DNA from: Rufibacter sp. LB8
GTDB taxonomy: Bacteria > Bacteroidota > Bacteroidia > Cytophagales > Hymenobacteraceae
Reading direction: 5' to 3'
Length of the DNA stretch: 64,000 nt
Assembly (NCBI RefSeq): GCF_014876185.1
Contig: NZ_JADALJ010000001.1
Coordinates: 930,001 to 994,000, forward strand
The translations under genes were made by a program, and so were the position numbers. Under the pieces are notes generated by a model, which did no database searches, was not told where the DNA came from, and saw only the letters and a list, made by a program, of their open reading frames with translations. This document shows, in pieces, positions 1-64,000 of this stretch (the first letter of the stretch is position 1; each line of letters begins with the position of its first letter).

Positions 1-1
1 G

Positions 2-1966
2 TCAATGGGCATGGCCAGCACTGGCAGGCTGAACGGCTCGCTCAACACCAACTACATGCATAATGACCGGCAGGTGAACGCCATGGGCTCCCTGCAGAAC
101 AGCGGGGGTGAGGGCGGCACCAATTCCAGCAATCGCAGCCTGGGGCTCAACTTCCATGACCGCTGGGGCAAGAAACTGAAAGTGTCAGGGGGTATCAACC
201 ACAGCGGCAATGACCTGAACCTGCTCCGCGAGAGCGTGCGCCAGAGTTTTTATGAGCAGGAAGTGATTGTGCAGTCCAACAACACCCGGTCCAGCAGCGG
301 GAGCAAAGGGCTTGGGGCCGATGTGGGCTTTGAATTCAACCCTAATGACCGGAACTTCCTGCGGTTTTCCTCTAACCTCGCATTCAATAAAAGCCATTCA
401 GAAAGCAACACCAATTACCTGGTGCAGCGCGATTCCTTACTGACCGAAGGCCAGGAACTGGACCTTCAGCAACTGCGCAAACTGGAAGAGGGCATTTCCC
501 AAAGCCGAAGTGACCTGCAAAACACGAACCTGGCCGCCAACCTTACCTGGAACCACCGGTTTGCCAAGCGCGGCCGCAACGCCACGGTCATGGCCGGGTA
601 TTCTGCCGGGGAAAACGTAGATGAACAGATCTTAAAAACCCAATTGCAGTTGTTCGGCCAGGACCAGGTCAAAGATTCCTTGCAAAACCGCCTGCTGGAC
701 AACACTGCCCTTAACCGCTCTTTTAATGCATCCATCTTTTATGTGGAACCCCTGAGTGAGGAGTCATCTTTGTCCTTGAATTACATGTACAGCTACGCGT
801 GGGGGCGGCAGAACAGAATCACGCAGGAGATCCCAGAAACCGAGAATGCCTTTGTGCTTGACTCGTTGAGCAGCCGCTATGTGTCCACCACCATTTCGCA
901 GCAGTTGGGTTTGAATTTTGACAGCAAGAAAGGCAAGTTGCGCTACGGCATTGGGTTGAACGCGTTCCCTACGGTGCTGGAAGGCGCCACCCAAAGTACC
1001 CGTGATTACTCTAACCGAAGAAGCAATTTCAACGCCAGCGGGGCTTTTAGGGGAGATTATGCGGTCTCAGAAACCGCGCAGGCCACCTTTAACTACCAGG
1101 CCAACACGCAGCAGCCCAGCCTGGAGCAGTTGCAGCCTATCTCAGACGTGTCTGATCCCAGGTACATTGTCATCGGGAACCCAAATTTGCGGCCCGCTAT
1201 CCAACACACCTTGAATGCGTCTTTCCGGAAGTCACAAAAGGAGAACGGGGCTTTTTGGTCCACCAACCTGTCAGTGGGTCTTACGCAGAACAAGATTGTG
1301 CAGAACACCGTGCTGCTAGACGAAGGCTTGGGCCTCAGGCAGGAAACCTATTACCTGAACCAGTCCGGCGATACCCAGTTAGGCGTGGGTTACAGTTACG
1401 GCCGCTCTTTGAAGGACAAGAAATACCAGCTTAACCTGCACGGCGGGGCCAATTACAGCAACAATGTGAGCTACAGCAACAACCAGGAAAACTGGCGCCG
1501 CAACTGGAGCCTGAGCCAAGGCTTGAACTTGCGCATGACGCCCGCCAAATGGTCTGAGGTGTCGGCCCGCGTGAACTATGCATACCAGAATGATTCGTAC
1601 CAACTGTCCAGTAGCTTTGGGTCCAAGATTTCATCGTGGCGGCTGGGGCTGGACGGACGGGCCTTTTTCTGGAACCGCGCGCTCACGCTGTCGGCTAACC
1701 TGAATAAAAACTTTGAGCAGGGCTACGCCCGAAACTTCCGAAACAACCCTTTTCTGGTCAATGCCTCCATCACCGGCCGCTTCCTCAAAAAACGGTCGGC
1801 CTCGTTCTCCATCTCCGGATATGATTTACTGGACCAGAACACCAGCATCAGCCGCTCGGCCAGCGGCAACACCATCACAGACAACCGCTCGCGCCGCGTT
1901 TCCCGCTATTTCATGGTGTCTGTGCAGATGAAGTTGCTGAATTACAACAAAGACAAGAAGGGGTAG
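2..1966 (+). CDS. TonB-dependent receptor-like outer-membrane beta-barrel, C-terminal part (5' end outside window)
   Basis: The frame is open at the left edge, so only the C-terminal ~655 residues are present and the first ATG at base 5 is probably internal. The protein is almost wholly amphipathic strands rich in Asn, Ser, Tyr and Gly, with the family-typical motif VIGNPNLRPAIQHTLN around residues 390-406 and a short basic C-terminus after a last strand ending in VSVQMKLL. This fits the Bacteroidota outer-membrane beta-barrel family (OMP_b-brl_3), TonB-dependent proteins with an N-terminal carboxypeptidase-like domain and plug, which would lie upstream. The substrate cannot be told. Degenerate palindrome A1 starts four bases after the stop. 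Confidence 0.85.
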   Translation, partial: SMGMASTGRLNGSLNTNYMHNDRQVNAMGSLQNSGGEGGTNSSNRSLGLNFHDRWGKKLKVSGGINHSGNDLNLLRESVRQSFYEQEVIVQSNNTRSSSGSKGLGADVGFEFNPNDRNFLRFSSNLAFNKSHSESNTNYLVQRDSLLTEGQELDLQQLRKLEEGISQSRSDLQNTNLAANLTWNHRFAKRGRNATVMAGYSAGENVDEQILKTQLQLFGQDQVKDSLQNRLLDNTALNRSFNASIFYVEPLSEESSLSLNYMYSYAWGRQNRITQEIPETENAFVLDSLSSRYVSTTISQQLGLNFDSKKGKLRYGIGLNAFPTVLEGATQSTRDYSNRRSNFNASGAFRGDYAVSETAQATFNYQANTQQPSLEQLQPISDVSDPRYIVIGNPNLRPAIQHTLNASFRKSQKENGAFWSTNLSVGLTQNKIVQNTVLLDEGLGLRQETYYLNQSGDTQLGVGYSYGRSLKDKKYQLNLHGGANYSNNVSYSNNQENWRRNWSLSQGLNLRMTPAKWSEVSARVNYAYQNDSYQLSSSFGSKISSWRLGLDGRAFFWNRALTLSANLNKNFEQGYARNFRNNPFLVNASITGRFLKKRSASFSISGYDLLDQNTSISRSASGNTITDNRSRRVSRYFMVSVQMKLLNYNKDKKG

Positions 1967-1969
1967 AGC

Positions 1970-2005
1970 GTTTCTGGGCTCTGTTTTGGAAATGAGGTTG
2001 AAAAC
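1970..2005. repeat. PAL-A palindrome copy A1 (degenerate)
   Basis: The right arm AAATGAGGTTGAAAAC is recognisable and the left arm is decayed. It lies directly behind the receptor stop codon and borders the first composite repeat unit. Confidence 0.5.
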
Positions 2006-2130
2006 AGGAATTGACAGAATTACTCGTAGTTCAGCAAGACACTAAAAGGTTTTTTGAGCAGGTGTTTGTAGCAACCTCAACCGTAGATACAAGGCAGTGC
2101 CTGGTCTCTACAATCTACAAACGATTTCTA
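2006..2130 (+). repeat. Composite repeat B, unit 1 (diverged)
   Basis: It shares with unit 2 (2166-2283) the order: ACTCGTAG, then TTTTTTGAGC, then TCAACCGTAGA, then an inner palindrome at 2083-2111 of the form GTAGA(T/G)ACAAGGCA with its complement. It is flanked by PAL-A remnants A1 and A2. A 98-codon open frame through this array is not considered a gene. Confidence 0.65.
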
Positions 2131-2165
2131 ATTTCGCCTCCATTTCCAGTCCAGAGCCCAAAAAC
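2131..2165. repeat. PAL-A palindrome copy A2 (degenerate)
   Basis: Only the right arm AGAGCCCAAAAAC is well kept; the left arm has become TTTCGCCTCCATTTC. It separates the two composite repeat B units. Confidence 0.55.
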
Positions 2166-2283
2166 GCAATTGGCGCAGATACTCGTAGGAGCTGCGCACA
2201 CTACGAGGTCTTTTGAGCTAGCGTTCGTCGGGTCCTCAACCGTAGAGACAAGGCAGTGCCTTGTCTCTACCACGCATTGCTCA
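2166..2283 (+). repeat. Composite repeat B, unit 2 (well preserved)
   Basis: It contains a near-perfect palindrome at 2242-2270, arm GTAGAGACAAGGCA with its exact complement around one central base. Upstream of that is a hairpin-prone stretch from CTCGTAGGAGCTGCGC to CTACGAGG. A closely matching copy in reverse orientation lies at 29705-29813, so this is a dispersed element and not a local duplication only. Confidence 0.75.
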
Positions 2284-2319
2284 GTTTCACCTCCATTTCC
2301 AATCTAGAGCCCGAAAACG
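2284..2319. repeat. PAL-A palindrome copy A3 (degenerate)
   Basis: The left arm GTTTCACCTCCATTTCC is diverged and the right arm AGAGCCCGAAAACG is intact. It closes composite repeat B unit 2. Confidence 0.55.
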
Positions 2320-2340
2320 CTAACACTAGAAGCAGACTGC

Positions 2341-2560
2341 CTGCTAAGCGCGCACCTTTTCCAGCCTTTCCATCGAGCGCCTCGCGGGTTGGCCTTGTAT
2401 AGCAGAAGCTAAAAGAAGAGAACAGCTATGGCCAAGACGGGCAGTGCGAGAGGGGAAGGCGGGGCCTCGCGGCCGTGAGCGCTCGGAGCCCGGCTATGGA
2501 AAAGGCCGTCTTGTAGAACTCAGCATCAAGCTGAACTTTGGAACGAAAGCAAATGGCGTG
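2341..2560. other. G+C-rich block with internal inverted and direct repeats, function unknown
   Basis: This part of the 920-base gene-free gap (1967-2887) is visibly richer in G and C than its surroundings. It has inverted pairs CCTTTTCCA (2355-2363) with TGGAAAAGG (2497-2505), and CAAGACGG (2433-2440) with CCGTCTTG (2506-2513). A direct repeat GCCTCGCGG occurs at 2379 and 2464. A 16-codon open frame starts at 2428. It could be a decayed mobile-element fragment or a structured RNA. I do not recognise it. Confidence 0.4.
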
Positions 2561-2725
2561 CACTTTGCAAATAAGAATCAACAATCAATTTTTCACAGTA
2601 AAAAGACTGAGCATTTCTAATTCAGCCTTATATAAAGCAGCCTTTCGCGTAGGTTAAAAAATGATTTGAGGTCCATTGCCTATCCATAAGAAACCCCTAC
2701 ATTAGGAAGCCAAAATTCTTTTGCG

Positions 2726-2733
2726 TACCTTTG
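2726..2733 (+). promoter_or_regulatory. Promoter -7 box of the DEAD-box helicase gene
   Basis: TACCTTTG matches the Bacteroidota primary-sigma -7 consensus TAnnTTTG. TTAG at 2702-2705 sits about 20 bases upstream, near the expected place for a -33 TTTG box. The inferred transcript has a leader of roughly 145 bases. Confidence 0.55.
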
Positions 2734-2740
2734 TGCCACA

Positions 2741-2887
2741 ATACACGCCGAGACTTCGTTGGTCTCAATTTTTGGCGATAAGGCACTTCTCAAGCAAATC
2801 CTGTGCGGGTTCCCGCAACGAACTCTTGATAAATGACGAATACCCTAGGGCAGGTGTATTGCATTTATATATCAAACATAATTATTG
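2741..2887 (+). promoter_or_regulatory. Structured 5' leader of the DEAD-box helicase mRNA
   Basis: Two hairpins are visible. The first has GAGAC (2750-2754) paired with GTCTC (2762-2766), extended by CGCC (2746-2749) with GGCG (2774-2777). The second is TGCGGG-TT-CCCGCA at 2804-2817. The leader then becomes A+T-rich up to the ATG. Long structured leaders are known in front of cold-responsive DEAD-box helicase genes; a regulatory role here is an inference. Confidence 0.45.
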
Positions 2888-4807
<1,920 letters not shown>

Positions 4808-4901
4808 ATTATTTTCGCCCTTTGCCAAACCTTGAGATTTGTGCCCCGTATAACTGAGGGACAGAGCTTAAAAGTTAATAAAGGGTTTAGTATCTGTTTT
4901 G

Positions 4902-4938
4902 AAAAATCGCGGTCCATTAGAGACCGCGATTTTTTTTT
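4902..4938 (+). terminator. Rho-independent terminator of the helicase gene
   Basis: A perfect 13-bp stem (4902-4914 with 4922-4934, core AATCGCGGTC) closes a 7-base loop and runs into a T tract of nine. Confidence 0.92.
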
Positions 4939-4985
4939 GCCCTTGTTTTAAATGCTGAAAGTTGTTGATTGACTGAAGAACGAGG

Positions 4986-5032
4986 ATTCCTGTTTTCGGC
5001 TTCATTTCCAAAATTGAGCCCGTAAACAGGAA
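4986..5032. repeat. PAL-A palindrome copy A4
   Basis: The arms are ATTCCTGTTTTCGGCTTC and GAGCCCGTAAACAGGAAT. The outer ATTCCTG/CAGGAAT bases pair, with a few mismatches inside. Confidence 0.8.
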
Positions 5033-5140
5033 TGCTTTTCTTGAGGTAACTAATTGAATTACAATAAAATGACGTGCTAAATAAGAAGTAATGCTTTCAG
5101 TATTCCCTAACTGAATTATAAATATTCTTGAACCGTGCAT

Positions 5141-5186
5141 TTTCCGTTTTCGGGCTCAATTCTGGAAACGAGCCCGAAAACGGAAA
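5141..5186. repeat. PAL-A palindrome copy A5
   Basis: Near-perfect copy with outer arms TTTCCG/CGGAAA and core TTTTCGGGCTC/GAGCCCGAAAA. Confidence 0.88.
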
Positions 5187-5240
5187 TATTAAACTGAAGA
5201 CGCTAGTTGGGGTAACTGACTTGGAAGTGATTAAAAAACA

Positions 5241-6476
5241 TTATTGCCCAGCCATGGCTTTTCCAGCTAAAAACCCGCCGGTCCAGGCTGCCTGAAAGTT
5301 GAAGCCACCGGTGATGCCGTCAATGTCCACCACTTCGCCGGCGAAGAACAGGCCCGGTACCACTTTGCTTTCCATCCGCTCCAGGTGGAGCTCATCTAAT
5401 TTAATACCGCCGCAGGTCACAAATTCTTCTTTGAAGGTGGTCTTTCCTTTTACGGCAAACGGTGTTCTGAGCAGGAGTTCTATCAGTTTGTTCTGGGCTT
5501 TTCCGGGTAGTTCGGTCCATTTTGCCGTGTCTGCCACTTCGGCTAAAACACAGAGCCGTTGCCACAGGCGCGTAGGCAGCTGAAACAAAGGATTCGTTAA
5601 GACGGTCTTATGCGGCGAGGCCTGGCGATGCTGCAAGATTTGTTGCCGTACCTGGTCTTCAGAATAATCTGGCACCCAATTCACCAAGGCTGTGCCCGTG
5701 TAATGAAGACCGTGCATTAATTTGGCGCCCCAGGCCGAGAAGCGCAGTACGGCCGGACCGCTCAAACCCCAATGGGTGATGAGGAGCGGGCCTTCGGTTT
5801 CTAATTTCTGTCCGGTGAGTTTCACTTTTGCCTTGGGAACCGCCACGCCCTGCAGGTCTTTGAACGGCGAGCCCGGCACGTTAAGCGTAAACAACGAAGG
5901 CAACGGCGGTTCAATGCTATGGCCCAGTGCTTGCAGCCAGCCGTAACTTTCTGCCTTTGGGCTCCCGCCGGTGGCTACCAATACTTTTGAAGCCTTCAGT
6001 TCTTCGCCGGTGGAAAGTTTTAGTAGGAAATGAACTTCACCGTCTTGGTTAATTGGCTGAATTTCCTGCACGCCCACATTGGTTCTAATGATCACACCCG
6101 CTTTTCTGGCAGAATCTAATAGACAGTCAATGATAGTTTCAGACGAATTGGATTGCGGGAACATGCGGCCGTCTGGCTCTGCTTTCAGGACAACGCCCCG
6201 CTTCTCAAACCAGGCCACGGTGTCTTGCGCGCCAAAGAGAGGCAACAGCTTTTTAAGGACTTTCTGGCCCCTGGGGTAGTTCTGGGAAAAAGCCGAAGGT
6301 TGGAAACAGGCATGCGTCACGTTGCAGCGCCCGCCGCCAGAAACCCTTACTTTGGAAAGCAGTTTTCCGGTTTTCTCCAGCAGCAGCACCTTTACAGCAG
6401 GGTTGGCTTCCGCGCACGTGATGGCGGCAAAAAATCCGGCCGCGCCGCCCCCAATAATCACAACCTGCTCTGGCAT
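5241..6476 (-). CDS. BaiN/HI0933-family FAD-dependent oxidoreductase (aminoacetone oxidase-like)
   Basis: A 411-residue flavoprotein. The N-terminal Rossmann motif VVIIGGGAAGFFAA is followed by the family signature KVRVSGGGRCNVTH, and LVATGGSPKAESYGW lies mid-protein. The C-terminus carries FFAGEVVDIDGITGGFNFQ, the second FAD-binding motif of this family. The physiological substrate of HI0933/BaiN proteins is not firmly known. The start at 6476 (MPEQVVIIGGG) is preferred because the upstream extension to 6548 would add 24 atypical residues and overlap the next gene. It lies downstream of and in line with the epimerase-like gene at 6524-7351. Confidence 0.9.
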   Translation of the reverse strand: MPEQVVIIGGGAAGFFAAITCAEANPAVKVLLLEKTGKLLSKVRVSGGGRCNVTHACFQPSAFSQNYPRGQKVLKKLLPLFGAQDTVAWFEKRGVVLKAEPDGRMFPQSNSSETIIDCLLDSARKAGVIIRTNVGVQEIQPINQDGEVHFLLKLSTGEELKASKVLVATGGSPKAESYGWLQALGHSIEPPLPSLFTLNVPGSPFKDLQGVAVPKAKVKLTGQKLETEGPLLITHWGLSGPAVLRFSAWGAKLMHGLHYTGTALVNWVPDYSEDQVRQQILQHRQASPHKTVLTNPLFQLPTRLWQRLCVLAEVADTAKWTELPGKAQNKLIELLLRTPFAVKGKTTFKEEFVTCGGIKLDELHLERMESKVVPGLFFAGEVVDIDGITGGFNFQAAWTGGFLAGKAMAGQ

Positions 6477-6523
6477 TTGGTCTGGTTTAAGCTGCAAAAA
6501 TACGCAAAAAACGGTGGTGTGCG

Positions 6524-7351
6524 CTAAAAGTCGGGTGCATCTAAGCAACCCACCGGGTCTGGGTAGATAAATTGGTAGCCGAGTTCCTTCACCAGTAAAT
6601 CTGAATGGATGACTTTTGATTGAACTGGTGAAGTATGGTCAAAGCTGGGCGGGGATAAATTTAGTTTTTTTGCCGCGGCGATATAAAATTCTTCGCGGGT
6701 GGGGTGGTGCGGCGCACAGGCGTTTAATGTAAGTCTCGTTTTACCTTGAAGAATCACCTGCGTTAAAATCTGCACACAGTCTGCCAAATGAATCATGTTC
6801 ACCGGGCCCTGGGGTTGACCCACACCCGTTTTGCCCGCAAGAAATTTGCCCGGGTGCCGGGTACCGCCCATCAAGCCGCCAAACCTTAAAATAGTATAGT
6901 TCTCAGGGAAATAAGTTTGAACCAAGGCTTCGCACTGAAGCATCAAAGTCTCAGCAGCAGGGGAGGCAACGGCATCTGCTTCGGTTAATCCTTTTTCAGA
7001 ATCAGAATTTGGGTAAACGGAGGTGGATGAGACAAAGACAACTTGCTGCACCGTGGCAGGCAGCGCTTGTAAGACGCTTTCTAACACGTTGAGATAGTCT
7101 GTGCGGCTGGATTTACTAGGCGGAATGTTGAACACCAAGACATCAGTAGTCAGGAAATCTGGCAGGTGCGTTTTTGGCTCCGTTTCCGGAAATGAGGCCA
7201 AAAACGGCTCAATGCCATGATCCTCCAAAAGCGTCAATTTTTCGGGGGTTGTTGTGGAGCCTTTTACTTTAAAACCTTGCCGCACCAAATGCGCCGCCAA
7301 TGGCAGCCCCAACCAACCGCAACCCAGCACACTCACTGTTTTTACTCTCAT
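6524..7351 (-). CDS. NAD-dependent epimerase/dehydratase-like SDR protein (YeeZ-like)
   Basis: A 275-residue Rossmann protein with nucleotide-binding motif VLGCGWLGLPLA at residues 8-19 and FVSSTSVYP near 105-113, the serine strand of extended SDRs. GGLMGGTRHPGKF, near 163, is seen in YeeZ-type proteins. The exact substrate is unknown. A complete PAL-A palindrome (A6, 7169-7206) lies inside the reading frame and encodes about 12 residues around FLASFPETEPKT (residues ~50-61), between the second and third Rossmann strands. The frame is kept through it. A short gap (47 bases) separates it from the BaiN-type gene. Confidence 0.85.
   Translation of the reverse strand: MRVKTVSVLGCGWLGLPLAAHLVRQGFKVKGSTTTPEKLTLLEDHGIEPFLASFPETEPKTHLPDFLTTDVLVFNIPPSKSSRTDYLNVLESVLQALPATVQQVVFVSSTSVYPNSDSEKGLTEADAVASPAAETLMLQCEALVQTYFPENYTILRFGGLMGGTRHPGKFLAGKTGVGQPQGPVNMIHLADCVQILTQVILQGKTRLTLNACAPHHPTREEFYIAAAKKLNLSPPSFDHTSPVQSKVIHSDLLVKELGYQFIYPDPVGCLDAPDF
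7169..7206. repeat. PAL-A palindrome copy A6, inside a coding sequence
   Basis: Left arm CGTTTTTGGCTCC and right arm GGCCAAAAACG are clear, with centre GTTTCCGGAAAT. Read on the minus strand it supplies ASFPETEPKT to the SDR protein without disturbing the frame. Confidence 0.82.
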
Positions 7352-7417
7352 ACAGCAAAGGTGGGGACAGCAAGGTTGGCCTGCAACAAAAGCCTTAGGA
7401 TTTGGTTTGAGTAGGCA

Positions 7418-8908
7418 ATGGAAAGAAGGAAAACTCAGGTGGCCTTGGTTGGGTCGGGGCTGGGCGCTTTAAGCACGGCCGTTTTGCTGGCGAAGGCGGG
7501 TTTGCAGGTCACGGTGCTGGAGCAGAACAAATACCCGGGCGGCTGTGCCTCTACCTACAAACGGAAAGGCTTTTGGTTTGAAACCGGCGCGACCACCTTG
7601 GTGGGTTTAGACGAACACATGCCTTTGCGCTATGTGCTGGACCAAACGGGTATTGAACTACCAGTCAAGAAACTGGAAACGCCCATGCAGGTCCGGTTAC
7701 TAGATGGCACAGTGGTCACGCGGCACCAGGAGTTGGAAGAATGGATTTCAGAAGCGGAGCGTGTGTTCGGGGAAAAGGGGCAGCGTGGATTTTGGGAAAG
7801 CTGCTTTCATCTCAGCCAGAAAGTCTGGGAAACCTCGCTTCGGCAGACGGCCTTCCCGTTCAGTTCTTTAGCTGATCTTTGGGAAGCAGCGAAGTCCGTT
7901 CAATTGTCGCAAGTAAGCTTGTTGCCCAAGGCATTTTTTACGGTGCAGGACTTGCTGCGGGACTTCGGGCTTTTGGAAAATGAACGCTTTGTGTCGTTTA
8001 TAGACCAGCAGTTGCTGATCACCGCCCAAAATGACCACACGCAAGTAAACCAACTTTTTGGCGCTACGGCCTTGTGCTATACGCAATATGGCAATTATTA
8101 CCTGCCCGGCGGCCTCAGAAAACTCGCTGAAGCCTTGGTCACCTTCCTTGAAAATCACCAGGGCGAAATGCTTTACAAAGAAGAAGTCTGCCATGTTAGG
8201 CCCACCCAAAATGGGCATTATGAAATACAAACCAAGAAACGTATCCTGGAAGCTGAATTTGTAGTGCTGGGCGTTCCGTTGAACAATGTGGCGCAACTTT
8301 TTGACGACTTAAAAACCAGACAGCGCTTAGAAAAACACTTGCTGCCGTCAGAAAAACTGCATAGCGCGCTAACCTGGGGTATTTGCTTCCAACGACTTCC
8401 GGGCATGACCACGGTGCTTCATCACCAAATACACGTGCCAGGCGGCGTGCCTTATGTGGGCAGCGCCAGTATTTTCGTTAGTTTCTCAGATCCTCAGGAT
8501 TTTCTTCGGGCACCGGAGGGTTTTGGCATCGCGTCGGTGAGTACGCACGTGCCAGACCCAGCTAATAATTGGATTACCCTTAAAAAGGAATTGGAGAGGT
8601 GGGTGGTGGAATTTCTGGCCTCGCAGGGATTCTTTACAACTGACCAAGTTCAATGGGTGCAAGCCGCCACGCCCGGGGCCTGGATTGATTGGACAAGCCG
8701 GGCTTTTGGTCAGGTGGGCGGCTACCCGCAATTCAAAGACCGAAAGCCCTGGCAACTCAAAGACGCCCGGCTGGATCACAATAAAGCCTACCTCTGCGGC
8801 GATACGGTGTATCCCGGCCAGGGAATTCCCGGGGTCTGCCTTAGTGGCATCATTGCCGCCAAGAAGTTATTGAGAGACCACTTTCCGCAGAACAAAATGC
8901 TACCTTAA
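7418..8908 (+). CDS. CrtI/CrtISO-like FAD-dependent oxidoreductase (phytoene desaturase superfamily)
   Basis: A 496-residue flavoprotein with N-terminal dinucleotide motif VALVGSGLGALSTAVLLAKA and the GGCASTYKRKGFWFETG segment typical of carotenoid desaturases and isomerases. The C-terminal FAD motif is YLCGDTVYPGQGIPGVCLSG. It probably acts on a carotenoid or other polyene lipid; many relatives of this bacterium are red from carotenoids. No crtB, crtY or crtZ neighbours occur in the window, so the substrate is open: CrtISO, CrtD or a retinol-saturase-like enzyme are all possible. Start ATG 7418 leaves only six residues before the nucleotide motif. Confidence 0.85.
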   Translation: MERRKTQVALVGSGLGALSTAVLLAKAGLQVTVLEQNKYPGGCASTYKRKGFWFETGATTLVGLDEHMPLRYVLDQTGIELPVKKLETPMQVRLLDGTVVTRHQELEEWISEAERVFGEKGQRGFWESCFHLSQKVWETSLRQTAFPFSSLADLWEAAKSVQLSQVSLLPKAFFTVQDLLRDFGLLENERFVSFIDQQLLITAQNDHTQVNQLFGATALCYTQYGNYYLPGGLRKLAEALVTFLENHQGEMLYKEEVCHVRPTQNGHYEIQTKKRILEAEFVVLGVPLNNVAQLFDDLKTRQRLEKHLLPSEKLHSALTWGICFQRLPGMTTVLHHQIHVPGGVPYVGSASIFVSFSDPQDFLRAPEGFGIASVSTHVPDPANNWITLKKELERWVVEFLASQGFFTTDQVQWVQAATPGAWIDWTSRAFGQVGGYPQFKDRKPWQLKDARLDHNKAYLCGDTVYPGQGIPGVCLSGIIAAKKLLRDHFPQNKMLP

Positions 8909-9012
8909 AAAGCGGGTTTCCATGCATTCACTGCACCAAACCTAGAGCTTGGTAAAAACAAGTAGTACATGCAGCGTAGTTCTCCTATATTTAAGCAGTT
9001 AACCTACGTCTT

Positions 9013-9903
9013 ATGCCAAACTATACAGAACCAATGCTGCGCGATGGCGCTTTGAAAGATAAAACCATTATCATTACCGGAGGCGGCACGGGCCTGGGCA
9101 GGTCCATGGGCGTGTATTTCTTGAAACTGGGGGCCAATGTGGTCATCACCAGCCGCAAAATGCCCGTGTTGGAACAGGCTGCCCATGAAATGATGCAGGA
9201 AACCGGCGGACAAGTTTTGCCTTTTGCCTGTGATGTGCGCAAGCCCCTGGAAGTGGAAGCCATGCTGGCCGCCACCCTGGAAAGATTCGGTGCCGTGCAC
9301 GGTCTCCTAAACAACGCCGCCGGCAATTTCATCAGCCCCACGGAGCGCCTGAGCCCCAAAGCCTTTGACGTGATTGTGGACATTGTTTTGAAAGGCAGCT
9401 ACAACTGCACACTCACCCTGGGCAAACATTGGATTGAGAACAAGCAACCCGGCACCATCCTGAACATTGTCACCACCTACGCCTGGACCGGCTCCGGTTA
9501 CGTAGTGCCCTCGGCCACCGCCAAGGCCGGCGTGCTTGCCATGACCCGCTCCCTGGCCGCCGAGTGGGCCAAGTACGGAATACGGTCCAACGCTATTGCG
9601 CCAGGTCCGTTTCCTACGGAGGGTGCCTGGAGCCGCCTGTTCCCTGAAGCCCTCGCCGAAAAGTTGGACCCCTTGAAACGAATTCCCTTGAAACGCTACG
9701 GCGAGCACCAGGAACTTGCTAACCTGGCGGCCTATCTTATTTCTGATTACTCAGCCTACGTGAACGGCGAAGTAGTCACCATTGACGGCGGCGAATGGCT
9801 TTACGGCGGCGGCGAATTTAACCATTTAGACCAAATTCCAAACGAGATGTGGGATGTGGTGGAGAAGATGGTGCGTGGGAAAAAGGAGGAAGGGAAGGAG
9901 TAA
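9013..9903 (+). CDS. 2,4-dienoyl-CoA reductase-like short-chain dehydrogenase
   Basis: A 296-residue SDR with cofactor motif TGGGTGLG at residues 23-30, NNAAGNF near 98, and SATAKAGV near 168. The usual YxxxK tyrosine is serine here (S-A-T-A-K), as in mammalian and peroxisomal dienoyl-CoA reductases, where another tyrosine (in TTYAWTGSG here) takes part in catalysis. That pattern and the APGPFPTEGAWSRLFP segment support a role in beta-oxidation of polyunsaturated acyl-CoA. No other beta-oxidation gene is next to it. ATG 9013 is used; ATG 9034 is possible. Confidence 0.85.
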   Translation: MPNYTEPMLRDGALKDKTIIITGGGTGLGRSMGVYFLKLGANVVITSRKMPVLEQAAHEMMQETGGQVLPFACDVRKPLEVEAMLAATLERFGAVHGLLNNAAGNFISPTERLSPKAFDVIVDIVLKGSYNCTLTLGKHWIENKQPGTILNIVTTYAWTGSGYVVPSATAKAGVLAMTRSLAAEWAKYGIRSNAIAPGPFPTEGAWSRLFPEALAEKLDPLKRIPLKRYGEHQELANLAAYLISDYSAYVNGEVVTIDGGEWLYGGGEFNHLDQIPNEMWDVVEKMVRGKKEEGKE

Positions 9904-9946
9904 CGAAGTGACAATTAGTTTATAGCTTAATTGTAAAGCATTAAAA

Positions 9947-10357
9947 ATGACCCGAATTCTTTTACTATCAGCCGCGTTACTATTTTTCAGTTGTCAAACA
10001 GAAACCGAACTGTTTGATGATGTAAATGAAATGGCTGAATTGGATAGAGTTTACAAACCGATCTCGATTCAATCAGGAAAAGTAAGCGGGCTCCTTTTTC
10101 CTAGTAATGAATACAACATTTATACAATAGACTCCCTGGCTTTTCAAAACTTGGAAAATTCAATCTATACAAGTGACAAGTTTAAAGAAGGCACCTTCTA
10201 CTTTAATCTTGAATTGAATGACTACTTATATCAAAATAAACTAGAAATTTTGAATATGTCTAAATCATTAATTACTAAAAACAAATACGATAAAACCTAT
10301 TACTTATATCTATTGTCAGACAGGAAAACTTTTGCTGTCTGCAAAGTCAACCATTAA
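9947..10357 (+). CDS. Small hypothetical lipoprotein
   Basis: A 136-residue protein not recognised as any family. The N-terminus MTRILLLSAALLFFSC is a lipoprotein signal with lipobox FFSC, so it should be anchored in the membrane. The rest is polar with many Tyr, Asn and Lys. It is notably richer in A+T and in AAA/AAT/TTA codons than its neighbours, which may mean recent acquisition or low expression. It lies 43 bases after the SDR gene and ends at a shared bidirectional terminator. Confidence 0.7.
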   Translation: MTRILLLSAALLFFSCQTETELFDDVNEMAELDRVYKPISIQSGKVSGLLFPSNEYNIYTIDSLAFQNLENSIYTSDKFKEGTFYFNLELNDYLYQNKLEILNMSKSLITKNKYDKTYYLYLLSDRKTFAVCKVNH

Positions 10358-10470
10358 AAGTTAAAAGAATAGCACTTTACAATAACACTTAAACCTCAGC
10401 CTCGACCGATGGCCTCGCCATCTTTTATACTAGTCCGTTACACTTTTAAAATTTTATCCAACCTAAACAA

Positions 10471-10505
10471 AAAAGCAGCCCGATGCGTTTTCGGGCTGCT
10501 TTTTT
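10471..10505. terminator. Bidirectional terminator between convergent genes, fused to PAL-A copy A7
   Basis: Stem AAAAGCAGCCCGA (10471-10483) pairs with TCGGGCTGCTTTT (10491-10503) around TGCGTTT, with A and T tracts on both sides. It serves the small lipoprotein gene on plus and the S46 peptidase gene on minus. Its right arm doubles as the left arm of palindrome A7. Confidence 0.9.
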
Positions 10506-10521
10506 CAAATGAGGGCTAAAA
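10486..10521. repeat. PAL-A palindrome copy A7 (degenerate, shares an arm with a terminator)
   Basis: GTTTTCGGGCTGC on the left and AAATGAGGGCTAAAAC on the right match PAL-A. The left arm is also the 3' arm of the terminator hairpin. Confidence 0.6.
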
Positions 10522-10529
10522 CAGAAAAT

Positions 10530-12779
10530 CTATTTCACTTTTACTTTGGCCGGAGCTTTTTTAGCGGGAACTGTTTTTTTAGCCGGCGATGCATTTCTAA
10601 CCGGTGCCTTCGTTACCAAGGTCATTTCCTTCACTAAATGCCCAGCCCCGGCGAATTTGTCTACAATGAACAGGAAATAGCGGGCATCCATGGAGATGTT
10701 GCGCACGCGGTCCGGGTCATACATTATGTCAGACATGGTGCCTTCCCAGTTGCGGTCAAAGTTGGTGCCTATCAAGTGCCCATCGGCGTTGATGACCGGG
10801 GAACCCGAGTTACCGCCCGTGGTGTGGTTAGACGCAATGAACGCCACCGGCATCTGGCCGTTCACCCCATAGGGTCCATAGTCTTTCTTCAGGTACAATT
10901 CCTTGAGTTTGGCGGGTACTTTGTAATCTGCCACGGCCGGATCTTCCTTTTCCATGATTCCTTCCAGGGTGGTGTAGTGTTCGTAGTACGCGCCATCGGC
11001 GGGTTTGTAACCGTCAATCTGACCAAAAGAAACCCGAAGCGTGGAGTTGGCATCTGGGTAAAATTTCTTGTTGGTCATCATCTCGCGCAAACCCTGCAAA
11101 TAGGTGCGGTTCAGGAGCGTGTTCTCATCATTGAGGCGGGTGTAGGTGGGCAGCGTTTTCTCGCGGTAGTTGTTCACCAGGCTGCTGGTCAGCTGAATAG
11201 CTGGGTCGGCGGCCAAGGTGGCCAGCATGGTGGTTGGGTTCTGGCTGAGCAATTGCTGTACTTTCTCCAGAGATGCAAGGTTGGTAGTGGCATACACGTT
11301 GTCGGCGTAGGCTGCCCAGTTGTTGTTGTGGTTCTGGGCTACTGCCTTGAATACCTCTGGGTGAAAGGCCGGCGGCACATCTTGCTGGTAAAGTTGCAGC
11401 AATGCGGCAAACACTTTCTTGTCGGTGGGCAGGTTGTAGTTCTTGAAAAAGCCGGGGGCGGCGTCTCGCAGTCTTTTAACCTGGGCCTGTACTTCAGCGT
11501 CAGTTGCTTTTTGCTGAATCATGCCGGCCAGCGTCACGTAGCCTTGCGCGAAATTAACCAACTCCACGCCCAGGCCTGCTTCCATGAAATAATCTCTTGA
11601 CAAGGTGATGCCGTTGGCCAGTTGGCCGTAGTTCTGCTCAAATTTCTGGAGCACCTGGCCATAGGTGTTCTTCCGGCCGGTTTCCTGGTTAACCCATGCA
11701 TTGAATTTCTGTTCCTGCTCGCGTTTGCGGGTAATGGCGTCTAGTTTTCTGAGGCCGCGCATCTCGCCAATCCATTTCTTATGGGAATTGCTCACACTGG
11801 CATATTTGGCAGCGTATTGAATACGCACTTTAGGGTCGGCTTTCATGTCCTGGTCTAAAATGCCCAGTTTCACGGTTCTGATTTTCACTTTGGCTGGGTC
11901 AGAAATCTCCACAATCTCGCGTACGGCCTGGGAGGGCAAATACTCAGTAGTGCGGCCCGGGAACCCGAAGACCATGGTGAAATCGCCTTCCTTGATGCCT
12001 GCCAGGGAAATTGGGAGGTGGTGCTTGGGCGTGTACGGTTTGTTGTTGGGCGAATACGCGGCGGGTTTGTTGTCTGGCCCGGCATAGATCCGGAACAATG
12101 AGAAATCGCCGGTATGGCGCGGCCACATCCAGTTATCCGTGTCGCCGCCAAATTTGCCGATGCTCTCGGGCGGGGCGCCCACCAACCTGATGTCCCGGAA
12201 GGTTTCCGTCACATACATGTAATACTCGTTGCCATAGAAAAACGGACGAATCACGGCGTCATAATGCGTTCCGGCGGTGGTCTGCGCCTGCACTTTCTTG
12301 ATATTGGCCTGCACGCGTTGTTCGCGCTCTGCCTCTGGTAAATTGGCCGGAATATCGCCCAAGATTTGCTTGGTCACGTCTTCCATGCGCACAATAAACG
12401 TGGCGGTGAGGCCGGGATTCGGTTTTTCCTGAGAGCGCTCCATGGCCCAGAAACCATTGGTAAGCAAATCATTCTCCACGGAGCTGTGTGACTGAATCTG
12501 GCCGTAGCCGCAGTGGTGGTTGGTAAGCAACAGGCCTTGGTTAGAAATAATTTCACCGGTGCAGCCGCCGCCAAACTGTACAATGGCGTCTTTCAAGCTT
12601 GATTTGTTGATGCTGTAAATGTCCTCGGCAGAAAGGCGCATGCCTTTTTTCTGCATATCGGCTTCATTGAGCTGCTTGAGCAACATGGGAAGCCACATGC
12701 CTTCGTCTGGGCGGGCCCAACCCAGCAGAGAACTGAGCATCAGCACCGCCACCAAGGGTAATCTCTTATAATGGAACAT
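10530..12779 (-). CDS. S46-family dipeptidyl-peptidase, DPP11-like (Asp/Glu-specific predicted)
   Basis: A 749-residue serine exopeptidase of the periplasm that removes dipeptides from peptide N-termini. Seen: signal peptide (cleavage near GWA-RPDEGMW), catalytic histidine in LLLTNHHCGY (~residue 88) and serine in TTGGNSGSPVI (~655). The following FDRNWEGTMSD has Arg where DPP7 has Gly, the residue that gives DPP11 its acidic-residue preference. The usual family length is about 715; here an extra C-terminal tail of some 30 residues contains PAKKTVPAKKAPAKVKVK, rich in Lys, Ala and Pro. The start is set at 12779 and not 12806 because a TAAATTTG promoter box covers 12804-12811. Confidence 0.92.
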   Translation of the reverse strand: MFHYKRLPLVAVLMLSSLLGWARPDEGMWLPMLLKQLNEADMQKKGMRLSAEDIYSINKSSLKDAIVQFGGGCTGEIISNQGLLLTNHHCGYGQIQSHSSVENDLLTNGFWAMERSQEKPNPGLTATFIVRMEDVTKQILGDIPANLPEAEREQRVQANIKKVQAQTTAGTHYDAVIRPFFYGNEYYMYVTETFRDIRLVGAPPESIGKFGGDTDNWMWPRHTGDFSLFRIYAGPDNKPAAYSPNNKPYTPKHHLPISLAGIKEGDFTMVFGFPGRTTEYLPSQAVREIVEISDPAKVKIRTVKLGILDQDMKADPKVRIQYAAKYASVSNSHKKWIGEMRGLRKLDAITRKREQEQKFNAWVNQETGRKNTYGQVLQKFEQNYGQLANGITLSRDYFMEAGLGVELVNFAQGYVTLAGMIQQKATDAEVQAQVKRLRDAAPGFFKNYNLPTDKKVFAALLQLYQQDVPPAFHPEVFKAVAQNHNNNWAAYADNVYATTNLASLEKVQQLLSQNPTTMLATLAADPAIQLTSSLVNNYREKTLPTYTRLNDENTLLNRTYLQGLREMMTNKKFYPDANSTLRVSFGQIDGYKPADGAYYEHYTTLEGIMEKEDPAVADYKVPAKLKELYLKKDYGPYGVNGQMPVAFIASNHTTGGNSGSPVINADGHLIGTNFDRNWEGTMSDIMYDPDRVRNISMDARYFLFIVDKFAGAGHLVKEMTLVTKAPVRNASPAKKTVPAKKAPAKVKVK

Positions 12780-12803
12780 AGAACGTTTGGTTGAGTTTGA
12801 TTC

Positions 12804-12811
12804 CAAATTTA
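12804..12811 (-). promoter_or_regulatory. Promoter -7 box of the S46 peptidase gene
   Basis: Minus-strand TAAATTTG fits TAnnTTTG. It overlaps the alternative upstream start codon at 12806, so translation more likely starts at 12779. Confidence 0.55.
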
Positions 12812-12899
12812 CGAAAACCTAACGAATACTAGGTAGCCAGATAAATGGCCTTAAAAGCTGAAGGCTTTACTGCAAGAGGAGGGAAGCCTAAAAATGAAA

Positions 12900-12947
12900 C
12901 GCTCCGTTTTCGGGCTCATTTCTGGAAATGAGCCCGAAAACGGAGCG
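12900..12947. repeat. PAL-A palindrome copy A8 (perfect arms)
   Basis: Outer arms CGCTCCG/CGGAGCG and core TTTTCGGGCTCATTTC with its exact complement form a perfect 23-bp stem. It lies between two minus-strand genes. Confidence 0.95.
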
Positions 12948-12971
12948 TTGCCTTAAAGAGTTAAATCTGTA

Positions 12972-13409
12972 TTAGGAATGACCAACGGCTACGGCGCCTT
13001 CTTCCCACACCTGGAACTTCTGCAATTCCTCCTGGAACGCAGAAATAAACCAGGCCATCAAACTCAAGTCATCGGCGAAGCCAATGATGGGAATAAAGTC
13101 TGGAATCAGGTCCAGCGGGGTGGCCACATACAGTAGCACCGCCACGCCCAGGAGCATGGATTTGGTCTCCACTTGGCGGTAATTGCCGTTCACGTAGGCT
13201 TTCACCAGGCGCATAAACCGCAGCATAACTTCTTTTATCTGCTCAAAGCCGCTCACGTTGCTGTTGGCACTGGTGAGTTTTTCATAAGCGGTGGTCAGCA
13301 GGAGGCCAATCTTCACGGGTTTGCCCATTAAACCGGCGGCTTTGGAGACCATGGCGTTGAAGATGGCATTCTTTGATATTTTCAATCCTTTTTCAGTTAA
13401 AGAGCTCAT
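12972..13409 (-). CDS. YkvA/DUF1232 family membrane-associated protein
   Basis: A 145-residue protein whose C-terminal half holds the DUF1232 core: SMLLGVAVLLYVATPLDLIP followed by DFIPIIGFADDLSLMAWF, a hydrophobic hairpin with the conserved P-x-D-x-IPD pattern. The N-terminal half is helical and basic. Members are small proteins thought to associate with the membrane; their function is unknown. PAL-A copy A8 lies just beyond its 3' end. Confidence 0.85.
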   Translation of the reverse strand: MSSLTEKGLKISKNAIFNAMVSKAAGLMGKPVKIGLLLTTAYEKLTSANSNVSGFEQIKEVMLRFMRLVKAYVNGNYRQVETKSMLLGVAVLLYVATPLDLIPDFIPIIGFADDLSLMAWFISAFQEELQKFQVWEEGAVAVGHS

Positions 13410-13586
13410 AGTTTTGTGTGCGTTAGTCTAAAAGATGCTCTCTATACGGGGAGAACGCCTGTCAAGATGTAAGCTTTCGGCAACTAGCCCGGCTCTTCTA
13501 CCAGGGTTTGGTACGGATGTATTTTTATTGCAGCGCCGTTTTCATTTCTTTACAGAACCAAGCGCCATTTTCCATTGAAAAATACT

Positions 13587-14834
13587 ATGAAACTTAAGAT
13601 CCTGCTGTGTTGCGTGCTGCTTTGTGTGGGTGGGTCTGCGGTTGGGCAGGTGAACCCCATTCAGCAGGAAATCTTGAATTACCCAGAGTCACCCGCTGAG
13701 TTGATCTCCAAAGGCCGCCGGTTGATTCTGGACCGTTTTCTGGCCGGCGACGCCGCCAAGGTTCGACAGGTGAAAAACTATTTGTTGGAGCACGTGGAAG
13801 ATGAAAACTACGTGGCCCTGCTCCCAATTGAGCGCTGGTACCTGGGGTATTGGACCAAAGATTACCTTGACGTACTGCCCGCCGTGCTTCATTTAGATAG
13901 CGTGGGTTTGGCCTCGTTCCGGGGTAAAATATTCCCGATGCCAGATATGCTCCTGGAGAAACTAGAAACAGCCGTGCGCGATTCTAAGGCGCAAATAGTG
14001 CAGGATATCAAAAATGCCGACCTCAGAACCATTGACAAAGAATACCTTTTGCTGCATTTGGAGTTTATGCTGGCGCGGCAGGAGTTTTCTCTAGCCGAAA
14101 GGCAAAATGCTGAAACGATGCAGCGGAATCCTGAAGCGGAACGAGACACCTTGAATGCCATGGCCAACCGGTTTTTGAGCAATTATCCGCAAAGCCAGTT
14201 TGAGCCGTTTATCAGAAGCAACATCAGGGAGGCCTATGTGCCGGCTAAATTGGGGTTCACGTATGAAATCTTCAGCGGCTTCGGCGTTTTCACGAAAGGT
14301 TTAAGCCATAATTTCAGCAATACGGTGCCCATTGGTATTTCCTTTGAAGCCTATTTGCGGCGGTGGGCTTTTTCTACCAGGGCCTTCATAGGTTTTGGCA
14401 ATACCAGAAAAGATTTTCCGTATGAAAATGGGGTTTGGCCAACTGGTTCCAGAATGACCGCTTTTACGCCTGAGTTTGACCTGGGCTATGTGGTGGCTGA
14501 AAATAAACGGTTGAAACTGACGCCGTTCATAGGAATTGCCGCCACCAAAATTAGCCCCGAGGAAGAAGACAATGACCTGCAACAAGAATATAGAAAAGCC
14601 GAATTTGGTTTTACCACCACGTATGCTGTAGGAACCGCGCTCGATATAAAATTAGGCCAAGGGTCTGCCTATACATGGCGCGAAGGCGGAGAGGAGCGCT
14701 ACCTGTTTGTGCGCCTTCGGTATGCTTTTCTTAGCCCCCAGTTTAGCAGCCATTATTCGGGCCTGAACGGCTACATGCACCACGTGACGGTGGGCTTCGG
14801 TGGTTTCTGGCGTTTTCTCAAGCGCGACTATTAA
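13587..14834 (+). CDS. Secreted/outer-membrane hypothetical protein with C-terminal beta-barrel-like region
   Basis: A 415-residue protein with signal peptide MKLKILLCCVLLCVGGSAVG. Residues ~25-215 are mainly helical and charged. From about residue 225 on, alternating hydrophobic strands rich in Phe, Tyr and Gly (FGVFTKGLSHNF, FSTRAFIGFGNT, YLFVRLRYAF) end in WRFLKRDY, which suggests an outer-membrane barrel. I do not recognise a named family. The ATG at 13587 is chosen over TTG at 13575 because it starts the signal peptide cleanly. Confidence 0.75.
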   Translation: MKLKILLCCVLLCVGGSAVGQVNPIQQEILNYPESPAELISKGRRLILDRFLAGDAAKVRQVKNYLLEHVEDENYVALLPIERWYLGYWTKDYLDVLPAVLHLDSVGLASFRGKIFPMPDMLLEKLETAVRDSKAQIVQDIKNADLRTIDKEYLLLHLEFMLARQEFSLAERQNAETMQRNPEAERDTLNAMANRFLSNYPQSQFEPFIRSNIREAYVPAKLGFTYEIFSGFGVFTKGLSHNFSNTVPIGISFEAYLRRWAFSTRAFIGFGNTRKDFPYENGVWPTGSRMTAFTPEFDLGYVVAENKRLKLTPFIGIAATKISPEEEDNDLQQEYRKAEFGFTTTYAVGTALDIKLGQGSAYTWREGGEERYLFVRLRYAFLSPQFSSHYSGLNGYMHHVTVGFGGFWRFLKRDY

Positions 14835-14857
14835 CACCACCGCTCCCTCACATTTTC

Positions 14858-14865
14858 TATCTTTG
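14858..14865 (+). promoter_or_regulatory. Promoter -7 box of the DinB-fold gene
   Basis: TATCTTTG fits TAnnTTTG and lies 21 bases before the ATG at 14887, in the short gap after the preceding gene. This argues against the longer frame that starts at 14800. Confidence 0.6.
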
Positions 14866-14886
14866 ACTTTCTATAATCTGATTTTT

Positions 14887-15411
14887 ATGTACACTTTACC
14901 TGCGCCCGGCGATTATAACCCTTATTTTGACAACTACATAAGCCTGGTCTCCAGCCAGGAAGACATAGTCAAATACCTGGCAGAACAGCCTCAGAAACTA
15001 CAGCAACTCCTGGGCCGGGTAAGTGCGTCTGCCGCTGATTTTGCGTATGAACCTGGTAAATGGTCTATCAAGCAGCTGCTTGGGCACATGAATGACACTG
15101 AACGCATTATGGCCTACCGCGCCTTGTGCATTGCCCGCGGGGAACAGGTCTCATTGCCGGGGTTTGATGAGAATCTGTACGTCACCAACGCGCGGTTTGA
15201 GGACCGCGCCCTGGAAAGTCTGGTAACTGAACACCAAGCCATCAGAAACGCCACCTTGGCTTTGATAAAAGGATTACCACCTGAAGCCACGGCCCGCCGG
15301 GGAAATGCCAACGGTCACCCCATCACTGTCTCTGCGCTGGTCTACATTATTGCCGGCCATGAACAACACCACCTCAACATCTTAAAAGAACGCTACCTGG
15401 CTAAGCTTTAG
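14887..15411 (+). CDS. DinB-family (YfiT-like) putative metal-dependent protein
   Basis: A 174-residue four-helix-bundle protein of the DinB/YfiT superfamily. Conserved histidines that would bind a metal are in LLGHMNDTER (residue ~66) and GHEQHHLNILKERY near the C-terminus. Relatives are thiol-dependent transferases or hydrolases; the substrate here is not known. It should not be confused with DNA polymerase IV. The start at 14887 follows a TATCTTTG promoter box, and the upstream extension would overlap the end of the previous gene. Confidence 0.88.
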   Translation: MYTLPAPGDYNPYFDNYISLVSSQEDIVKYLAEQPQKLQQLLGRVSASAADFAYEPGKWSIKQLLGHMNDTERIMAYRALCIARGEQVSLPGFDENLYVTNARFEDRALESLVTEHQAIRNATLALIKGLPPEATARRGNANGHPITVSALVYIIAGHEQHHLNILKERYLAKL

Positions 15412-15418
15412 AATTGTT

Positions 15419-15545
15419 GATTGGTCATTGTTGATTGTTTTTTCCGAACAAGAATAAAAACACCAACTCCTGTTTTCGGGCTCATTTCCAGAATTGAGCC
15501 CGAAAACAGGAGTTGGTGTTTCTCCACAATCAACAATGACCAATC
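15419..15545. repeat. Nested long inverted repeat around PAL-A copy A9
   Basis: Outer 19-base arms GATTGGTCATTGTTGATTG (15419-15437) and its exact complement (15527-15545) flank an inner extended PAL-A. The spacers between outer and inner arms differ (20 and 5 bases). It fills the gap between the convergent DinB-fold and PhoH genes. Confidence 0.9.
15458..15521. repeat. PAL-A palindrome copy A9 (longest, 64 bp)
   Basis: Arms extend beyond the core through AAACACCAACTCCTG and its exact complement CAGGAGTTGGTGTTT. The centre TTTCCAGAATT carries one mismatch. Confidence 0.95.
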
Positions 15546-15557
15546 AGCAATCAGCAA

Positions 15558-16934
15558 TTACAAAAGGTCATTTGCCAGGTTGGCAAGTTCTGAGCGTTCG
15601 CCTTTCTGCAGGGTAATGTGCGCGTAAAGCGGATGATTTTTTACTTTGTCAATAAGGTAGGAGAGACCGTTGCTTTGGCTGTCCAGGTAGGGCGTGTCAA
15701 TCTGGTAAATGTCACCGGTAAAGATGATTTTGGTGTTTTCGCCGGCGCGGGAGATAATGGTTTTGATTTCGTGCGGGGTCAGGTTCTGGGCTTCGTCCAC
15801 AATGAAAATGATGTTGGAAAGGCTTCGGCCCCTGATGTAGGCCAAGGGCGTAATCACCAACCGGTCCTGTTCCACCATTTCCTTGATCTTGTTGGCTTCG
15901 CGGCTGTGCTCCGGGTATTGGTTCTGGATGAATTTGAGGTTGTCCCAAAGCGGTTCCATGTAGGGCCCAATCTTGGAATTGGCATCGCCGGGCAAGAAGC
16001 CCAAATCGCGGTTACTCAACGGCACAATGGGGCGCGCCAGGTAAATCTGATTGTAGGTTTCGCGCTGTTCCAGGGCCCCGGCTAAAGCCAGCAGCGTTTT
16101 GCCGGTTCCGGCCACGCCTTGAATGGAAACCAGTTTAATGTCTGGGTGCATGATGGCGTGCAGCGCGAAAGTCTGCTCGGCATTGCGGGGTTTTATGCCC
16201 ACGGCCTGTACCTTGTCTACGCGCTGCAAGGTTTTGTCTTGGGGGTTGTAATAGGCTAAGGTAGAGCTTTTATGGTTGCGCAGGATAAAGTAATGGTTGT
16301 CTTGCGGCGGGTGCGGCATGGCGTCTTCCACGGGGCATGAGCCGTGGTCATACAAGGCAGAAATGACTTCCTGCGGAATGTCTTCCACCAGATCATTGCC
16401 GCGGTAAAGATTGGTCACGTTCTGGATCTTGCCGGTCTCATAGTCCTCCGCCGACAAGTTAAGCGCCCTGGCTTTTAACCGGAGGTTAATGTCTTTGGTC
16501 ACCAGAATCACTTTGTAATCTGGCATCTCATGCTGCAGGGCCAGCGTGGCGTTCAGGATTTTGTGGTCGGCTTTGTTGTCGCTGAAAATGCGCTCGGCGT
16601 CTACCGGCGTGGCATGGCTCATAAGTACCTTGAACCTTCCTTTGCCGGTGCCCTTGAGAGGAATCCAGGTTTGCAGCATGTGCTCCGTGGAGAGATCGTC
16701 AATGAACCTGATGAACTCGCGGGCCTCAAAGTTTTTGATGTCGTTGCCTTTTTTGAAGTTGTCCAGTTCCTCCAGCACCGTGATGGGAATGGCCACATCA
16801 TGTTCCCCGAAATGCTCCACCGCGCTGTGGTCATACAGAATCACCGAGGTGTCCAGCACAAAGGCTTTCTTCACTTTTTGGAGATCATTTTCAGAAGGGT
16901 TGGCTTTCTTTCTGGGAGTGGCAGGTTTCTTCAC
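15558..16934 (-). CDS. PhoH-family protein with N-terminal PIN domain (YlaK-like ribonuclease/ATPase)
   Basis: A 458-residue fusion of two domains. The PIN nuclease domain is at residues ~23-155, with acidic residues in VLDTSVILYD, LEELDNF and LVTKDINLRLKA. The PhoH P-loop ATPase is at ~245-455, with Walker A GVAGTGKTLLALAG and Walker B IIFIVDEAQNL, then FTGDIYQID. This architecture (PIN plus PhoH) is known from YlaK and mycobacterial PhoH2, which have RNA helicase/RNase activity. The role is probably RNA turnover. The basic N-terminus KKPATPRKKA is likely flexible. It runs convergent to the DinB-fold gene across palindrome A9. Confidence 0.92.
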   Translation of the reverse strand: MKKPATPRKKANPSENDLQKVKKAFVLDTSVILYDHSAVEHFGEHDVAIPITVLEELDNFKKGNDIKNFEAREFIRFIDDLSTEHMLQTWIPLKGTGKGRFKVLMSHATPVDAERIFSDNKADHKILNATLALQHEMPDYKVILVTKDINLRLKARALNLSAEDYETGKIQNVTNLYRGNDLVEDIPQEVISALYDHGSCPVEDAMPHPPQDNHYFILRNHKSSTLAYYNPQDKTLQRVDKVQAVGIKPRNAEQTFALHAIMHPDIKLVSIQGVAGTGKTLLALAGALEQRETYNQIYLARPIVPLSNRDLGFLPGDANSKIGPYMEPLWDNLKFIQNQYPEHSREANKIKEMVEQDRLVITPLAYIRGRSLSNIIFIVDEAQNLTPHEIKTIISRAGENTKIIFTGDIYQIDTPYLDSQSNGLSYLIDKVKNHPLYAHITLQKGERSELANLANDLL

Positions 16935-17192
16935 GGCGGGATGGGTTAAGGTGGTAAAGAGTTCTTGTTACCCTACGTAAAACCATTGACAGAAAGCTGA
17001 TGCCATGGGAGTTTTTGAAAAGCACCATGTCTATTTTTTGACGAAATTTTGACAAACCTCTGTGCAAGCAAAAGAATAAACACACCAATATTTTCCCGGA
17101 GTTTTATTTCTTTGCAAGGTATTGCGTCGGGTTTCAACCATGGCCCTTTGGAACTTATAGGTCCGTTTGTCTTGGTTACACCAATTTCATTT

Positions 17193-17705
17193 ATGAGAAA
17201 GGCCGTTATCTTCAGTTTGCTTTTTGCCTTACCACTTTGCCTGCTGGCCTGGCCCTGGCAATGGAATCAATTTGACAGAAACGACAACCGAACAGGCCGC
17301 TGGCGCGATTATTACTCCAGCCACCCAGACAAATTGATGTACAAGGGAAGGTACAAAAAGGGCGTGCCGGTGGGCAAGTGGCGGCATTACGGATTACAAA
17401 CCAACCTTACCCGCGAAGAAAAACACCTGCCCAAGCAAAAGCGCATTAAAACGGTGTTGTACCATGCCAACGGCAAAATTGCCCGGACCGGCAACGCGTA
17501 TCTGTTTGAAGAGAATGGCTTCGTGAAATACCACTGGCACGGCGACTGGCAATTTTATGACAGCACCGGCACGTGGCAAGGGTGGCAGTTTTACAACCGG
17601 GGTAGAACCAATGACTCCATTCCCATGACCACCAAAATTGGCCTCATTTCCAAAACGGAGCCCAAAAACGGAAGCCCCAGGAAATTTAGATCGGTGAAAT
17701 TTTAG
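17193..17705 (+). CDS. Secreted MORN-repeat-like protein with palindrome-derived C-terminus
   Basis: A 170-residue exported protein: signal peptide MRKAVIFSLLFALPLCLLA, then repeats of the type YKGRYKKGVPVGKWRHY and WHGDWQFYDSTGTWQGWQFY, which resemble MORN/YwqK-type repeats. Function unknown. The start is put at 17193; the frame is open further upstream but those residues look non-coding. Near the 3' end, PAL-A copy A10 (17636-17673) is read through as KIGLISKTEPKNG, so the last ~20 residues appear to have been added or replaced by the palindrome. The stop codon overlaps that of the convergent AlbA_2 gene by four bases. Confidence 0.75.
   Translation: MRKAVIFSLLFALPLCLLAWPWQWNQFDRNDNRTGRWRDYYSSHPDKLMYKGRYKKGVPVGKWRHYGLQTNLTREEKHLPKQKRIKTVLYHANGKIARTGNAYLFEENGFVKYHWHGDWQFYDSTGTWQGWQFYNRGRTNDSIPMTTKIGLISKTEPKNGSPRKFRSVKF
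17636..17673. repeat. PAL-A palindrome copy A10, inside a coding sequence
   Basis: Left arm CCAAAATTGGCCTCATTTC is diverged; the right arm GGAGCCCAAAAACGG is clear. It lies in frame within the C-terminal codons of the MORN-like gene. Confidence 0.68.
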
Positions 17706-18349
17706 CTGAGCGTGAAAAACGGCACCTTTTCCTTGTCATGGAGCCGCACCTGGCCTTGAAGCACCAGTTCCACCAGCAACCGGTTGGTGCGCCGCCTGGA
17801 TAGGTTGGCGTAATGCATGAGTTGCTTTGCCGTCAGTTTTCTATGTTTCTGCAGCAGCAGGAGAATCATTTTCTTGTGATGATCGCCGGGCTCCTGCGCT
17901 GGTTCAGGGTCGGGTTCCAGTTGTAAGGATTTCTCCACCAGGCGGCTGGTCTGCACGCTTTCGTCTTTCACTCTAATGTAGCCGCGCCAATCCTGGTCTT
18001 TCACTTTGGCCAGATGGGGTTTCCGGGTGCTTTCCGGAATGGTCACGCGCAGAATGGTCCCTTCCTCCATTTCAATTTCGTCATAGGTCACCAGCACGGG
18101 CGGGTCACAGTAAAACGAGATTGCTTTCTCCAGGGTGAATTTCTCTTCTTCGGGATCCACGCCACAGATAAGGCCGTTGTCCAGCACGCCCACCAAAATC
18201 TGACCGCCCCGCGTATTGGCGAAGGAAACCAAGGTGCGGGCAATGCGGTCTGGGTGCGTGATGGTTTTCTTGAATTCCAGCGTGTCGCTTTCGCCCTGAA
18301 GAATCAAAAGCAGGATTTCCTGCATGTCTTGCCCACCCATTGCTTTCAT
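17702..18349 (-). CDS. AlbA_2 (Schlafen-like) domain protein with C-terminal winged helix
   Basis: A 215-residue protein. Residues ~18-125 match the AlbA_2/divergent AAA-4 family: ESDTLEFKKT at the start, SFANTRGGQILVGVLDNG in the middle. Residues ~155-213 form a predicted winged helix-turn-helix (KLTAKQLMHYANLSRRRTNR). It is probably a nucleic-acid-binding regulator or RNA-processing protein. It follows the SDR gene with a four-base gap and so is likely in one operon with it. M1 at 18349 is used; Met codons at 18340 and 18325 are alternatives. Confidence 0.82.
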   Translation of the reverse strand: MKAMGGQDMQEILLLILQGESDTLEFKKTITHPDRIARTLVSFANTRGGQILVGVLDNGLICGVDPEEEKFTLEKAISFYCDPPVLVTYDEIEMEEGTILRVTIPESTRKPHLAKVKDQDWRGYIRVKDESVQTSRLVEKSLQLEPDPEPAQEPGDHHKKMILLLLQKHRKLTAKQLMHYANLSRRRTNRLLVELVLQGQVRLHDKEKVPFFTLS

Positions 18350-18353
18350 TTGA

Positions 18354-19202
18354 TTAGAAACCGGTTTGCTCCGCGCTCAATTCCCACAAACGGCGGGCGA
18401 TGTGCGCATTACAGGAATCTGCCGAAGAAGGTCTGGGTTGGCTATTCTTAAAGTATTTGCCCGTGATAGCTTCTACCTCTGGCGAAGTAGCCAAATACAC
18501 CATGGTCTGCGCTCCATTGGCCGCCGATTTCATGAACAGTTTACCTAATTTGTAAATGAGCCTGATAAAAATGCTGCTGTTGCTTCCAAAATTAGTGGCC
18601 ACCACGCCGGGGTGCAAGGTATTCACAGTGAGAGATGTGAACTCAGAACGGCGGGCCAGTTCATAGGTGAACAGAATGTTGGCCAGTTTTGAGTCTGCGT
18701 AAGCGGTGACCGCACTGTAATGCTGGGGGTTGCCGGCATTGTCGAAATCAATCTTGCCAATGCGGTGCGCCTCAGAACTTACGGTGATCACGCGGCCCTG
18801 CTGGGCTTTTAGCAGGTTGTCCATCAAAAGATTGGTCAGCAGGAAAGGAGCCAGGTGGTTGGTTACCCAGGAGACCTCGTAGCCCTCAATGGTGGTCTGC
18901 TGCAAGCCAGGGATGAGCCCGGCGTTGTTGATAAGCACATCTATGACCGGGTAAGCCGCTTGTAATTCTTGGGCCAACGCCCGCACCTGGTCCAGTGAAG
19001 ACAAATCGGCCAGGTGTAACTGTAGATTGGCGTGGGGCACCTTTGATTTAATATCGGTGATGGCTTTTTCGCCTTTCTCGCGGTTGCGGCAGACCATGGC
19101 TACCAGGGCACCCTGGCGGGCCAGAGCCTCAGTGGCGGCTTTGCCCAGGCCAGAGCTGGCCCCGGTGATTATGATGATCTTTTCTTTGTCTGGGTGGGTC
19201 AT
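18354..19202 (-). CDS. Short-chain dehydrogenase/reductase (retinol-dehydrogenase-like)
   Basis: A 282-residue classical SDR with cofactor motif TGASSGLGKAA, NNAGLIPG, VSSEAHR and catalytic YADSK (all consensus). LHPGVVATNFGSN follows the catalytic helix. The CRNREKG basic pair after the second strand suggests NADP preference. The overall look is closest to RDH11/WW-domain-oxidoreductase-like SDRs that act on lipids or steroids; the true substrate is unknown. The start at 19202 is preferred, with ATG 19217 possible. The AlbA_2 gene follows four bases downstream. Confidence 0.88.
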   Translation of the reverse strand: MTHPDKEKIIIITGASSGLGKAATEALARQGALVAMVCRNREKGEKAITDIKSKVPHANLQLHLADLSSLDQVRALAQELQAAYPVIDVLINNAGLIPGLQQTTIEGYEVSWVTNHLAPFLLTNLLMDNLLKAQQGRVITVSSEAHRIGKIDFDNAGNPQHYSAVTAYADSKLANILFTYELARRSEFTSLTVNTLHPGVVATNFGSNSSIFIRLIYKLGKLFMKSAANGAQTMVYLATSPEVEAITGKYFKNSQPRPSSADSCNAHIARRLWELSAEQTGF

Positions 19203-19290
19203 GTAATTCAATTCCAACGGCTTCTGTTTCTCCGCCTACGGATTTTTGGCTGGCTTAGGTGCTTTTCTGAAAACTAGGGGCCGCCAACAT

Positions 19291-19320
19291 AAAAAATGCG
19301 ACCCGAAACGGGCCGCATTC
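19291..19320 (-). terminator. Terminator of the DUF3127 gene
   Basis: Stem AATGCGACCCG pairs with CGGGCCGCATT around AAA (one mismatch), with a T tract on the minus strand. Confidence 0.85.
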
Positions 19321-19345
19321 TATGGTTATTCTAAAAAGTTAGTGC

Positions 19346-19738
19346 TTAGAAAGGAAGGTCGTTGTCCATGTCATCACTAATGAAGGAACTGGACTTGGCA
19401 GGCTGCGGTGCCTGGGCGTACCCGGCGTTACCGCCACCTTGTGCTTGCGGGGCGCCGTTGCTGGCATGCTCCACGCGCCAGGCCTGCAGGTTGGTGAAGT
19501 ACATGGTGGTGCCGTTTTTGGTGAACGGTTTGCCGCTCAGGTTAAAGGCCACTTTCACTTCATCGCCTGTTTTGTAGTTGTCAAGAATACCGCACTTATC
19601 CTGGGTAAGCTGAAATTTGGCATATTGCGTATAAGAGCCGTCTGGGATTTCCAGCACGAACTCGCGCTTCCGGAATTTCTCGCTCACTTGCGTTTCATCA
19701 AAGATTTCGTGCAATCTTCCCTGTACATCAAAAGACAT
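19346..19738 (-). CDS. DUF3127 OB-fold protein with SSB-like acidic tail
   Basis: A 130-residue protein. The first ~85 residues form an OB-like beta-rich domain (FVLEIPDGSYTQYAKFQL, then GDEVKVAFNLSGKPF and FTNLQAWRVE), typical of DUF3127. A Gly/Ala/Gln linker follows, then the C-terminal acidic peptide DDMDNDLPF. That end closely matches the DDDIPF-type tip of single-strand DNA-binding proteins that recruits repair and replication partners, so a ssDNA-linked role is a reasonable inference. The start at 19738 follows a TATATTTG promoter box; the longer frame is not needed. Confidence 0.88.
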   Translation of the reverse strand: MSFDVQGRLHEIFDETQVSEKFRKREFVLEIPDGSYTQYAKFQLTQDKCGILDNYKTGDEVKVAFNLSGKPFTKNGTTMYFTNLQAWRVEHASNGAPQAQGGGNAGYAQAPQPAKSSSFISDDMDNDLPF

Positions 19739-19771
19739 AATGGTAATTTTAAAATTAGTAAAGTATCTACA

Positions 19772-19779
19772 CAAATATA
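19772..19779 (-). promoter_or_regulatory. Promoter -7 box of the DUF3127 gene
   Basis: Minus-strand TATATTTG fits TAnnTTTG and lies 33 bases before the ATG at 19738. Confidence 0.55.
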
Positions 19780-19911
19780 CAAACAATAGCGCGTTTAGAT
19801 TCCGGGGAAGTCACTTAAATTTCAAGAATTCCTTAGGTTTCTGATTCCCTGCACGGTAGCAGAAAACGCTCAGAATTCTCCTTCCGCACAAGACCCAAAT
19901 TCAACACCTGT

Positions 19912-20853
19912 ATGACCGCAACCAACCCTTTTTCCATAGCGCTCCACGGCGGGGCCGGCACCATTACCAAAGGCTCCCTCACCCCAGAACTGGACCGTGC
20001 CTACCGGACCGCGCTGCAACAAGCCCTCACCATTGGCTATGACCTGTTAAGGCAGGGTGCCACGGCGCTGGCGGCGGTAGAGGCCACCGTGGTGGCCCTG
20101 GAAGACTGCCCGCTCTTCAACGCCGGCAAAGGTTCTGTGTTCAACAAAGTGGGCAAGCATGAGATGGACGCCGCCATGATGTGCGGGAAAACATTGGAGG
20201 CTGGGGCGGTGACTGGCGTGAAGAATGTGCGCAACCCCATTTCTCTGGCCAGCCGCATTCTCCATTTCTCTGACCACGTGTTCCTTAGCCACCAGGGCGC
20301 CGAGGAGTTTGCCCGCAACCAAGGCCTGGCCTTTGAGCCCGACGACTATTTCTTCACCCAACAGCGCTATGAACAGTGGCAAGCCCTGCGAGATTCTGAC
20401 GTGTACATGCTGGACCACACCGAAACTAAGGAGAAAAAATTTGGGACGGTTGGGGCGGTGGCGCTGGACCAGGCGGGTAATTTAGCGGCGGCAACGTCAA
20501 CCGGTGGCATGACCAACAAGAACTTCAACCGCATTGGCGACAGCCCCGTGATTGGGGCCGGCACCTACGCCAATAATAAAACCTGCGCTATTTCCTGCAC
20601 AGGTCATGGCGAGTTTTTCATCCGCCACGTGGTGGCCTATGACATCTCTTGTTTAATGGAATACAAAGGCCTGAGTCTGGCGCAAGCCTGTGACGTGGTA
20701 GTGCAGCAGAAATTGAAACCCATTGGCGGCGAAGGCGGGTTGGTAGCCGTTTCAGGCGCCGGGGAAGTGGCCATGCCGTTCAACTCAGAGGGCATGTACC
20801 GGGCCGCCTGGGTGGCGGGCCTGGAACCCGTGGTGGCTATTTACCAGGAATAA
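19912..20853 (+). CDS. Isoaspartyl peptidase / plant-type L-asparaginase (Ntn-hydrolase)
   Basis: A 313-residue Ntn-hydrolase precursor. The signature ALHGGAGTI is at residues ~9-17 and the self-cleavage site is KFGTVGAVALD, with the catalytic Thr exposed by cleavage after Gly near residue 178. TSTGGMTNK and GDSPVIGAGTYA line the active site in this family. It hydrolyses beta-aspartyl dipeptides and asparagine. It faces a cyanophycinase gene across 48 bases; cyanophycinase releases beta-Asp-Arg, which this enzyme can split, so the two may work in sequence. Start ATG 19912 leaves a short N-terminus of normal length. Confidence 0.92.
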   Translation: MTATNPFSIALHGGAGTITKGSLTPELDRAYRTALQQALTIGYDLLRQGATALAAVEATVVALEDCPLFNAGKGSVFNKVGKHEMDAAMMCGKTLEAGAVTGVKNVRNPISLASRILHFSDHVFLSHQGAEEFARNQGLAFEPDDYFFTQQRYEQWQALRDSDVYMLDHTETKEKKFGTVGAVALDQAGNLAAATSTGGMTNKNFNRIGDSPVIGAGTYANNKTCAISCTGHGEFFIRHVVAYDISCLMEYKGLSLAQACDVVVQQKLKPIGGEGGLVAVSGAGEVAMPFNSEGMYRAAWVAGLEPVVAIYQE

Positions 20854-20903
20854 AATTTCCGTTTTCGGGCTCATTTTCAGAAATGAGCCCGAAAACGGAA
20901 ATT
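20854..20903. repeat. PAL-A palindrome copy A11 (perfect arms, fills the gap)
   Basis: Outer AATTTCCG/CGGAAATT and the core form a long near-perfect stem. It occupies the whole space between the stop codons of the convergent isoaspartyl peptidase and cyanophycinase genes. Confidence 0.95.
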
Positions 20904-21780
20904 ACTCTTGCGTAGGATTTTGTTTATGGCAGAACTTGCGTTCCCTAATATCATAGTAGTTGCCAATGGCCAGCACATGCACCAGCATGTTTTCAATGGA
21001 AAGGGGCGTGCCCGGCGTGACGTAGTCCGTATTGTTGTGCTTGATGTGGTGCCCGTCCACTACAATAACTAAGTTAGACCCAATGGTCTCAATGTAATTT
21101 CCCTGACTGATCAAAACGCCGGTGTCTTCGCCCAGCCCAATGCCAATTTTGAAAGGGTGCGTGGCCACGGCTTCCATCAAGCGCCCAAACCGCCCGCGCT
21201 TCACAAAGTGCGAATCAAAAATCACGTTCTTCTGAAAGGCCAGACCTCTATCCAACTTCACGGCTCCTTTCAGCAATGATCTGGAGCTGCTGCCGCCCTT
21301 GATCATAATATCTGACATGGCCATGGCCCCGGCGCTGGTGCCGGCAATCACAAAGCCTTCTTCTTTCTGGTAACGGTCCAGCAAAATCTGGTGAAAGGCG
21401 GTGCCCGAAAAAATGCGCGCCAGCCTTGACTGGTCGCCGCCCGAGAACATGACGCCGTTGGCCGCCCGCAGCCGGTCCAGGTACAGGGGCTGGTTGACCT
21501 CGGCTTCCTCGCGTATGTGCATGATGCCCACGTTTTGGCACCCCAGCACCCCGAAGGCCTGCAAGTACATGTTTCCCACTTCCTCGGGAATCATGGAGGC
21601 CGTGGTGATAACTTCAATCTTGGCCTGCGTGCCGCCCATGGTGTCAATTACCCGCTTGAGAATCCCCAGCTCAAAAAAGTTCAGCTGGAATTGTTTCTTG
21701 GATTTGGGGAAGGTGCCTTTGTCCTCGTTTCCTCCTATGGCAATCAAAACCCCTTTGGGCAGCAACTCTGGTGTAATCAT
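20902..21780 (-). CDS. cphB: Cyanophycinase (peptidase family S51)
   Basis: A 292-residue S51 serine exopeptidase that degrades cyanophycin (multi-L-arginyl-poly-aspartate) to beta-Asp-Arg dipeptides. Seen: GVLIAIGGNEDKG at the start, FSGGDQSRLA, the nucleophile elbow AGTSAGAMAMSD with catalytic Ser, and DSHFVKRGRFGRL, all typical. No signal peptide is present with the start at 21780 (MITPELLPKG), so it is cytosolic. No cyanophycin synthetase is in the window, although the RimK/GCS2 operon at 35.6 kb is another amide-ligase system. The upstream extension to 21825 has no support. Confidence 0.92.
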   Translation of the reverse strand: MITPELLPKGVLIAIGGNEDKGTFPKSKKQFQLNFFELGILKRVIDTMGGTQAKIEVITTASMIPEEVGNMYLQAFGVLGCQNVGIMHIREEAEVNQPLYLDRLRAANGVMFSGGDQSRLARIFSGTAFHQILLDRYQKEEGFVIAGTSAGAMAMSDIMIKGGSSSRSLLKGAVKLDRGLAFQKNVIFDSHFVKRGRFGRLMEAVATHPFKIGIGLGEDTGVLISQGNYIETIGSNLVIVVDGHHIKHNNTDYVTPGTPLSIENMLVHVLAIGNYYDIRERKFCHKQNPTQE

Positions 21781-21909
21781 GTACGCTTGGTTTGATGTCT
21801 GGGCATATACGCGTAAAGTAAGCAAGCGGGCTTTAAAAACCCATAGTCAAAACGCAGATTCCTGGCATGAAAAAATCTACTTCACCGTAAAATTGTGGGC
21901 CTCAGGTTT

Positions 21910-23691
21910 TCATGATTTTGCCAGCAGCGCATCTACGGATGAAAAAGTGACGGCATGGTACCCGGGTTTGGCCTGCTGGTAAATCTCCCGAGCCATCTGG
22001 GTACCGGCTTCGGTGGCGAGCAGGGCTTTGTAAAGCGGCAAGACAAATTTTCGGCGGCCTACCCGCAGCAGAAACGCCTGCAGCGCCGGAAAAGCTGGGG
22101 CATACTGGTGCGCAATGGCCAGTTGGAGCCACGCGGCCTGAATCTCAGCATTGGTGGAGGCGGTAAAACCGAAGGCGGCATCCAATTCCTGCAGTTGCGC
22201 GGTGGAAAGCGTATTGGGCATTTTTTTCAGGAAGTACAGAATTTCATGCGTGCTCCATGCTTCGGTTTCCAACTCTGCGGGGGCCGTGCCTTGTTGCCAT
22301 AACTGCACTTGGGTTTCAACCTGGTGGAAACGTTGGGAGGAAGGCACCGCCACGCCGGCCGGAATACCGGGTTGGAAGATGAACGCCTCATAGTTAATCT
22401 GGTCCCGCAAGGCGGAATTTCCGTTTATGAGCTCATTTTCCAAAATGGAGACAAAACTGGCGGTGTCAATGCATTTGAATTGATACGTGTTGAAATACTG
22501 TGTCACGAAGGCGTCAAACCGAACTCTGCCTAACAGCGCCTCCAGGTGGCACAGGAACAGGTTTCCTTTTTCATAGGCAATTTCGGTGAGGCCTTCGTCT
22601 GGGTCGCGGTTTTCCAGTTGCAGTTTGAGGTGCGTGTCTTCAGGGGTGTGCTTTAATTCCTCCAGGGTTTGCAACAGGTCGTGGTAGCCCAGCACGTGCA
22701 GCATGTGCGCGTAGTCTTCGCCGTACAAGGCCTCCATGATTCTGCGCTCAAAATACACCGTGAAGCCTTCGTTCAGCCAGAAATCATTCCAGGTGGCGTT
22801 GGTCACCAAATTCCCCGACCACGAATGCGCCAGCTCATGCGCCACCAGCGACGTCAACGATTTATCACCGGTGATGATAGTGGGCGTGGCGAAGGTGAGC
22901 ATAGGGTTTTCCATTCCGCCAAACGGGAAACTAGGCGGCAGCACCAGCAAATCATACCGTCCCCAGAGGTAAGGTCCGTAAAGCGTTTCGGCAGCCTCAA
23001 GCATGTTTTCTGTGTCCAGAAACTCCTGGGCAGCGGCTTCAATAATGCTGGGCTCCGCATACACACCGCAACGCTCGCCCAATGGTTTAAACTGCAGGTC
23101 GCCCACCGCCAGAGAGAGCAGGTAAGAAGGCATAGGCCGTTCCATTATAAAATGGTAAGTGCCGCTGCTGTTTTTCTCCTGCGGGTTCTGGGCGCTCATC
23201 AAAGGCAGTAAATGCGTGGGCACCGTGACCTTCGCTGTGTAAGTGAACCTAATGCCCGGGCTGTCCTGGCAGGGCAACCAGGTGCGCGCCAGAATGGCCT
23301 GTGACTGCGTGAACAAAAATGGATCTGTTTTGCCGGCGGTCTGCTCCGGAGACAGCCATTGCAACGCGGCTGAGTCTTGAGTGGAGGAAAAAGAGATATG
23401 CACTCGCTTTGTTTGGGCTTCCAATGGTATATGCAGGCCTTGGCCCAGAATGGAATCTGGTTCTGAGAGCCAGAAAACAGGGGTAGAGCTCTGTGGTTCC
23501 AGCTCCACTTTTTCAATGACCAGGCCCTTCACGTCTAGAATTATTTCTGAAGCATTTTGATGCTGTATCTGGTAACTGCCCCGCCCAGCAATCTTTTTCT
23601 CTTCAAAATCAACTGTCAGTAGCCAATCTACATGAGTGATGACTGCTTCTATCGGGCACGCATGGGAATGGGGGTCTTTAGTAAAATTCAT
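21910..23691 (-). CDS. M1-family aminopeptidase (leukotriene A4 hydrolase-like)
   Basis: A 593-residue zinc metallopeptidase that removes N-terminal residues from peptides. Seen: the exopeptidase motif PFGGMENP, zinc motif HELAHSWSGN followed by WLNEGFTVYFE giving the third ligand Glu, and a C-terminal helical domain of the LTA4H type from about residue 460. There is no signal peptide, so it is likely cytosolic. A stretch at 22418-22459 resembles a decayed PAL-A palindrome read as ILENELINGNSA. An upstream neighbour on the other strand is the L,D-transpeptidase. Confidence 0.92.
   Translation of the reverse strand: MNFTKDPHSHACPIEAVITHVDWLLTVDFEEKKIAGRGSYQIQHQNASEIILDVKGLVIEKVELEPQSSTPVFWLSEPDSILGQGLHIPLEAQTKRVHISFSSTQDSAALQWLSPEQTAGKTDPFLFTQSQAILARTWLPCQDSPGIRFTYTAKVTVPTHLLPLMSAQNPQEKNSSGTYHFIMERPMPSYLLSLAVGDLQFKPLGERCGVYAEPSIIEAAAQEFLDTENMLEAAETLYGPYLWGRYDLLVLPPSFPFGGMENPMLTFATPTIITGDKSLTSLVAHELAHSWSGNLVTNATWNDFWLNEGFTVYFERRIMEALYGEDYAHMLHVLGYHDLLQTLEELKHTPEDTHLKLQLENRDPDEGLTEIAYEKGNLFLCHLEALLGRVRFDAFVTQYFNTYQFKCIDTASFVSILENELINGNSALRDQINYEAFIFQPGIPAGVAVPSSQRFHQVETQVQLWQQGTAPAELETEAWSTHEILYFLKKMPNTLSTAQLQELDAAFGFTASTNAEIQAAWLQLAIAHQYAPAFPALQAFLLRVGRRKFVLPLYKALLATEAGTQMAREIYQQAKPGYHAVTFSSVDALLAKS
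22418..22459. repeat. Possible decayed PAL-A copy A12 inside the M1 aminopeptidase gene
   Basis: TTTCCGTTTATGAGCTCATT, then TTCCAAAATGGAGACAAAAC, follow the PAL-A order, but many arm pairs are lost. It could be chance similarity. Confidence 0.35.
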
Positions 23692-23964
23692 ATTATAAAA
23701 TTACAATTAGCATGAATGTTGTAAGGAGTAATTCAAATGGGCTAAACCTTAGATTAAGCTCAAACCGAAAGATTTACTGGTACAGCTTACGGCCATTCTT
23801 TAAATTTTTTAGGCAATCCTGCCAGGTCCATAATAAAAATAGGGCTGTGGCTATATTCTGCGGAGCCTTCTGGCTTGCATACAATTCTCAACCTGGTAAG
23901 CTTTCAAACATTTTCACTTGAATTTTAGTATAAGTACCAAATTAATATGATAGGGACAACCCGT

Positions 23965-25635
23965 ATGAAATCAAACAAGACCTACCCCTTCTTCTTTCTA
24001 TGTATGATGCTGGGCTTGCTCGTGCTGTCTGCCTGCGCCAAGTCTGGTGAGAAGCAGAAGCAGAAAGAAGCCAAAGCCGCCGCGCAGAATTTCCCGCAGC
24101 AGACCGACAGCGTGTACGTAGTGAAGTACGCCAGCACCGAACCGGAGTTCAAAGAGCACATTTCCCTTTTAAAACTGTTTTACCGCGAGCGTGGCTATAA
24201 GTTTGCCTGGTTTAAAGATGGTGCCTTGGTGCCGCAAGCCTTCAAGTTCATGGAGGTAATTAACCAGGCGCATGAAGAAGGCCTTAACCCGCGTGACTAC
24301 ATGGTGAAAGATTTGCCGGCCATGTTCAAGAAATTAGAGCAAACCCCCAATGACTCCAGCCGCCACGCACTACAAAAAGAGATTGATGTGTCCTTAACGG
24401 CCTCTTACTTTAATTATGCGTCAGATTTCTACAAAGGCACGGTCAATCCGCGCAGCATGGACAACATTGAGTGGGAAGTGAAGCGAAACAAAATCAAGCT
24501 GCACAAAGCCCTGCAAACCATTTTAAAGGAGCGCGAAAGCCGGTATCCTTACTATGAATTTGAAGCCTTGCACCCAGGGTATATTAAGCTGCGCGAAGCC
24601 CTGAAACAATACCGTTTGGCCAAGCAGGAGGGTGGATGGCCCCGCATAGATGCTCCCAAAACTTTGAAGCCTGGCGATTCTTCACAAGCCGTAGTCGCGC
24701 TTCGGCAACGGGTGCTGGGCAAGCAAGCCGTGGGGAAAGCCGGTGCGAACCAGTATGACCCTGAATTGGCCGACGCCGTGAAAAACTTTCAGATCCGGCA
24801 CGGATTGAAGCCAGACGGCGTGGTAGGTGGGGAGACCCTCAAGAAACTGAATGTATCCGTGGAAGACCGCATTGACCAGATTATCATTAACATGGAACGC
24901 TGGCGCTGGGTACCTAAACGCTTTGAAGACAAATACGTGCTGGTGAACATTCCGGAATACGGCATGCACGTGATGGAGAAAGGCAAAGAAGTGCTGTCTA
25001 TGAAAGTGGTAGTGGGGAAAGAGATGCACGCCACACCCGTGTTCAGTGACAAACTGGAATACATTGTGTTCTACCCGTACTGGAACATCACCCCGCAGAT
25101 TTTAGAGGAGGAAATTGCCCCGGCCCAAGCCAAAAATCCCAATTACCTTGCCTCCAATGACATGGAACTTGTGAAAGACATTGGCAATGACAAAGTGGAG
25201 ATTATTCCTACAAACTCTGTTGATTGGTACTCAGTGGACAAAGATTTCAAGTACCGTGTGCGCCAGCGCCCCGGTAAAAAGAACCCGCTTGGTTTTGTGA
25301 AATTCATTTTCCCTAATGAGCACAATGTGTACCTGCATGACACGCCTTCTGACCACCTGTTTAACCAGGCCACCCGGGGCTTTAGCCATGGTTGTATTAG
25401 AATTGAGAAACCGTTTGAGTTTGCCCAGTATCTATTGAAAGACCAGAAGCAATGGACACCTTCTACCATCAAAGCCGCCATGCACGGAGGTCAGGAAAAA
25501 TACGTAAATTTATCGGCGAAAGTACCGGTCTATATAGTGTATTTCACAGCTTGGGTAGATGACAACGGAGCCGTCCATTTCAGAGATGATATCTACAAAC
25601 ATGACCAAGATTTGGCGAATGCCTATTTTGGATAA
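23965..25635 (+). CDS. Lipoprotein murein L,D-transpeptidase (YcbB/LdtD-like)
   Basis: A 556-residue envelope enzyme that makes 3-3 peptidoglycan cross-links or a related bond. Order: lipoprotein signal ending LLVLSAC, an alpha-helical scaffold (~45-215), a peptidoglycan-binding repeat (GDSSQAVVALRQRVLG through DGVVGGETLKKLNV), and the YkuD catalytic domain with HDTPSDHLFN and the nucleophile Cys in GFSHGCIRIEKPFE near residue 480. The start at 23965 gives a standard lipoprotein signal; the ATG at 23947 adds six residues. A hairpin terminator follows. Confidence 0.93.
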   Translation: MKSNKTYPFFFLCMMLGLLVLSACAKSGEKQKQKEAKAAAQNFPQQTDSVYVVKYASTEPEFKEHISLLKLFYRERGYKFAWFKDGALVPQAFKFMEVINQAHEEGLNPRDYMVKDLPAMFKKLEQTPNDSSRHALQKEIDVSLTASYFNYASDFYKGTVNPRSMDNIEWEVKRNKIKLHKALQTILKERESRYPYYEFEALHPGYIKLREALKQYRLAKQEGGWPRIDAPKTLKPGDSSQAVVALRQRVLGKQAVGKAGANQYDPELADAVKNFQIRHGLKPDGVVGGETLKKLNVSVEDRIDQIIINMERWRWVPKRFEDKYVLVNIPEYGMHVMEKGKEVLSMKVVVGKEMHATPVFSDKLEYIVFYPYWNITPQILEEEIAPAQAKNPNYLASNDMELVKDIGNDKVEIIPTNSVDWYSVDKDFKYRVRQRPGKKNPLGFVKFIFPNEHNVYLHDTPSDHLFNQATRGFSHGCIRIEKPFEFAQYLLKDQKQWTPSTIKAAMHGGQEKYVNLSAKVPVYIVYFTAWVDDNGAVHFRDDIYKHDQDLANAYFG

Positions 25636-25677
25636 ATAACAGAAGAGTTGTAAAAAGCCATTCTTCAATATTTTTTC

Positions 25678-25711
25678 AAAAGGATGCTCAAATTTTGAGC
25701 ATCCTTTTTTT
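25678..25711 (+). terminator. Terminator of the L,D-transpeptidase gene
   Basis: Perfect 15-bp stem AAAAGGATGCTCAAA (25678-25692) with its complement at 25694-25708, followed by T residues. Confidence 0.93.
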
Positions 25712-26054
25712 ATGGCTGGTCGAATTTCGTTTTCAACTAAATCTTGTCTGTTAAAATTACAAATTCGATTTTCATAGGATAAAGCAAATGGTAACGTGCT
25801 TCTTTGCATTATGGAACAGGCAGTAAGCGGAAGCCCAAATCTAAAGGGCATGCCAACGCCATAATTGCTCCGTTATGATGCTGGCTCCTTTGTGTTTTGA
25901 CGGTTAACAGAAATTGAGTTTCACACCTAGTAAGGATAGATGCTCTGGATTATGAAAGTGTGAAAGCAAAGTTGAAGGGAAAAGAGTAGTAATAGGCTGG
26001 CTGGCTGGTTTGGTTCTTAGAAGGAGCTATTGGTTTGCTTGAGTTTACATTTGT

Positions 26055-26068
26055 TTTACAATTGTAAA
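26055..26068. promoter_or_regulatory. Palindromic operator-like site upstream of the XRE regulator
   Basis: TTTACAATTGTAAA is a perfect 14-base palindrome, and a third half-site TTTACA lies 11 bases upstream at 26044. It could be bound by the XRE protein encoded 208 bases downstream. Confidence 0.45.
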
Positions 26069-26276
26069 CAAGGTTTAAATATGTTAATTTGTAAAAATGA
26101 AAGAGGTATTGAATTGGTAGGATGTGGTGGTAAGTTGCAGTTAATAAGAAAGTTGAACCGATTGCTTAAAGCAACGCTTGCTGTGGGGCGGCAGGCTGAA
26201 GCCTAAGAAAAAGGTGGATGGACGATTTGGTTTAAACTCTTTCTTCATTTTTAAATAATGCGTTACCAAAAATGGC

Positions 26277-26714
26277 ATGAGTGATTTACTGCCTAAAATA
26301 AAAGAGTTGCTGGAATGGCTTGGGATGGGACCGGCTGCGTTTGCTGATGAAGTAGGCGTGGCCAGACCTGTCATGAGCCATATTTTATCGGAGCGAAACA
26401 AGGTGAGCCTGGAGGTGGTGCAGAAGATACTGGCCAGGTTTACCGACGTGGACCCTGCCTGGCTTTTACTGGGTCAAGGGGAAATGCTAAAGAAAATAGT
26501 AGCGCAGCCTATACCTGGTTCACCTGCTACAGACGCTCAGAAAGAAGTGCCTGAAGTAGAGCAAGAGTCTGTAACTCCTGGTAAAGTTCAAAACTCAAAG
26601 AAAGCTTCTTCGCCAGTTGTAAGTAAGTCAGGTAACCAGAAGAAGGAGCTTATCAAGGTACTGTTGGTCTATTCAGACGGAACCTACAAAGAACTCCTGC
26701 CAGAGGAAATGTAA
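26277..26714 (+). CDS. XRE-family helix-turn-helix regulator
   Basis: A 145-residue protein with an N-terminal HTH_3 domain (residues ~5-65: GPAAFADEVGVARPVMSHIL, SLEVVQKILARFTDVDPAWL). A flexible Ser/Pro/Lys-rich middle follows, then a short C-terminal strand segment ELIKVLLVYSDGTYKELLPE. There is no S24 LexA-type peptidase domain, so it is not an ordinary LexA. It precedes the SRAP, Y-polymerase and DnaE genes on the same strand and may regulate them or itself; that is inference from position. Confidence 0.83.
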   Translation: MSDLLPKIKELLEWLGMGPAAFADEVGVARPVMSHILSERNKVSLEVVQKILARFTDVDPAWLLLGQGEMLKKIVAQPIPGSPATDAQKEVPEVEQESVTPGKVQNSKKASSPVVSKSGNQKKELIKVLLVYSDGTYKELLPEEM

Positions 26715-27022
26715 TTTAAAAGAGGGAAAGGCTTTTTATTTCTACCGAATTAGCAGGAGTTGTATTTTACATTTAACTAGTGAATTACTAGAATATTCTT
26801 GCAAACCGTGAAAATTTCATTCTAATTCTTTCACCTTCTTTCTTAAATAATAGGTGATTTTGTGCTACGTATCTGTGCTTCTGTTTTCGGGCTCATTTCT
26901 GGAAATGAGCCCGAAAACAGAAGATGAATTGGAGGCAATAATATCTCTTATTAAAAAGTTGTCTGTACCTTGGGTGGAGCAACAACTGCCGTTTGAAATC
27001 TTTTTTATTTAACGTTACGCGT
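26715..27022. other. Gap upstream of the SRAP gene
   Basis: It has a perfect palindrome CTAGT-GAATT-ACTAG at 26777-26791 and PAL-A copy A13. TACCTTGG near 26967 weakly resembles a -7 box. No gene is seen. Confidence 0.5.
26878..26923. repeat. PAL-A palindrome copy A13 (perfect arms)
   Basis: Outer arms CTTCTG/CAGAAG with perfect core TTTTCGGGCTCATTTC and its complement. Confidence 0.95.
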
Positions 27023-27784
27023 ATGTGCGGCCGCTACTCGGTTAACAGAAAGAATTTACCCAAAGAACATCGCTTCACTGCCAAATTGGAGGGGCTGGTG
27101 TTTGAGAAGAATTTTGACGCCCGGCCTTCGCAGCAGTTGCCCGTGATTCTGCCCCACCAGGAGAAAGCGGTGATGGCCACCTGGGCTTCGCCGGAGAAAG
27201 AAACAGACGGCAAGCCTACGCTTCCTTTTAATGTCCGGCAGGAAAACTTGCTGTTCATTCCCAGGTTCAGGGCCCTGCTGCCGCGTCACCGCTGTATCAT
27301 TCCCATTGACGGCTTTTTTGAGTGGAAGGAACTGGAGGAAGAGGAGGCGGAACAAGCTCTTGAGCCTGAGGCACCGCTGGGGCTGGACTTGTTCGGGAAC
27401 CCCATCAGAAGTGAGGCCGAGAAAAAGCGGGCCAAGAAAGCCAAACCCGTGAAGCAGAAATATCGGTTTACGCTCAAAGACGAAGAGCCCTTCGGGTTGG
27501 CCGGGCTTTGGCGCGAAAGTGTGCATCATGACACCGGCGAGCTGAACCGCTACTTTTCCATCATTACCACTGCCGCTAACTCTGCTGTGCAACCGTACCA
27601 CGACCGCATGCCCGTCATTCTCACGCCCCACGCCGAGGACATCTGGCTAGATGACAAACTCCGTGAGAAACAGTGGATGGAAGTGCTTCAGCCCTATGAC
27701 CATCGGCAAATGGTGGTGCGCGCCATTGACGAGTATGAAAGTGTTTTAGGTAACTACGTTGCGCCCGCCCTCAATTCTAAGTAA
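27023..27784 (+). CDS. SRAP domain protein (YedK/HMCES-like abasic-site sensor)
   Basis: A 253-residue SOS-response-associated protein. The mature protein must begin with Cys2, which crosslinks to abasic sites in single-stranded DNA; MCGRYSV at 27023 gives exactly that, so the TTG-initiated frame at 26993 is wrong. Other conserved parts are NFDARPSQQLPVI, RCIIPIDGFFEWKE with the active-site Glu, and PYHDRMPVIL with the active-site His. A Glu/Lys-rich insertion near residues 110-145 lengthens it. Its neighbours are a Y-family polymerase and a DnaE polymerase, in keeping with DNA-damage tolerance. Confidence 0.95.
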   Translation: MCGRYSVNRKNLPKEHRFTAKLEGLVFEKNFDARPSQQLPVILPHQEKAVMATWASPEKETDGKPTLPFNVRQENLLFIPRFRALLPRHRCIIPIDGFFEWKELEEEEAEQALEPEAPLGLDLFGNPIRSEAEKKRAKKAKPVKQKYRFTLKDEEPFGLAGLWRESVHHDTGELNRYFSIITTAANSAVQPYHDRMPVILTPHAEDIWLDDKLREKQWMEVLQPYDHRQMVVRAIDEYESVLGNYVAPALNSK

Positions 27785-27947
27785 GTAAGAAAGATAAACT
27801 CCTCACTTTGGCCTCCTGAAAGCATCTCGGCGGCAAATGGTGATAAAGCCTAATGATCGCTTTTCAAGTTCTAGGCTGAGATCTTTCCAAGAGAGAAACA
27901 TGAATAGTTGATGCGTCTTGATACGGAAGCGTAGTTTGCGCTGCCTT

Positions 27948-27986
27948 CCGTTTTTGGGCTCGTTTTCAGAATTGAAGCCGAAAACG
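27948..27986. repeat. PAL-A palindrome copy A14
   Basis: CCGTTTTTGGGCTCGTTTTC on the left and GAAGCCGAAAACG on the right, with two or three mismatched pairs. Confidence 0.8.
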
Positions 27987-28174
27987 TTTTTTCCTTTCTT
28001 TCCTGATGGCGGTCAATATGACACTTCAGGCGTTTCACACTGCCTGCTTTATCTGCGTAACTGTTTCTGCTAGTGTGTGGTATGATTTGAATTTCCTCCT
28101 CGGCCAAGATTGATTTCTCTTCCGAAGTTCCACCACAGGATTCGTTAATCAATCTTAAAGGCAGCCTAGAAGTA

Positions 28175-28299
28175 TTAGCAAAAGCTAACTATGTTAGTAA
28201 ATATGTGAATAAATAAATCTAATATATTTAGCTTTTCTATATTAATCCTCCGTATTTGCTAAAATAATTAGCTTTTTAACCAGAGCAATTCTTAGCTAA
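28175..28299. promoter_or_regulatory. Cluster of TTAGC/GCTAA inverted half-sites, candidate damage-response operators
   Basis: TTAGC-AAAA-GCTAA lies at 28175-28188, a single TTAGC at 28228-28232, GCTAA-AATAA-TTAGC at 28258-28272, and TTAGCTAA at 28292-28299. That is seven half-sites in 125 bases just upstream of the Y-polymerase start. The arrangement suggests a dimeric repressor; the binding protein is unknown. Confidence 0.6.
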
Positions 28300-28312
28300 A
28301 ACGGGAGGAAAT

Positions 28313-29464
28313 ATGTTGGTACAAGACAAGAGAACCATTGCCCATTTGGATCTAGACACGTTTTTCGTGTCGGTGGAGCGGTTGCGGAATACGCAGCTGC
28401 AGAACAAGCCCATTATTATTGGCGGCCTCTCAGACAGGGGCGTGGTGGCCAGTTGCAGTTATGAGACGCGCTTCTTCGGGGTGCACGCCGGCATGCCCAT
28501 GAAAATGGCCCGACAGCTCTGCTCAGAGGCGCTGGTGCTGCGCGGCGACATGGAAGCCTACAGTGAGCATTCGCAGAAAGTGACCCAGGTCATTGCCGAC
28601 CGCGCGCCGGTCTACGAGAAAGCCTCCATTGACGAGCATTACCTAGATGTGACCGGCATGGACCGGTTCCACGGCACCTGGCAATGGACCAACGAGCTTC
28701 GGCAGACCATTATGAAAGAGACGGGTTTGCCTATTTCCTTCGGGCTCTCGGTGAACAAAACGGTTTCTAAAATTGCCACCGGGCAGGCTAAGCCTAACGG
28801 CGCGCTGCAGGTGAGCGCCCCGGAGGTAAAGCCGTTTCTGGCGCCGCTTTCCATCAGGAAGATCCCGGGCGTGGGGCAGAAGAACTACCAGCTGCTGCGC
28901 AACATGGGCATTCCTACCATTGAAGTGCTCACCATGGTTCCGGTGGAGATGATGCAGAAAGTGCTGGGCAAAGAAGGCGTGCACATCTGGGAGAAGGCCA
29001 ATGGCATTGACCGCGCCCCCGTGGTGCCGTATTCTGAGCAGAAATCCATCAGCACGGAGCAAACCTTCGCCACCGATACCACCGATATCCATTTCCTGAA
29101 CAACCTGCTGGTGACCATGACCGAGGGCCTGGCCTTTGAGCTCCGCAAACAGGGCAAACTCACCGGCTGCATCACGGTCAAGATTCGCTACGCCAACTTT
29201 GACACCCACACCCAGCAGATCTCCATTCCCTACAACGCGGCAGACCATATTCTTATTAATAAAGCCAAAGAGCTCTTCAAGAAACTCTACAACCGGCGGC
29301 TCCTCATCCGGCTCCTGGGCGTTCGGCTGAGCCACTTGGTGCAAGGCTTCCAGCAGATTGACCTCTTTGAGGACACCGCCCAACTCGCCAGCCTCTACCA
29401 GGCCATGGACAAAATCAGATTCCGCTACGGCGAGGCCTCAGTGCTACGGGCAGTGGGCGTTTAA
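28313..29464 (+). CDS. dinB: Y-family DNA polymerase (DinB / Pol IV type)
   Basis: A 383-residue translesion polymerase. The acidic catalytic residues are present in HLDLDTFFVSVE and EKASIDEHYLD, so it is an active Y-family member and not an ImuB-like remnant. The helix-hairpin-helix IRKIPGVGQKNYQLL and the little-finger domain follow. QQIDLFED near residue 352 fits a beta-clamp-binding motif (QxxLF). An unusually good ribosome-binding site GGGAGG sits four bases before ATG. The TTAGC/GCTAA cluster upstream suggests inducible control. It is probably partnered with the DnaE-type polymerase downstream, from which it is separated by 510 bases of repeats. Confidence 0.93.
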   Translation: MLVQDKRTIAHLDLDTFFVSVERLRNTQLQNKPIIIGGLSDRGVVASCSYETRFFGVHAGMPMKMARQLCSEALVLRGDMEAYSEHSQKVTQVIADRAPVYEKASIDEHYLDVTGMDRFHGTWQWTNELRQTIMKETGLPISFGLSVNKTVSKIATGQAKPNGALQVSAPEVKPFLAPLSIRKIPGVGQKNYQLLRNMGIPTIEVLTMVPVEMMQKVLGKEGVHIWEKANGIDRAPVVPYSEQKSISTEQTFATDTTDIHFLNNLLVTMTEGLAFELRKQGKLTGCITVKIRYANFDTHTQQISIPYNAADHILINKAKELFKKLYNRRLLIRLLGVRLSHLVQGFQQIDLFEDTAQLASLYQAMDKIRFRYGEASVLRAVGV

Positions 29465-29512
29465 TGTGCTGATGTGCTAATGTGGGGATGTAAAAACTTG
29501 GAGATGGGAGAT

Positions 29513-29556
29513 TTCTGTTTTCGGGCTCATTTCTGGAAATGGAGACGAAAACAGAA
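29513..29556. repeat. PAL-A palindrome copy A15
   Basis: Outer TTCTG/CAGAA pair; the right arm is altered to ATGGAGACGAAAACAG. Confidence 0.82.
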
Positions 29557-29580
29557 GGTGTGGCCTTCCTGCACTTTCCT

Positions 29581-29700
29581 GCCGCAAGTTTAGCGTTAGC
29601 GTAACTTGTGGTAACCAACCTGGTGAGTTTATCAACTCACGTAAGTTTATAAACTTACAACGTGTGCAGCCACAAGTTACGCTGCTGCTAAACTTGCGGC
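29581..29700. repeat. MITE-like 120-bp element with 31-base inverted ends
   Basis: The ends begin GCCGCAAGTTTAGC at 29581-29611 and are complementary to 29670-29700 with three mismatches. Inside is a perfect 18-base palindrome GTAAGTTTATAAACTTAC at 29641-29658. It has no coding capacity, so it would be non-autonomous. Confidence 0.8.
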
Positions 29701-29704
29701 AGAG

Positions 29705-29813
29705 GTTTTTGTAGAGACCAGGCACTGCCTTGTCTCTAAGGCTGAGGAACCGACAAACGCTTGCTCAAAAGACCTCGTAGTGTGCGCAGCTCCTACGAGT
29801 GTCTCCGCCGATA
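29705..29813 (-). repeat. Composite repeat B, reverse-oriented copy
   Basis: It matches the complement of 2172-2275 over most of its length, including the inner palindrome at 29711-29738 and the CTCAAAAGACCTCGTAGTGT segment. Confidence 0.85.
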
Positions 29814-29864
29814 GCCATTACTACACCACCTTCCGCTCTGCCCGAAAAATCTCCCTCACCCTAA

Positions 29865-29885
29865 CCCTCTCCCAGCGGGAGAGGG
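29865..29885. repeat. Short REP-like hairpin CCCTCTCCC-AGC-GGGAGAGGG
   Basis: Perfect 9-bp stem preceded by CCCTCACCCTAA. Similar CCCTCACCCTAACCCTCTCC palindromes are widespread bacterial repeats. Confidence 0.7.
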
Positions 29886-29897
29886 GATTTCAGCAAT

Positions 29898-29941
29898 TTC
29901 CGTTTTCGGGCTCAATTTCAGAAACGAAGCCAAAAACAGAA
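29898..29941. repeat. PAL-A palindrome copy A16
   Basis: TTCCGTTTTCGGGCTC on the left, GAAGCCAAAAACAGAA on the right; three arm mismatches. It ends 34 bases before the DnaE-type gene. Confidence 0.8.
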
Positions 29942-29974
29942 GTCTTGCTACCTGCTACTTGATACCACCACAAA

Positions 29975-32926
29975 ATGATCGCCTTCGTCCATTCGTATTT
30001 CAGTCTTCGCTACGGTACGCTCTCCGTGGAGGAGTTGGCCGCCGAAGCCAAGAAACAAGGCTACTTGGCGCTGACGCTGACGGATATTAATTCCACCTCC
30101 GGTATTTTCCCGTTTGTACAGGCGTGTCTGGTGCAGGGGCTGGCACCCTTGGTGGGCATTGAGTTTAGGCGCGGCAACCGCTGGGTGTACACGGGCATCG
30201 CGCAGAACCAGCAAGGCTTGCGGGAATTGAACGAATTCCTGAGCACTTATCTGCTCCAACACCAGCAAGTGCCTGAATTGCCGCCTGCTTTTAACCATGC
30301 CGTTATTATTTTTCCGTTCAATCGAGCCAAAGAACTGGACCAGAAACATCCGCTCCGCGAGAACGAGTACCTGGGCGTGCAACCGGCAGAACTCAACCAG
30401 CTGCTGTTCTCAGATTTCCGGAAGAAAAACCTGCGCCTGCTGCTCTACCCGCGCTTTACCTGCCGAAATCCTGAGGGCTTCGCGCTCCACCGCCACCTTA
30501 GAGCCATTGACCATAATATTCTACTGAGCCAACTGCAGCCAGACCACGGCCTGGCCGAGGATGCCTGTTTCCAGCCCTGGGACCAACTGCGCCGACAGTG
30601 CGACCTGTATCCGGAACTGCTAAAAAACGCGCAACAACTGGCCCAGGAAAATGCGTTTTCCTTCGATTTTAAGAAACGCCGCAACAAACTTTACTTCACC
30701 ACTTGCGCTCGCGAAGACATTGCGCTGCTCAAAAAACTGGCCCTAGACGGAGTCGGTCGAAGATACGGCAGAGGCAATAAGACGGCCCATCAGCGGGTGC
30801 TGCATGAACTAGATATCATTGAAAAGCTGGAGTTTGGCGCGTATTTCCTGATTACTGAAGATGTTATCAGCTACGCCAAAAAACGCAATTTTTACCACAT
30901 AGGACGGGGGAGCGGGGCTAACAGCGTGGTGGCGTATTGCCTGGGCATCACTGACGTGGACCCCATTGAGCTGGACTTGTATTTTGAGCGCTTCCTGAAC
31001 CCCAAACGAACCTCGCCACCTGACTTCGACATTGATTTTAGTTGGGACGAACGCGACGAGGTGCTGGACTACATCTTCAAACGCTACGGCAAGGAACACA
31101 CCGCTTTGATGGGCGCCATGGTCACGTTTCAGCAGAGCTCCATTCTGCGCGAACTGGGCAAAGTCTACGGTCTCCCCAAAACCGAACTGGATGCGCTGGT
31201 GGAGCAACCCAAGGCGCCCGGCAACGCCAACCGCCTCACCAAAGAAATCTTTCGGTACGGCCAACTGCTCCAAGATTTCCCCAACGTGCGCAGCATCCAT
31301 GCGGGCGGCGTGCTGATTTCAGAGGAGTCTATCTATAACTACACCGCGCTGGACATGCCGCCCAAAGGCCTGCCTACCGCGCAGTGGGATATGTACGTGG
31401 CCGAGAGAATTGGCTTTGAGAAGCTGGACATTCTGAGCCAGCGCGGCATTGGGCATATCAAAGAGTGCGTGCAGTTGGTGCAGAAAAACCAGGGCATAAA
31501 GGTAGATGCGCATGAGGTAGCCAAGTTCAAGACAGACGAAAAAGTAAAGGAACAACTGAGGTCAGGTGATACCATTGGCTGTTTCTATATTGAGAGCCCG
31601 GCCATGCGGGGACTGCTTAAGAAACTCCGGTGTGACCATTACCTGAGTCTGGTGGCCGCCAGTTCCATCATTCGGCCGGGCGTTGCCAAAAGCGGCATGA
31701 TGAAGGCCTACATCCAGCGATTCCATGACCCCGGCAAGATTGAGCACCTGCACCCGGTCATGGCCGAGCAGCTAGGCGAAACCTACGGCGTGATGGTCTA
31801 CCAGGAAGACGTGCTTAAAGTCTGCCACCATTTTGCCGGGCTGGATTTGGCGGACGCCGATGTACTCCGCCGGGGCATGAGCGGCAAGTACCGGTCCAAG
31901 GCGGAGTTCCAGAAACTGGTGGACAAATTCTTCGACAACTGCCGAGCCAAAGGCTACCCAGAGCACATCACCAAAGAAGTTTGGCGGCAGGTGGAGTCGT
32001 TTGCGGGGTACTCGTTTTCTAAGGCGCATTCGGCTTCATTTGCGGTGGAGAGTTACCAGAGTTTGTTCCTGAAGACGTATTATCCGCTGGAATTTATGGT
32101 GGCGGTCATCAACAACTTCGGGGGGTTTTACCGGACGTGGGTGTACGTGCAGCAGACCCAGAAAGCCGGCGGCAACCTGCATTTGCCCTGCGTGAACCAG
32201 AGTACTTATTACACGTCCATCACGGGCACAGATGTTTATTTGGGCTTGGTGCACGTGCAGAACCTGGAGCAGAAACTGGCGTTCAGAATTGTGGCTGAGC
32301 GCGAGGAAAATGGTTTGTACGCGAGCCTGCAGGAGTTCATTCGGCGCACACAGGTTTCGCTGGAGCAACTCCTGATTTTGGCGCGGGTGCAGGCGCTGCG
32401 GTTCACGGGACAGGGCAAAAAAACATTGCTCTGGGAGGCGCATCTGCAGTTGGGCCATAAAGTAGCGGCGCACGGCAGTGAGCTTTTGTTTCAGGCCCCG
32501 GTCAAAACCTTCACGCTGCCCACGCTCTGTCACACGCTGGTAGAAGACGCCTATGACGAAATGGAGTTATTGGGCTTCCCGGTGTCTTGCACGTATTTTG
32601 AAATGCTCCAGACCCAGGAACGCGGCGACGTGCCCGCCAAAGATTTACTGGCATTTGTGGGACAGAAGGTGCGCATGATGGGCATTCTGGTCGCCACCAA
32701 ATACGTGCGCACCGTGCGCGGCGAAGTCATGCAGTTCGGCACGTTCCTGGACTGCGCCGGCGATTTCTTTGACACGGTGCATTTCCCGCCTAGCCTCCAG
32801 GCCTGGCCGTTTAAAGGCAACGGCGTATATTTACTGTATGGCAAAGTGGTGGAGGAATTCGGGTTTCCCAGCATGGAAGTGGAGAAAATGGCGAAGCTGC
32901 CGTTTCAGAAAGACCCCCGGTATTAA
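29975..32926 (+). CDS. DnaE-type DNA polymerase III alpha subunit (error-prone DnaE2-like)
   Basis: A 983-residue C-family polymerase, shorter than the ~1,160 residues of replicative DnaE. Palm-domain acidic residues lie in PPDFDIDFSWDERDEV near residue 350, preceded by GRGSGANSVVAYCLG; the later YGVMVYQEDV motif and a C-terminal OB domain with VRMMGILVATKYVRT are also present. The N-terminal PHP domain looks inactive: HSYFS replaces the HxH metal motif and LTDIN replaces TDH. This, with the neighbouring SRAP and Y-family polymerase, suggests mutagenic repair synthesis. An ImuA-like partner is not seen. Confidence 0.93.
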   Translation: MIAFVHSYFSLRYGTLSVEELAAEAKKQGYLALTLTDINSTSGIFPFVQACLVQGLAPLVGIEFRRGNRWVYTGIAQNQQGLRELNEFLSTYLLQHQQVPELPPAFNHAVIIFPFNRAKELDQKHPLRENEYLGVQPAELNQLLFSDFRKKNLRLLLYPRFTCRNPEGFALHRHLRAIDHNILLSQLQPDHGLAEDACFQPWDQLRRQCDLYPELLKNAQQLAQENAFSFDFKKRRNKLYFTTCAREDIALLKKLALDGVGRRYGRGNKTAHQRVLHELDIIEKLEFGAYFLITEDVISYAKKRNFYHIGRGSGANSVVAYCLGITDVDPIELDLYFERFLNPKRTSPPDFDIDFSWDERDEVLDYIFKRYGKEHTALMGAMVTFQQSSILRELGKVYGLPKTELDALVEQPKAPGNANRLTKEIFRYGQLLQDFPNVRSIHAGGVLISEESIYNYTALDMPPKGLPTAQWDMYVAERIGFEKLDILSQRGIGHIKECVQLVQKNQGIKVDAHEVAKFKTDEKVKEQLRSGDTIGCFYIESPAMRGLLKKLRCDHYLSLVAASSIIRPGVAKSGMMKAYIQRFHDPGKIEHLHPVMAEQLGETYGVMVYQEDVLKVCHHFAGLDLADADVLRRGMSGKYRSKAEFQKLVDKFFDNCRAKGYPEHITKEVWRQVESFAGYSFSKAHSASFAVESYQSLFLKTYYPLEFMVAVINNFGGFYRTWVYVQQTQKAGGNLHLPCVNQSTYYTSITGTDVYLGLVHVQNLEQKLAFRIVAEREENGLYASLQEFIRRTQVSLEQLLILARVQALRFTGQGKKTLLWEAHLQLGHKVAAHGSELLFQAPVKTFTLPTLCHTLVEDAYDEMELLGFPVSCTYFEMLQTQERGDVPAKDLLAFVGQKVRMMGILVATKYVRTVRGEVMQFGTFLDCAGDFFDTVHFPPSLQAWPFKGNGVYLLYGKVVEEFGFPSMEVEKMAKLPFQKDPRY

Positions 32927-32960
32927 GCGATTTGGCGCAACTATCGGTTTAAGGATGCCG

Positions 32961-33010
32961 AATTTCTGTTTTCGGCTCCATTTCTGGAAATGAGCCTGAA
33001 AACAGGAATT
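32961..33010. repeat. PAL-A palindrome copy A17
   Basis: Outer AATTTCTG/CAGGAATT arms pair apart from one position; the core is TTTTCGGCTCCATTTC with GAAATGAGCCTGAAAA. Confidence 0.88.
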
Positions 33011-33093
33011 GGTTCTTTTCCCCTAGAACAGCCTTGCCTCGGAGCCCATCTTATCAAGAAAGCACTTATCTTTCCTGCTGACCCAATCACCGC

Positions 33094-33492
33094 ATGGCAA
33101 TTATAGACAAGCTGGCCTGGATAGAACTGCAACACGGGAGAATACTGAGCACCCGCAGCAAAGGCCGCCACAAATATTACATTCCCGGTGGCAAGCGTGA
33201 ACCTGGGGAGACAGATTTCATGGCGCTGGCCCGCGAAATCAAAGAGGAATTATCAGTGGACCTGAAAGAAAAGGAAGCCCGTTACGTGGGCACGTTCCAG
33301 GCGCAGGCCGATGCGCACCCAGACGGCGTGGAGGTGAAAATGACCTGCTACAACGCGGCCTTTTCTGGAAGCATCGCGGCCGCCCATGAGATAGAGGAGG
33401 TGGTGTGGCTTTCCTACGCAGACCGCGAAAAAGTGTCACTTGTGGACCAGCTTATCTTTGACTGGCTTCACCAGAAAGGCATGCTGCTTTAA
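33094..33492 (+). CDS. Nudix hydrolase
   Basis: A 132-residue pyrophosphohydrolase. The Nudix box runs from GGKREPGETDF to LAREIKEELSV at residues ~34-57 and keeps the G-x5-E-x7-RE-x2-EE pattern that binds the divalent metal. The substrate, a nucleoside diphosphate linked to another moiety, cannot be told; the small size resembles MutT-like members. It lies 167 bases downstream of the DnaE-type gene, with PAL-A copy A17 between. Confidence 0.9.
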   Translation: MAIIDKLAWIELQHGRILSTRSKGRHKYYIPGGKREPGETDFMALAREIKEELSVDLKEKEARYVGTFQAQADAHPDGVEVKMTCYNAAFSGSIAAAHEIEEVVWLSYADREKVSLVDQLIFDWLHQKGMLL

Positions 33493-33509
33493 ATAGATTG
33501 GCTAAAAGT

Positions 33510-33547
33510 CGTTTTCGGGCTCATTTCCAGAAATGAACCCGAAAACG
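33510..33547. repeat. PAL-A palindrome copy A18
   Basis: CGTTTTCGGGCTCATTTCC pairs with GAAATGAACCCGAAAACG; one G-A change in the right arm. Confidence 0.92.
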
Positions 33548-33612
33548 CAGCCGAACATCCGTGAGAATTCTCAACTTAAGGAGGAAGGCTAGGCGTGGAA
33601 GCCTTAAAAACA

Positions 33613-33646
33613 AAAAAGCCTGCAAGATTTCTCTTACAGGCTTTTT
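33613..33646 (-). terminator. Terminator downstream of tRNA-Asp (bidirectional shape)
   Basis: Perfect 10-bp stem AAAAAGCCTG (33613-33622) with CAGGCTTTTT (33637-33646). Loop of 14 bases; T tracts on both strands. Confidence 0.85.
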
Positions 33647-33649
33647 ATG

Positions 33650-33723
33650 CGGTCCGGACGGGACTCGAACCCGCGACCTCCGCCGTGACAGGGCGGCATT
33701 CTAACCAACTGAACTACCGGACC
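33650..33723 (-). tRNA. tRNA-Asp (anticodon GTC)
   Basis: On the minus strand the acceptor GGTCCGG pairs with CCGGACC. The D arm contains AGTTCAGTTGGTTAGAA, the anticodon arm is CCGCC-CTGTCAC-GGCGG, and the T arm is CGGGTTCGAGTCCCG. CCA is not encoded. A terminator lies right behind the 3' end. Confidence 0.97.
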
Positions 33724-33853
33724 AAAAACAAATGAAACCAGCTGTTTCGTTTTTGATGGTGCAAATATGCAGTGTTAAATTTTCTTATGCAAGCACCGGT
33801 TGTGAAAAATCATAAATTTAGTTTTCTGCATATAGATTTGCTCCGCTAAACGT

Positions 33854-33893
33854 CCGTTTTGGGGCTCATTTCTGAAAATGAGACCCAAAACGG
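33854..33893. repeat. PAL-A palindrome copy A19 with compensated arm change
   Basis: The arms are CCGTTTTGGGGCTCATTTC and GAAAATGAGACCCAAAACGG. The usual TTTTCGGG has become TTTTGGGG, and the other arm carries the partner CCCAAAA. It ends two bases before the TetR stop codon. Confidence 0.92.
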
Positions 33894-33895
33894 CT

Positions 33896-34465
33896 TTACG
33901 CCTGCAAGTGATTTTTGAGTTGAAGCAAATACCTGATCAACACATCTTGCAACGGAAACCCCGCGTCCACCAGAGAATGCTGCAGAATTCCGTCCAGGGT
34001 AGCCAATAGGAGCGCGGCCTCAGCAGAAGGGGAAGTAGAACCGGCAGCGGCCAACAGTTGCGTTACCTGGCGCAGCGTTTTCTGGTGCTCCAGTTTCAAT
34101 TCCTGGGCAAGGCCCGGCAACACGCTGGCCTGCAACTTTAGCCCAAACTGCAAGCGCCAGAAACCGGGGTTTGTTTCTACCTGGCGGGCGGTGTTGCGCA
34201 CAAACTGTTCCAGGGCTTGAAACGGGGAGAGGCCTTCAGGAGTATCTTGGGGGCTTTGCAGTTCTTTCCGTCCGTTCACCAGCAGGGCGTGCAGCAGCTC
34301 CTCTTTGCTTTTGAAGTAATTGTACAGCAAGCCCAGGGAGATGTTCGCCTCCTGGGCAATCTGCCGAATGGACGTCTTGTCAAAGCCCTGCTCAGAAAAC
34401 AATTTTAAAGCGGCTTCCTGAATGGTTTGGGCGCTGGTCTCGCGCTGGGTTTTGCGTGAATTCAT
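33896..34465 (-). CDS. TetR-family transcriptional regulator
   Basis: A 189-residue repressor with an N-terminal TetR HTH (residues ~12-58: IQEAALKLFSEQGFDKTSIR, QIAQEANISLGLLYNYFKSK) and a helical ligand-binding C-terminal part. The palindrome ATTGAAC-GTTT-GTTCAAT just upstream (34471-34488) is a plausible autoregulatory operator. No transporter or enzyme is divergently transcribed next to it, so its target and ligand remain unknown. Confidence 0.92.
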   Translation of the reverse strand: MNSRKTQRETSAQTIQEAALKLFSEQGFDKTSIRQIAQEANISLGLLYNYFKSKEELLHALLVNGRKELQSPQDTPEGLSPFQALEQFVRNTARQVETNPGFWRLQFGLKLQASVLPGLAQELKLEHQKTLRQVTQLLAAAGSTSPSAEAALLLATLDGILQHSLVDAGFPLQDVLIRYLLQLKNHLQA

Positions 34466-34470
34466 AAATG

Positions 34471-34488
34471 ATTGAACGTTTGTTCAAT
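34471..34488. promoter_or_regulatory. Probable TetR operator
   Basis: Perfect 7-bp arms ATTGAAC and GTTCAAT around GTTT, six bases upstream of the TetR start codon. The position fits autorepression. Confidence 0.7.
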
Positions 34489-34520
34489 TTAGTAAAAGTA
34501 AAAATACCGGCAAAAGAAAT

Positions 34521-34566
34521 CGCCTGTTTTCGGGCTCATTTCTGAAAATGAGCCCGAAAACAGGCG
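34521..34566. repeat. PAL-A palindrome copy A20 (perfect arms)
   Basis: Outer arms CGCCTG/CAGGCG with perfect core. It separates the TetR promoter region from the end of the LytTR gene. Confidence 0.95.
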
Positions 34567-34590
34567 ACTAGAAGTGGGAGTAGAGTTCTT

Positions 34591-35319
34591 TTACAGCTTG
34601 TTGATGCGGCTGTAGAATTTGGCCTGGTAAGACCCGCCAATAGGAATGTATTTGTCCTGCATCAGCACAGAGTCATCTTCAATGAGCTCAATTTTCTTGA
34701 GATTGATGATAAACGACCGGTGAATGCGCAAAAACTGCTCTGGCGGCAATTTCTGGTCAATGGCGCTCATGGTGGTATAGACAATGTGCTTTTTTTGGTC
34801 TGTGTTGATGACCACGTAATCACCGCGCGCCTCAATAAACCCAATGCTGTTCAGGTTCAGCTTCACAATTTTGTTGTCCACTTTCACAAACAGTTCATCT
34901 GGCTGGGCGGCGGCCTGCTGGGGCGCAGCCGTGGGTTGGCTGGTTTCCAGGCGGGCAATGGTGTTCAAAACGGCCTGGGTAAAACGCGCGAAATCGGCAG
35001 GTTTGAGCAGATAATCCACCACCTGGAGTTCAAAAGCCTGCAGCGCGAAGTCTTTGTGCGACGTGATGAGAATGGTATGGGGCCGGGTTGGCAGCGTGCG
35101 CAACAATTCAATGCCGGTCATCTCGGGCATCTCCACATCCAGGAAAAGAATGTCGGTGGTGCCTTCGTTTTTCAGAAGCCAGGCCAGGCCCTCAGTGCTG
35201 GAGTTAAACGATTTCAGCAACTCCAAAGTAGGCGTAGATTTTATGTGGCGTTCTAAGATCATTCGGCTCAGCTCATCATCATCTATGATAATGGCGCGGT
35301 AGGGCGTTTCCTTTTTCAC
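34591..35319 (-). CDS. LytTR-family response regulator
   Basis: A 242-residue two-domain regulator: receiver (residues ~8-125) with acidic IIIDDDELS, phospho-acceptor Asp in ILFLDVEMPEMTG, Ser/Thr in ILITSHKD and Lys in YLLKPADF. A Gln/Ala-rich linker leads to a C-terminal LytTR DNA-binding domain (VKLNLNSIGFIEARGDYVVI, FLRIHRSFIINL). No sensor kinase lies nearby, so it is an orphan here. It is divergent from the C39/RimK/GCS2 operon, which it might control; that is only positional inference. Confidence 0.93.
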   Translation of the reverse strand: MKKETPYRAIIIDDDELSRMILERHIKSTPTLELLKSFNSSTEGLAWLLKNEGTTDILFLDVEMPEMTGIELLRTLPTRPHTILITSHKDFALQAFELQVVDYLLKPADFARFTQAVLNTIARLETSQPTAAPQQAAAQPDELFVKVDNKIVKLNLNSIGFIEARGDYVVINTDQKKHIVYTTMSAIDQKLPPEQFLRIHRSFIINLKKIELIEDDSVLMQDKYIPIGGSYQAKFYSRINKL

Positions 35320-35576
35320 AAGTCCAGGTTTAAGTTGGTTTACGGTACGGCAAAGTGATGAACAGTGCCATTGAGCGCGTTTTAAAAGCCTCTCAGCGTC
35401 TAAAATAGCATAAAACTAAATGCAACAACTAAGAAAGGTGCATTTTGTTTGTACAAAAGTGTTTTCATGGGCTGCCTTTGGGCGGGCAACCGCGCCAAAA
35501 CCAGAATATATTCTGGGTCACAGAGAAACACTGCCGCAAAAACACGTATAAGAGGCACCACCAGCTTTTGACCGTT

Positions 35577-36365
35577 GTGCTTCCTGTCACGCTCCTGAAT
35601 TCCTTTAAAATTCTCACCCAACCAGACGACTCCACCTGCGGGCCCACCAGCCTGCACGCGGTGTACCAGTATTTTGAAGACAAGCTTCCGCTGGAGCAGG
35701 TCATCTCTGAGGTTTCATTTCTGGAGGAAGGCGGCACGCTGGCCGTACTGCTGGGTTGCCATGCGCTCAAACGCGGCTACCAGGCGCGCATTTACTCCTA
35801 TAATTTGTATGTGTTTGACCCCACCTGGTTTAAACAGGGCCGCGACAAACTGATTTCCAACTTGCAGGAGCAGTTGCTCTATAAGAAAGACACCAAACTG
35901 CAGGTAGCCACCCGCGCCTACATTGAGTTCCTGCAACTGGGCGGCGAAATCTGCTACCGTGACCTCACCGTCAGTTTATTAGACAAGTATTTCTCCAGGG
36001 GCGTGCCGCTGCTCACCGGTCTGAGTGCCACCTATCTCTACAACTGCGCCCGCGAAAGAACCAATGAACGCGGCGAGGCCATCTATGACGACGTGCGCGG
36101 CGAGCCACTGGGCCATTTTGTGGTGCTGGCCGGTTTTGCTGATGAGCAGGACAAGCAACACGTAATTGTGGCAGACCCGTACCAGGAAAATCCCTTGTTC
36201 GGGAATAATTATTACAACGTGCCCGTGACCCGGCTCATCAACGCCATTATGCTGGGCATTGTCACCTATGACGCCAACCTGTTGGTGATTGAACCAACCC
36301 CAAATAAAAATAACTCTAAAGACAAAGCAGAAGACCTTCATGCGCAAACTAGTAGTAGTCAATAA
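35577..36365 (+). CDS. C39-like cysteine peptidase, first gene of the amide-ligase operon
   Basis: A ~262-residue papain-fold protein. The catalytic Cys is in QPDDSTCGPTSLHAVYQYF, His in PLGHFVVLAGFAD and Asp in VIVADPY, the bacteriocin-processing (C39) layout without a transporter. There is no signal peptide, so it acts in the cytosol. The start is uncertain: no ATG lies near the domain; GTG 35577 is used here, TTG 35568 is possible, and the ATG at 35445 adds an unlikely extension. Its last 26 bases overlap the RimK-type gene, so translation is coupled. It probably processes or hydrolyses the product of the two ligases. Confidence 0.85.
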   Translation: MLPVTLLNSFKILTQPDDSTCGPTSLHAVYQYFEDKLPLEQVISEVSFLEEGGTLAVLLGCHALKRGYQARIYSYNLYVFDPTWFKQGRDKLISNLQEQLLYKKDTKLQVATRAYIEFLQLGGEICYRDLTVSLLDKYFSRGVPLLTGLSATYLYNCARERTNERGEAIYDDVRGEPLGHFVVLAGFADEQDKQHVIVADPYQENPLFGNNYYNVPVTRLINAIMLGIVTYDANLLVIEPTPNKNNSKDKAEDLHAQTSSSQ

Positions 36366-37815
36366 TCCCAAGGACTGGGATTTAGACGTAGAGGATGTGG
36401 AAGTAGTAGACGCGCAACGGTACCTCACAGACCCCGCTTACACAGAACTGAAAAGCGCGCGCATCTTTAACCTGTGCCGGTCCTACAAATACCAGAGCAG
36501 CGGCTATTACGTGTCTTTACTGGCAGAGGCGCGGGGCCACCGGGCTATTCCCAACATGATCACCATTCAGGACCTCAAGTCCCAGACCATTGTGCGGGCT
36601 ATCACTGATGAACTGGACGAGACCATTCAGAAAAGCCTGAGCAAGCTCAAATCCAAGAACTTCACGCTCAGCATTTATTTCGGGCAGAACGTGGCCAAGC
36701 AGTATGAAAAGCTGAGCAAGCAGTTGCATGACTTGTTTCAGGCCCCGTTGCTGCGCGCGCAGTTTGTTTATAATAAAGAGTGGTCCCTGGAGAGCATCAA
36801 TCCCATTCCGGTGAACGAGGTGCCCGAGCACCACTTGCGGGACCTGTACAAATTCGCGAAGGCCTATTTTGCCCGCAACCGGTTCTCCAGCCTCAGAATG
36901 AACAAGAAGATCTATGACCTGGCCATTCTGGTGAACCCCGCCGACAGTGACCCGCCCTCCAATGACAAGGCCATTCAGCAGTTTATGGAAGCCGGCGACG
37001 CGCTGGGTTTCTACACCGAACTCATCACCAAAGAAGATTACCGCCGCTTGTCTGAGTTTGACGCCTTGTTCATCAGGGAAACCACGTCGGTGAACCACCA
37101 CACGTACCGGTTTGCGCGCAGGGCCCAGTCAGATGGCTTGGTGGTCATTGATGATCCCGTTTCAATTTTGCGCTGCACCAACAAAGTATATCTGGCCGAA
37201 CTCTTGACCAAGGCCAAAGTGGCCATTCCCAAGACCATGATCATCCACCGCCAGAACTGCAACAAGGTGATTGAAGACTTAGGGTTGCCTTGCGTGCTCA
37301 AGAAGCCAGATTCCTCGTTCTCCCAGGGCGTGGTGAAAGTGAAAACCGAGGAAGAACTACAAGACCAACTCAAGGAAATGCTGGCCGAGTCTGATTTGAT
37401 CATTGGGCAGGAATTCAGGCCCACAGATTTTGACTGGCGCATTGGCATCTTAGACAAGCAGCCGCTGTACGCCTGCAAATATTATATGGCCAAAGACCAT
37501 TGGCAGATCTACAACTGGGAAGGCAAGAAGAAAGACATCTCGGGCAATTTTGAGACAGTTCCTTTCGCTGAAGTGCCGTTTTTTGTGCTGCACACCGCCC
37601 TCAAAGCCGCCAACCTCATTGGTGACGGTCTATACGGCGTGGACCTGAAAGAGATAGACGGCAAAGCCTATATTATTGAGGTGAATGACAACCCCAACAT
37701 TGATTACGGCGTGGAAGACAAAGTCTTGAAAAAAGATCTGTACACCACCATTCTCAAGTCTATCAAACGGCGCATTGACAACCAGAAGAACGTAGGCAAC
37801 AATGGACAAAGTTAA
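36340..37815 (+). CDS. RimK-type ATP-grasp amide ligase with N-terminal RLAN domain
   Basis: A 491-residue ligase expected to join a carboxylate to an amine at the cost of ATP. Residues ~1-150 match the RimK-like ATP-grasp N-terminal (RLAN) domain (VVVNNPKDWDLDVEDVEVVD, FNLCRSYKYQSSGYYVSLLA). Residues ~270-480 form the ATP-grasp domain with VLKKPDSSFSQGVVKV for nucleotide binding and YIIEVNDNPNIDYG for metal binding. The start at 36340 (MRKLVVVNN) overlaps the C39 gene by 26 bases, and the 3' end overlaps the GCS2 gene by 14. It is not the ribosomal S6 modifier itself, which lacks RLAN. Confidence 0.92.
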   Translation: MRKLVVVNNPKDWDLDVEDVEVVDAQRYLTDPAYTELKSARIFNLCRSYKYQSSGYYVSLLAEARGHRAIPNMITIQDLKSQTIVRAITDELDETIQKSLSKLKSKNFTLSIYFGQNVAKQYEKLSKQLHDLFQAPLLRAQFVYNKEWSLESINPIPVNEVPEHHLRDLYKFAKAYFARNRFSSLRMNKKIYDLAILVNPADSDPPSNDKAIQQFMEAGDALGFYTELITKEDYRRLSEFDALFIRETTSVNHHTYRFARRAQSDGLVVIDDPVSILRCTNKVYLAELLTKAKVAIPKTMIIHRQNCNKVIEDLGLPCVLKKPDSSFSQGVVKVKTEEELQDQLKEMLAESDLIIGQEFRPTDFDWRIGILDKQPLYACKYYMAKDHWQIYNWEGKKKDISGNFETVPFAEVPFFVLHTALKAANLIGDGLYGVDLKEIDGKAYIIEVNDNPNIDYGVEDKVLKKDLYTTILKSIKRRIDNQKNVGNNGQS

Positions 37816-39043
37816 GAAATTAGGGCTCTTTGAAGGCTTCGGGGTGGAGATGGAATACATGATTGTGGACCGCGACACCTTGCAAGTGAAACCCATTGCC
37901 GATGAAGTGCTCAAAGCCGAGGCCGGTGAGCAAACTTCTGATGTGGAGCGTGGCCCCATGGCCTGGTCCAATGAACTGGTGTTGCATGTGCTGGAGCTCA
38001 AAACCAACGGACCGGCCCCAACCCTTGACAACCTATCTCAGTATTTCCATGGCGAAGTAGTCAGAATCAACCAATTGCTTGAGCCGTTCAATGCCATGTT
38101 GCTGCCCACCGGCGCGCACCCGTTCATGGACCCATTCACCCAAACCAAGCTATGGCCGCATGACTCTTCAGAAATTTATGAAGCCTACAACCAGGTGTTT
38201 GATTGCCGCGGCCATGGTTGGTCAAATCTGCAGAGCACGCACATCAATCTGCCGTTTGCCACTGATGAGGAATTTGGAAGATTGCACGCCGCCATTCGGT
38301 TAATCTTGCCATTGATTCCGGCGTTAAGCGCGGCATCACCAATGTTAGACGGTGAACTGAGCGGACTTCTGGACACGCGGTTGGAAGTCTACCGCAAAAA
38401 CCAGCAACGGATTCCAGAGATTGCCGGACAGGTGGTGCCGGAGGCCGTTTTCACCCAACAGGAATATCAAGCCAAGATATTTGAACCCATGTTTGCGGCC
38501 ATTGCCAAGCATGACCCGGAGGGCATTTTGCAGGAAGAATTCCTGAATTCAAGGGGAGCCATTGCCCGGTTTTCGCGCGGGGCCATTGAGATCAGGATCA
38601 TTGACAACCAGGAATGCCCCAAAGCCGACATTGCCATTGCGGCTCTGGTCACCGAGATCCTGAAAAAACTGGAGAAAGAGGAGTGGGGCAGTTTTGAGCA
38701 TCAGAAAAAAATACCCACCCAAGCGCTGGCCGACCTTTTTCTGAACGCCATCAAGACCGGACCAAACACAGAAATTGCTTCAGGAATATACTTACAGAAC
38801 TTCGGTTTGCCGGCGGGAAAAACTTCCATGAAAACTGTTTGGGAACACCTTTGGGCAGAAGTCAAAAATGCCCCGGTTTTCACCCAGGACCTAACCGAAG
38901 CCATAGAAATTCTGCTGCAGCAAGGCTGTCTGGCGCAACGCATGACCACAGCACTAGGCGAAAACCCAAACCCAGAAAAAATAAGAGACGTGTACCAACA
39001 ACTGGCGCATTGCCTGGCTAAAAACCAATTGTTCACAGCTTGA
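37802..39043 (+). CDS. GCS2-type carboxylate-amine ligase (glutamate-cysteine ligase-like)
   Basis: A 413-residue member of the glutamine-synthetase-fold GCS2 family. The metal and glutamate-binding ExE motif is in GFGVEMEYMIVD at residues ~12-23. NELVLHVLELKTNGPAP and LLPTGAHPFMDP are typical of the family, and ARFSRGAIEIRIIDNQECP near 258 is the second binding motif. It probably activates glutamate or another acid and links it to an amine. It starts 14 bases inside the RimK-type gene, so the three genes form one translationally coupled operon. Glutathione synthesis is less likely because no GshB-type partner is present. Confidence 0.92.
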   Translation: MDKVKKLGLFEGFGVEMEYMIVDRDTLQVKPIADEVLKAEAGEQTSDVERGPMAWSNELVLHVLELKTNGPAPTLDNLSQYFHGEVVRINQLLEPFNAMLLPTGAHPFMDPFTQTKLWPHDSSEIYEAYNQVFDCRGHGWSNLQSTHINLPFATDEEFGRLHAAIRLILPLIPALSAASPMLDGELSGLLDTRLEVYRKNQQRIPEIAGQVVPEAVFTQQEYQAKIFEPMFAAIAKHDPEGILQEEFLNSRGAIARFSRGAIEIRIIDNQECPKADIAIAALVTEILKKLEKEEWGSFEHQKKIPTQALADLFLNAIKTGPNTEIASGIYLQNFGLPAGKTSMKTVWEHLWAEVKNAPVFTQDLTEAIEILLQQGCLAQRMTTALGENPNPEKIRDVYQQLAHCLAKNQLFTA

Positions 39044-39148
39044 GATTTTGCAGTAATTACAGGCTATTGTTAACCAAACCGAAAGAATAATGGTATAAGT
39101 ATCCATTAGCGCCGCTGGGCGAATTGTTCTACCTAAAACTATGAAAAA

Positions 39149-39535
39149 ATGAGTTGGATTATTGAGCTTTTGGTTAACGCCGGAATCATCCTGTTGTTAG
39201 CCTATTTGTTGCCGCAGATTACGGTTAAAAGTTTCTGGACAGCCCTGTGGGTTGCCTTGCTCGTGGCCATTTTGAACGTGTTGGTGGGCTGGTTGCTATC
39301 TGTGATTCTGAACGTGGTTACGTTGGGGCTTATCACTAGCATTGTGCAGCTGATTGTCTCTGCGGTGGTCATCAAGCTAGCCGATAAATTGGTCCGCAAC
39401 TTTGAGATAAAAGGCTTCTGGCCAGCTTTAGTCATTGCCATTGCGCTGGCCGCCGCCAATTATCTGATTGATGGGTCAGACAACGACCGTGAGGACATCT
39501 CTGGTTTCACGCCTAAAGTGGAATTGACCGCATAA
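39149..39535 (+). CDS. Phage-holin-4-superfamily membrane protein
   Basis: A 128-residue protein with about four transmembrane segments (MSWIIELLVNAGIILLLAYL, FWTALWVALLVAILNVLVGW, ILNVVTLGLITSIVQLIVSA, FWPALVIAIALAAANYLI) and a short charged tail. This matches the PF04020 phage-holin-4 superfamily, chromosomal in most bacteria and of unknown role. A terminator follows. It lies 105 bases after the GCS2 gene and may or may not belong to that transcript. Confidence 0.87.
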   Translation: MSWIIELLVNAGIILLLAYLLPQITVKSFWTALWVALLVAILNVLVGWLLSVILNVVTLGLITSIVQLIVSAVVIKLADKLVRNFEIKGFWPALVIAIALAAANYLIDGSDNDREDISGFTPKVELTA

Positions 39536-39559
39536 CCTCATATCTTGTATACATAAAAA

Positions 39560-39597
39560 CGGCGATGGCTTCCTAAAAGTCATCGCCGCTTTTTTTT
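39560..39597 (+). terminator. Terminator after the holin-4 gene
   Basis: Stem CGGCGATG (39560-39567) with CATCGCCG (39581-39588), followed by a T tract of eight. Confidence 0.9.
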
Positions 39598-39610
39598 GGC
39601 TTTAATTTGA

Positions 39611-39658
39611 TTTGCCGTTTTTGGGCTCATTTCTGGAAATGAGCCCGAAAACGGCAAA
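39611..39658. repeat. PAL-A palindrome copy A21
   Basis: Outer arms TTTGCCG/CGGCAAA are perfectly paired; the core has a single T-G change. It lies between convergent genes. Confidence 0.94.
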
Positions 39659-39662
39659 CATC

Positions 39663-40595
39663 TTAATATCCCTGGGTAAGATTTACTTTGTCAGGCACTG
39701 GTTTCGCGGCAAGAAAAAGGTCAAGGTTTCTTAAAAAGCGGTTGATTTTTCCTTCGGTTTCCAGCACTTGTCCGCCGCCAGTGTGTTGGGTGAGAAGTAC
39801 GTTTTCCAAATCCCAGAGAGGAGAGAAGGCGGGCAAGGGTTCTTGTTCGGTTACGTCCAGTACTGCGCCGGCCAGTTTCTGGTTTTGTAAAGCGGTTATC
39901 AGCGCGGCTTCATCAGTGGTGGAACCGCGGCCCACGCTGGCATACAAACTTCCATCGGCCATGTTGGCAAAAAAATCAGCAGATACAAAATGGACCAGGT
40001 GCCCCGGCAAGGTGTTGATCACAATCTGAACCATTGGGAGCTGTTCTAAAATAGCTTCATAAGACAGTAAATCTGCCGCCGGATTCTGCCTGCCCGAAAG
40101 CCACACCTGGCACCCAAACCCTAGCAGCATCTTTTTGATGGCCTGCGCAATGGAACCGGCACCTAACACCAGCACTTTTTTACCAGAAAGCAACTCCAGA
40201 TTGGGCCGAAGCAGTTTTCCTTTCCATTGCTTCTGCTCCTGCAGTTTCACCAAAGTAGGAATGCCCCGGTAAAAAGCCAGAAGGCCGGCTACCATGGTTT
40301 CTGCGCAGGCTTGGGCGTAAAAATCACCCATGTTGGCCACCGTGCAAGAAAGGTCGAGGTCTTTGTATTGGTGAAAACCGGTAGAGTCCAGTTGCCAGAA
40401 CTGCAGGGCGGGTAGGGGACCGGCAAGCCATTGCACCGGAGGGTTGCCAAAGATAATTTCCGCTTGGCGCAATGCCACCAGAACTTCTTTCTCCTGCATT
40501 TCAGCCGCGAAAACCGTTTTGAACCCGGCGGGCAAATTGGCCAGGAGCAGGACTTGTTGGGTTTGGTTGAGTTCTGCGGAAACAAATAGATTCAT
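39663..40595 (-). CDS. D-2-hydroxyacid dehydrogenase family protein
   Basis: A 310-residue NAD-dependent dehydrogenase of the phosphoglycerate dehydrogenase superfamily. The dinucleotide motif VLVLGAGSIAQAIKKM is at residues ~140-155. Catalytic Arg is in SVGRGSTTDE, Glu in DVTEQEPLP and His in LLTQHTGGGQ. The second Gly of the usual GxGxxG is replaced by Ala, which is common in this group. Substrate unknown; glyoxylate/hydroxypyruvate reductase-like is likeliest. It is followed on the same strand by nothing closer than the PAL-A copy A21. Confidence 0.9.
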   Translation of the reverse strand: MNLFVSAELNQTQQVLLLANLPAGFKTVFAAEMQEKEVLVALRQAEIIFGNPPVQWLAGPLPALQFWQLDSTGFHQYKDLDLSCTVANMGDFYAQACAETMVAGLLAFYRGIPTLVKLQEQKQWKGKLLRPNLELLSGKKVLVLGAGSIAQAIKKMLLGFGCQVWLSGRQNPAADLLSYEAILEQLPMVQIVINTLPGHLVHFVSADFFANMADGSLYASVGRGSTTDEAALITALQNQKLAGAVLDVTEQEPLPAFSPLWDLENVLLTQHTGGGQVLETEGKINRFLRNLDLFLAAKPVPDKVNLTQGY

Positions 40596-40673
40596 ACAAG
40601 TCTTAACGGTCAGTTAACCCGAAGGTGGTCTATTGGGAACAGAAACCTCGGGAAAAAGTTGTCATGCCGTGGC

Positions 40674-40713
40674 CCGTTTTCGGGCTCATTTCCAGAAATG
40701 AGCCCGAAAACAG
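40674..40713. repeat. PAL-A palindrome copy A22
   Basis: CCGTTTTCGGGCTCATTTCC with GAAATGAGCCCGAAAACAGG; core perfect. It ends three bases before the NdpA stop codon. Confidence 0.94.
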
Positions 40714-40716
40714 GAA

Positions 40717-41760
40717 TTATTCCTCGTCTTCGTAGAACAACTTGTAAAACTTGCGGCCGTCTTGGTCCACGCCTTTTTCAATCATGTCTTTGTTGCCGTG
40801 AATGTACACATGGAAGTTTTTGTCCAGCTTGAGCACGCTCTTGAACACGCGGCTCTGCTTCTTGACGGCCTGCGGTGAAATCCCGAAGCTGTCTTCCAGT
40901 TCCACGTCATAATTCTGGCGGTACTCGCCGTCATAGTTTCTGAAAGATTCAATCAGCTCCGGTTGCTGGCCAAACACCTCGGTCTCAAATTCCTCTTTGT
41001 CAAAGGTCTCATGCTTGGTAAAATATTCCACAGAGCGGTTGAGCAGTGCAATCTGGTCGGTTTTCTCTACTTCAAATTCCTCGGTCATCCGCTCTGAGAT
41101 AAACTCTTTGGTGAGGTTCAAAAAATGGTTAGTCTGGTGGAATTCATTACTGATCTGGGTGAGGCCCAGAAAATTAGTCCGCCAGTATTGGGCTTCCTCG
41201 CCGCGGTTCTGGTTGTCAATAATGGCCACCACAAAACCCTGGTCTTGCTGCGTGTTGAAGATAATGCAGCCTTTGTCAAACTTGTTGCTGTCAATGCCCT
41301 CTAGGTAAGAAATGGTGTAGTCGCGGTTTTTGCGCTGCACGTCAAAATAGCCGCTTTTTACCTCGGTCTTGAAAATGCCCACGGCCTCCACCACGCGCTC
41401 GGCAATCTCACAGTTAATGAAATGACACACGTACAACTCACCGGGCTTGATTTTAGGATGCGTGGTGCTCTCAAACAAGTGGCGGGCAATGCTGCGCGAA
41501 TTCTCATGAAAGGCTTCTTTGTCCGCGAAAATGTTTTCACAATAGCTGTACACCTCATTGAATTTAAGCGAAGAGGCATGGCTGAAATGGAACCGCTCAT
41601 GGGCGTTGGCGAACTTGGCCAGAAAGAATTTCTCCAATTTGTCGGTCAGGCCATCGCCCGGCGAAAACTCACTTTCTGACAAGGTTACTTTCTGTTCCAG
41701 CCCTTTGTTCCCCACGTGGTGAATGGAAAGGCGGGTGAGGGAGGCGGTGTCAAATTTCAT
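40717..41760 (-). CDS. 37-kDa nucleoid-associated protein (NdpA/YejK family)
   Basis: A 347-residue protein of the PF04245 family. Features include LTRLSIHHVGNKG at the start, CHFINCEIAERVVEAVGIFK in the first third, and DKGCIIFNTQQDQGFVVAII, where the family has a conserved strand core. The C-terminus is acidic and ends FYKLFYEDEE. YejK binds the nucleoid in E. coli, and some relatives occur near mobile or defence genes, but no such genes are next to this one. ATG 41760 is well supported. Confidence 0.9.
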   Translation of the reverse strand: MKFDTASLTRLSIHHVGNKGLEQKVTLSESEFSPGDGLTDKLEKFFLAKFANAHERFHFSHASSLKFNEVYSYCENIFADKEAFHENSRSIARHLFESTTHPKIKPGELYVCHFINCEIAERVVEAVGIFKTEVKSGYFDVQRKNRDYTISYLEGIDSNKFDKGCIIFNTQQDQGFVVAIIDNQNRGEEAQYWRTNFLGLTQISNEFHQTNHFLNLTKEFISERMTEEFEVEKTDQIALLNRSVEYFTKHETFDKEEFETEVFGQQPELIESFRNYDGEYRQNYDVELEDSFGISPQAVKKQSRVFKSVLKLDKNFHVYIHGNKDMIEKGVDQDGRKFYKLFYEDEE

Positions 41761-41833
41761 ACGGTTTAGCTATAAGGACCGCAAAACTACAGAAAGCCAC
41801 CTGTTTTCGTCTACTTTTGTTTGCCTAGTTAAT

Positions 41834-41873
41834 GCATTTTCGGGCTCATTTCCAGAAACGAGCCCAAAAACGG
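41834..41873. repeat. PAL-A palindrome copy A23
   Basis: GCATTTTCGGGCTCATTTCC with GAAACGAGCCCAAAAACGG; two or three mismatches. It lies in a divergent gap, so it cannot be a simple terminator here. Confidence 0.85.
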
Positions 41874-41969
41874 AAATCTGCTATTTGCGCCTGCCTTGGG
41901 TTACTATTGCCATGCCGCTGTATTAAAGAATGTTCCTGCCGGGTAACCTTAAGGCAAATCTAAATAAAC

Positions 41970-42647
41970 ATGATGCGCGTGGCTATAAAATTTATGGTGT
42001 TTACGGTGCTAGGCCTGGTGTTGCTGGTGGGACTTTACTTTTTGGCCGCCTTCGTGCTGTCAAGGTTATCTGTGCACAGAGCAGAAAACGCCAAACCGGA
42101 GGTGGCTATCTATCTGCTGTCTAATGGCGTACACACAGATTTGGTGGTACCCATGGTGCATCCTGTAATGGACTGGAACACGTATATTTCTGTTACAGAT
42201 ACCAAAGATCCAGCCTTTGACGCCAAGTACGTGGGTTTTGGCTGGGGCGACAAAGGATTTTACCTGGAAACGCCCACCTGAGCCGATTTAAAAGTGAGTA
42301 CCGCGTTTAAAGCCATGTTCGGGCTGAGTTCCTCGGCGATTCACGCCACATTATTCACAAATCTAGAGGAAAATGATGATTGCAAGAAAATCTGGCTTAG
42401 TCAGGCGCAATACCAGCAATTGGTAGCGTTTATTAAGAATCGATTCAAAACCACGTCCACCGGAAAACCCATGCACATCAAGACCAACGCCAACTACGGC
42501 CTGCATGACGCGTTTTACGAAGCCGTGGGAAGTTACCATTTGTTTTACACCTGCAACACCTGGACCAACAACGGTTTAAAAGCCAGCGGCCAGAAAGCCT
42601 GCGTCTGGACACCGCTGGAATCTGGCATTTTATACCAGTACCGCTAA
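41970..42647 (+). pseudogene. TIGR02117/DUF2459-family gene interrupted by an in-frame TGA
   Basis: Two open frames, 41970-42281 and 42294-42647, lie in the same reading frame and together encode one TIGR02117 protein of 225 codons: an N-terminal membrane anchor (VFTVLGLVLLVGLYFLAAFV), LLSNGVHTDLVVP, GFGWGDKGFYLETPT, then the TGA at 42279-42281, then ADLKVSTAFKAMFG and a C-terminal part with YTCNTWTNNGLKASG. Homologues usually have Trp at the TGA position (PTWADLK), so one base change TGG to TGA explains it. The rest looks intact, which suggests a recent mutation, a sequencing error or read-through. Confidence 0.85.
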
Positions 42648-42833
42648 ACAGGCATAAAATGTAGCAAAAGGCCCCTATTCTGCCATATATTTCTTTGTCT
42701 TATAATTTATATTATGTAAAGTAATATTTCTCAGCAGGTCTTCTCCTGTATTTCTCAATTGGTTTCTGCATAACTTTTGCGCCGGTTTGTAAGTATTTAT
42801 GACAACACCACTTTTGTTCTAGAACCTACGCTT

Positions 42834-43223
42834 ATGGCTACGCAAACATCTTTTGATGACCTCTTAAATACCAAGCAGAAAAAACTCGCCTTCTTCCAGA
42901 ATTTGCTTTTAGTGGCCATGGCCGATAATTACCTGGATCAAAACGAAAGTGATTTTCTGGTTTCTATTGGCGAACGTCTGAATTTAACACAGGAAGACAC
43001 CACGCCCATTGCCGAGAACCTTAATGTGCTTTCTTTTATTATTCCAGAGGAAGGTCTACAGAAAACCTTAGAGCTGCAAAGCCTAGTCATGATGGTATTG
43101 CAAGACGGCCACATCAATGACCAGGAATATAACCTCTGCTTAGATTATGCCCGCCGCGTTGGCTACAGCAAAGACACCTTAGATGAATTCATTAAAGATT
43201 TAAGCAAAGCCGGCGCGGAATAA
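42834..43223 (+). CDS. TerB-like small helical protein
   Basis: A 129-residue all-helical cytosolic protein. FFQNLLLVAMADNYLDQNES near residue 20 and LQSLVMMVLQDGHINDQEY near 84 are two TerB-type acidic loops that may bind a metal ion. Function in this family is unclear (tellurite resistance or membrane-stress links). ATG 42834 is preferred; the frame upstream overlaps a likely promoter (TAACTTTTG at 42771-42779). A perfect 18-bp terminator hairpin follows. Confidence 0.8.
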   Translation: MATQTSFDDLLNTKQKKLAFFQNLLLVAMADNYLDQNESDFLVSIGERLNLTQEDTTPIAENLNVLSFIIPEEGLQKTLELQSLVMMVLQDGHINDQEYNLCLDYARRVGYSKDTLDEFIKDLSKAGAE

Positions 43224-43242
43224 TAACCGCTCCTTAACCCAA

Positions 43243-43283
43243 AAACCAGAACGCCTTTGCACATTGCAAAGGCGTTCTGGTTT
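43243..43283. terminator. Bidirectional terminator between TerB-like and DUF4136 genes
   Basis: Perfect 18-bp stem AAACCAGAACGCCTTTGC (43243-43260) with its complement at 43266-43283, loop ACATT. Confidence 0.95.
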
Positions 43284-43310
43284 ACATAATAAACAGGATA
43301 ATTGGGTTTC

Positions 43311-43847
43311 CTATCTAAGGTCAGCGAATAATTTCTCCACGCCTTCGGAGATTTTGTTGTTGGCTTTTTCTTTTTTAGACGGAACTACTGCTGCCACTTC
43401 TCCTTGCCACACCAACGCCTCTGCTTTTGGATCAATCAAGTGCACTGAGACTGTTCCCTGCTGAAAACGGTTCACCACCACTTCCTTTGATTTCCAGGTA
43501 TAGCGGCGCTGGCCCATGTAATACGGCGCATCTGTCCTGAAATTGGTGTCGCGGGTTTGTACTTCGTCTGTGACCACCACGCCAATATTTACCTGCAGAT
43601 CTGGGTTAGCCTCAGAAAACCGCAGCCCTCTCCTCTCCAGCTGCCTTCTAACTTCAGACTGAATTACCACTAGATTCTCCTCCGCTTTTGGTGAGCCAAT
43701 AGAATCTGTGGAGATTGGTAAAAAGTTGAAGGTCTTGTAGTTACTCAGGGTGAACGCGTCATTTCCTTCAGAGTTCAAAACCCGTACAGAATTGCAGGCC
43801 GCCACCAGAAAAACCAGCAGGAAGCCTACCAATGATATATTTTTCAT
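43311..43847 (-). CDS. DUF4136 lipoprotein
   Basis: A 178-residue lipoprotein: signal MKNISLVGFLLVFLVAAC with lipobox VAAC, then the DUF4136 domain (NYKTFNFLPIST, IQSEVRRQLERRGLRFSEAN, DLQVNIGVVV, YTWKSKEVVVNRFQQGTVSV). Members are outer-membrane-facing lipoproteins of unknown function. The start at 43847 begins the signal peptide; the longer frame adds 18 residues without merit. It ends next to a strong bidirectional terminator. Confidence 0.9.
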   Translation of the reverse strand: MKNISLVGFLLVFLVAACNSVRVLNSEGNDAFTLSNYKTFNFLPISTDSIGSPKAEENLVVIQSEVRRQLERRGLRFSEANPDLQVNIGVVVTDEVQTRDTNFRTDAPYYMGQRRYTWKSKEVVVNRFQQGTVSVHLIDPKAEALVWQGEVAAVVPSKKEKANNKISEGVEKLFADLR

Positions 43848-43925
43848 GTTGTTATGCTTTGGTTGATACAATTGACTTGTACCAGAATAACAACAGCCCA
43901 CGCAAGTAAGTTTACCAAGCTGGAT

Positions 43926-43959
43926 TTTACCTCATTTCTGATTTAGAGGCCAAAAACGG
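43926..43959. repeat. PAL-A palindrome copy A24 (left arm truncated)
   Basis: TTACCTCATTTCTG leads into AGAGGCCAAAAACGG; the outer left arm is missing. Confidence 0.6.
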
Positions 43960-43979
43960 AAATACGTACAACCCCTTCG

Positions 43980-44372
43980 TTATTTGGGAAGGTTCATGCT
44001 AGCCTCTATCCCTTTCACCATGAGTTTAGCCGTGGAAGGATTGGTGGCCAGAGCCACATTGTGGAGGTCGCAGAGGCGCATGAGCATTTGAACATCTGGT
44101 TCATGCGGGTGTTTGCCCAACGGGTCTCTAAAGAAGATGACGGCCTGCAGTTTTCCTTCGGCTACCATGCTGGCAATCTGCGCGTCGCCCCCTTTTGGTC
44201 CTGACAACAGTTTTTTGACTTTTAGTCCTGTCTGTTCCACGTAAAGGCCCGTGGTTCCTGTGGCTACTAATTTGGTCTGCTGAAAAAGTTGGGCGTGGTC
44301 TTTCACAAAGGCCACCATTTCCGCTTTTTTTCCGTCGTGGGCTATAATAGCAATCGCTTTTTCTACTGCCAT
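43980..44372 (-). CDS. mgsA: Methylglyoxal synthase
   Basis: A 130-residue enzyme converting dihydroxyacetone phosphate to methylglyoxal and phosphate, a bypass of lower glycolysis. Conserved parts: AIIAHDGKKAEMVAF, VATGTTGLYVEQ, SGPKGGDAQIASMV with the catalytic Asp, and FFRDPLGKHPHEPDV. All motifs are intact. Start 44372 (MAVEKAIAIIAHDGKK) corresponds to the family's normal N-terminus; the longer frame to 44429 is not supported. Confidence 0.95.
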   Translation of the reverse strand: MAVEKAIAIIAHDGKKAEMVAFVKDHAQLFQQTKLVATGTTGLYVEQTGLKVKKLLSGPKGGDAQIASMVAEGKLQAVIFFRDPLGKHPHEPDVQMLMRLCDLHNVALATNPSTAKLMVKGIEASMNLPK

Positions 44373-44473
44373 GTTTGTTGTTGCGTTGTAAATTTTCTTG
44401 AAAATAGGCAACGCGCTCTCCCCAGCCAAAGAATTTCACCAGTTACTTTCAAATGCTACGCTTTGGGGCACAA

Positions 44474-44498
44474 AAAAGGGAGCCATTGGATCCCTTTT
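44474..44498 (-). terminator. Terminator downstream of the TPR-protein gene
   Basis: Stem AAAAGGGA (44474-44481) with TCCCTTTT (44491-44498), with a T run on the minus strand. Confidence 0.8.
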
Positions 44499-44524
44499 CA
44501 ATTCTTGTTCACTAGCTACAAGTA

Positions 44525-45676
44525 TTAGTCCTGCTGCAACAGGGCATCCATGCGCTTGGCATCTGCTGGTCTTTCCAGGGCAGAGTACACTTTCAGCAAT
44601 GACTGTACCGTGGTACGGTCAGATGGTTTTAACTTAAGCGATGCCTCAAAGTAAGGCAGCGCCTGGTTGAAGAATTTCTTCGCCTCGTTCAACATGGCCT
44701 TGCCGCTTTTCTGGTATTCGGCCAGTTTCATGTTGTTGGCTTTGCTGTTCAGGGCCGCGCCTTTGTTGAAGTAATATACGCCCATATTGTACTGCGCATC
44801 AAAGTTGTTGGGGTCTAGCTCCACCGCTTTTTTGTAAGAAGCCAGCGCTTCTTCGGGTTTGTTAACTTTGTCCAACAAGTTGCCTTTCACGGTCAATAAA
44901 TTTGCATTGGTTGGGTCCGCTGCAATAGCCGCATCCAATTTAGCCATAGATTCTTTCTCTCTGCCAGATTTCAGATACAAATCTAATTCCTGCAGCATGA
45001 AGTTACGGTCATTTGGGTAGGCGGCACGGGCTTTCTCCAAAATAGCCAAAGTCTCCTTGTCGTTTTTGTCTATGGAAGACGAGATGTACAGCAACTGAGA
45101 GAACACCGTAGGTGATGCCATCTTTTTGTCTACCAACTGTGAGTAAAGGGTCTTAGCCGAGGCAAAATCTTCTGCCCCAGTGGCCGCATAGGCTGCATAG
45201 ATGTAAGCCGTGGTATCTTCCGGCTTATAGGTAGCTGCTCTCATGTAAGCCTTCTGGGCGTCTGTAAACTTTTTGTTGTTATAGTGCTCCACGCCTTCGT
45301 TCAAGGCATAGGCATACATGTTGTTCATAAGCAACTGCTGGCGTTTGCCGGCATCTTCAGAGAATTCTTTTTTCTTGGTTTCCAGGGCTGGCACTTTGGC
45401 AAAAGCCTCATGCGCTGCCTTTGACATCTCAGCTGGGTTCACAGACTTACCGTAGATGGGGTGCTCTGCCATGGCCTGGTAAATTACGCCTTTGTAGTAC
45501 CACGCTTTGGCGTTGTCCTTGGTTTTCTCATGAACCACGGCTTTGTCAATTTCTGCCTTGGCTTTGTCTAAGGTGCCTTTCTCATTGTACATGATGGCAT
45601 TGGTAATGGCGCTGGTCTGCGCAAAGGCAACCTGCATTGAAAGTACAGCTGATGCCGTTAAAAGAAATTTTTTCAT
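44525..45676 (-). CDS. Secreted tetratricopeptide-repeat protein
   Basis: A 383-residue periplasmic TPR protein: signal peptide MKKFLLTASAVLSMQVAFAQ, then repeats of TPR type throughout (AKAWYYKGVIYQAMAEHP, AYALNEGVEHYNNKKFTDAQ, PEEALASYKKAVELDPNNFD, ALPYFEASLKLKPSD). TPRs mediate protein binding; the partner is unknown. It lies 157 bases downstream of gyrA on the same strand and ends at its own terminator. Confidence 0.9.
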   Translation of the reverse strand: MKKFLLTASAVLSMQVAFAQTSAITNAIMYNEKGTLDKAKAEIDKAVVHEKTKDNAKAWYYKGVIYQAMAEHPIYGKSVNPAEMSKAAHEAFAKVPALETKKKEFSEDAGKRQQLLMNNMYAYALNEGVEHYNNKKFTDAQKAYMRAATYKPEDTTAYIYAAYAATGAEDFASAKTLYSQLVDKKMASPTVFSQLLYISSSIDKNDKETLAILEKARAAYPNDRNFMLQELDLYLKSGREKESMAKLDAAIAADPTNANLLTVKGNLLDKVNKPEEALASYKKAVELDPNNFDAQYNMGVYYFNKGAALNSKANNMKLAEYQKSGKAMLNEAKKFFNQALPYFEASLKLKPSDRTTVQSLLKVYSALERPADAKRMDALLQQD

Positions 45677-45833
45677 CTCTTTTTATAGGTTAGTTTAGGT
45701 TGTTTGTTGTGTTACTTAAAATTATTATACCGGTTAAAACTCATCACTTCCAAAAGAAAAAGGATTTATGGTTTAAGGCGAAAGGAAGAATTAAAACATC
45801 TCTCTTTCGCCGCAAACACTTCTCCTAGCTTTT

Positions 45834-48374
45834 TTAGTTCTCACTAATAGTTTCAGGGTCTATTAAATCTGTTGGGTTCAAGGTCTCATCCAAAGGCAAC
45901 GTTGATTCATCTAAAATCACTTCGGCTTTGTCTTCAATCTCAATCTTGGCCACCGACGATATAGAATCACCTTCGTTCAGCCTCAACAAACGCACACCCT
46001 GTGACACCCTGCCAATTACTCTCAGGTCAGCCACACGAAGTCTGATGATGATGCCTGATTTGTTGATGATCATTAAATCATCTGAATCCAGCACCCCTTT
46101 TATGGCCACCAATCTACCGGTTTTCTCCGTGATGTTCAGGGTTTTTACGCCCTTTCCGCCGCGGTTGGTGATACGGTATTCTTCCAGAGAAGATCGCTTC
46201 CCGAAACCGTTTTCAGAAACAACCAGCAAGTTGGTCTCTGTGTTTTGTACACAAACCATACCAACTACTTTGTCCTCGGTGTCTGCCAAAGAAACCCCGC
46301 GTACTCCGGCGGCAGTTCTACCCATCACGCGTACTTTGGTTTCAGGGAATCTAACGGCCCTACCTGAGCGCAAAGCAATCACAATATCATTGGCGCCATT
46401 GGTCAGCTGCACGTCCAGTAAGCGGTCACCTTCATTAATGGTAATGGCCTGAATACCGGTGGCTCTTGGTCTTGAATACGCTTCAAGCGGCGTTTTCTTG
46501 ATAGTGCCTTGCTCAGTACAGAACACCAGGTAGTTGTTCAACACATAGTCAGGGTTTTTAAGCCCATGCACATTTATCACGGCGCGTACTTTGTCGTCTT
46601 TCTCTATATTGATAAGGTTCTGAATAGCACGGCCTTTGGTGGTCTTGCCTCCTTCAGGGATTTCATATACTTTCACCCAGAACACTCTCCCAGACTCCGT
46701 GAAGATCAACAGGTAATTGTGGGTGCTGGCAATGAATAAATGCTCTGTGAAATCATCAACTTTAGAAGCGGCTACGCCTCTTGATCCCACCCCACCGCGG
46801 CTTTGGCTGCGGTATTCTGTGAGGGCGGTACGCTTCACATACCCTTCATGCGAAATGGTGATCACCATGTTCTCATCTGGGATCATGTCTTCCAGCGAAA
46901 TGTCACTTGACACCATCTCAATGCTGGTGCGGCGCTCATCACCGTAGCGTTCCCTGATCTCAACCAATTCTTCTTTAATGATGTTCATGCGCAGCTCTTC
47001 GCTGGCCAGAACTTCCATTAAATAGTCAATCAAGGCTTTAATCTCCTGGTATTCTTTGTTGATTTTGTCACGCTCCAGACCGGTCAATCTATGCAGACGC
47101 ATGTCCAAAATAGCGCGGGCCTGAATATCTGACAAGCCAAAACGCTCGATCAAACCATTTCGGGCCACCTCAGGGTCACGCGAAGACCGGATCAAGGTAA
47201 TCACCTCGTCCAGATTGTCCAAAGCAATAAGCAAGCCCTCCAAGATGTGGGCACGCTTACGAGCCTCTTCCAGGTCATACTCTGCCCGTCTGATCACTAC
47301 CTCATGACGATGGTCCACAAAGTACTTGATCAGTTCCTTGAGGTTCAAGGTCATTGGGCGGCCACCTACCAGGGCTACGTTGTTCACCCCAAAAGAGGAC
47401 TGCAGCGCGGTGTACTTGAACAGGTTGTTGAGGACTACATTCGGGATGGCGTCGCGCTTGAGGTCATAGACAATGCGCAGGCCGTCGCGGTCAGATTCAT
47501 CGCGCAGGTCAGAGATGCCTTCAATTTTCTTCTCGTTGACCAGGGCGGCGGTTTTCTCAATCATGGCCGCTTTGTTGACCATGTAAGGAATCTCGGTGAC
47601 AATGATTTGCTCCTTGCCCGACTTAGTGGTTTCAAAATTAGCTTTGGCGCGAACAATCACGCGGCCCCGGCCATTCTCAAAAGCAGATTTTACACCGTCG
47701 TAACCATAAATGATACCACCGGTAGGAAAATCTGGGGCAGTCACATATTTCATGAGATCTGCGATGGTGATCTCATTGTCTTCAATATAGGCTATAGTGC
47801 CGTTCACCACCTCCGTGAGGTTGTGTGGGGCCATGTTAGTGGCCATGCCCACGGCAATACCTGAGGTTCCGTTCACCAACAGGTTGGGGAATTTAGCCGG
47901 CAACACGCTGGGCTCCTTTAAGGAGTCATCAAAGTTAGCGGTGAAATTGACGGTGTTTTTCTCCAGGTCGGCCAACAATTCATCGGCAATCCTTTTCAGG
48001 CGGGCTTCTGTGTAACGCATGGCGGCGGGAGAATCGCCGTCAATGGAGCCAAAGTTTCCCTGGCCGTCTACCAAGGGGTACCGCAAAGACCAGGGCTGGG
48101 CCATGCGCACCATGGTGTCATACACAGAGGAGTCACCGTGCGGGTGGTATTTTCCCAACACTTCTCCCACAATTCTGGCCGATTTCTTATATGCTTTGTT
48201 ATAGGAGACCCCTAACTCAGACATTCCGTACAACACCCGCCGATGCACCGGTTTCAATCCATCCCGCACGTCTGGGAGGGCCCGGGAGATGATCACAGAC
48301 ATTGAGTAATCAATGTAAGCGCCACGCATCTCATCTTCAATGTTGATGGGGATTATCCGTTCGTTTTCTGCCAT
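45834..48374 (-). CDS. gyrA: DNA gyrase subunit A
   Basis: An 846-residue type IIA topoisomerase subunit that cleaves and rejoins DNA, acting with GyrB to add negative supercoils. The catalytic Tyr121 is in [10 protein letters not shown]. The quinolone-resistance region has [12 protein letters not shown], with Ser82 and Asp86 (E. coli 83 and 87) in the sensitive form. The C-terminal beta-pinwheel carries a GyrA-box QSRGGVG near residue 525, which separates it from ParC. The acidic C-terminal tail ends [11 protein letters not shown]. gyrB is not in the window. A small lipoprotein gene lies 70 bases upstream. Confidence 0.97.
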
Positions 48375-48444
48375 TTTACTTCAATACAGCTTAAATTTTG
48401 GACTATTTATAAGCAGGCAATTTACGCAAAAAGATAGTAAAAAG

Positions 48445-48693
48445 CTAATTCTTGCCCTTCTTGCCGGCACCTTTCCCGTCTAGTTCCTGTTGCACTTCTT
48501 TGGAAGGTTTTTTTAGCTTTTCACCTATTCTGGGGTTTTGCTTTTTGTACCAGGGCATGCCCCTGAACTGCTGTTCGCCGTGCCGGTGAACCTTTCTGGT
48601 TTGGCACGCATTAATAGGGCACTTGGGCATGCAGGAAAACAAGACCAGGCTCAACCCAACTACTGCCAAAAATGACTTTGACTGAGAAGACAT
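48445..48693 (-). CDS. Small Cys/His-containing lipoprotein
   Basis: An 82-residue lipoprotein starting MSSQSKSFLAVVGLSLVLFS with lipobox LFSC, followed at once by MPKCPINACQTRKVHRHGEQ and FRGMPWYKKQNPRIGEKLKK. The CPxxxC-type spacing with following Arg/His residues suggests a metal-binding or membrane-surface role, but I know no characterised member. The C-terminus is basic. Start 48693 gives a normal 21-residue signal; two upstream Met codons (48723, 48729) would lengthen it. Same strand as gyrA, 70 bases upstream of it. Confidence 0.72.
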   Translation of the reverse strand: MSSQSKSFLAVVGLSLVLFSCMPKCPINACQTRKVHRHGEQQFRGMPWYKKQNPRIGEKLKKPSKEVQQELDGKGAGKKGKN

Positions 48694-48813
48694 GAAGGAC
48701 GCTTTGAAAAAAGAGGAAGCCATGTTCAAAATTTTAAATGAGGAATAAACCTTATTTCTTTTTAATACCAGAAAGTTGTAAATTTAAAGTATAAACTACA
48801 GCGTTGAAGCTAT

Positions 48814-49578
48814 ATGAAATCTTTTATTAGAAAAGTTGGCCTGAGCATGACCCTTGGCCTTGGAATGACCTACGGTTCTTCTGCTCAAAACACTTTGGAT
48901 GGTGCCGCGGGCCAACAAACCCTGAATATGCTTTCTAGTCTGGGAAAGTCAGGGGCTACAGGAGGCGTTCTGGGTTTTGATAACCGGTATGCCGGCATGA
49001 AAGGCCACCCCTATTTCATTGATTCCTGGCTGCCTGGTTCTGTGGAGATTGCCGTAGACAACAAAGGAAAAACACAGGCTTATGATAACCTTAAAATAAA
49101 GTATGACGTGTTTTCCAACTTGTTGGTGGCCGTACTCCCCAAAAGTACTGATACCATACAGTTCAGCACCAATGCGGTAAAAAGTTTTGCCCTTGACCTG
49201 CCTTCGGCCACCGGCCCCATTGAATTCAGGAAATTCAAAGAAGCCCAGGCATTGGATCCCAAGTTGTCTGAGACTTTTATGGCTGTATTACATTCCGGCA
49301 AGTCCACCTTCCTTAAAAAGGTAGGCAAGACAAAAGTGGAGGCAAGCTACAAAGGCGCCTATAGTATGAACAGACCCTATGATGAACTGGTTGACGAGCA
49401 ACAGTATTTTCTCATTGTAGACGGGCAGATGCGCAAAATAAAATTGGCCAAAAAATCTGTGCTAGAGGCTTTAGGACCGAAGCAAGTGCAGGTGAAAAGT
49501 TTTATGGACAAGGAGAAAATCAACATTTCCTCAGAGGGTGATGTAGTGCGGGTTTTGGCCTATTTTGAGACTTTGTAA
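48814..49578 (+). CDS. Secreted hypothetical protein
   Basis: A 254-residue exported protein: signal MKSFIRKVGLSMTLGLGMTY through GSSAQ, then a mixed alpha/beta body. DSWLPGSVEIAVDNKGKTQA and YDVFSNLLVAVLPKSTDTIQ in the first half, with DELVDEQQYFLIVDGQMRKI later, resemble uncharacterised Bacteroidota envelope proteins. There is no catalytic motif I can name. A strong terminator follows 12 bases downstream. Confidence 0.75.
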   Translation: MKSFIRKVGLSMTLGLGMTYGSSAQNTLDGAAGQQTLNMLSSLGKSGATGGVLGFDNRYAGMKGHPYFIDSWLPGSVEIAVDNKGKTQAYDNLKIKYDVFSNLLVAVLPKSTDTIQFSTNAVKSFALDLPSATGPIEFRKFKEAQALDPKLSETFMAVLHSGKSTFLKKVGKTKVEASYKGAYSMNRPYDELVDEQQYFLIVDGQMRKIKLAKKSVLEALGPKQVQVKSFMDKEKINISSEGDVVRVLAYFETL

Positions 49579-49590
49579 TTTTAACTTATA

Positions 49591-49630
49591 AAAACAGAAA
49601 GGGCAGCCAATGGCTGCCCTTTCTGTTTTT
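49591..49630 (+). terminator. Terminator overlapping PAL-A copy A25
   Basis: A 19-bp perfect stem (49591-49609 with 49611-49629, inner GGGCAGCCA/TGGCTGCCC) running into a T tract. Its 3' end is also the start of the palindrome arm. Confidence 0.93.
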
Positions 49631-49660
49631 AGGCTCATTTTTGGAAATGAGCCTAAAAAC
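49625..49660. repeat. PAL-A palindrome copy A25, variant core, carries a stop codon
   Basis: GTTTTTAGGCTCATTTTTGG with AAATGAGCCTAAAAAC is perfectly paired although CGGG has changed to TAGG on one side and CCCG to CCTA on the other. The stop codon of the M14-like gene (49653-49655) lies in the right arm. Confidence 0.93.
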
Positions 49661-51389
49661 GCTTGCGCACCACGCCGCCCTTCCGGCTTTCCACTTCCAC
49701 CTGTAAGGTTGGGGCTGGCGCACTCACCACCCAACGCACCGTCACGCTGGAATGCCCTGGAATATTAGGGATCTCCAGCCGGGCCGGGCTTACTTTCTGT
49801 TCTCTCTCAAAAGTCTCCTGCCCAATACTTACCAAAATGCCAGATACCACCGTGCTATCTTTCAAACTGATGAAGTCTGGCCGCTCAATTTTGAAAAGCA
49901 GGTCCTGGCTTGAGTGGGTTGGTAAAACGCGGGTATTGGTAACGGTGGCCGTAACCTCTGTGTGGCCGTTTGCCAATTTCTTGGTTTCCACGCCCTGGAT
50001 TTCCAATTGCGGGGTATGCAAGGCATGAAACAAGGTGAGGACGGTGTTTTGGAAAAGCTTGGTCCGGTCAAAATGGGTGGTGGGGTCAGGCAGGAAATCT
50101 TTCTTCAGGCCACCAATCTCCACCATGCCCAGCGTAGGGTGGTTAAAGGGAACCCAGTCCAGGAAAGCCTCATCTGGGTAGAGCAGTTGCAAGGCTTCAT
50201 AATCAAATACCGCGGGCTTTGCATTCTGTTGAACCATTGAATAGCCGGGGAGAATCTCAGTTGAAAACGTATATACCCCACGTGCACCATGGAACCAATT
50301 CAATTGTCCTCCAAATGCACCCTGCAGGTTTTTAAATACCAAGGGGTAGGGCAATCCAGCCAGAAATTTCTGCGCCTCAGAAGCCAACATTTTATATACC
50401 CGCTCGTCTTCCTGAGTTGGGTTTTCAGCAAAAGAAAAATCCTCTTCATGAGGATGGAAAGCGCCAAACCCGCTGTACACCTGCGCAGCCGCAATGTTAG
50501 ACGCGCGCAGCACAAAGTTCTTTACATTCCGGTTCTCTGTGAGTGAAAACGGGTATTTGAAAGCCCCGCGCTGAATGTGCGCTGGCTGCCAGTTCCAGGG
50601 CCAGTCTCTGTTGGGATCATAGTTGCTCTGGGGGTCTTCGTTCACGCGGCCGTCATTGTCATTGTCAAGCCCCTCAAAGCCTAAGATTTCGTACCTGCCC
50701 GTTTTTTCAGAAGGGGTGGCAATCATTCTGAAAGGATTTTGCGGGTCCACCACAAATCGCCCATCTTTTGACTTACGGCGCATATAGGAGATGAATCCGT
50801 CCTTATTTAAATCTTCGGGTTTGTCTTCATCCAGTAGGCCGTCACCGTCATCATCTATTGGGATAACGCCAGCCCTTGGCGCTTCGGCAAACGGGTTCAG
50901 GACATTTTCCCTTAAATCTGGGTTAATGGTAGGGATGATGTAGAATGTTTTCTCCTTGAGAAGATTCTGCAGGAATAGATTGGACATATGGCCTTCTGCT
51001 AGAAACCAAGCCGTGAAAAGCACGTTTTCAACCCCTGGATAAACGGTGGAATGTATGTTGCCGTCCAGGTACAAGGCGGGTTTTTGCTCTGCCGTGCCCT
51101 CGCTGAAATCTGTGATGGTAAGAACCCACATTTTGCGGCCTTGGTGGGAGTCGCCCAAAGATTCCAGCTTCACCAGGTTGGGGTGCGCTTCGGCCAGTTG
51201 CTGGCAGAGGGCGGTGACGCTGGCATAGTCATAATACTTATTCCAAACGGCCTCTACTTTAGGAGTCAGAATGGAATCTTGTAAAACTACCGCTGGTCCT
51301 CCCTCCTGCGCAAATCCGGGTTGGTTGGTAACCGCAGCTAAAAAGCCAAGCAATACGAGGGCCCGTTTCAAGGTTTTCATACAGGTCAT
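49653..51389 (-). CDS. M14 carboxypeptidase-like secreted protein, probably inactive (downstream paralogue)
   Basis: A 578-residue exported M14-fold protein with signal MKTLKRALVLLGFLAAV. The zinc HxxE site in active relatives (GNIHGNE) reads GNIHSTV here, so Glu is lost, and the third ligand His is replaced by Ser in AAAQVYSGFGAF; only the general-base-like Glu in TFSTEILPG seems present. Two calcium-type loops, DDDGDGLLDED with DLNKDGFI and DNDNDGRVNEDP, interrupt the domain, and a beta-sandwich follows from about residue 450. ATGA overlap with the next gene upstream means translational coupling. It may be a pseudo-peptidase binding protein. The last codon and stop come from palindrome A25. 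Confidence 0.85.
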   Translation of the reverse strand: MTCMKTLKRALVLLGFLAAVTNQPGFAQEGGPAVVLQDSILTPKVEAVWNKYYDYASVTALCQQLAEAHPNLVKLESLGDSHQGRKMWVLTITDFSEGTAEQKPALYLDGNIHSTVYPGVENVLFTAWFLAEGHMSNLFLQNLLKEKTFYIIPTINPDLRENVLNPFAEAPRAGVIPIDDDGDGLLDEDKPEDLNKDGFISYMRRKSKDGRFVVDPQNPFRMIATPSEKTGRYEILGFEGLDNDNDGRVNEDPQSNYDPNRDWPWNWQPAHIQRGAFKYPFSLTENRNVKNFVLRASNIAAAQVYSGFGAFHPHEEDFSFAENPTQEDERVYKMLASEAQKFLAGLPYPLVFKNLQGAFGGQLNWFHGARGVYTFSTEILPGYSMVQQNAKPAVFDYEALQLLYPDEAFLDWVPFNHPTLGMVEIGGLKKDFLPDPTTHFDRTKLFQNTVLTLFHALHTPQLEIQGVETKKLANGHTEVTATVTNTRVLPTHSSQDLLFKIERPDFISLKDSTVVSGILVSIGQETFEREQKVSPARLEIPNIPGHSSVTVRWVVSAPAPTLQVEVESRKGGVVRKRF

Positions 51390-53047
51390 CGTTTTAATAG
51401 AATCTCTTTGGTTTGGGTGCCTGCCATGGGGCTATGGGCTTCTACCGTGACAAAACCAGTGCCGCTCACTAACCAGCTCACCTGCACTTTTCCGCCAGCC
51501 GGTAAGGCCGGGTAAACTTTAATTCTGGTTCCTTCGGTTAACTTCTGGTCGTCCTCCAACTGAAGCGTAATTTTCACTTTCTGCACCCAACTGCTGCGCT
51601 CGCCCATTTCTGAATGAGTAGGTAAATTGCCTGTGTTCTCAACCTCCGCAATAACCCGGGTCATACCTTTGCCCGCCACCTGCGTGGTAAGGCTGGTAAT
51701 TTTAAGCGAAGGCATGGCCATAGCGAACGCCGTGAAAAACTGCAGGTGCTTTTGGGCAAATGGAGCAAGCAGGTGTTTGGGCGGGGTGAACTTTACATAC
51801 GGGACCAACCCTCCTATTTCCACTGTCTGCCCGGGAAAATCTGGGTGCTTGATTTTTTGCCAGGGAATAAAAACGCCCGGCACGTCTTCATGTTCGGCCC
51901 AGCGCAGAAAATTGACATCTTCATATTCTGAAAGCGCGGCACTGGCAGTTGCAGAATCACTACTAAGCGCTACTGGCGGGTGCCACCAGGCGGGCGTACC
52001 GAAACTATATCTGCCGTAATGGAAATAGGCCCACTGGATCACATCGCCGGGGCCAGGCTTGGTAGAGGCTGCGCCTTGGGCGGAAACTGACTTTTTATAA
52101 AGCTCAGAAACCAGGTGATTTACCCGTTTATCTTTTTCCAACAACCCAGTTGTAACCCCTTTTTGGGCATTTGTGGCAGTACTTTCCCAGGGAATGGTCA
52201 AGGTATTGGCGGCTCCCAACACAAAAACGGCATATACGTTTCTAGATTCAAAGAGGAAATCTGCGAAGGCTTTTGTCTCACGTTCAGACATGGGGTGTTC
52301 GCCGGCGCCTTCCTGGAAATTAGGGAAATCATATGAGAAGTTTTTGTTGAAATGCACCCCTCCTTCCGGGTCTTCATTCCAGCGGCCGTCTTTGTCATTG
52401 TCAATCCCTTCTGACAATACGCGGTACACGCCTTTCTCTCCTTTGGAAGGGTCTGCCAGCACCATAACCCGAGGGTCTACTGCTGAAGGAATGTAAAGAC
52501 CGGTGGAATCCTGTATCCGCATTTGGGTGATCAATCCATCATTGTTTAAATCTTCAAAGGGATCTTCAAAAATGCGGCCATCACGGTCTTCATCGGCGGG
52601 TTGGGCGTTTCCGGTTCTTTCCCAGCGCAATTTTTCATGATATTGCTCGGTGGCGTCGGGGTTCAGGTTGGGCAGTATGTAAATGGTCTTGGTTTGCAGC
52701 AGTTTCAAAACCGAATCCTGCACCTGGGCAGATTGCAGCAGGCGTTCGGCCATCATGAGCGACATTTCAATGGCTGCCAGGTTTTTAGGCTCTACCCCGG
52801 CGGCAATCACCAAGGCGGGTTTGTTGGTTGCATTTTCCCGGCCCAAGGTCAGGAGCCACACTTCTTTGCCCGTAGCGGTTTTGCCAATGGTGGTAAGCGA
52901 CGCGTGTTTACTGTATTGAGCGGCCAGGTGCTGTAATCTGGTGGTGAGTTCTGCGTAACTAGGGTAATCTTTGCTTTGGCCCACGCTGGAAACACTTGCC
53001 CCTACCAAGGCAAGCAAAAGCCCCAAGGACTTTAAACTTCTGATCAT
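51386..53047 (-). CDS. M14 carboxypeptidase-like secreted protein, probably inactive (upstream paralogue)
   Basis: A 553-residue exported M14-fold protein, signal MIRSLKSLGLLLALVGASVS. At the zinc-binding position the sequence is AAGVEPKNLAAIE, so His and Glu of HxxE are both gone, and the third ligand region NVYAVFVLGAANTLTIPW also lacks His. Calcium-type loops DEDRDGRIFEDP, DLNNDGLI and DNDKDGRWNEDP are kept, as is the C-terminal beta-sandwich. It is clearly a paralogue of the following gene, with which it overlaps by four bases (ATGA). The start at 53047 begins the signal peptide; the frame is open to 53071. Confidence 0.85.
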   Translation of the reverse strand: MIRSLKSLGLLLALVGASVSSVGQSKDYPSYAELTTRLQHLAAQYSKHASLTTIGKTATGKEVWLLTLGRENATNKPALVIAAGVEPKNLAAIEMSLMMAERLLQSAQVQDSVLKLLQTKTIYILPNLNPDATEQYHEKLRWERTGNAQPADEDRDGRIFEDPFEDLNNDGLITQMRIQDSTGLYIPSAVDPRVMVLADPSKGEKGVYRVLSEGIDNDKDGRWNEDPEGGVHFNKNFSYDFPNFQEGAGEHPMSERETKAFADFLFESRNVYAVFVLGAANTLTIPWESTATNAQKGVTTGLLEKDKRVNHLVSELYKKSVSAQGAASTKPGPGDVIQWAYFHYGRYSFGTPAWWHPPVALSSDSATASAALSEYEDVNFLRWAEHEDVPGVFIPWQKIKHPDFPGQTVEIGGLVPYVKFTPPKHLLAPFAQKHLQFFTAFAMAMPSLKITSLTTQVAGKGMTRVIAEVENTGNLPTHSEMGERSSWVQKVKITLQLEDDQKLTEGTRIKVYPALPAGGKVQVSWLVSGTGFVTVEAHSPMAGTQTKEILLKR

Positions 53048-53097
53048 ATAAACGGGAAACAGGAAAAACAACGCAAGGGAAACTCTACAACCATGGG

Positions 53098-53775
53098 TTA
53101 TACCACAAAGGCAACCGGCACATCCTCAGCACCATGCCATTCCTGCAAGAACTCCTTCACAAATTCCTGCATGTAAACGTGTCTTTGCTCCGCAAGTTGC
53201 CTGCCGGTGGCGGTGGTGAACCTGTCTTTTAGCAGAAACAGTTTTTCATAGAAATGGTTAAGCGTGGCACTTTGGTTTTTCTGGTAGGCTTCAAAGGTGG
53301 CATGCACCTCCGGCGGCTGCGTGGGGTTGTACATTTCACGGTTTTTAAACCCACCGTACGCGAAGGCCCGGGCTATGCCAATGGCACCAATAGCGTCCAG
53401 CCGGTCAGCGTCCTGGACCACGCGGCCCTCCAGGGAACTGGGGTTGGTGGCCACGCCGGCCCCTTTGTAAGAAACCTCCTTTATAATCTGGCAAACTTGT
53501 TTAATGACAGGCGTGGGCGTTCCATGAGAAGACAGCCAGACAGTTGCGGCCCGGGGGCCGGCTTCTTCATCGCCGTTATGGAATTTCCAGTCAGCAATGT
53601 CATGGAGCAGGGCGCCCAGCTGCACTATAAATAAATCTGCGTTTTCAGCCTGGCCAATGGTGATGGCGTTTTGCCACACGCGTTTGATATGGAACCAGTC
53701 ATGGCCGGAGCCTTCGCCGGAGAAGAGTTGTTCAACGTGGTGGGCGGTGGCCTGCACCAAAGCATCTTGCTTCAT
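53098..53775 (-). CDS. HD-domain phosphohydrolase
   Basis: A 225-residue metal-dependent phosphohydrolase of the HD superfamily (YedJ/YpgQ-like). Metal ligands are in SGHDWFHIKRVW, the HD pair in LGALLHDIADWKFH and the distal Asp in VVQDADRLDAIGAIG. GGFKNREMYNP follows, as in this subgroup. Likely substrates are nucleotides; not proven. It is upstream of the two M14-like genes on the same strand, separated by 50 bases. Confidence 0.92.
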   Translation of the reverse strand: MKQDALVQATAHHVEQLFSGEGSGHDWFHIKRVWQNAITIGQAENADLFIVQLGALLHDIADWKFHNGDEEAGPRAATVWLSSHGTPTPVIKQVCQIIKEVSYKGAGVATNPSSLEGRVVQDADRLDAIGAIGIARAFAYGGFKNREMYNPTQPPEVHATFEAYQKNQSATLNHFYEKLFLLKDRFTTATGRQLAEQRHVYMQEFVKEFLQEWHGAEDVPVAFVV

Positions 53776-53795
53776 CCCGGAAAACTAGACAAAAA

Positions 53796-53830
53796 AAAGC
53801 AAAGCCCCTTGGTGTAGGAGGCTTTGCTTT
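53796..53830 (-). terminator. Terminator of the DUF547 gene
   Basis: Stem AAAGCAAAGCC (53796-53806) with GGCTTTGCTTT (53820-53830), and a T tract on the minus strand. Confidence 0.9.
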
Positions 53831-53832
53831 CA

Positions 53833-53868
53833 GTTTTCGGGCTCATTTCTGGAAATGAGGCCAAAATC
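53833..53868. repeat. PAL-A palindrome copy A26, covers a stop codon
   Basis: GTTTTCGGGCTCATTTCTGG with AAATGAGGCCAAAATC; two mismatches. The last bases overlap the stop codon of the DUF547 gene (53867-53869). Confidence 0.85.
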
Positions 53869-54631
53869 ACTTCCCGTTCAAGCTCCAGTCATAAGGTAAA
53901 TAGGAAATCTTGGTGTTGGGGGCAGCCGGCGTGCGGGCATAGGTGTTCACAAATTGCAGCACAGATCCTTTCTTCTTGAAATCGCTGGCAAACCAGTTGA
54001 AGATCTCAGACAGCTGGGCCTTGTTGCCGGAGATTCTGTTCTTGGAAGGGTCATTGATGAACTGGCGCGCCTGCTCGTCTAACTGCGCGTTAATTTTAGC
54101 ACCGGTATACGCTTCATTGCGTAGCTGCGGGCAAGAAGCAGAGGCACACACAATGGCGAAATGAATGAGTGGCTCTTTGAAGTCTTTCCGGAGCACGCTG
54201 TGCTCAATGTTATTCAAGGAGAAATCTTTGCCGCCAATCTTAAAGAATTTCTGATCCCAGACCGTGTTCACAAAAGTGATGGGGCCACCCAAATCTTTGA
54301 TGCTCTTCACGGGGTAATCCATTAAAATGCGTTCAATGGTGAAGGCGTTGTAGGCATTGATCCAGTACGCAAGCTGGTCTTCTCTGCTCCATTTCTTGTT
54401 AGGCGCATTATCACTGAGCAGTTTTAGGTAGCGTTGCAGGCCGCTTCGCTCCTGGAGCCACCCTTTGTAATTCACGTCGCCTTTGGCCGAGACAAATTTC
54501 TTAAGCTGCTGGTCAAAGGCCGCATGGCTCACGGGCTGCGACTGTGCATTCACGGGTGTGCTGGTGCCGCAGGCCGATAAAAGGATGGTCAGGAAAAAAA
54601 GATATACCGTTAAAAATTTACGTTCTTTCAT
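53867..54631 (-). CDS. DUF547 lipoprotein
   Basis: A 254-residue lipoprotein: signal MKERKFLTVYLFFLTILLSAC, then the DUF547 domain with AYWINAYNAFTIERIL, SLNNIEHSVLRKDF and HFAIVCASASCPQLRNEAY, the last holding the conserved cysteines. Function unknown; the fold is related to cysteine-peptidase or transglutaminase-like proteins. A minus-strand TAATTTTG box at 54636-54643 sits almost on the start codon, so the message may be nearly leaderless. The gene ends inside palindrome A26. Confidence 0.9.
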   Translation of the reverse strand: MKERKFLTVYLFFLTILLSACGTSTPVNAQSQPVSHAAFDQQLKKFVSAKGDVNYKGWLQERSGLQRYLKLLSDNAPNKKWSREDQLAYWINAYNAFTIERILMDYPVKSIKDLGGPITFVNTVWDQKFFKIGGKDFSLNNIEHSVLRKDFKEPLIHFAIVCASASCPQLRNEAYTGAKINAQLDEQARQFINDPSKNRISGNKAQLSEIFNWFASDFKKKGSVLQFVNTYARTPAAPNTKISYLPYDWSLNGK

Positions 54632-54806
54632 AGGGCAAAATTAGGCATTTATCATGCCAGTCAGGAATAGTGAACTATATGTGTTGTCTTTCTTAACTTA
54701 TGGACGGCTTAAAAGTTTAGGAAATACACCGGAACTGCGTTCATCCTAAAGAAAACCATGGCGGACTATTACGGTTAGCCGTATGAGGCTCATAGAAACT
54801 CTATAT

Positions 54807-55904
54807 ATGAAATTCAAATTACTAGTTCTTTTCTGTGGCTCTCTCTGCACGGCGGCCATGGCGCAATCAGACACCACGGCGCAGGCAGATTCATCTTTGA
54901 CCACGGCCGTTCGCAAAATCAATTTTTTCCCGGTGGCCTACTACACCCCAGAAACGGCCTTTGGTTTTGGTATAAAAGTGGTGCATTTGCGAAGGCCCAA
55001 AGGTAGTTTGTCGTCAGACAGGCCCATCTCCTATTCGCCCACTTTAATTTATACCACCCAGAAACAGATTCTCACCGCTTTTACGGCAGACGTTTGGCGC
55101 CAGAACAACCGGCAGCACATCTATGGGTTGCTGGAGTACAATGACTACCCGTACTTCTTTTTTGGAGTGGGAAATGACACGCGGCCTGAAAATGAGGAAG
55201 CGTACACCAGCCGCACCGTGAACCTGACCGGCCAGTTTGAGCAGCGCATCACGTCTAAAGTCTACCTGGGTGCCCGGTATGACCTCAAGCGCGAAACCAT
55301 TCCGGTGCGCAAAGAAAATGGGGTTTTGGCGAAAAATGAAATAATAGGCAGCAACGGGTTTGTGGCATCAGGCCTGGGCCCTTCTGTTATCTATGACACC
55401 CGTGATAATCTGTTCACCCCAAAAACAGGTGCCTACCACCAGGCCTACGCGCAATACTTCGGGAAATTTCTGGGCAGTGACACCAATTTCATGCGCTACC
55501 GGCTTGACCTGCGCAAGTATTTCTCCGGCGTGGGCCCGGGCGTGATTGCCTTGCAAAGTATGTTCATGTTCACCACCGGCGATGTGCCCTTTCAGTTCAT
55601 GTCGCCGTTGGGTGGCGTGAACGTGATGCGCGGGTTGCTGGAAGGCCGGTTCAGAGATGACAACGCCATGGTGTACCAGGCCGAATACCGTTTCCCGTTG
55701 TTCTGGAAAATTAGCGGCGCCGCCTTTGCCGGAACCGGACAAGTGGCTAAATATTCAGAGGATTTTTCCCTCAGCCGCTTTCACTTCACGGGCGGCGGCG
55801 GACTGCGCTACAAACTTAACAATGAAGGCATGGTGGTGCGCGGCGACATTGCCACCTCTAAGGAAGGAGTGTACATTTACTTCGCGTTTAGCGAGGCGTT
55901 TTAA
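54807..55904 (+). CDS. BamA/TamA-family (surface antigen D15) outer-membrane barrel protein
   Basis: A 365-residue outer-membrane protein: signal MKFKLLVLFCGSLCTAAMAQ, no POTRA domains, then a 16-strand-type barrel. FFPVAYYTPETAFGFGIKVV, GLGPSVIYDTRDNLFTPKTG and VYQAEYRFPLFWKISGAAFA match the Omp85 C-terminal domain, where the VYQAEYRFP-like strand is typical. The short form without POTRA is a known Bacteroidota variety of unknown cargo. Start 54807 begins the signal peptide; ATG 54783 would add eight residues. Confidence 0.9.
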   Translation: MKFKLLVLFCGSLCTAAMAQSDTTAQADSSLTTAVRKINFFPVAYYTPETAFGFGIKVVHLRRPKGSLSSDRPISYSPTLIYTTQKQILTAFTADVWRQNNRQHIYGLLEYNDYPYFFFGVGNDTRPENEEAYTSRTVNLTGQFEQRITSKVYLGARYDLKRETIPVRKENGVLAKNEIIGSNGFVASGLGPSVIYDTRDNLFTPKTGAYHQAYAQYFGKFLGSDTNFMRYRLDLRKYFSGVGPGVIALQSMFMFTTGDVPFQFMSPLGGVNVMRGLLEGRFRDDNAMVYQAEYRFPLFWKISGAAFAGTGQVAKYSEDFSLSRFHFTGGGGLRYKLNNEGMVVRGDIATSKEGVYIYFAFSEAF

Positions 55905-55961
55905 CGATCAGAAAACTGCTTGAATATTAGATGATCTCAAAGGGGAACGTTTAAAAAAAAA

Positions 55962-56005
55962 TCCCGTTTTCGGGCTCATTTCTGGAAATGAGCCCGAAAA
56001 CGGGA
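55962..56005. repeat. PAL-A palindrome copy A27 (perfect arms)
   Basis: Outer TCCCG/CGGGA and perfect core. It sits between the barrel gene end and the tRNA-Thr terminator. Confidence 0.95.
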
Positions 56006-56011
56006 AAAGCT

Positions 56012-56046
56012 AAAAGGCCTCAGCATTACGCTGAGGCCTTTTCTTT
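56012..56046 (-). terminator. Terminator of tRNA-Thr (bidirectional shape)
   Basis: Perfect 13-bp stem AAAAGGCCTCAGC (56012-56024) with its complement at 56030-56042, flanked by T and A runs. Confidence 0.92.
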
Positions 56047-56049
56047 TGG

Positions 56050-56122
<73 letters not shown>

Positions 56123-56250
56123 AATCCGCTTCTAGCATTGTTGCCGTTGCTGAAAGCGATACAAAAGTAGTAGTCTGATCCTTATTTGCAAAACGGCTAC
56201 TCTCTTTTTTTTAAGGTTTTTACCAATCGCTTGAAAATCAACCTGAAAAT

Positions 56251-58506
56251 TTACGAACGCAGGGTTTTTAGTTGGTTTTTCAGTTGTGCAATGCGGTTTT
56301 GCGCCTCGTCAATCTTGGTCTGGTATTCCTCTCTGAGCTTCTCGGCGTTTTTGGAACGGGCAAAAAACTCAATGTTTGTCTTAAGCGTGGAAATATCATT
56401 CTCCAGAGAGGTAATGTCGCGGCGCAGATGTTGTTCTTTCTGGTAGAGTTTCTGCTCCCCGTCTGGGCTCGACTTTAAATGGGTCAGTTGCAATTTAAAC
56501 AAGGTCTGCTCCTTCTGCTCAGTGCTCAGTTCCGGCACTTTGTCAAGGTACTTGCCCAAGAGTTGCTGGAAACGGTCTTCCAGTTTAGGGTTCTTCTTGC
56601 CTTCGGCGCCCAGGCCTTGCCAATCTTGGTGCAACTGGTTGAATTCTGGCAGCGAACCTACAAACGTTGGGTCGGCAATTTTGGTGGACAATTGATCCAC
56701 GTACTCCTGCTTCTGCGCAAATAGTTGGGTCTGCTGGTTTTCCTTCTGCTCAGCCTCTTGGTGCAGACGGTCAAAGAACGCGTTGCAAGCCGTCCTGAAG
56801 CGATTCCAGATTTTGTCTGAGTATTTGTCTGGCACACGGCCAATGGTTTTCCATTTCTTCTGCAGCTGAATCAGTTTCTCCTTGGTGGTGTCCCATTCAT
56901 CGCTGCCCTGTACTGCCTCGGCCTCTTCGCAAAGCGCTACTTTCTGGCGGTAGTTAGTCATCTTCTCCTCATCCAGGGCCTTGAAGAAGGTGTTTTTGTT
57001 ATGGAAAAAAGCTTTGTAACTGCTCCAGAAGGCTTTGTTGATTTCCTCGGCGTGTTCCTTAGGCACCAGACCGGCGGCGTCCCAGCGCTCTTTCAGCTTC
57101 TGAATCTGGTCGGTTTTGTCGCGCCAGTCATTGATACGGTCAGTTTTGATGTGCTGGAATTGCTCCATCTCAGCCAGCAAGGCTTTCTTCACGTCAAGGT
57201 TGGCCATTTCCTCGGTGCGGCGCGCCTCAAAGAATTCTTTCTTGCGGTTATGCACCTGCTCAGAGGCCTGTAAAAAGCGATTCCAGATTTGGTCGCGGGC
57301 TTCGTTGGGCACGGGGCCTATATGTTTCCACTCATCATGCAGATGACGGAGTTCTTGCAAGGCTTTGTTGATGTTTTTCTCCTCGGCCAGGGCTTCGGCG
57401 CGGTCACATAAAACTGCTTTGGCATCTAAATTCCGCTTGCGGTCCAGTTCTTTGAGTTCAAACAGAATGCTGCGGTTGTTATAGTACATGTCCAGCAGCG
57501 CGTGGTACGAATTCCAGAGTTCCTGGGCATCGGTGGTAGGAACCTGGCCAATGGCTTTCCACTCGGCCTGCAGTTCTTTGATGGTGTTGCCAGAAGTTTG
57601 ACTCTCGGCATTTTCAATGAACAACCTGAGTTTTTCCAGCAACTCGCGTTTTTTCTGCAGGTTCTGGGTTTTGTTTTCCTCTTCCTGCTTGTGTTCGCGG
57701 TGGCGGTTTTCCCGGAAGCGCTGCATGGCCTGCTCCACGCTTTTGTGAGTCTGCGGAGCGTGGTATTCAAAATCATCTTCGGCACCGCCGTCTGCCACAA
57801 AGGTTTTCAGAGCTTCCTGGCGCTCTTCATTGAAGCGTTGCTCGTACACGCGGTACAACTCAGAAACGGCCTTGCCCGCTTTGCGCGCCTGGCCTTCCTG
57901 GGTTAAGGCAATGATTCTTTTCTGGATTTCTTCGGTGGAGAGCGAGTTCACGTCTTCCTGCGGCTGCAGTTCCTCTTCTTCCCCAATTGTTACCTCTGGC
58001 AAAGATTCCTGCGTGTTTGCCGCGGGCGTTTCCTGCACGGGGCTGGCCTCTGCAATGGGGGGCGTTGGTTCTTCCTGTACCACAGCTTCTGCGGCTGGCG
58101 TGTTTTCTTCTGGCGTGATTAAATTATCATCTACCTCAACGCTTGTGGGCGCTTCTGCATTTACAGCATCTGCTGCCTCTGGCTGCGCTGAAGCTTCAGC
58201 GGTTATTTCATCCTCAGACACCAATACCGATGATTGCGTTTTCTCGGGCTCCACTACGGGCGCTTCCACGGGTTGGGCTTCGGTGGTTTCTTCAGGCGCT
58301 GCAGCTGCTGGAGAGGTTTCCTGGGCCACGGCAGATGGTTCCTGCGGGGTGTCAGTGGGGCCTTGGTCGGCCTGGTTACGTGAATTGATCTCGGCTAGGC
58401 GTTCTTCCAGAATACGGCGCTGTTCCTGGGCTTGGTCCTGTGAAGAAGCATTGTTGGTGTTGTCCGAATTCTCGTTTTTCTGATTTTCCGTCTCTTGGTT
58501 CATCAT
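56251..58506 (-). CDS. Large DUF349-repeat protein with disordered acidic N-terminus
   Basis: A 751-residue protein. The first ~190 residues are low-complexity, rich in Glu, Ala, Pro, Gln and Thr. From about 230 on come five DUF349-type helical repeats marked by EWKAIGQVPTTDAQELWNSY, EWKHIGPVPNEARDQIWNRF, RWDAAGLVPKEHAEEINKAF, KWKTIGRVPDKYSDKIWNRF and DWQGLGAEGKKNPKLEDRFQ. The C-terminal ~80 residues are a coiled coil (RRDITSLENDISTLKTNI). No enzymatic motif. Function unknown; the abundance of charged helices suggests scaffold or RNA/protein binding. It lies 25 bases after yqgE on the same strand, probably one operon. Confidence 0.88.
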   Translation of the reverse strand: MMNQETENQKNENSDNTNNASSQDQAQEQRRILEERLAEINSRNQADQGPTDTPQEPSAVAQETSPAAAAPEETTEAQPVEAPVVEPEKTQSSVLVSEDEITAEASAQPEAADAVNAEAPTSVEVDDNLITPEENTPAAEAVVQEEPTPPIAEASPVQETPAANTQESLPEVTIGEEEELQPQEDVNSLSTEEIQKRIIALTQEGQARKAGKAVSELYRVYEQRFNEERQEALKTFVADGGAEDDFEYHAPQTHKSVEQAMQRFRENRHREHKQEEENKTQNLQKKRELLEKLRLFIENAESQTSGNTIKELQAEWKAIGQVPTTDAQELWNSYHALLDMYYNNRSILFELKELDRKRNLDAKAVLCDRAEALAEEKNINKALQELRHLHDEWKHIGPVPNEARDQIWNRFLQASEQVHNRKKEFFEARRTEEMANLDVKKALLAEMEQFQHIKTDRINDWRDKTDQIQKLKERWDAAGLVPKEHAEEINKAFWSSYKAFFHNKNTFFKALDEEKMTNYRQKVALCEEAEAVQGSDEWDTTKEKLIQLQKKWKTIGRVPDKYSDKIWNRFRTACNAFFDRLHQEAEQKENQQTQLFAQKQEYVDQLSTKIADPTFVGSLPEFNQLHQDWQGLGAEGKKNPKLEDRFQQLLGKYLDKVPELSTEQKEQTLFKLQLTHLKSSPDGEQKLYQKEQHLRRDITSLENDISTLKTNIEFFARSKNAEKLREEYQTKIDEAQNRIAQLKNQLKTLRS

Positions 58507-58531
58507 ACACGTGGGGCTCTGCGCCGTTGGG

Positions 58532-59086
58532 TTAGTTTAAACTTGGGTCTGCGGGATAGTTGGCGTACATTTTGTACTTGCCGCCCATCTCTTTCAAAAT
58601 GTCGCGCCACAAGGTATCTGTATTCAAAGTAAGCAATTTATTTGCAGCATTGTTATTTACGAACCAAACATTTTTCTCTATCTCCTCTTCCAGCTGCCCG
58701 GGGCTCCAGCCGGAATAGCCCACAAAAAATTTTATCTGGTCGTCTTTCACCAAGCCCTGGTTAAGCCAGGAGGTAAGTTCCTCAAAATCACCACCCCAAA
58801 AAAGATCAGCGGCAATAGGCAAGGAGTCTGGCAGGTTGGGCAGGCGGTGAATGTAATGGAGCGTGTTGGGCTGCATGGGGCCGCCCACTGCCAAGGGGGC
58901 GTCAAACATGGTCTCGTTCACCTCCACTACATCTGAGAGTTGCATGGCTGAGAGCCGATTGAGCACCAACCCTACCGTGCCCTCCTTGTCATGCTGGCAG
59001 ATAATCACCACGCTGCGCTCAAAGTTAGGGTCGCCCAGAAAAGGCTCTGAGATCAAAATGCTTCCGTTCTGAATTGCTTTGGCCAT
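58532..59086 (-). CDS. YqgE/AlgH family protein
   Basis: A 184-residue YqgE/AlgH protein. Typical stretches are NGSILISEPFLGDPNFERSV, EGTVGLVLNRLS, AVGGPMQPNTLHYIHRLP, LFWGGDFEELTSWL and FFVGYSGWSPGQLEEEIEKN. The fold is known from structures, the molecular function is not; it is often next to ruvX or, in Bacteroidota, near envelope and vitamin genes. It is divergent to pdxH by 214 bases and leads into the DUF349 gene. Confidence 0.95.
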   Translation of the reverse strand: MAKAIQNGSILISEPFLGDPNFERSVVIICQHDKEGTVGLVLNRLSAMQLSDVVEVNETMFDAPLAVGGPMQPNTLHYIHRLPNLPDSLPIAADLFWGGDFEELTSWLNQGLVKDDQIKFFVGYSGWSPGQLEEEIEKNVWFVNNNAANKLLTLNTDTLWRDILKEMGGKYKMYANYPADPSLN

Positions 59087-59300
59087 AGGGTTCTGTTCTA
59101 GGGGGTGGCTACGCGTACACAGCTTACTTACTAAATTGGGCGGGCATTGGTTTGCCTTCCCATCATATTTGCGTATTTCTAACGATGCCCGCGCCGGACT
59201 GGTATGTACGTAAAAGACGATGCCCGCATTTTATTAGTTGCCTTACCTTTTAAAGATATTCCCCTACTTTTACTCTTGCAAACGCAGAACTGCACTACCT

Positions 59301-59957
59301 ATGGAAAAACCGTTGTCCCTCGCCGATATCAGGATTAATTATTGCCTGAAGGAGTTAACCCGGCAATCTGTGCAGGCAAACCCGCTGCGGCAGTTTGATG
59401 CCTGGCTGCAGGAGGCCCTGGCCGCCAAAGCCGACGAGCCCACCGCCATGACCGTGAGCACGTGTGACCTGCAGGGCAAACCAAGCGCCCGCGTGGTGCT
59501 CCTGAAAGAATTGTCTGCCGAAGGATTTGTCTTTTACACCAATTACCAAAGCCGCAAAGGCCAGCAGCTGGCCCAGAATCCGTACGCCGCTATCACGTTT
59601 TTCTGGCCGGTGCTGGAAAGGCAGGTGCGCATTGAAGGCGTGGTGAAACAAGTTTCTGGTGAGATTTCTGATGCTTATTTCCAGAGCCGCCCCAAAGGAA
59701 GCCAGATTGGCGCCTGGGCCTCGCCACAGAGCCAGGAGATCAACGGCCGAGAGGTTTTGGAAACTTTGGAACAGGAAATGCAACAGAAGTTCATAGCCGA
59801 TGAGGTGCTCCCGCGACCGGCGCACTGGGGCGGGTACGTGGTCATTCCGGAGCGCCTAGAATTCTGGCAGGGCCGGCCAAACCGCTTGCATGACCGGCTG
59901 GAATACGTGAAAGACCAAAACGGCACAGACTGGAAAATCAAACGGCTGGCGCCCTAA
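59301..59957 (+). CDS. pdxH: Pyridoxamine 5'-phosphate oxidase
   Basis: A 218-residue FMN enzyme that oxidises pyridoxine or pyridoxamine phosphate to pyridoxal phosphate. FMN-binding SARVVLLKELSAEGFVFYTN and YQSRKGQQLAQNPYAAITFF are present, then FQSRPKGSQIGAWASPQSQ and the C-terminal signature EFWQGRPNRLHDRLEY. Start 59301 (MEKPLSLADIR) is normal for the family; the frame upstream to 59238 is unlikely. The DUF1015 gene follows after 43 bases that consist of one PAL-A copy. Confidence 0.96.
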   Translation: MEKPLSLADIRINYCLKELTRQSVQANPLRQFDAWLQEALAAKADEPTAMTVSTCDLQGKPSARVVLLKELSAEGFVFYTNYQSRKGQQLAQNPYAAITFFWPVLERQVRIEGVVKQVSGEISDAYFQSRPKGSQIGAWASPQSQEINGREVLETLEQEMQQKFIADEVLPRPAHWGGYVVIPERLEFWQGRPNRLHDRLEYVKDQNGTDWKIKRLAP

Positions 59958-59997
59958 CCTGTTTTCGCCTTCATTTCCAAAATAGAGCCCAAAAACG
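59958..59997. repeat. PAL-A palindrome copy A28, sole content of the pdxH-DUF1015 gap
   Basis: CCTGTTTTCGCCTTCATTTC with AATAGAGCCCAAAAACG; four mismatches. It begins right after the pdxH stop and ends three bases before the next ATG, within a transcript. Confidence 0.75.
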
Positions 59998-60000
59998 CAC

Positions 60001-61275
60001 ATGGCCGAGATTCTCCCTATAAAAGCTTTCCGGTACAACCCCAAGTTGCCCTTCTCCATTGACGCGCTCACCTCGCCCCTGTTTGACGTGGTGTCAGTGA
60101 AGCAGCGGCAGGCGCTCTACCGAAACTCCTACAACAGCATTCACCTTTCGGTGCCGCCCGGGCCGGAACCTGCGCAAATGGCGCGCCGCACCGCCGAACA
60201 CTGGAAAAAAGCTGGCATTCTGTTGCAAGACGCGTTGCCGGGCATTTATGTGTATTACCAGTACTTCAGGTTGCCGGGTTCATCCAAAGAATTCTGCCGA
60301 AAGGGATTTCTCTGCCATATAAAAGCCTATGACTGGACTGAAGGACAGATTCTTCGGCACGAAAACACCATTCCGGCGGCCGTGAATGACCGTATTGCGC
60401 TGCTGGAAGAAACCCAAATGAACACCAGCGCCACCCACGGCCTGTATGCCGACCCCACGTTCACTCTGGAACAATACATGGACGAGAGCATTACCTCGCC
60501 GCTCTATGAATCTGAGGATTACCAAGGCGTGCGTGATGTGCTTTCGGTGATTCATGACGTGGCCGTGATTCAGCATTTCGTAAATCAAATAAAAGACCAG
60601 AAAATCATCTTGGCCGACGGGCACCACCGCTATGAGGGCTCCCTGGCGTACCGCAAGAAAAGATTGGCCGCGCAACCAGACGCCACGGGTCAGGAGCCGT
60701 TCAATTACCATTTAATGTATCTCACCAACGCAGCCTCAGATGATTTACGCATTCTGCCCACGCACCGGCTGCTGGAGAAAATACCAATTTCGGCGGCTGA
60801 ATTCCTGACTAAGTTAGAAGCTTATTTCACGTTAAAGCCCATTGAAGAAGCCTTTGAGTTGAATGAAGTAATCACGGGCAAGCAATGGGCGTTTGGTTTG
60901 TACCTGGAAGGCCAGGCCTATAAAGCCCGCCTGAAACCAGAACTGCACCATTTATTGGATTGGGATTTGCCCGCGGTGGTAAAAGACCTGGACCTGACCG
61001 TGATGCACTATTTCATACTAGAGAAAGTGTTGGGCATTTCCGCGGAAGAACAACGCCATTACCAGGGACTTTCCTACGTGCGTAATTTCACCGAATGCCT
61101 GACCAAAGTTGACGCCGGCCAGGCGCAACTGGCCCTAATCACCAATGAAGTTAAGATGGAGGAAGTGGAGCGTGTTTGCCACTCGGGCGCGGTCATGCCC
61201 CAGAAATCTACCTTTTTCTACCCCAAAGTAATCTGCGGCTTTTTATTCACCTCCATACAAGACCATGAATTTTAA
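60001..61275 (+). CDS. DUF1015 family protein
   Basis: A 424-residue protein of PF06245 (DUF1015). Family marks include MAEILPIKAFRYNPKLP, YQYFRLPGSSKEFCRKGFL, the strongly conserved KIILADGHHRYEGSLAYRKK near residue 200, and ILPTHRLLEK. Relatives are often described as kinase-like or HTH-associated but have no proven function. In this genome it lies in a pdxH-DUF1015-maf run on one strand; its 3' end overlaps maf by 11 bases. The ATG lies three bases behind palindrome A28. Confidence 0.93.
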   Translation: MAEILPIKAFRYNPKLPFSIDALTSPLFDVVSVKQRQALYRNSYNSIHLSVPPGPEPAQMARRTAEHWKKAGILLQDALPGIYVYYQYFRLPGSSKEFCRKGFLCHIKAYDWTEGQILRHENTIPAAVNDRIALLEETQMNTSATHGLYADPTFTLEQYMDESITSPLYESEDYQGVRDVLSVIHDVAVIQHFVNQIKDQKIILADGHHRYEGSLAYRKKRLAAQPDATGQEPFNYHLMYLTNAASDDLRILPTHRLLEKIPISAAEFLTKLEAYFTLKPIEEAFELNEVITGKQWAFGLYLEGQAYKARLKPELHHLLDWDLPAVVKDLDLTVMHYFILEKVLGISAEEQRHYQGLSYVRNFTECLTKVDAGQAQLALITNEVKMEEVERVCHSGAVMPQKSTFFYPKVICGFLFTSIQDHEF

Positions 61276-61834
61276 CAGAAACTACATACTGGCCTCCAAC
61301 TCGCCGCGGCGCAACGAACTGCTCACCAACCTGGGCCTTCCGTTCACGGTGAAAGTAAAGGAGGTGGACGAAAATTATCCCCTGGATTTGGCCAAGGCCG
61401 ATGTAGCCGAATACCTGGCCGCCCACAAAGCCAGCGCCTACGCCCAAGACCTGCAGCCCGAGGACGTGCTCATCACCGCTGACACCATTGTCTGCCTGGA
61501 AGAGAAAGTTCTGAACAAGCCCTATGACCACGCCGAGGCCACCCGTATGCTCACCCAACTTTCGGGGCGCAGCCATGAGGTGTACACGGGTGTGTGTCTG
61601 CTGAGCCAGGAGAAAAGCGTGGTGTTCCATGACGTGACCACCGTGCATTTCAAAGACCTCTCCCGCGATGAAATAGATTACTACATCAACACCTGCAAAC
61701 CCTTCGACAAAGCCGGCAGTTACGGCGCGCAGGATTGGCTGGGCATGGTGGGCATCACCAAAATGGAGGGCTCCTACTTCAATGTGATGGGCCTGCCCGT
61801 GCACCGGCTCTACGAGGAATTACTGAAGTTTTAA
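61265..61834 (+). CDS. maf: Maf-family nucleotide pyrophosphatase
   Basis: A 189-residue Maf protein that hydrolyses non-canonical or dTTP/UTP-type nucleoside triphosphates, limiting incorporation. Signature ILASNSPRRNELLTNLG at residues 7-23, VLITADTIVCLEE with catalytic Asp near 73, SGRSHEVYTGV and CKPFDKAGSYGAQDW. All motifs are intact. It starts 11 bases inside the DUF1015 gene. Confidence 0.95.
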   Translation: MNFNRNYILASNSPRRNELLTNLGLPFTVKVKEVDENYPLDLAKADVAEYLAAHKASAYAQDLQPEDVLITADTIVCLEEKVLNKPYDHAEATRMLTQLSGRSHEVYTGVCLLSQEKSVVFHDVTTVHFKDLSRDEIDYYINTCKPFDKAGSYGAQDWLGMVGITKMEGSYFNVMGLPVHRLYEELLKF

Positions 61835-61844
61835 TTTGAGAATT

Positions 61845-61890
61845 TTTCCGTTTTCGGGCTCATTTTCAGAATTGAGGCCGAAAACGGAAA
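61845..61890. repeat. PAL-A palindrome copy A29
   Basis: Outer TTTCCG/CGGAAA pair; core TTTTCGGGCTCATTTTC with GAATTGAGGCCGAAAA. Confidence 0.9.
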
Positions 61891-62005
61891 TCAAAGTCTT
61901 CATTGCAGGTTTTCCGCTTAAGGTTTGCCTAATCTAAAGTTTGAGGCAGCGAGCGCAACACAGTAGAGGAGTGTCTGCAAAGGGGAGCAAGTTTTGTTGA
62001 TGATT

Positions 62006-62137
62006 GTAGGGACAGGTCGCGACCTGACCTCACGCATTCCTGATAAATACGCATTCCCATGAGGTGCTGTCTTATTTGTTGTATGGTGGGCTAATTGCCA
62101 GGGCCGCCGTTCAGGACAGGTCACGACCTGTCCCTAC
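62006..62137. repeat. MITE-like 132-bp element with 21-base inverted ends
   Basis: GTAGGGACAGGTCGCGACCT at the left end is the complement of the right end (62117-62137) with one mismatch. Each end also contains its own palindrome CAGGTCGCGACCTG or CAGGTCACGACCTG. No coding capacity. Confidence 0.8.
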
Positions 62138-62267
62138 TTGTCTAAAGATGGCCAGTAGAAATAAAAACCTTTCTTCTTAGCTGCGCTCCTTTCTCAAACT
62201 CTCAATTGGCCTATCCACTTAATCGGAGAATCTGCGCGTGGTACGTGTCCTTCTTGATTTCAAACTT

Positions 62268-62312
62268 TTCTGTTTTCGGCCTCATTTACAGAAATGAGCC
62301 CGAAAACAGGAA
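62268..62312. repeat. PAL-A palindrome copy A30
   Basis: TTCTGTTTTCGGCCTCATTT with AAATGAGCCCGAAAACAGGA; one G-C change in the core. Confidence 0.9.
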
Positions 62313-62330
62313 TGAAAAACGTTGGATAAC

Positions 62331-62365
62331 AAAAGACCACCTTGCGAAAACAAGGTGGTCTTTTT
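62331..62365 (-). terminator. Terminator of gpsA
   Basis: Perfect 14-bp stem AAAAGACCACCTTG (62331-62344) with its complement at 62351-62364 around CGAAAA. Confidence 0.93.
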
Positions 62366-62388
62366 GTTATGGGCCAAACTAAAGCTGC

Positions 62389-63387
62389 TTACTTAAACTT
62401 ATCCTTTAAAATGTCTATCTCCAGAGCTGGCGAAAAGCGCTCATACAAAATATGGTACACGGCCGTGGTGATAGGCATGTCCACCTGCAGACGTTTGTTC
62501 AGTTCATAGATGCTTTGCACGGCGTAATAGCCCTCGGCCACCATGTTCATTTCAAACTGGGCAGATTTCACGGTATAGCCCCGGCCAATCATATTCCCGA
62601 AGGTGCGGTTCCGGCTGAACTGCGAATAGGCGGTCACCAGCAAATCTCCCAGATAGGCGCTGCCTGTTAAATTTCGCGGCAAGGGCATGATGGCGTGCAG
62701 GAAATCTTCAATCTCCGTCATGGCATTGGAGACCATCACCGCCTGAAAATTGTCGCCGTAGTTTAAACCATGGGCAATGCCGCAGGCCAGGGCAATGATG
62801 TTCTTGAGCACCGCGCAATACTCCACGCCGTCAATGTCATCCAAGGGGTTGGCTTTCACGTAACGGTTCCGGAGAAGGCGGCAAAACTGTTCTGCCCGTA
62901 CAATGTCATGCGACCCGATGGTGAGGTAACTCTGCTTTTCCAGGGCAACTTCCTCGGCGTGGCAGGGCCCGGCAATCACGCATTGGTGCTCGGCCGGAAC
63001 GCCGTACTGTTCTCCCAAGTAATCGGTGATCAAGATGTTCTGGACCGGAATCATGCCTTTCACCGCCGATACCAACGTTTTGCCTTTAAAGGCGTCTTGC
63101 GCCAAGGGCGTAAGCGCCTGCTGCACAAACGCGGCCGGCACCGCAAGAATCACCCAATCGGCTTTGGCCACGGTTTCAGCCAGATCAGTAGACGGTTTTA
63201 CATAGTCCAGGTCAAACCGAACGCCGCTGAGGTACCGTGGGTTGTGGGCGTATTGCTGCAGATGGGCTACGTCTTCAGGGCTCCGGAGCCACCAATTGAC
63301 TTCGGCGCCGTTCTCAGACAGAATCTTCACCAGGGCGGTAGCCCAGCTACCCCCACCCACTACCGCAATTTTCTCTTGTATCTGCAA
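62389..63387 (-). CDS. gpsA: NAD(P)-dependent glycerol-3-phosphate dehydrogenase
   Basis: A 332-residue enzyme reducing dihydroxyacetone phosphate to sn-glycerol 3-phosphate for phospholipid synthesis. Cofactor motif VVGGGSWATALVKIL at residues 9-23, VSAVKGMIP near 108, and the active-site Lys region EYCAVLKNIIALACGIAHG, followed by SAYLGDLLVTAYSQFSRNRT. All typical. It starts three bases after the RND adaptor stop, so the two may be co-transcribed, and it ends at a hairpin terminator. Confidence 0.96.
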   Translation of the reverse strand: MQIQEKIAVVGGGSWATALVKILSENGAEVNWWLRSPEDVAHLQQYAHNPRYLSGVRFDLDYVKPSTDLAETVAKADWVILAVPAAFVQQALTPLAQDAFKGKTLVSAVKGMIPVQNILITDYLGEQYGVPAEHQCVIAGPCHAEEVALEKQSYLTIGSHDIVRAEQFCRLLRNRYVKANPLDDIDGVEYCAVLKNIIALACGIAHGLNYGDNFQAVMVSNAMTEIEDFLHAIMPLPRNLTGSAYLGDLLVTAYSQFSRNRTFGNMIGRGYTVKSAQFEMNMVAEGYYAVQSIYELNKRLQVDMPITTAVYHILYERFSPALEIDILKDKFK

Positions 63388-63390
63388 GGG

Positions 63391-64000
63391 TTATTCTTCT
63401 ACTGGTTTCTCTTCTTTTAAACTTTTACTCAGTGATTTTTCATCCTTCACTACCACTACGTCACCGTCTTTCAACTGTTTAGAAACGGCTCTGAATGGTC
63501 CTGAAATCACTTCCTGGCCTGGTTTCAAGCCTGAGAGAATCTCAATGTTGTCAAAGTCACTAATGCCGGTGGTCACTTTCACCATCTTCACTTTGCCTTT
63601 TTCATGCACAAACACCACTTCGTCTGGGCGCTCTCCGGCTCTTACTGGTTTCTCAGGGCCTTGGGTGTTTGCGTCTGCCGGGGCAGTGGTTTCTTTTTTA
63701 GCGCCGGGTTTGTCTTTGCTTCTGGTAGTCACAGAGGCCAACGGCACTGACAGTACGTCTGACTTTTGGTCGGTGATGATGTCCACGGAGGCAGTCATGC
63801 CCGGTCTGAATGGCGAACGACCGCTTTTCTGCACCATGTCCTGGTACGAGTCATTCAACAACCGGATGCGCACTTCAAACTCGGTCACAGCTTCTAAGGT
63901 AGTCGCGTCTTTGGCCGTATTGGCGATGGACGTTACCAGACCTCTGAACTTGCGGTTTTCGCCGGAGTAGGAATCCACTTCCACAATGGCAGAATCATTC
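63391..64000 (-). CDS. RND efflux periplasmic adaptor (HlyD/MFP family), C-terminal part (5' end outside window)
   Basis: The frame is open through the right edge, so only the last ~202 residues are seen. They contain the beta-barrel domain of membrane-fusion proteins (EVRIRLLNDSYQDM, FRPGMTASVDIITDQKSDVL, SVPLASVTTR), an Ala/Pro/Lys-rich insert, then the membrane-proximal domain (VVFVHEKGKVKMVKVTTGIS, GLKPGQEVISGPFRAVSKQL). It resembles MacA-type adaptors that link an inner-membrane pump to an outer-membrane channel. The pump gene is not visible. gpsA follows three bases downstream. Confidence 0.88.
   Translation of the reverse strand, partial: NDSAIVEVDSYSGENRKFRGLVTSIANTAKDATTLEAVTEFEVRIRLLNDSYQDMVQKSGRSPFRPGMTASVDIITDQKSDVLSVPLASVTTRSKDKPGAKKETTAPADANTQGPEKPVRAGERPDEVVFVHEKGKVKMVKVTTGISDFDNIEILSGLKPGQEVISGPFRAVSKQLKDGDVVVVKDEKSLSKSLKEEKPVEE

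Follow-up and report, generated by a model that had tools for sequence, protein, structure and literature searches.

Three consecutive, overlapping genes in the window, the stretch of 64,000 nucleotides of Rufibacter sp. LB8 DNA analysed here, encode a C39 peptidase, a ligase combining an RLAN domain with a RimK-like ATP-grasp domain, and a carboxylate-amine ligase of the glutamate-cysteine ligase family 2 (GCS2), and their arrangement recurs in related loci far beyond chance. We speculate, with a probability of about 0.5, that this trio is a dedicated pathway that makes and turns over a small gamma-glutamyl peptide-like molecule, following the logic of glutathione.

All three genes lie on the forward strand. 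The C39 gene (35577..36365) encodes 262 amino acids without a transporter part and begins with GTG; the proteins of the relatives L081, L082 and L083 have the same N-terminus, MLPVTLLNS. It has 26 nt in common with the RLAN gene (36340..37815; ATG start, 491 amino acids, RLAN at residues 25-167), which in turn has 14 nt in common with the GCS2 gene (37802..39043; ATG start, 413 amino acids). An earlier note on this DNA had described such a triple with 26- and 14-base overlaps, which gene calls and Pfam bear out, and its suggestion that they form an operon for some uncharacterised pathway of amide-bond chemistry has good support. The same note pointed to a divergent LytTR gene and a downstream holin-4 gene. 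Both are present, as a LytTR response regulator upstream on the reverse strand (34594..35319; Pfam LytTR 73.1 bits, cut-off 22.6) and a Phage_holin_4_2-like membrane protein on the forward strand (39149..39535; Pfam 69.8 bits, cut-off 28.8, 3.4e-19), but they lie outside the conserved unit and a role for them is unsupported: LytTR is a neighbour in 3 and holin-4 in 5 of 80 related loci (the latter once on the other strand), in each case among close kin only, and this rarity leads us to reject them as operon partners.

The related loci are the 80 closest retained after a single scan of GTDB genomes. C39, RLAN and GCS2 follow one another in order in 61 of them, from 14 named phyla, and it is on this ground that we regard the arrangement as far beyond chance; since the relatives were ranked by closeness to an alignment built only from RLAN proteins adjoining GCS2, the 80 loci make the operon look commoner among RLAN genes at large than it is. 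The gene order on which the earlier reading depended is therefore conserved. An N-formylglutamate amidohydrolase, which the earlier note had thought worth looking for beside orthologues, was found as well: a gene of this family (PF05013; hereafter FG) directly follows GCS2 in 41 of the 80 loci, giving the full order C39-RLAN-GCS2-FG in 11 named phyla. Median gaps in the relatives, with starts estimated from profiles, are about 3 nt between C39 and RLAN and about -7 nt between RLAN and GCS2. Clusters of other neighbours, counted without annotating each, never exceed 15 of the 80 loci.

FG and C39 are associated with GCS2 and not with RLAN alone. FG is found in 45 of the 72 loci with GCS2 versus none of the eight without it (Fisher 0.0008), and C39 in 62 of 72 versus two of eight (Fisher 0.0006). 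Restricting the tests to the 66 loci whose flanks are long enough gives p values of 0.006 and 0.004, respectively, kinship being uncorrected throughout. Across 41 loci, the distance matrices of the four proteins correlate at 0.80-0.90, a level reached by 0 of 999 permutations, and the correlations drop to 0.31-0.59 after removal of close pairs. C39 is missing beside 11 of 72 RLAN-GCS2 pairs and FG beside 20 of 61 trios, some loci ending near the operon, while RLAN occurs with none of C39, GCS2 and FG in 6 of 80 loci. When ten neighbours at loci without C39 or GCS2 were scanned for substitute hydrolases, three had no Pfam match and the rest belonged to varied families. One alpha/beta-hydrolase, which could be a peptidase, lies upstream of RLAN in L115.

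In a phylum sample of 395 genomes, 44 were RLAN-positive, and gene-order counts there use 40 of these. The remaining four are the window genome, G360 (a long RLAN ORF; C39, GCS2 and FG not found), G155 (a 298-amino-acid RLAN-like ORF, after which comes a weak match to C39 of 28.5 bits) and G370 (whose RLAN match is broken up by stops, with no ORF match). One locus with split ligase ORFs (L031, genome G179) is within the 26 trios counted and was excluded from the tree. Carriers include Anaerophaga thermohalophila and Salibacteraceae, whose names suggest halophiles, and also come from rumen, groundwater and bog records.

The RLAN protein belongs to the RLAN family (PF14401; 170.7 bits, cut-off 25; 2.1e-50) and also matches RimK (39.4 bits, cut-off 21). 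The best Foldseek matches of its AF2 model (pLDDT 88.1, pTM 0.64) are RimK, LysX and ArgX, with fold agreement over about 300 residues, and its ATP-grasp half is closest to RimK. Among long RLAN proteins of 642-718 amino acids (n = 11), Pfam confirmed a GNAT domain in the four scanned, and C39, GCS2 and FG were not found beside any of the 11 in 19-kb regions. Because RLAN occurs alone and in such GNAT fusions, it can act without GCS2.

The GCS2 protein is placed in PF04107 by 99.5 bits (cut-off 21; 2.9e-28) and by its GCL/YbdK fold. Its AF2 model (pLDDT 95.1, pTM 0.94) aligns with VIA-align Z scores of 38.9 to 1tt4, 38.6 to YbdK (1r8g) and 35.0 to plant GCL (2gwc). Searches for relatives of solved structure gave nothing at E 0.01 with a profile built from 18 GCS2 proteins, and YbdK at E 0.048 with one built from 50. 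For the peptidase, Pfam gives Peptidase_C39_2 at 32.7 bits (cut-off 24) and Peptidase_C39 at 23.8 (cut-off 22). Its residues Gln15, Cys21, His180 and Asp200, none of which varies across the 43 relatives aligned, are the likely catalytic set, with roles that we take to be those of papain-like enzymes. At 262 amino acids and with no ABC transporter domain found by Pfam, it is not of the bacteriocin-processing C39 type.

At the window locus the trio is adjacent and in order, and no FG directly follows GCS2. In L081-L083, FG sits between GCS2 and holin-4; the corresponding place in the window (39044..39148, forward strand) is empty, and tblastn with two operon FGs found no significant remnant within positions 33001-41000 (best E 0.38). 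The sole PF05013 match in the window genome is a paralogue at 382 kb, beside an LD-carboxypeptidase. FG has been lost alone in the window, whereas in G404 it is retained and C39, RLAN and GCS2 are gone; FG is thus not strictly tied to the trio, and these natural losses offer material for comparative tests. One study lists a PF05013 protein as a gamma-glutamylglycine amidohydrolase in an ethanolamine gamma-glutamylation pathway, an assignment resting on bioinformatic and transcriptional analysis (PMC9397018).

Active-site-like residues of the operon proteins are invariant or nearly so. We infer the substrates and product of the pathway as follows. GCS2 would use ATP to activate glutamate, or an acid resembling it, at the side-chain carboxyl and join it to an amine X, yielding gamma-Glu-X; the RLAN/RimK-like enzyme would then activate the C-terminal carboxylate and add a second amine Y, yielding gamma-Glu-X-Y. 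The order would be that of GshA and then GshB in glutathione synthesis, carried out by different enzymes on what are presumably different substrates. A protein or a peptide may also be the acceptor. In turnover, FG might cleave the gamma-glutamyl amide and C39 might cleave or trim the other amide; in the window genome, FG activity would be supplied by the 382-kb paralogue, if at all. More tentatively, and with less than even odds, the molecule could be a widespread unrecognised gamma-glutamyl oligopeptide, either a cofactor or a storage or protective compound, that exists in at least 14 phyla beside the usual thiols rather than replacing them and is served by a dedicated pair of ligases and a pair of hydrolases for its turnover, in which case RLAN might be a substrate-recognition module and the GNAT-RLAN fusions might produce an acetyl-capped variant.

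It would be tempting to infer instead that the ligases attach amino acids to some protein of the cell, from which C39 and FG strip them again, in the way that RimK and RimB act on ribosomal protein S6. The ATP-grasp half is, after all, nearest to RimK, and the rim locus of the window genome is similarly composed, with a PF05618 protease, RimK and an AstE/AspA-type deacylase. A precedent exists in RimB, which removes RimK-added glutamates (PMC11957791; PMC12239564). Seven RimK glutamate contacts are named in one study (PMC10092738); four of these fall within the aligned part of the RLAN proteins, and RimK R64, R189 and N262 correspond to R246, R367 and N449, identical in 59 of 59 RLAN proteins. 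However, the fourth, S68, is not kept (serine in 25 of 59). The R189 and N262 matches say little on glutamate, because both residues lie at what we take to be the ATP-grasp catalytic centre. The GCS2 fold also resembles Pup ligase and depupylase, but at Z scores of about 16-21 this likeness is much weaker than that to GCL and YbdK, and no candidate target stands out beside the operon. Identity with the S6-glutamylating RimK itself is rejected: the RLAN protein scores 26 bits against the S6--glutamate ligase equivalog NF007764 (cut-off 331), and the true RimK of the genome, with 387.2 bits, has its own locus. We consider protein modification of another kind unlikely. A glutathione-like thiol replacing glutathione or bacillithiol would share the two-ligase logic of GshA and GshB, and strong matches to glutathione synthetase PF02955 (taken as GshB at E below 1e-48, a cut chosen here that 19 genomes pass, in a search blurred by RimK paralogues) occur in just 2 of 44 RLAN-bearing genomes. 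Against this, BshC, the bacillithiol synthase, occurs in 384 of the 395 phylum-sample genomes, in 44 of 44 RLAN carriers and in the window genome, so that these bacteria probably produce a low-molecular thiol in any case. Model scores are low as well: with the cyanobacterial GshA model TIGR02048, GCS2 gets 32.6 bits (cut-off 249.05), and with NF003573, the model for glutathione synthase, the RLAN protein gets 18.7 (cut-off 272). The near-universal BshC disfavours the idea that the operon replaces a missing thiol, which we judge highly improbable. Gene content and model scores agree with the earlier note in setting the product apart from both glutathione and S6 glutamylation.

NAGGN synthetase, which makes N-acetylglutaminylglutamine amide, consists of GNAT and ATP-grasp domains, and the GNAT-RLAN-ATP-grasp fusions, together with the few carriers bearing halophile names, might hint at a similar dipeptide osmolyte made by one or both ligases with a dedicated peptidase. 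Yet the NAGGN model TIGR03103 is not among the best 25 of 38 families for the window RLAN protein (the remainder being weaker than E 0.0054), the 23 families with E no higher than 0.001 for the fusion L051 or the best 25 of 26 for L059, and rumen, groundwater and bog records are also among the carriers; we find this reading quite unlikely. Murein contains a gamma-D-Glu bond, and a side path of murein-peptide recycling, with FG-type hydrolases opening the gamma-glutamyl bonds of murein peptides and the ligases putting the released parts to new use, would accord with the position of the FG paralogue: in each of the 12 genomes of the genus that possess it, an S66 LD-carboxypeptidase gene immediately precedes it. 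This idea is very improbable, as S66, the recycling gene searched for with the window genome's copy as query, was not found among called genes around 40 and 80 operon or RLAN loci and in the window. With C39 peptidases known from bacteriocin maturation and ATP-grasp enzymes from graspetide biosynthesis, a ribosomal peptide modified by the ligase and matured by C39 could also be imagined. Among 2036 small ORFs (18-90 amino acids) clustered from within 1 kb of the 80 operons, however, no family occurs in more than five loci, the largest of the 12 largest families inspected being confined to five Pontibacter loci; an adjacent precursor is rejected accordingly, and with a C39 protein that has no ABC transporter part this possibility is exceedingly slight. 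A defence system is also rejected, none of C39, RLAN, GCS2 and a sister FG having a PADLOC match at E 0.01.

The occurrence of the four-gene order in 11 named phyla and of its three-gene core in 14 signals a real pathway, and if the gamma-glutamyl reading is true, it would represent a further glutathione-like peptide system. Cultured carriers include Rufibacter, Pontibacter, Fibrobacter intestinalis, Alkaliflexus and Nitrosomonas sp. Nm132. A literature search, largely without subscription papers, found no paper recognisable as dealing with the C39-RLAN-GCS2 operon.

Iyer et al. in 2009 reportedly predicted, probably with links to papain-like peptidases and N-formylglutamate amidohydrolases, amidoligase families in which an RLAN-RimK ATP-grasp protein accompanies GCS2, as in the window operon. 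The GNAT-RLAN-ATP-grasp fusions share the RLAN and ATP-grasp domains with the window protein but carry an N-terminal GNAT and stand without C39, GCS2 or FG beside them. The RimK-RimB locus likewise sets a RimK-like ATP-grasp ligase beside a peptidase, whereas the window operon has an extra RLAN domain, an extra GCS2 and a different peptidase family. Glutathione synthesis, with a GCS2-type GshA and an ATP-grasp GshB, relies on a pair of ATP-dependent ligases that form amides and have the same two folds; the window ligases, however, score below the glutathione models, hydrolases belong to the operon, and BshC is present in the genome. Gamma-glutamylation pathways such as that of GlnA4 combine a gamma-glutamyl ligase and a PF05013 amidohydrolase (PMC9397018), but the ligase of the window operon is a GCS2 enzyme rather than one of the glutamine-synthetase type (PF00120), and the operon also includes a C39 peptidase and one more ligase.

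The genes for the C39-type peptidase (35577-36365), the RLAN-ATP-grasp ligase (36340-37815) and the GCS2 ligase (37802-39043) all lie on the plus strand, score above the Pfam cut-off, and overlap as the earlier note had read them, C39 and RLAN sharing 26 bases and RLAN and GCS2 sharing 14. The RLAN gene is single-copy in its own genome (4.75 Mb, 99.8% complete), and its product is 89-91% identical to those of Sabulibacter ruber, Rufibacter glacialis and R. roseus, the nearest named relatives among the matches listed, from which its own species may be left out. By this kinship the window most likely belongs to the Hymenobacteraceae, near Rufibacter. Downstream, neighbouring plus-strand ORFs at 41970-42281 and 42294-42647 (103 and 117 aa) share a frame with a single stop codon between them, and read like one interrupted protein. 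A 24-base palindrome, GGGCTCATTTC NNN AAATGAGCCC, also recurs in the window (12912-12935, 26889-26912, 34532-34555, 39623-39646, 40682-40705, 55972-55995 and others), with 30 strand-wise matches at 16 sites with at most two mismatches versus 0 expected, and genome-wide it has 304 exact matches on the forward strand versus 0 for a reversed control. The three copies nearest the operon are intergenic, and the element resembles a dispersed repeat of the REP type.

RLAN is present in 44 of the 395 genomes of our phylum sample, and gene order was counted in 40 of the 43 RLAN-positive genomes besides that of the window. The order C39-RLAN-GCS2 is found in 26 of these 40 neighbourhoods (one of them, L031, with split ligase ORFs) and RLAN-GCS2 without C39 in three, while 11 hold a long RLAN protein without C39, GCS2 or the N-formylglutamate-amidohydrolase family protein (FG). 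Four of these long proteins were scanned and all are GNAT-RLAN-ATP-grasp fusions; the other seven were called GNAT-type from length alone. FG, which the earlier note had named as a gene to look for beside orthologous operons, is indeed found by profile in 20 of the 29 GCS2-containing regions of this sample, and is called directly 3' of GCS2 in 19 of those 20; one operon FG checked against Pfam is PF05013.

One scan of GTDB genomes returned at least 581 relatives, of which the best 80 were kept for locus analysis. Because the query alignment held solely RLAN proteins adjoining GCS2, this set represents the nearest relatives of the operon, not a fair cross-section of all RLAN genes. With adjacency taken as one strand and small gaps, C39-RLAN-GCS2-FG occurs at 41 of the 80 loci, C39-RLAN-GCS2 without FG at 20, RLAN-GCS2 at eight, RLAN alone at six, RLAN-GCS2-FG at three and C39-RLAN at two, the missing-gene counts being upper bounds since some loci end near the operon. 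The conserved gene order on which the earlier note's reading hung is borne out: among these best 80, the trio occurs in 14 named phyla and one unplaced deltaproteobacterial record, and all four genes in 11 named phyla, many records being metagenome bins with taxon labels as given by the records themselves. Fibrobacter intestinalis and Alkaliflexus imshenetskii, two of the named isolates, carry all four genes. Going along C39-RLAN-GCS2-FG, and with gene starts taken from profile estimates, the median intergenic gaps come to roughly 3, -7 and -26 nt. In a quick-method RLAN tree of 121 rows, the window falls in a group of 4 rows (support 100) along with Sabulibacter and Rufibacter; the 12 long rows, GNAT-type by length, are split between two groups.

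In the same 80 loci, kinship ignored, FG accompanies GCS2 (45/72 loci with GCS2 versus 0/8 without), as does C39 (62/72 versus 2/8), and FG is found in 43/64 loci with C39 versus 2/16 without it. Among just those 66 loci whose flanks were long enough, the FG-GCS2 and C39-GCS2 links have p values of 0.006 and 0.004, respectively, again with kinship ignored. Furthermore, distances of the four proteins across 41 loci correlate at 0.80-0.90, and at 0.31-0.59 once close pairs are dropped. On these grounds a GCS2-dependent product seems to have C39 and FG for partners, whereas RLAN can also occur on its own or as a fusion with GNAT.

The residues and predicted folds of the enzymes were also compared. 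Q15, C21, H180 and D200 of C39 are identical in 43/43 aligned relatives. GCS2 keeps E58, H106, N149 and R251 in 50/50 aligned rows and E16 and E18 in 49/50 (the remaining row is gapped), and its predicted fold is that of YbdK (Z 38.6-38.9) and plant glutamate-cysteine ligase (Z 35.0), with a more distant likeness to Dop/PafA. The RLAN ligase, predicted to fold like RimK, LysX and ArgX over ~300 residues, has K321, R367, D435, E447 and N449 in 59/59 aligned proteins. PMC10092738 gives seven glutamate contacts of RimK (S7, R8, S14, R64, S68, R189 and N262); four fall within the alignment, where R64, R189 and N262 match the invariant R246, R367 and N449 and S68 a variable position, while S7, R8 and S14 lie outside it. 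In FG, for which Atu2144 (2odf) is the nearest relative of solved structure (E 4.7e-36), C12, E13, H14, H124, H128, E204 and E206 are invariant in 22/22 aligned proteins, including the own-genome paralogue.

Members of the GCS2 family couple an amine to a side-chain carboxyl group, and RimK/GshB-type ATP-grasp enzymes act by extending a carboxylate. PMC9397018 lists a PF05013 protein as a gamma-glutamylglycine amidohydrolase of an ethanolamine gamma-glutamylation route, an assignment made there from bioinformatic and transcriptional analysis. As such hydrolysis reverses the bond that GCS2 would make, and FG stands directly behind GCS2, we propose that GCS2 and the RLAN-ATP-grasp ligase might make a gamma-glutamyl peptide that FG and C39 would turn over, the substrates of all four being inferred.

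In 14/14 other RLAN-positive genomes of the genus, the RLAN match is followed on its own strand, ~2.65 kb downstream, by a PF05013 gene (coordinates compared by eye); the window is the exception. Its genome's only PF05013 gene, at 382 kb, scores 287 bits against the operon-FG profile and directly follows an S66 LD-carboxypeptidase gene (L161, a region at about 381-382.6 kb; S66 at 477-1394, FG at 1417-2193). This pair occurs in 12/16 genus genomes, with S66 upstream in 12/12, an arrangement that may point to the paralogue acting on murein peptides. By eye, an IS1-like transposase ORF lies just downstream of it (L161 2300-3016). Two genomes, G403 and G408, each have a third PF05013 gene. Conversely, C39, RLAN and GCS2 are gone from the congener G404 (L190 8337-9147), where FG remains between the LytTR and holin-4 genes, immediately preceded by 18 residues that weakly match the end of GCS2 (E 0.13). 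That FG was lost alone in the window and kept alone in G404 shows that it can part from the trio, an argument against a pathway that always needs all four enzymes.

Iyer et al. 2009 reportedly predicted that RLAN, GCS2 and peptidases are linked, and our literature search found nothing recognisable on a C39-RLAN-GCS2 operon. The present analysis gave the gene order with its phylum spread, the association statistics and, within the genus, the lack of FG in the window, the loss of the trio from G404 and the pairing of S66 with the FG paralogue.

Other roles for the operon were weighed against the gamma-glutamyl peptide proposal. Glutathione synthesis is rejected, as neither GCS2 nor the RLAN ligase reaches the glutathione models; BshC is present in 44/44 RLAN carriers of the phylum sample. 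A small-ORF comparison over the loci of the best 80 of at least 581 relatives gave no recurring adjacent precursor peptide, and a defence system is rejected in that the operon proteins match no defence model. S6 glutamylation is already covered elsewhere in the genome, by a true RimK encoded at about 2.379 Mb. That rim locus (L206, contig positions 2377000-2381000) encodes a PF05618 protease, RimK and an AstE/AspA-type deacylase, and parallels the trio operon in its ligase-plus-hydrolase make-up.
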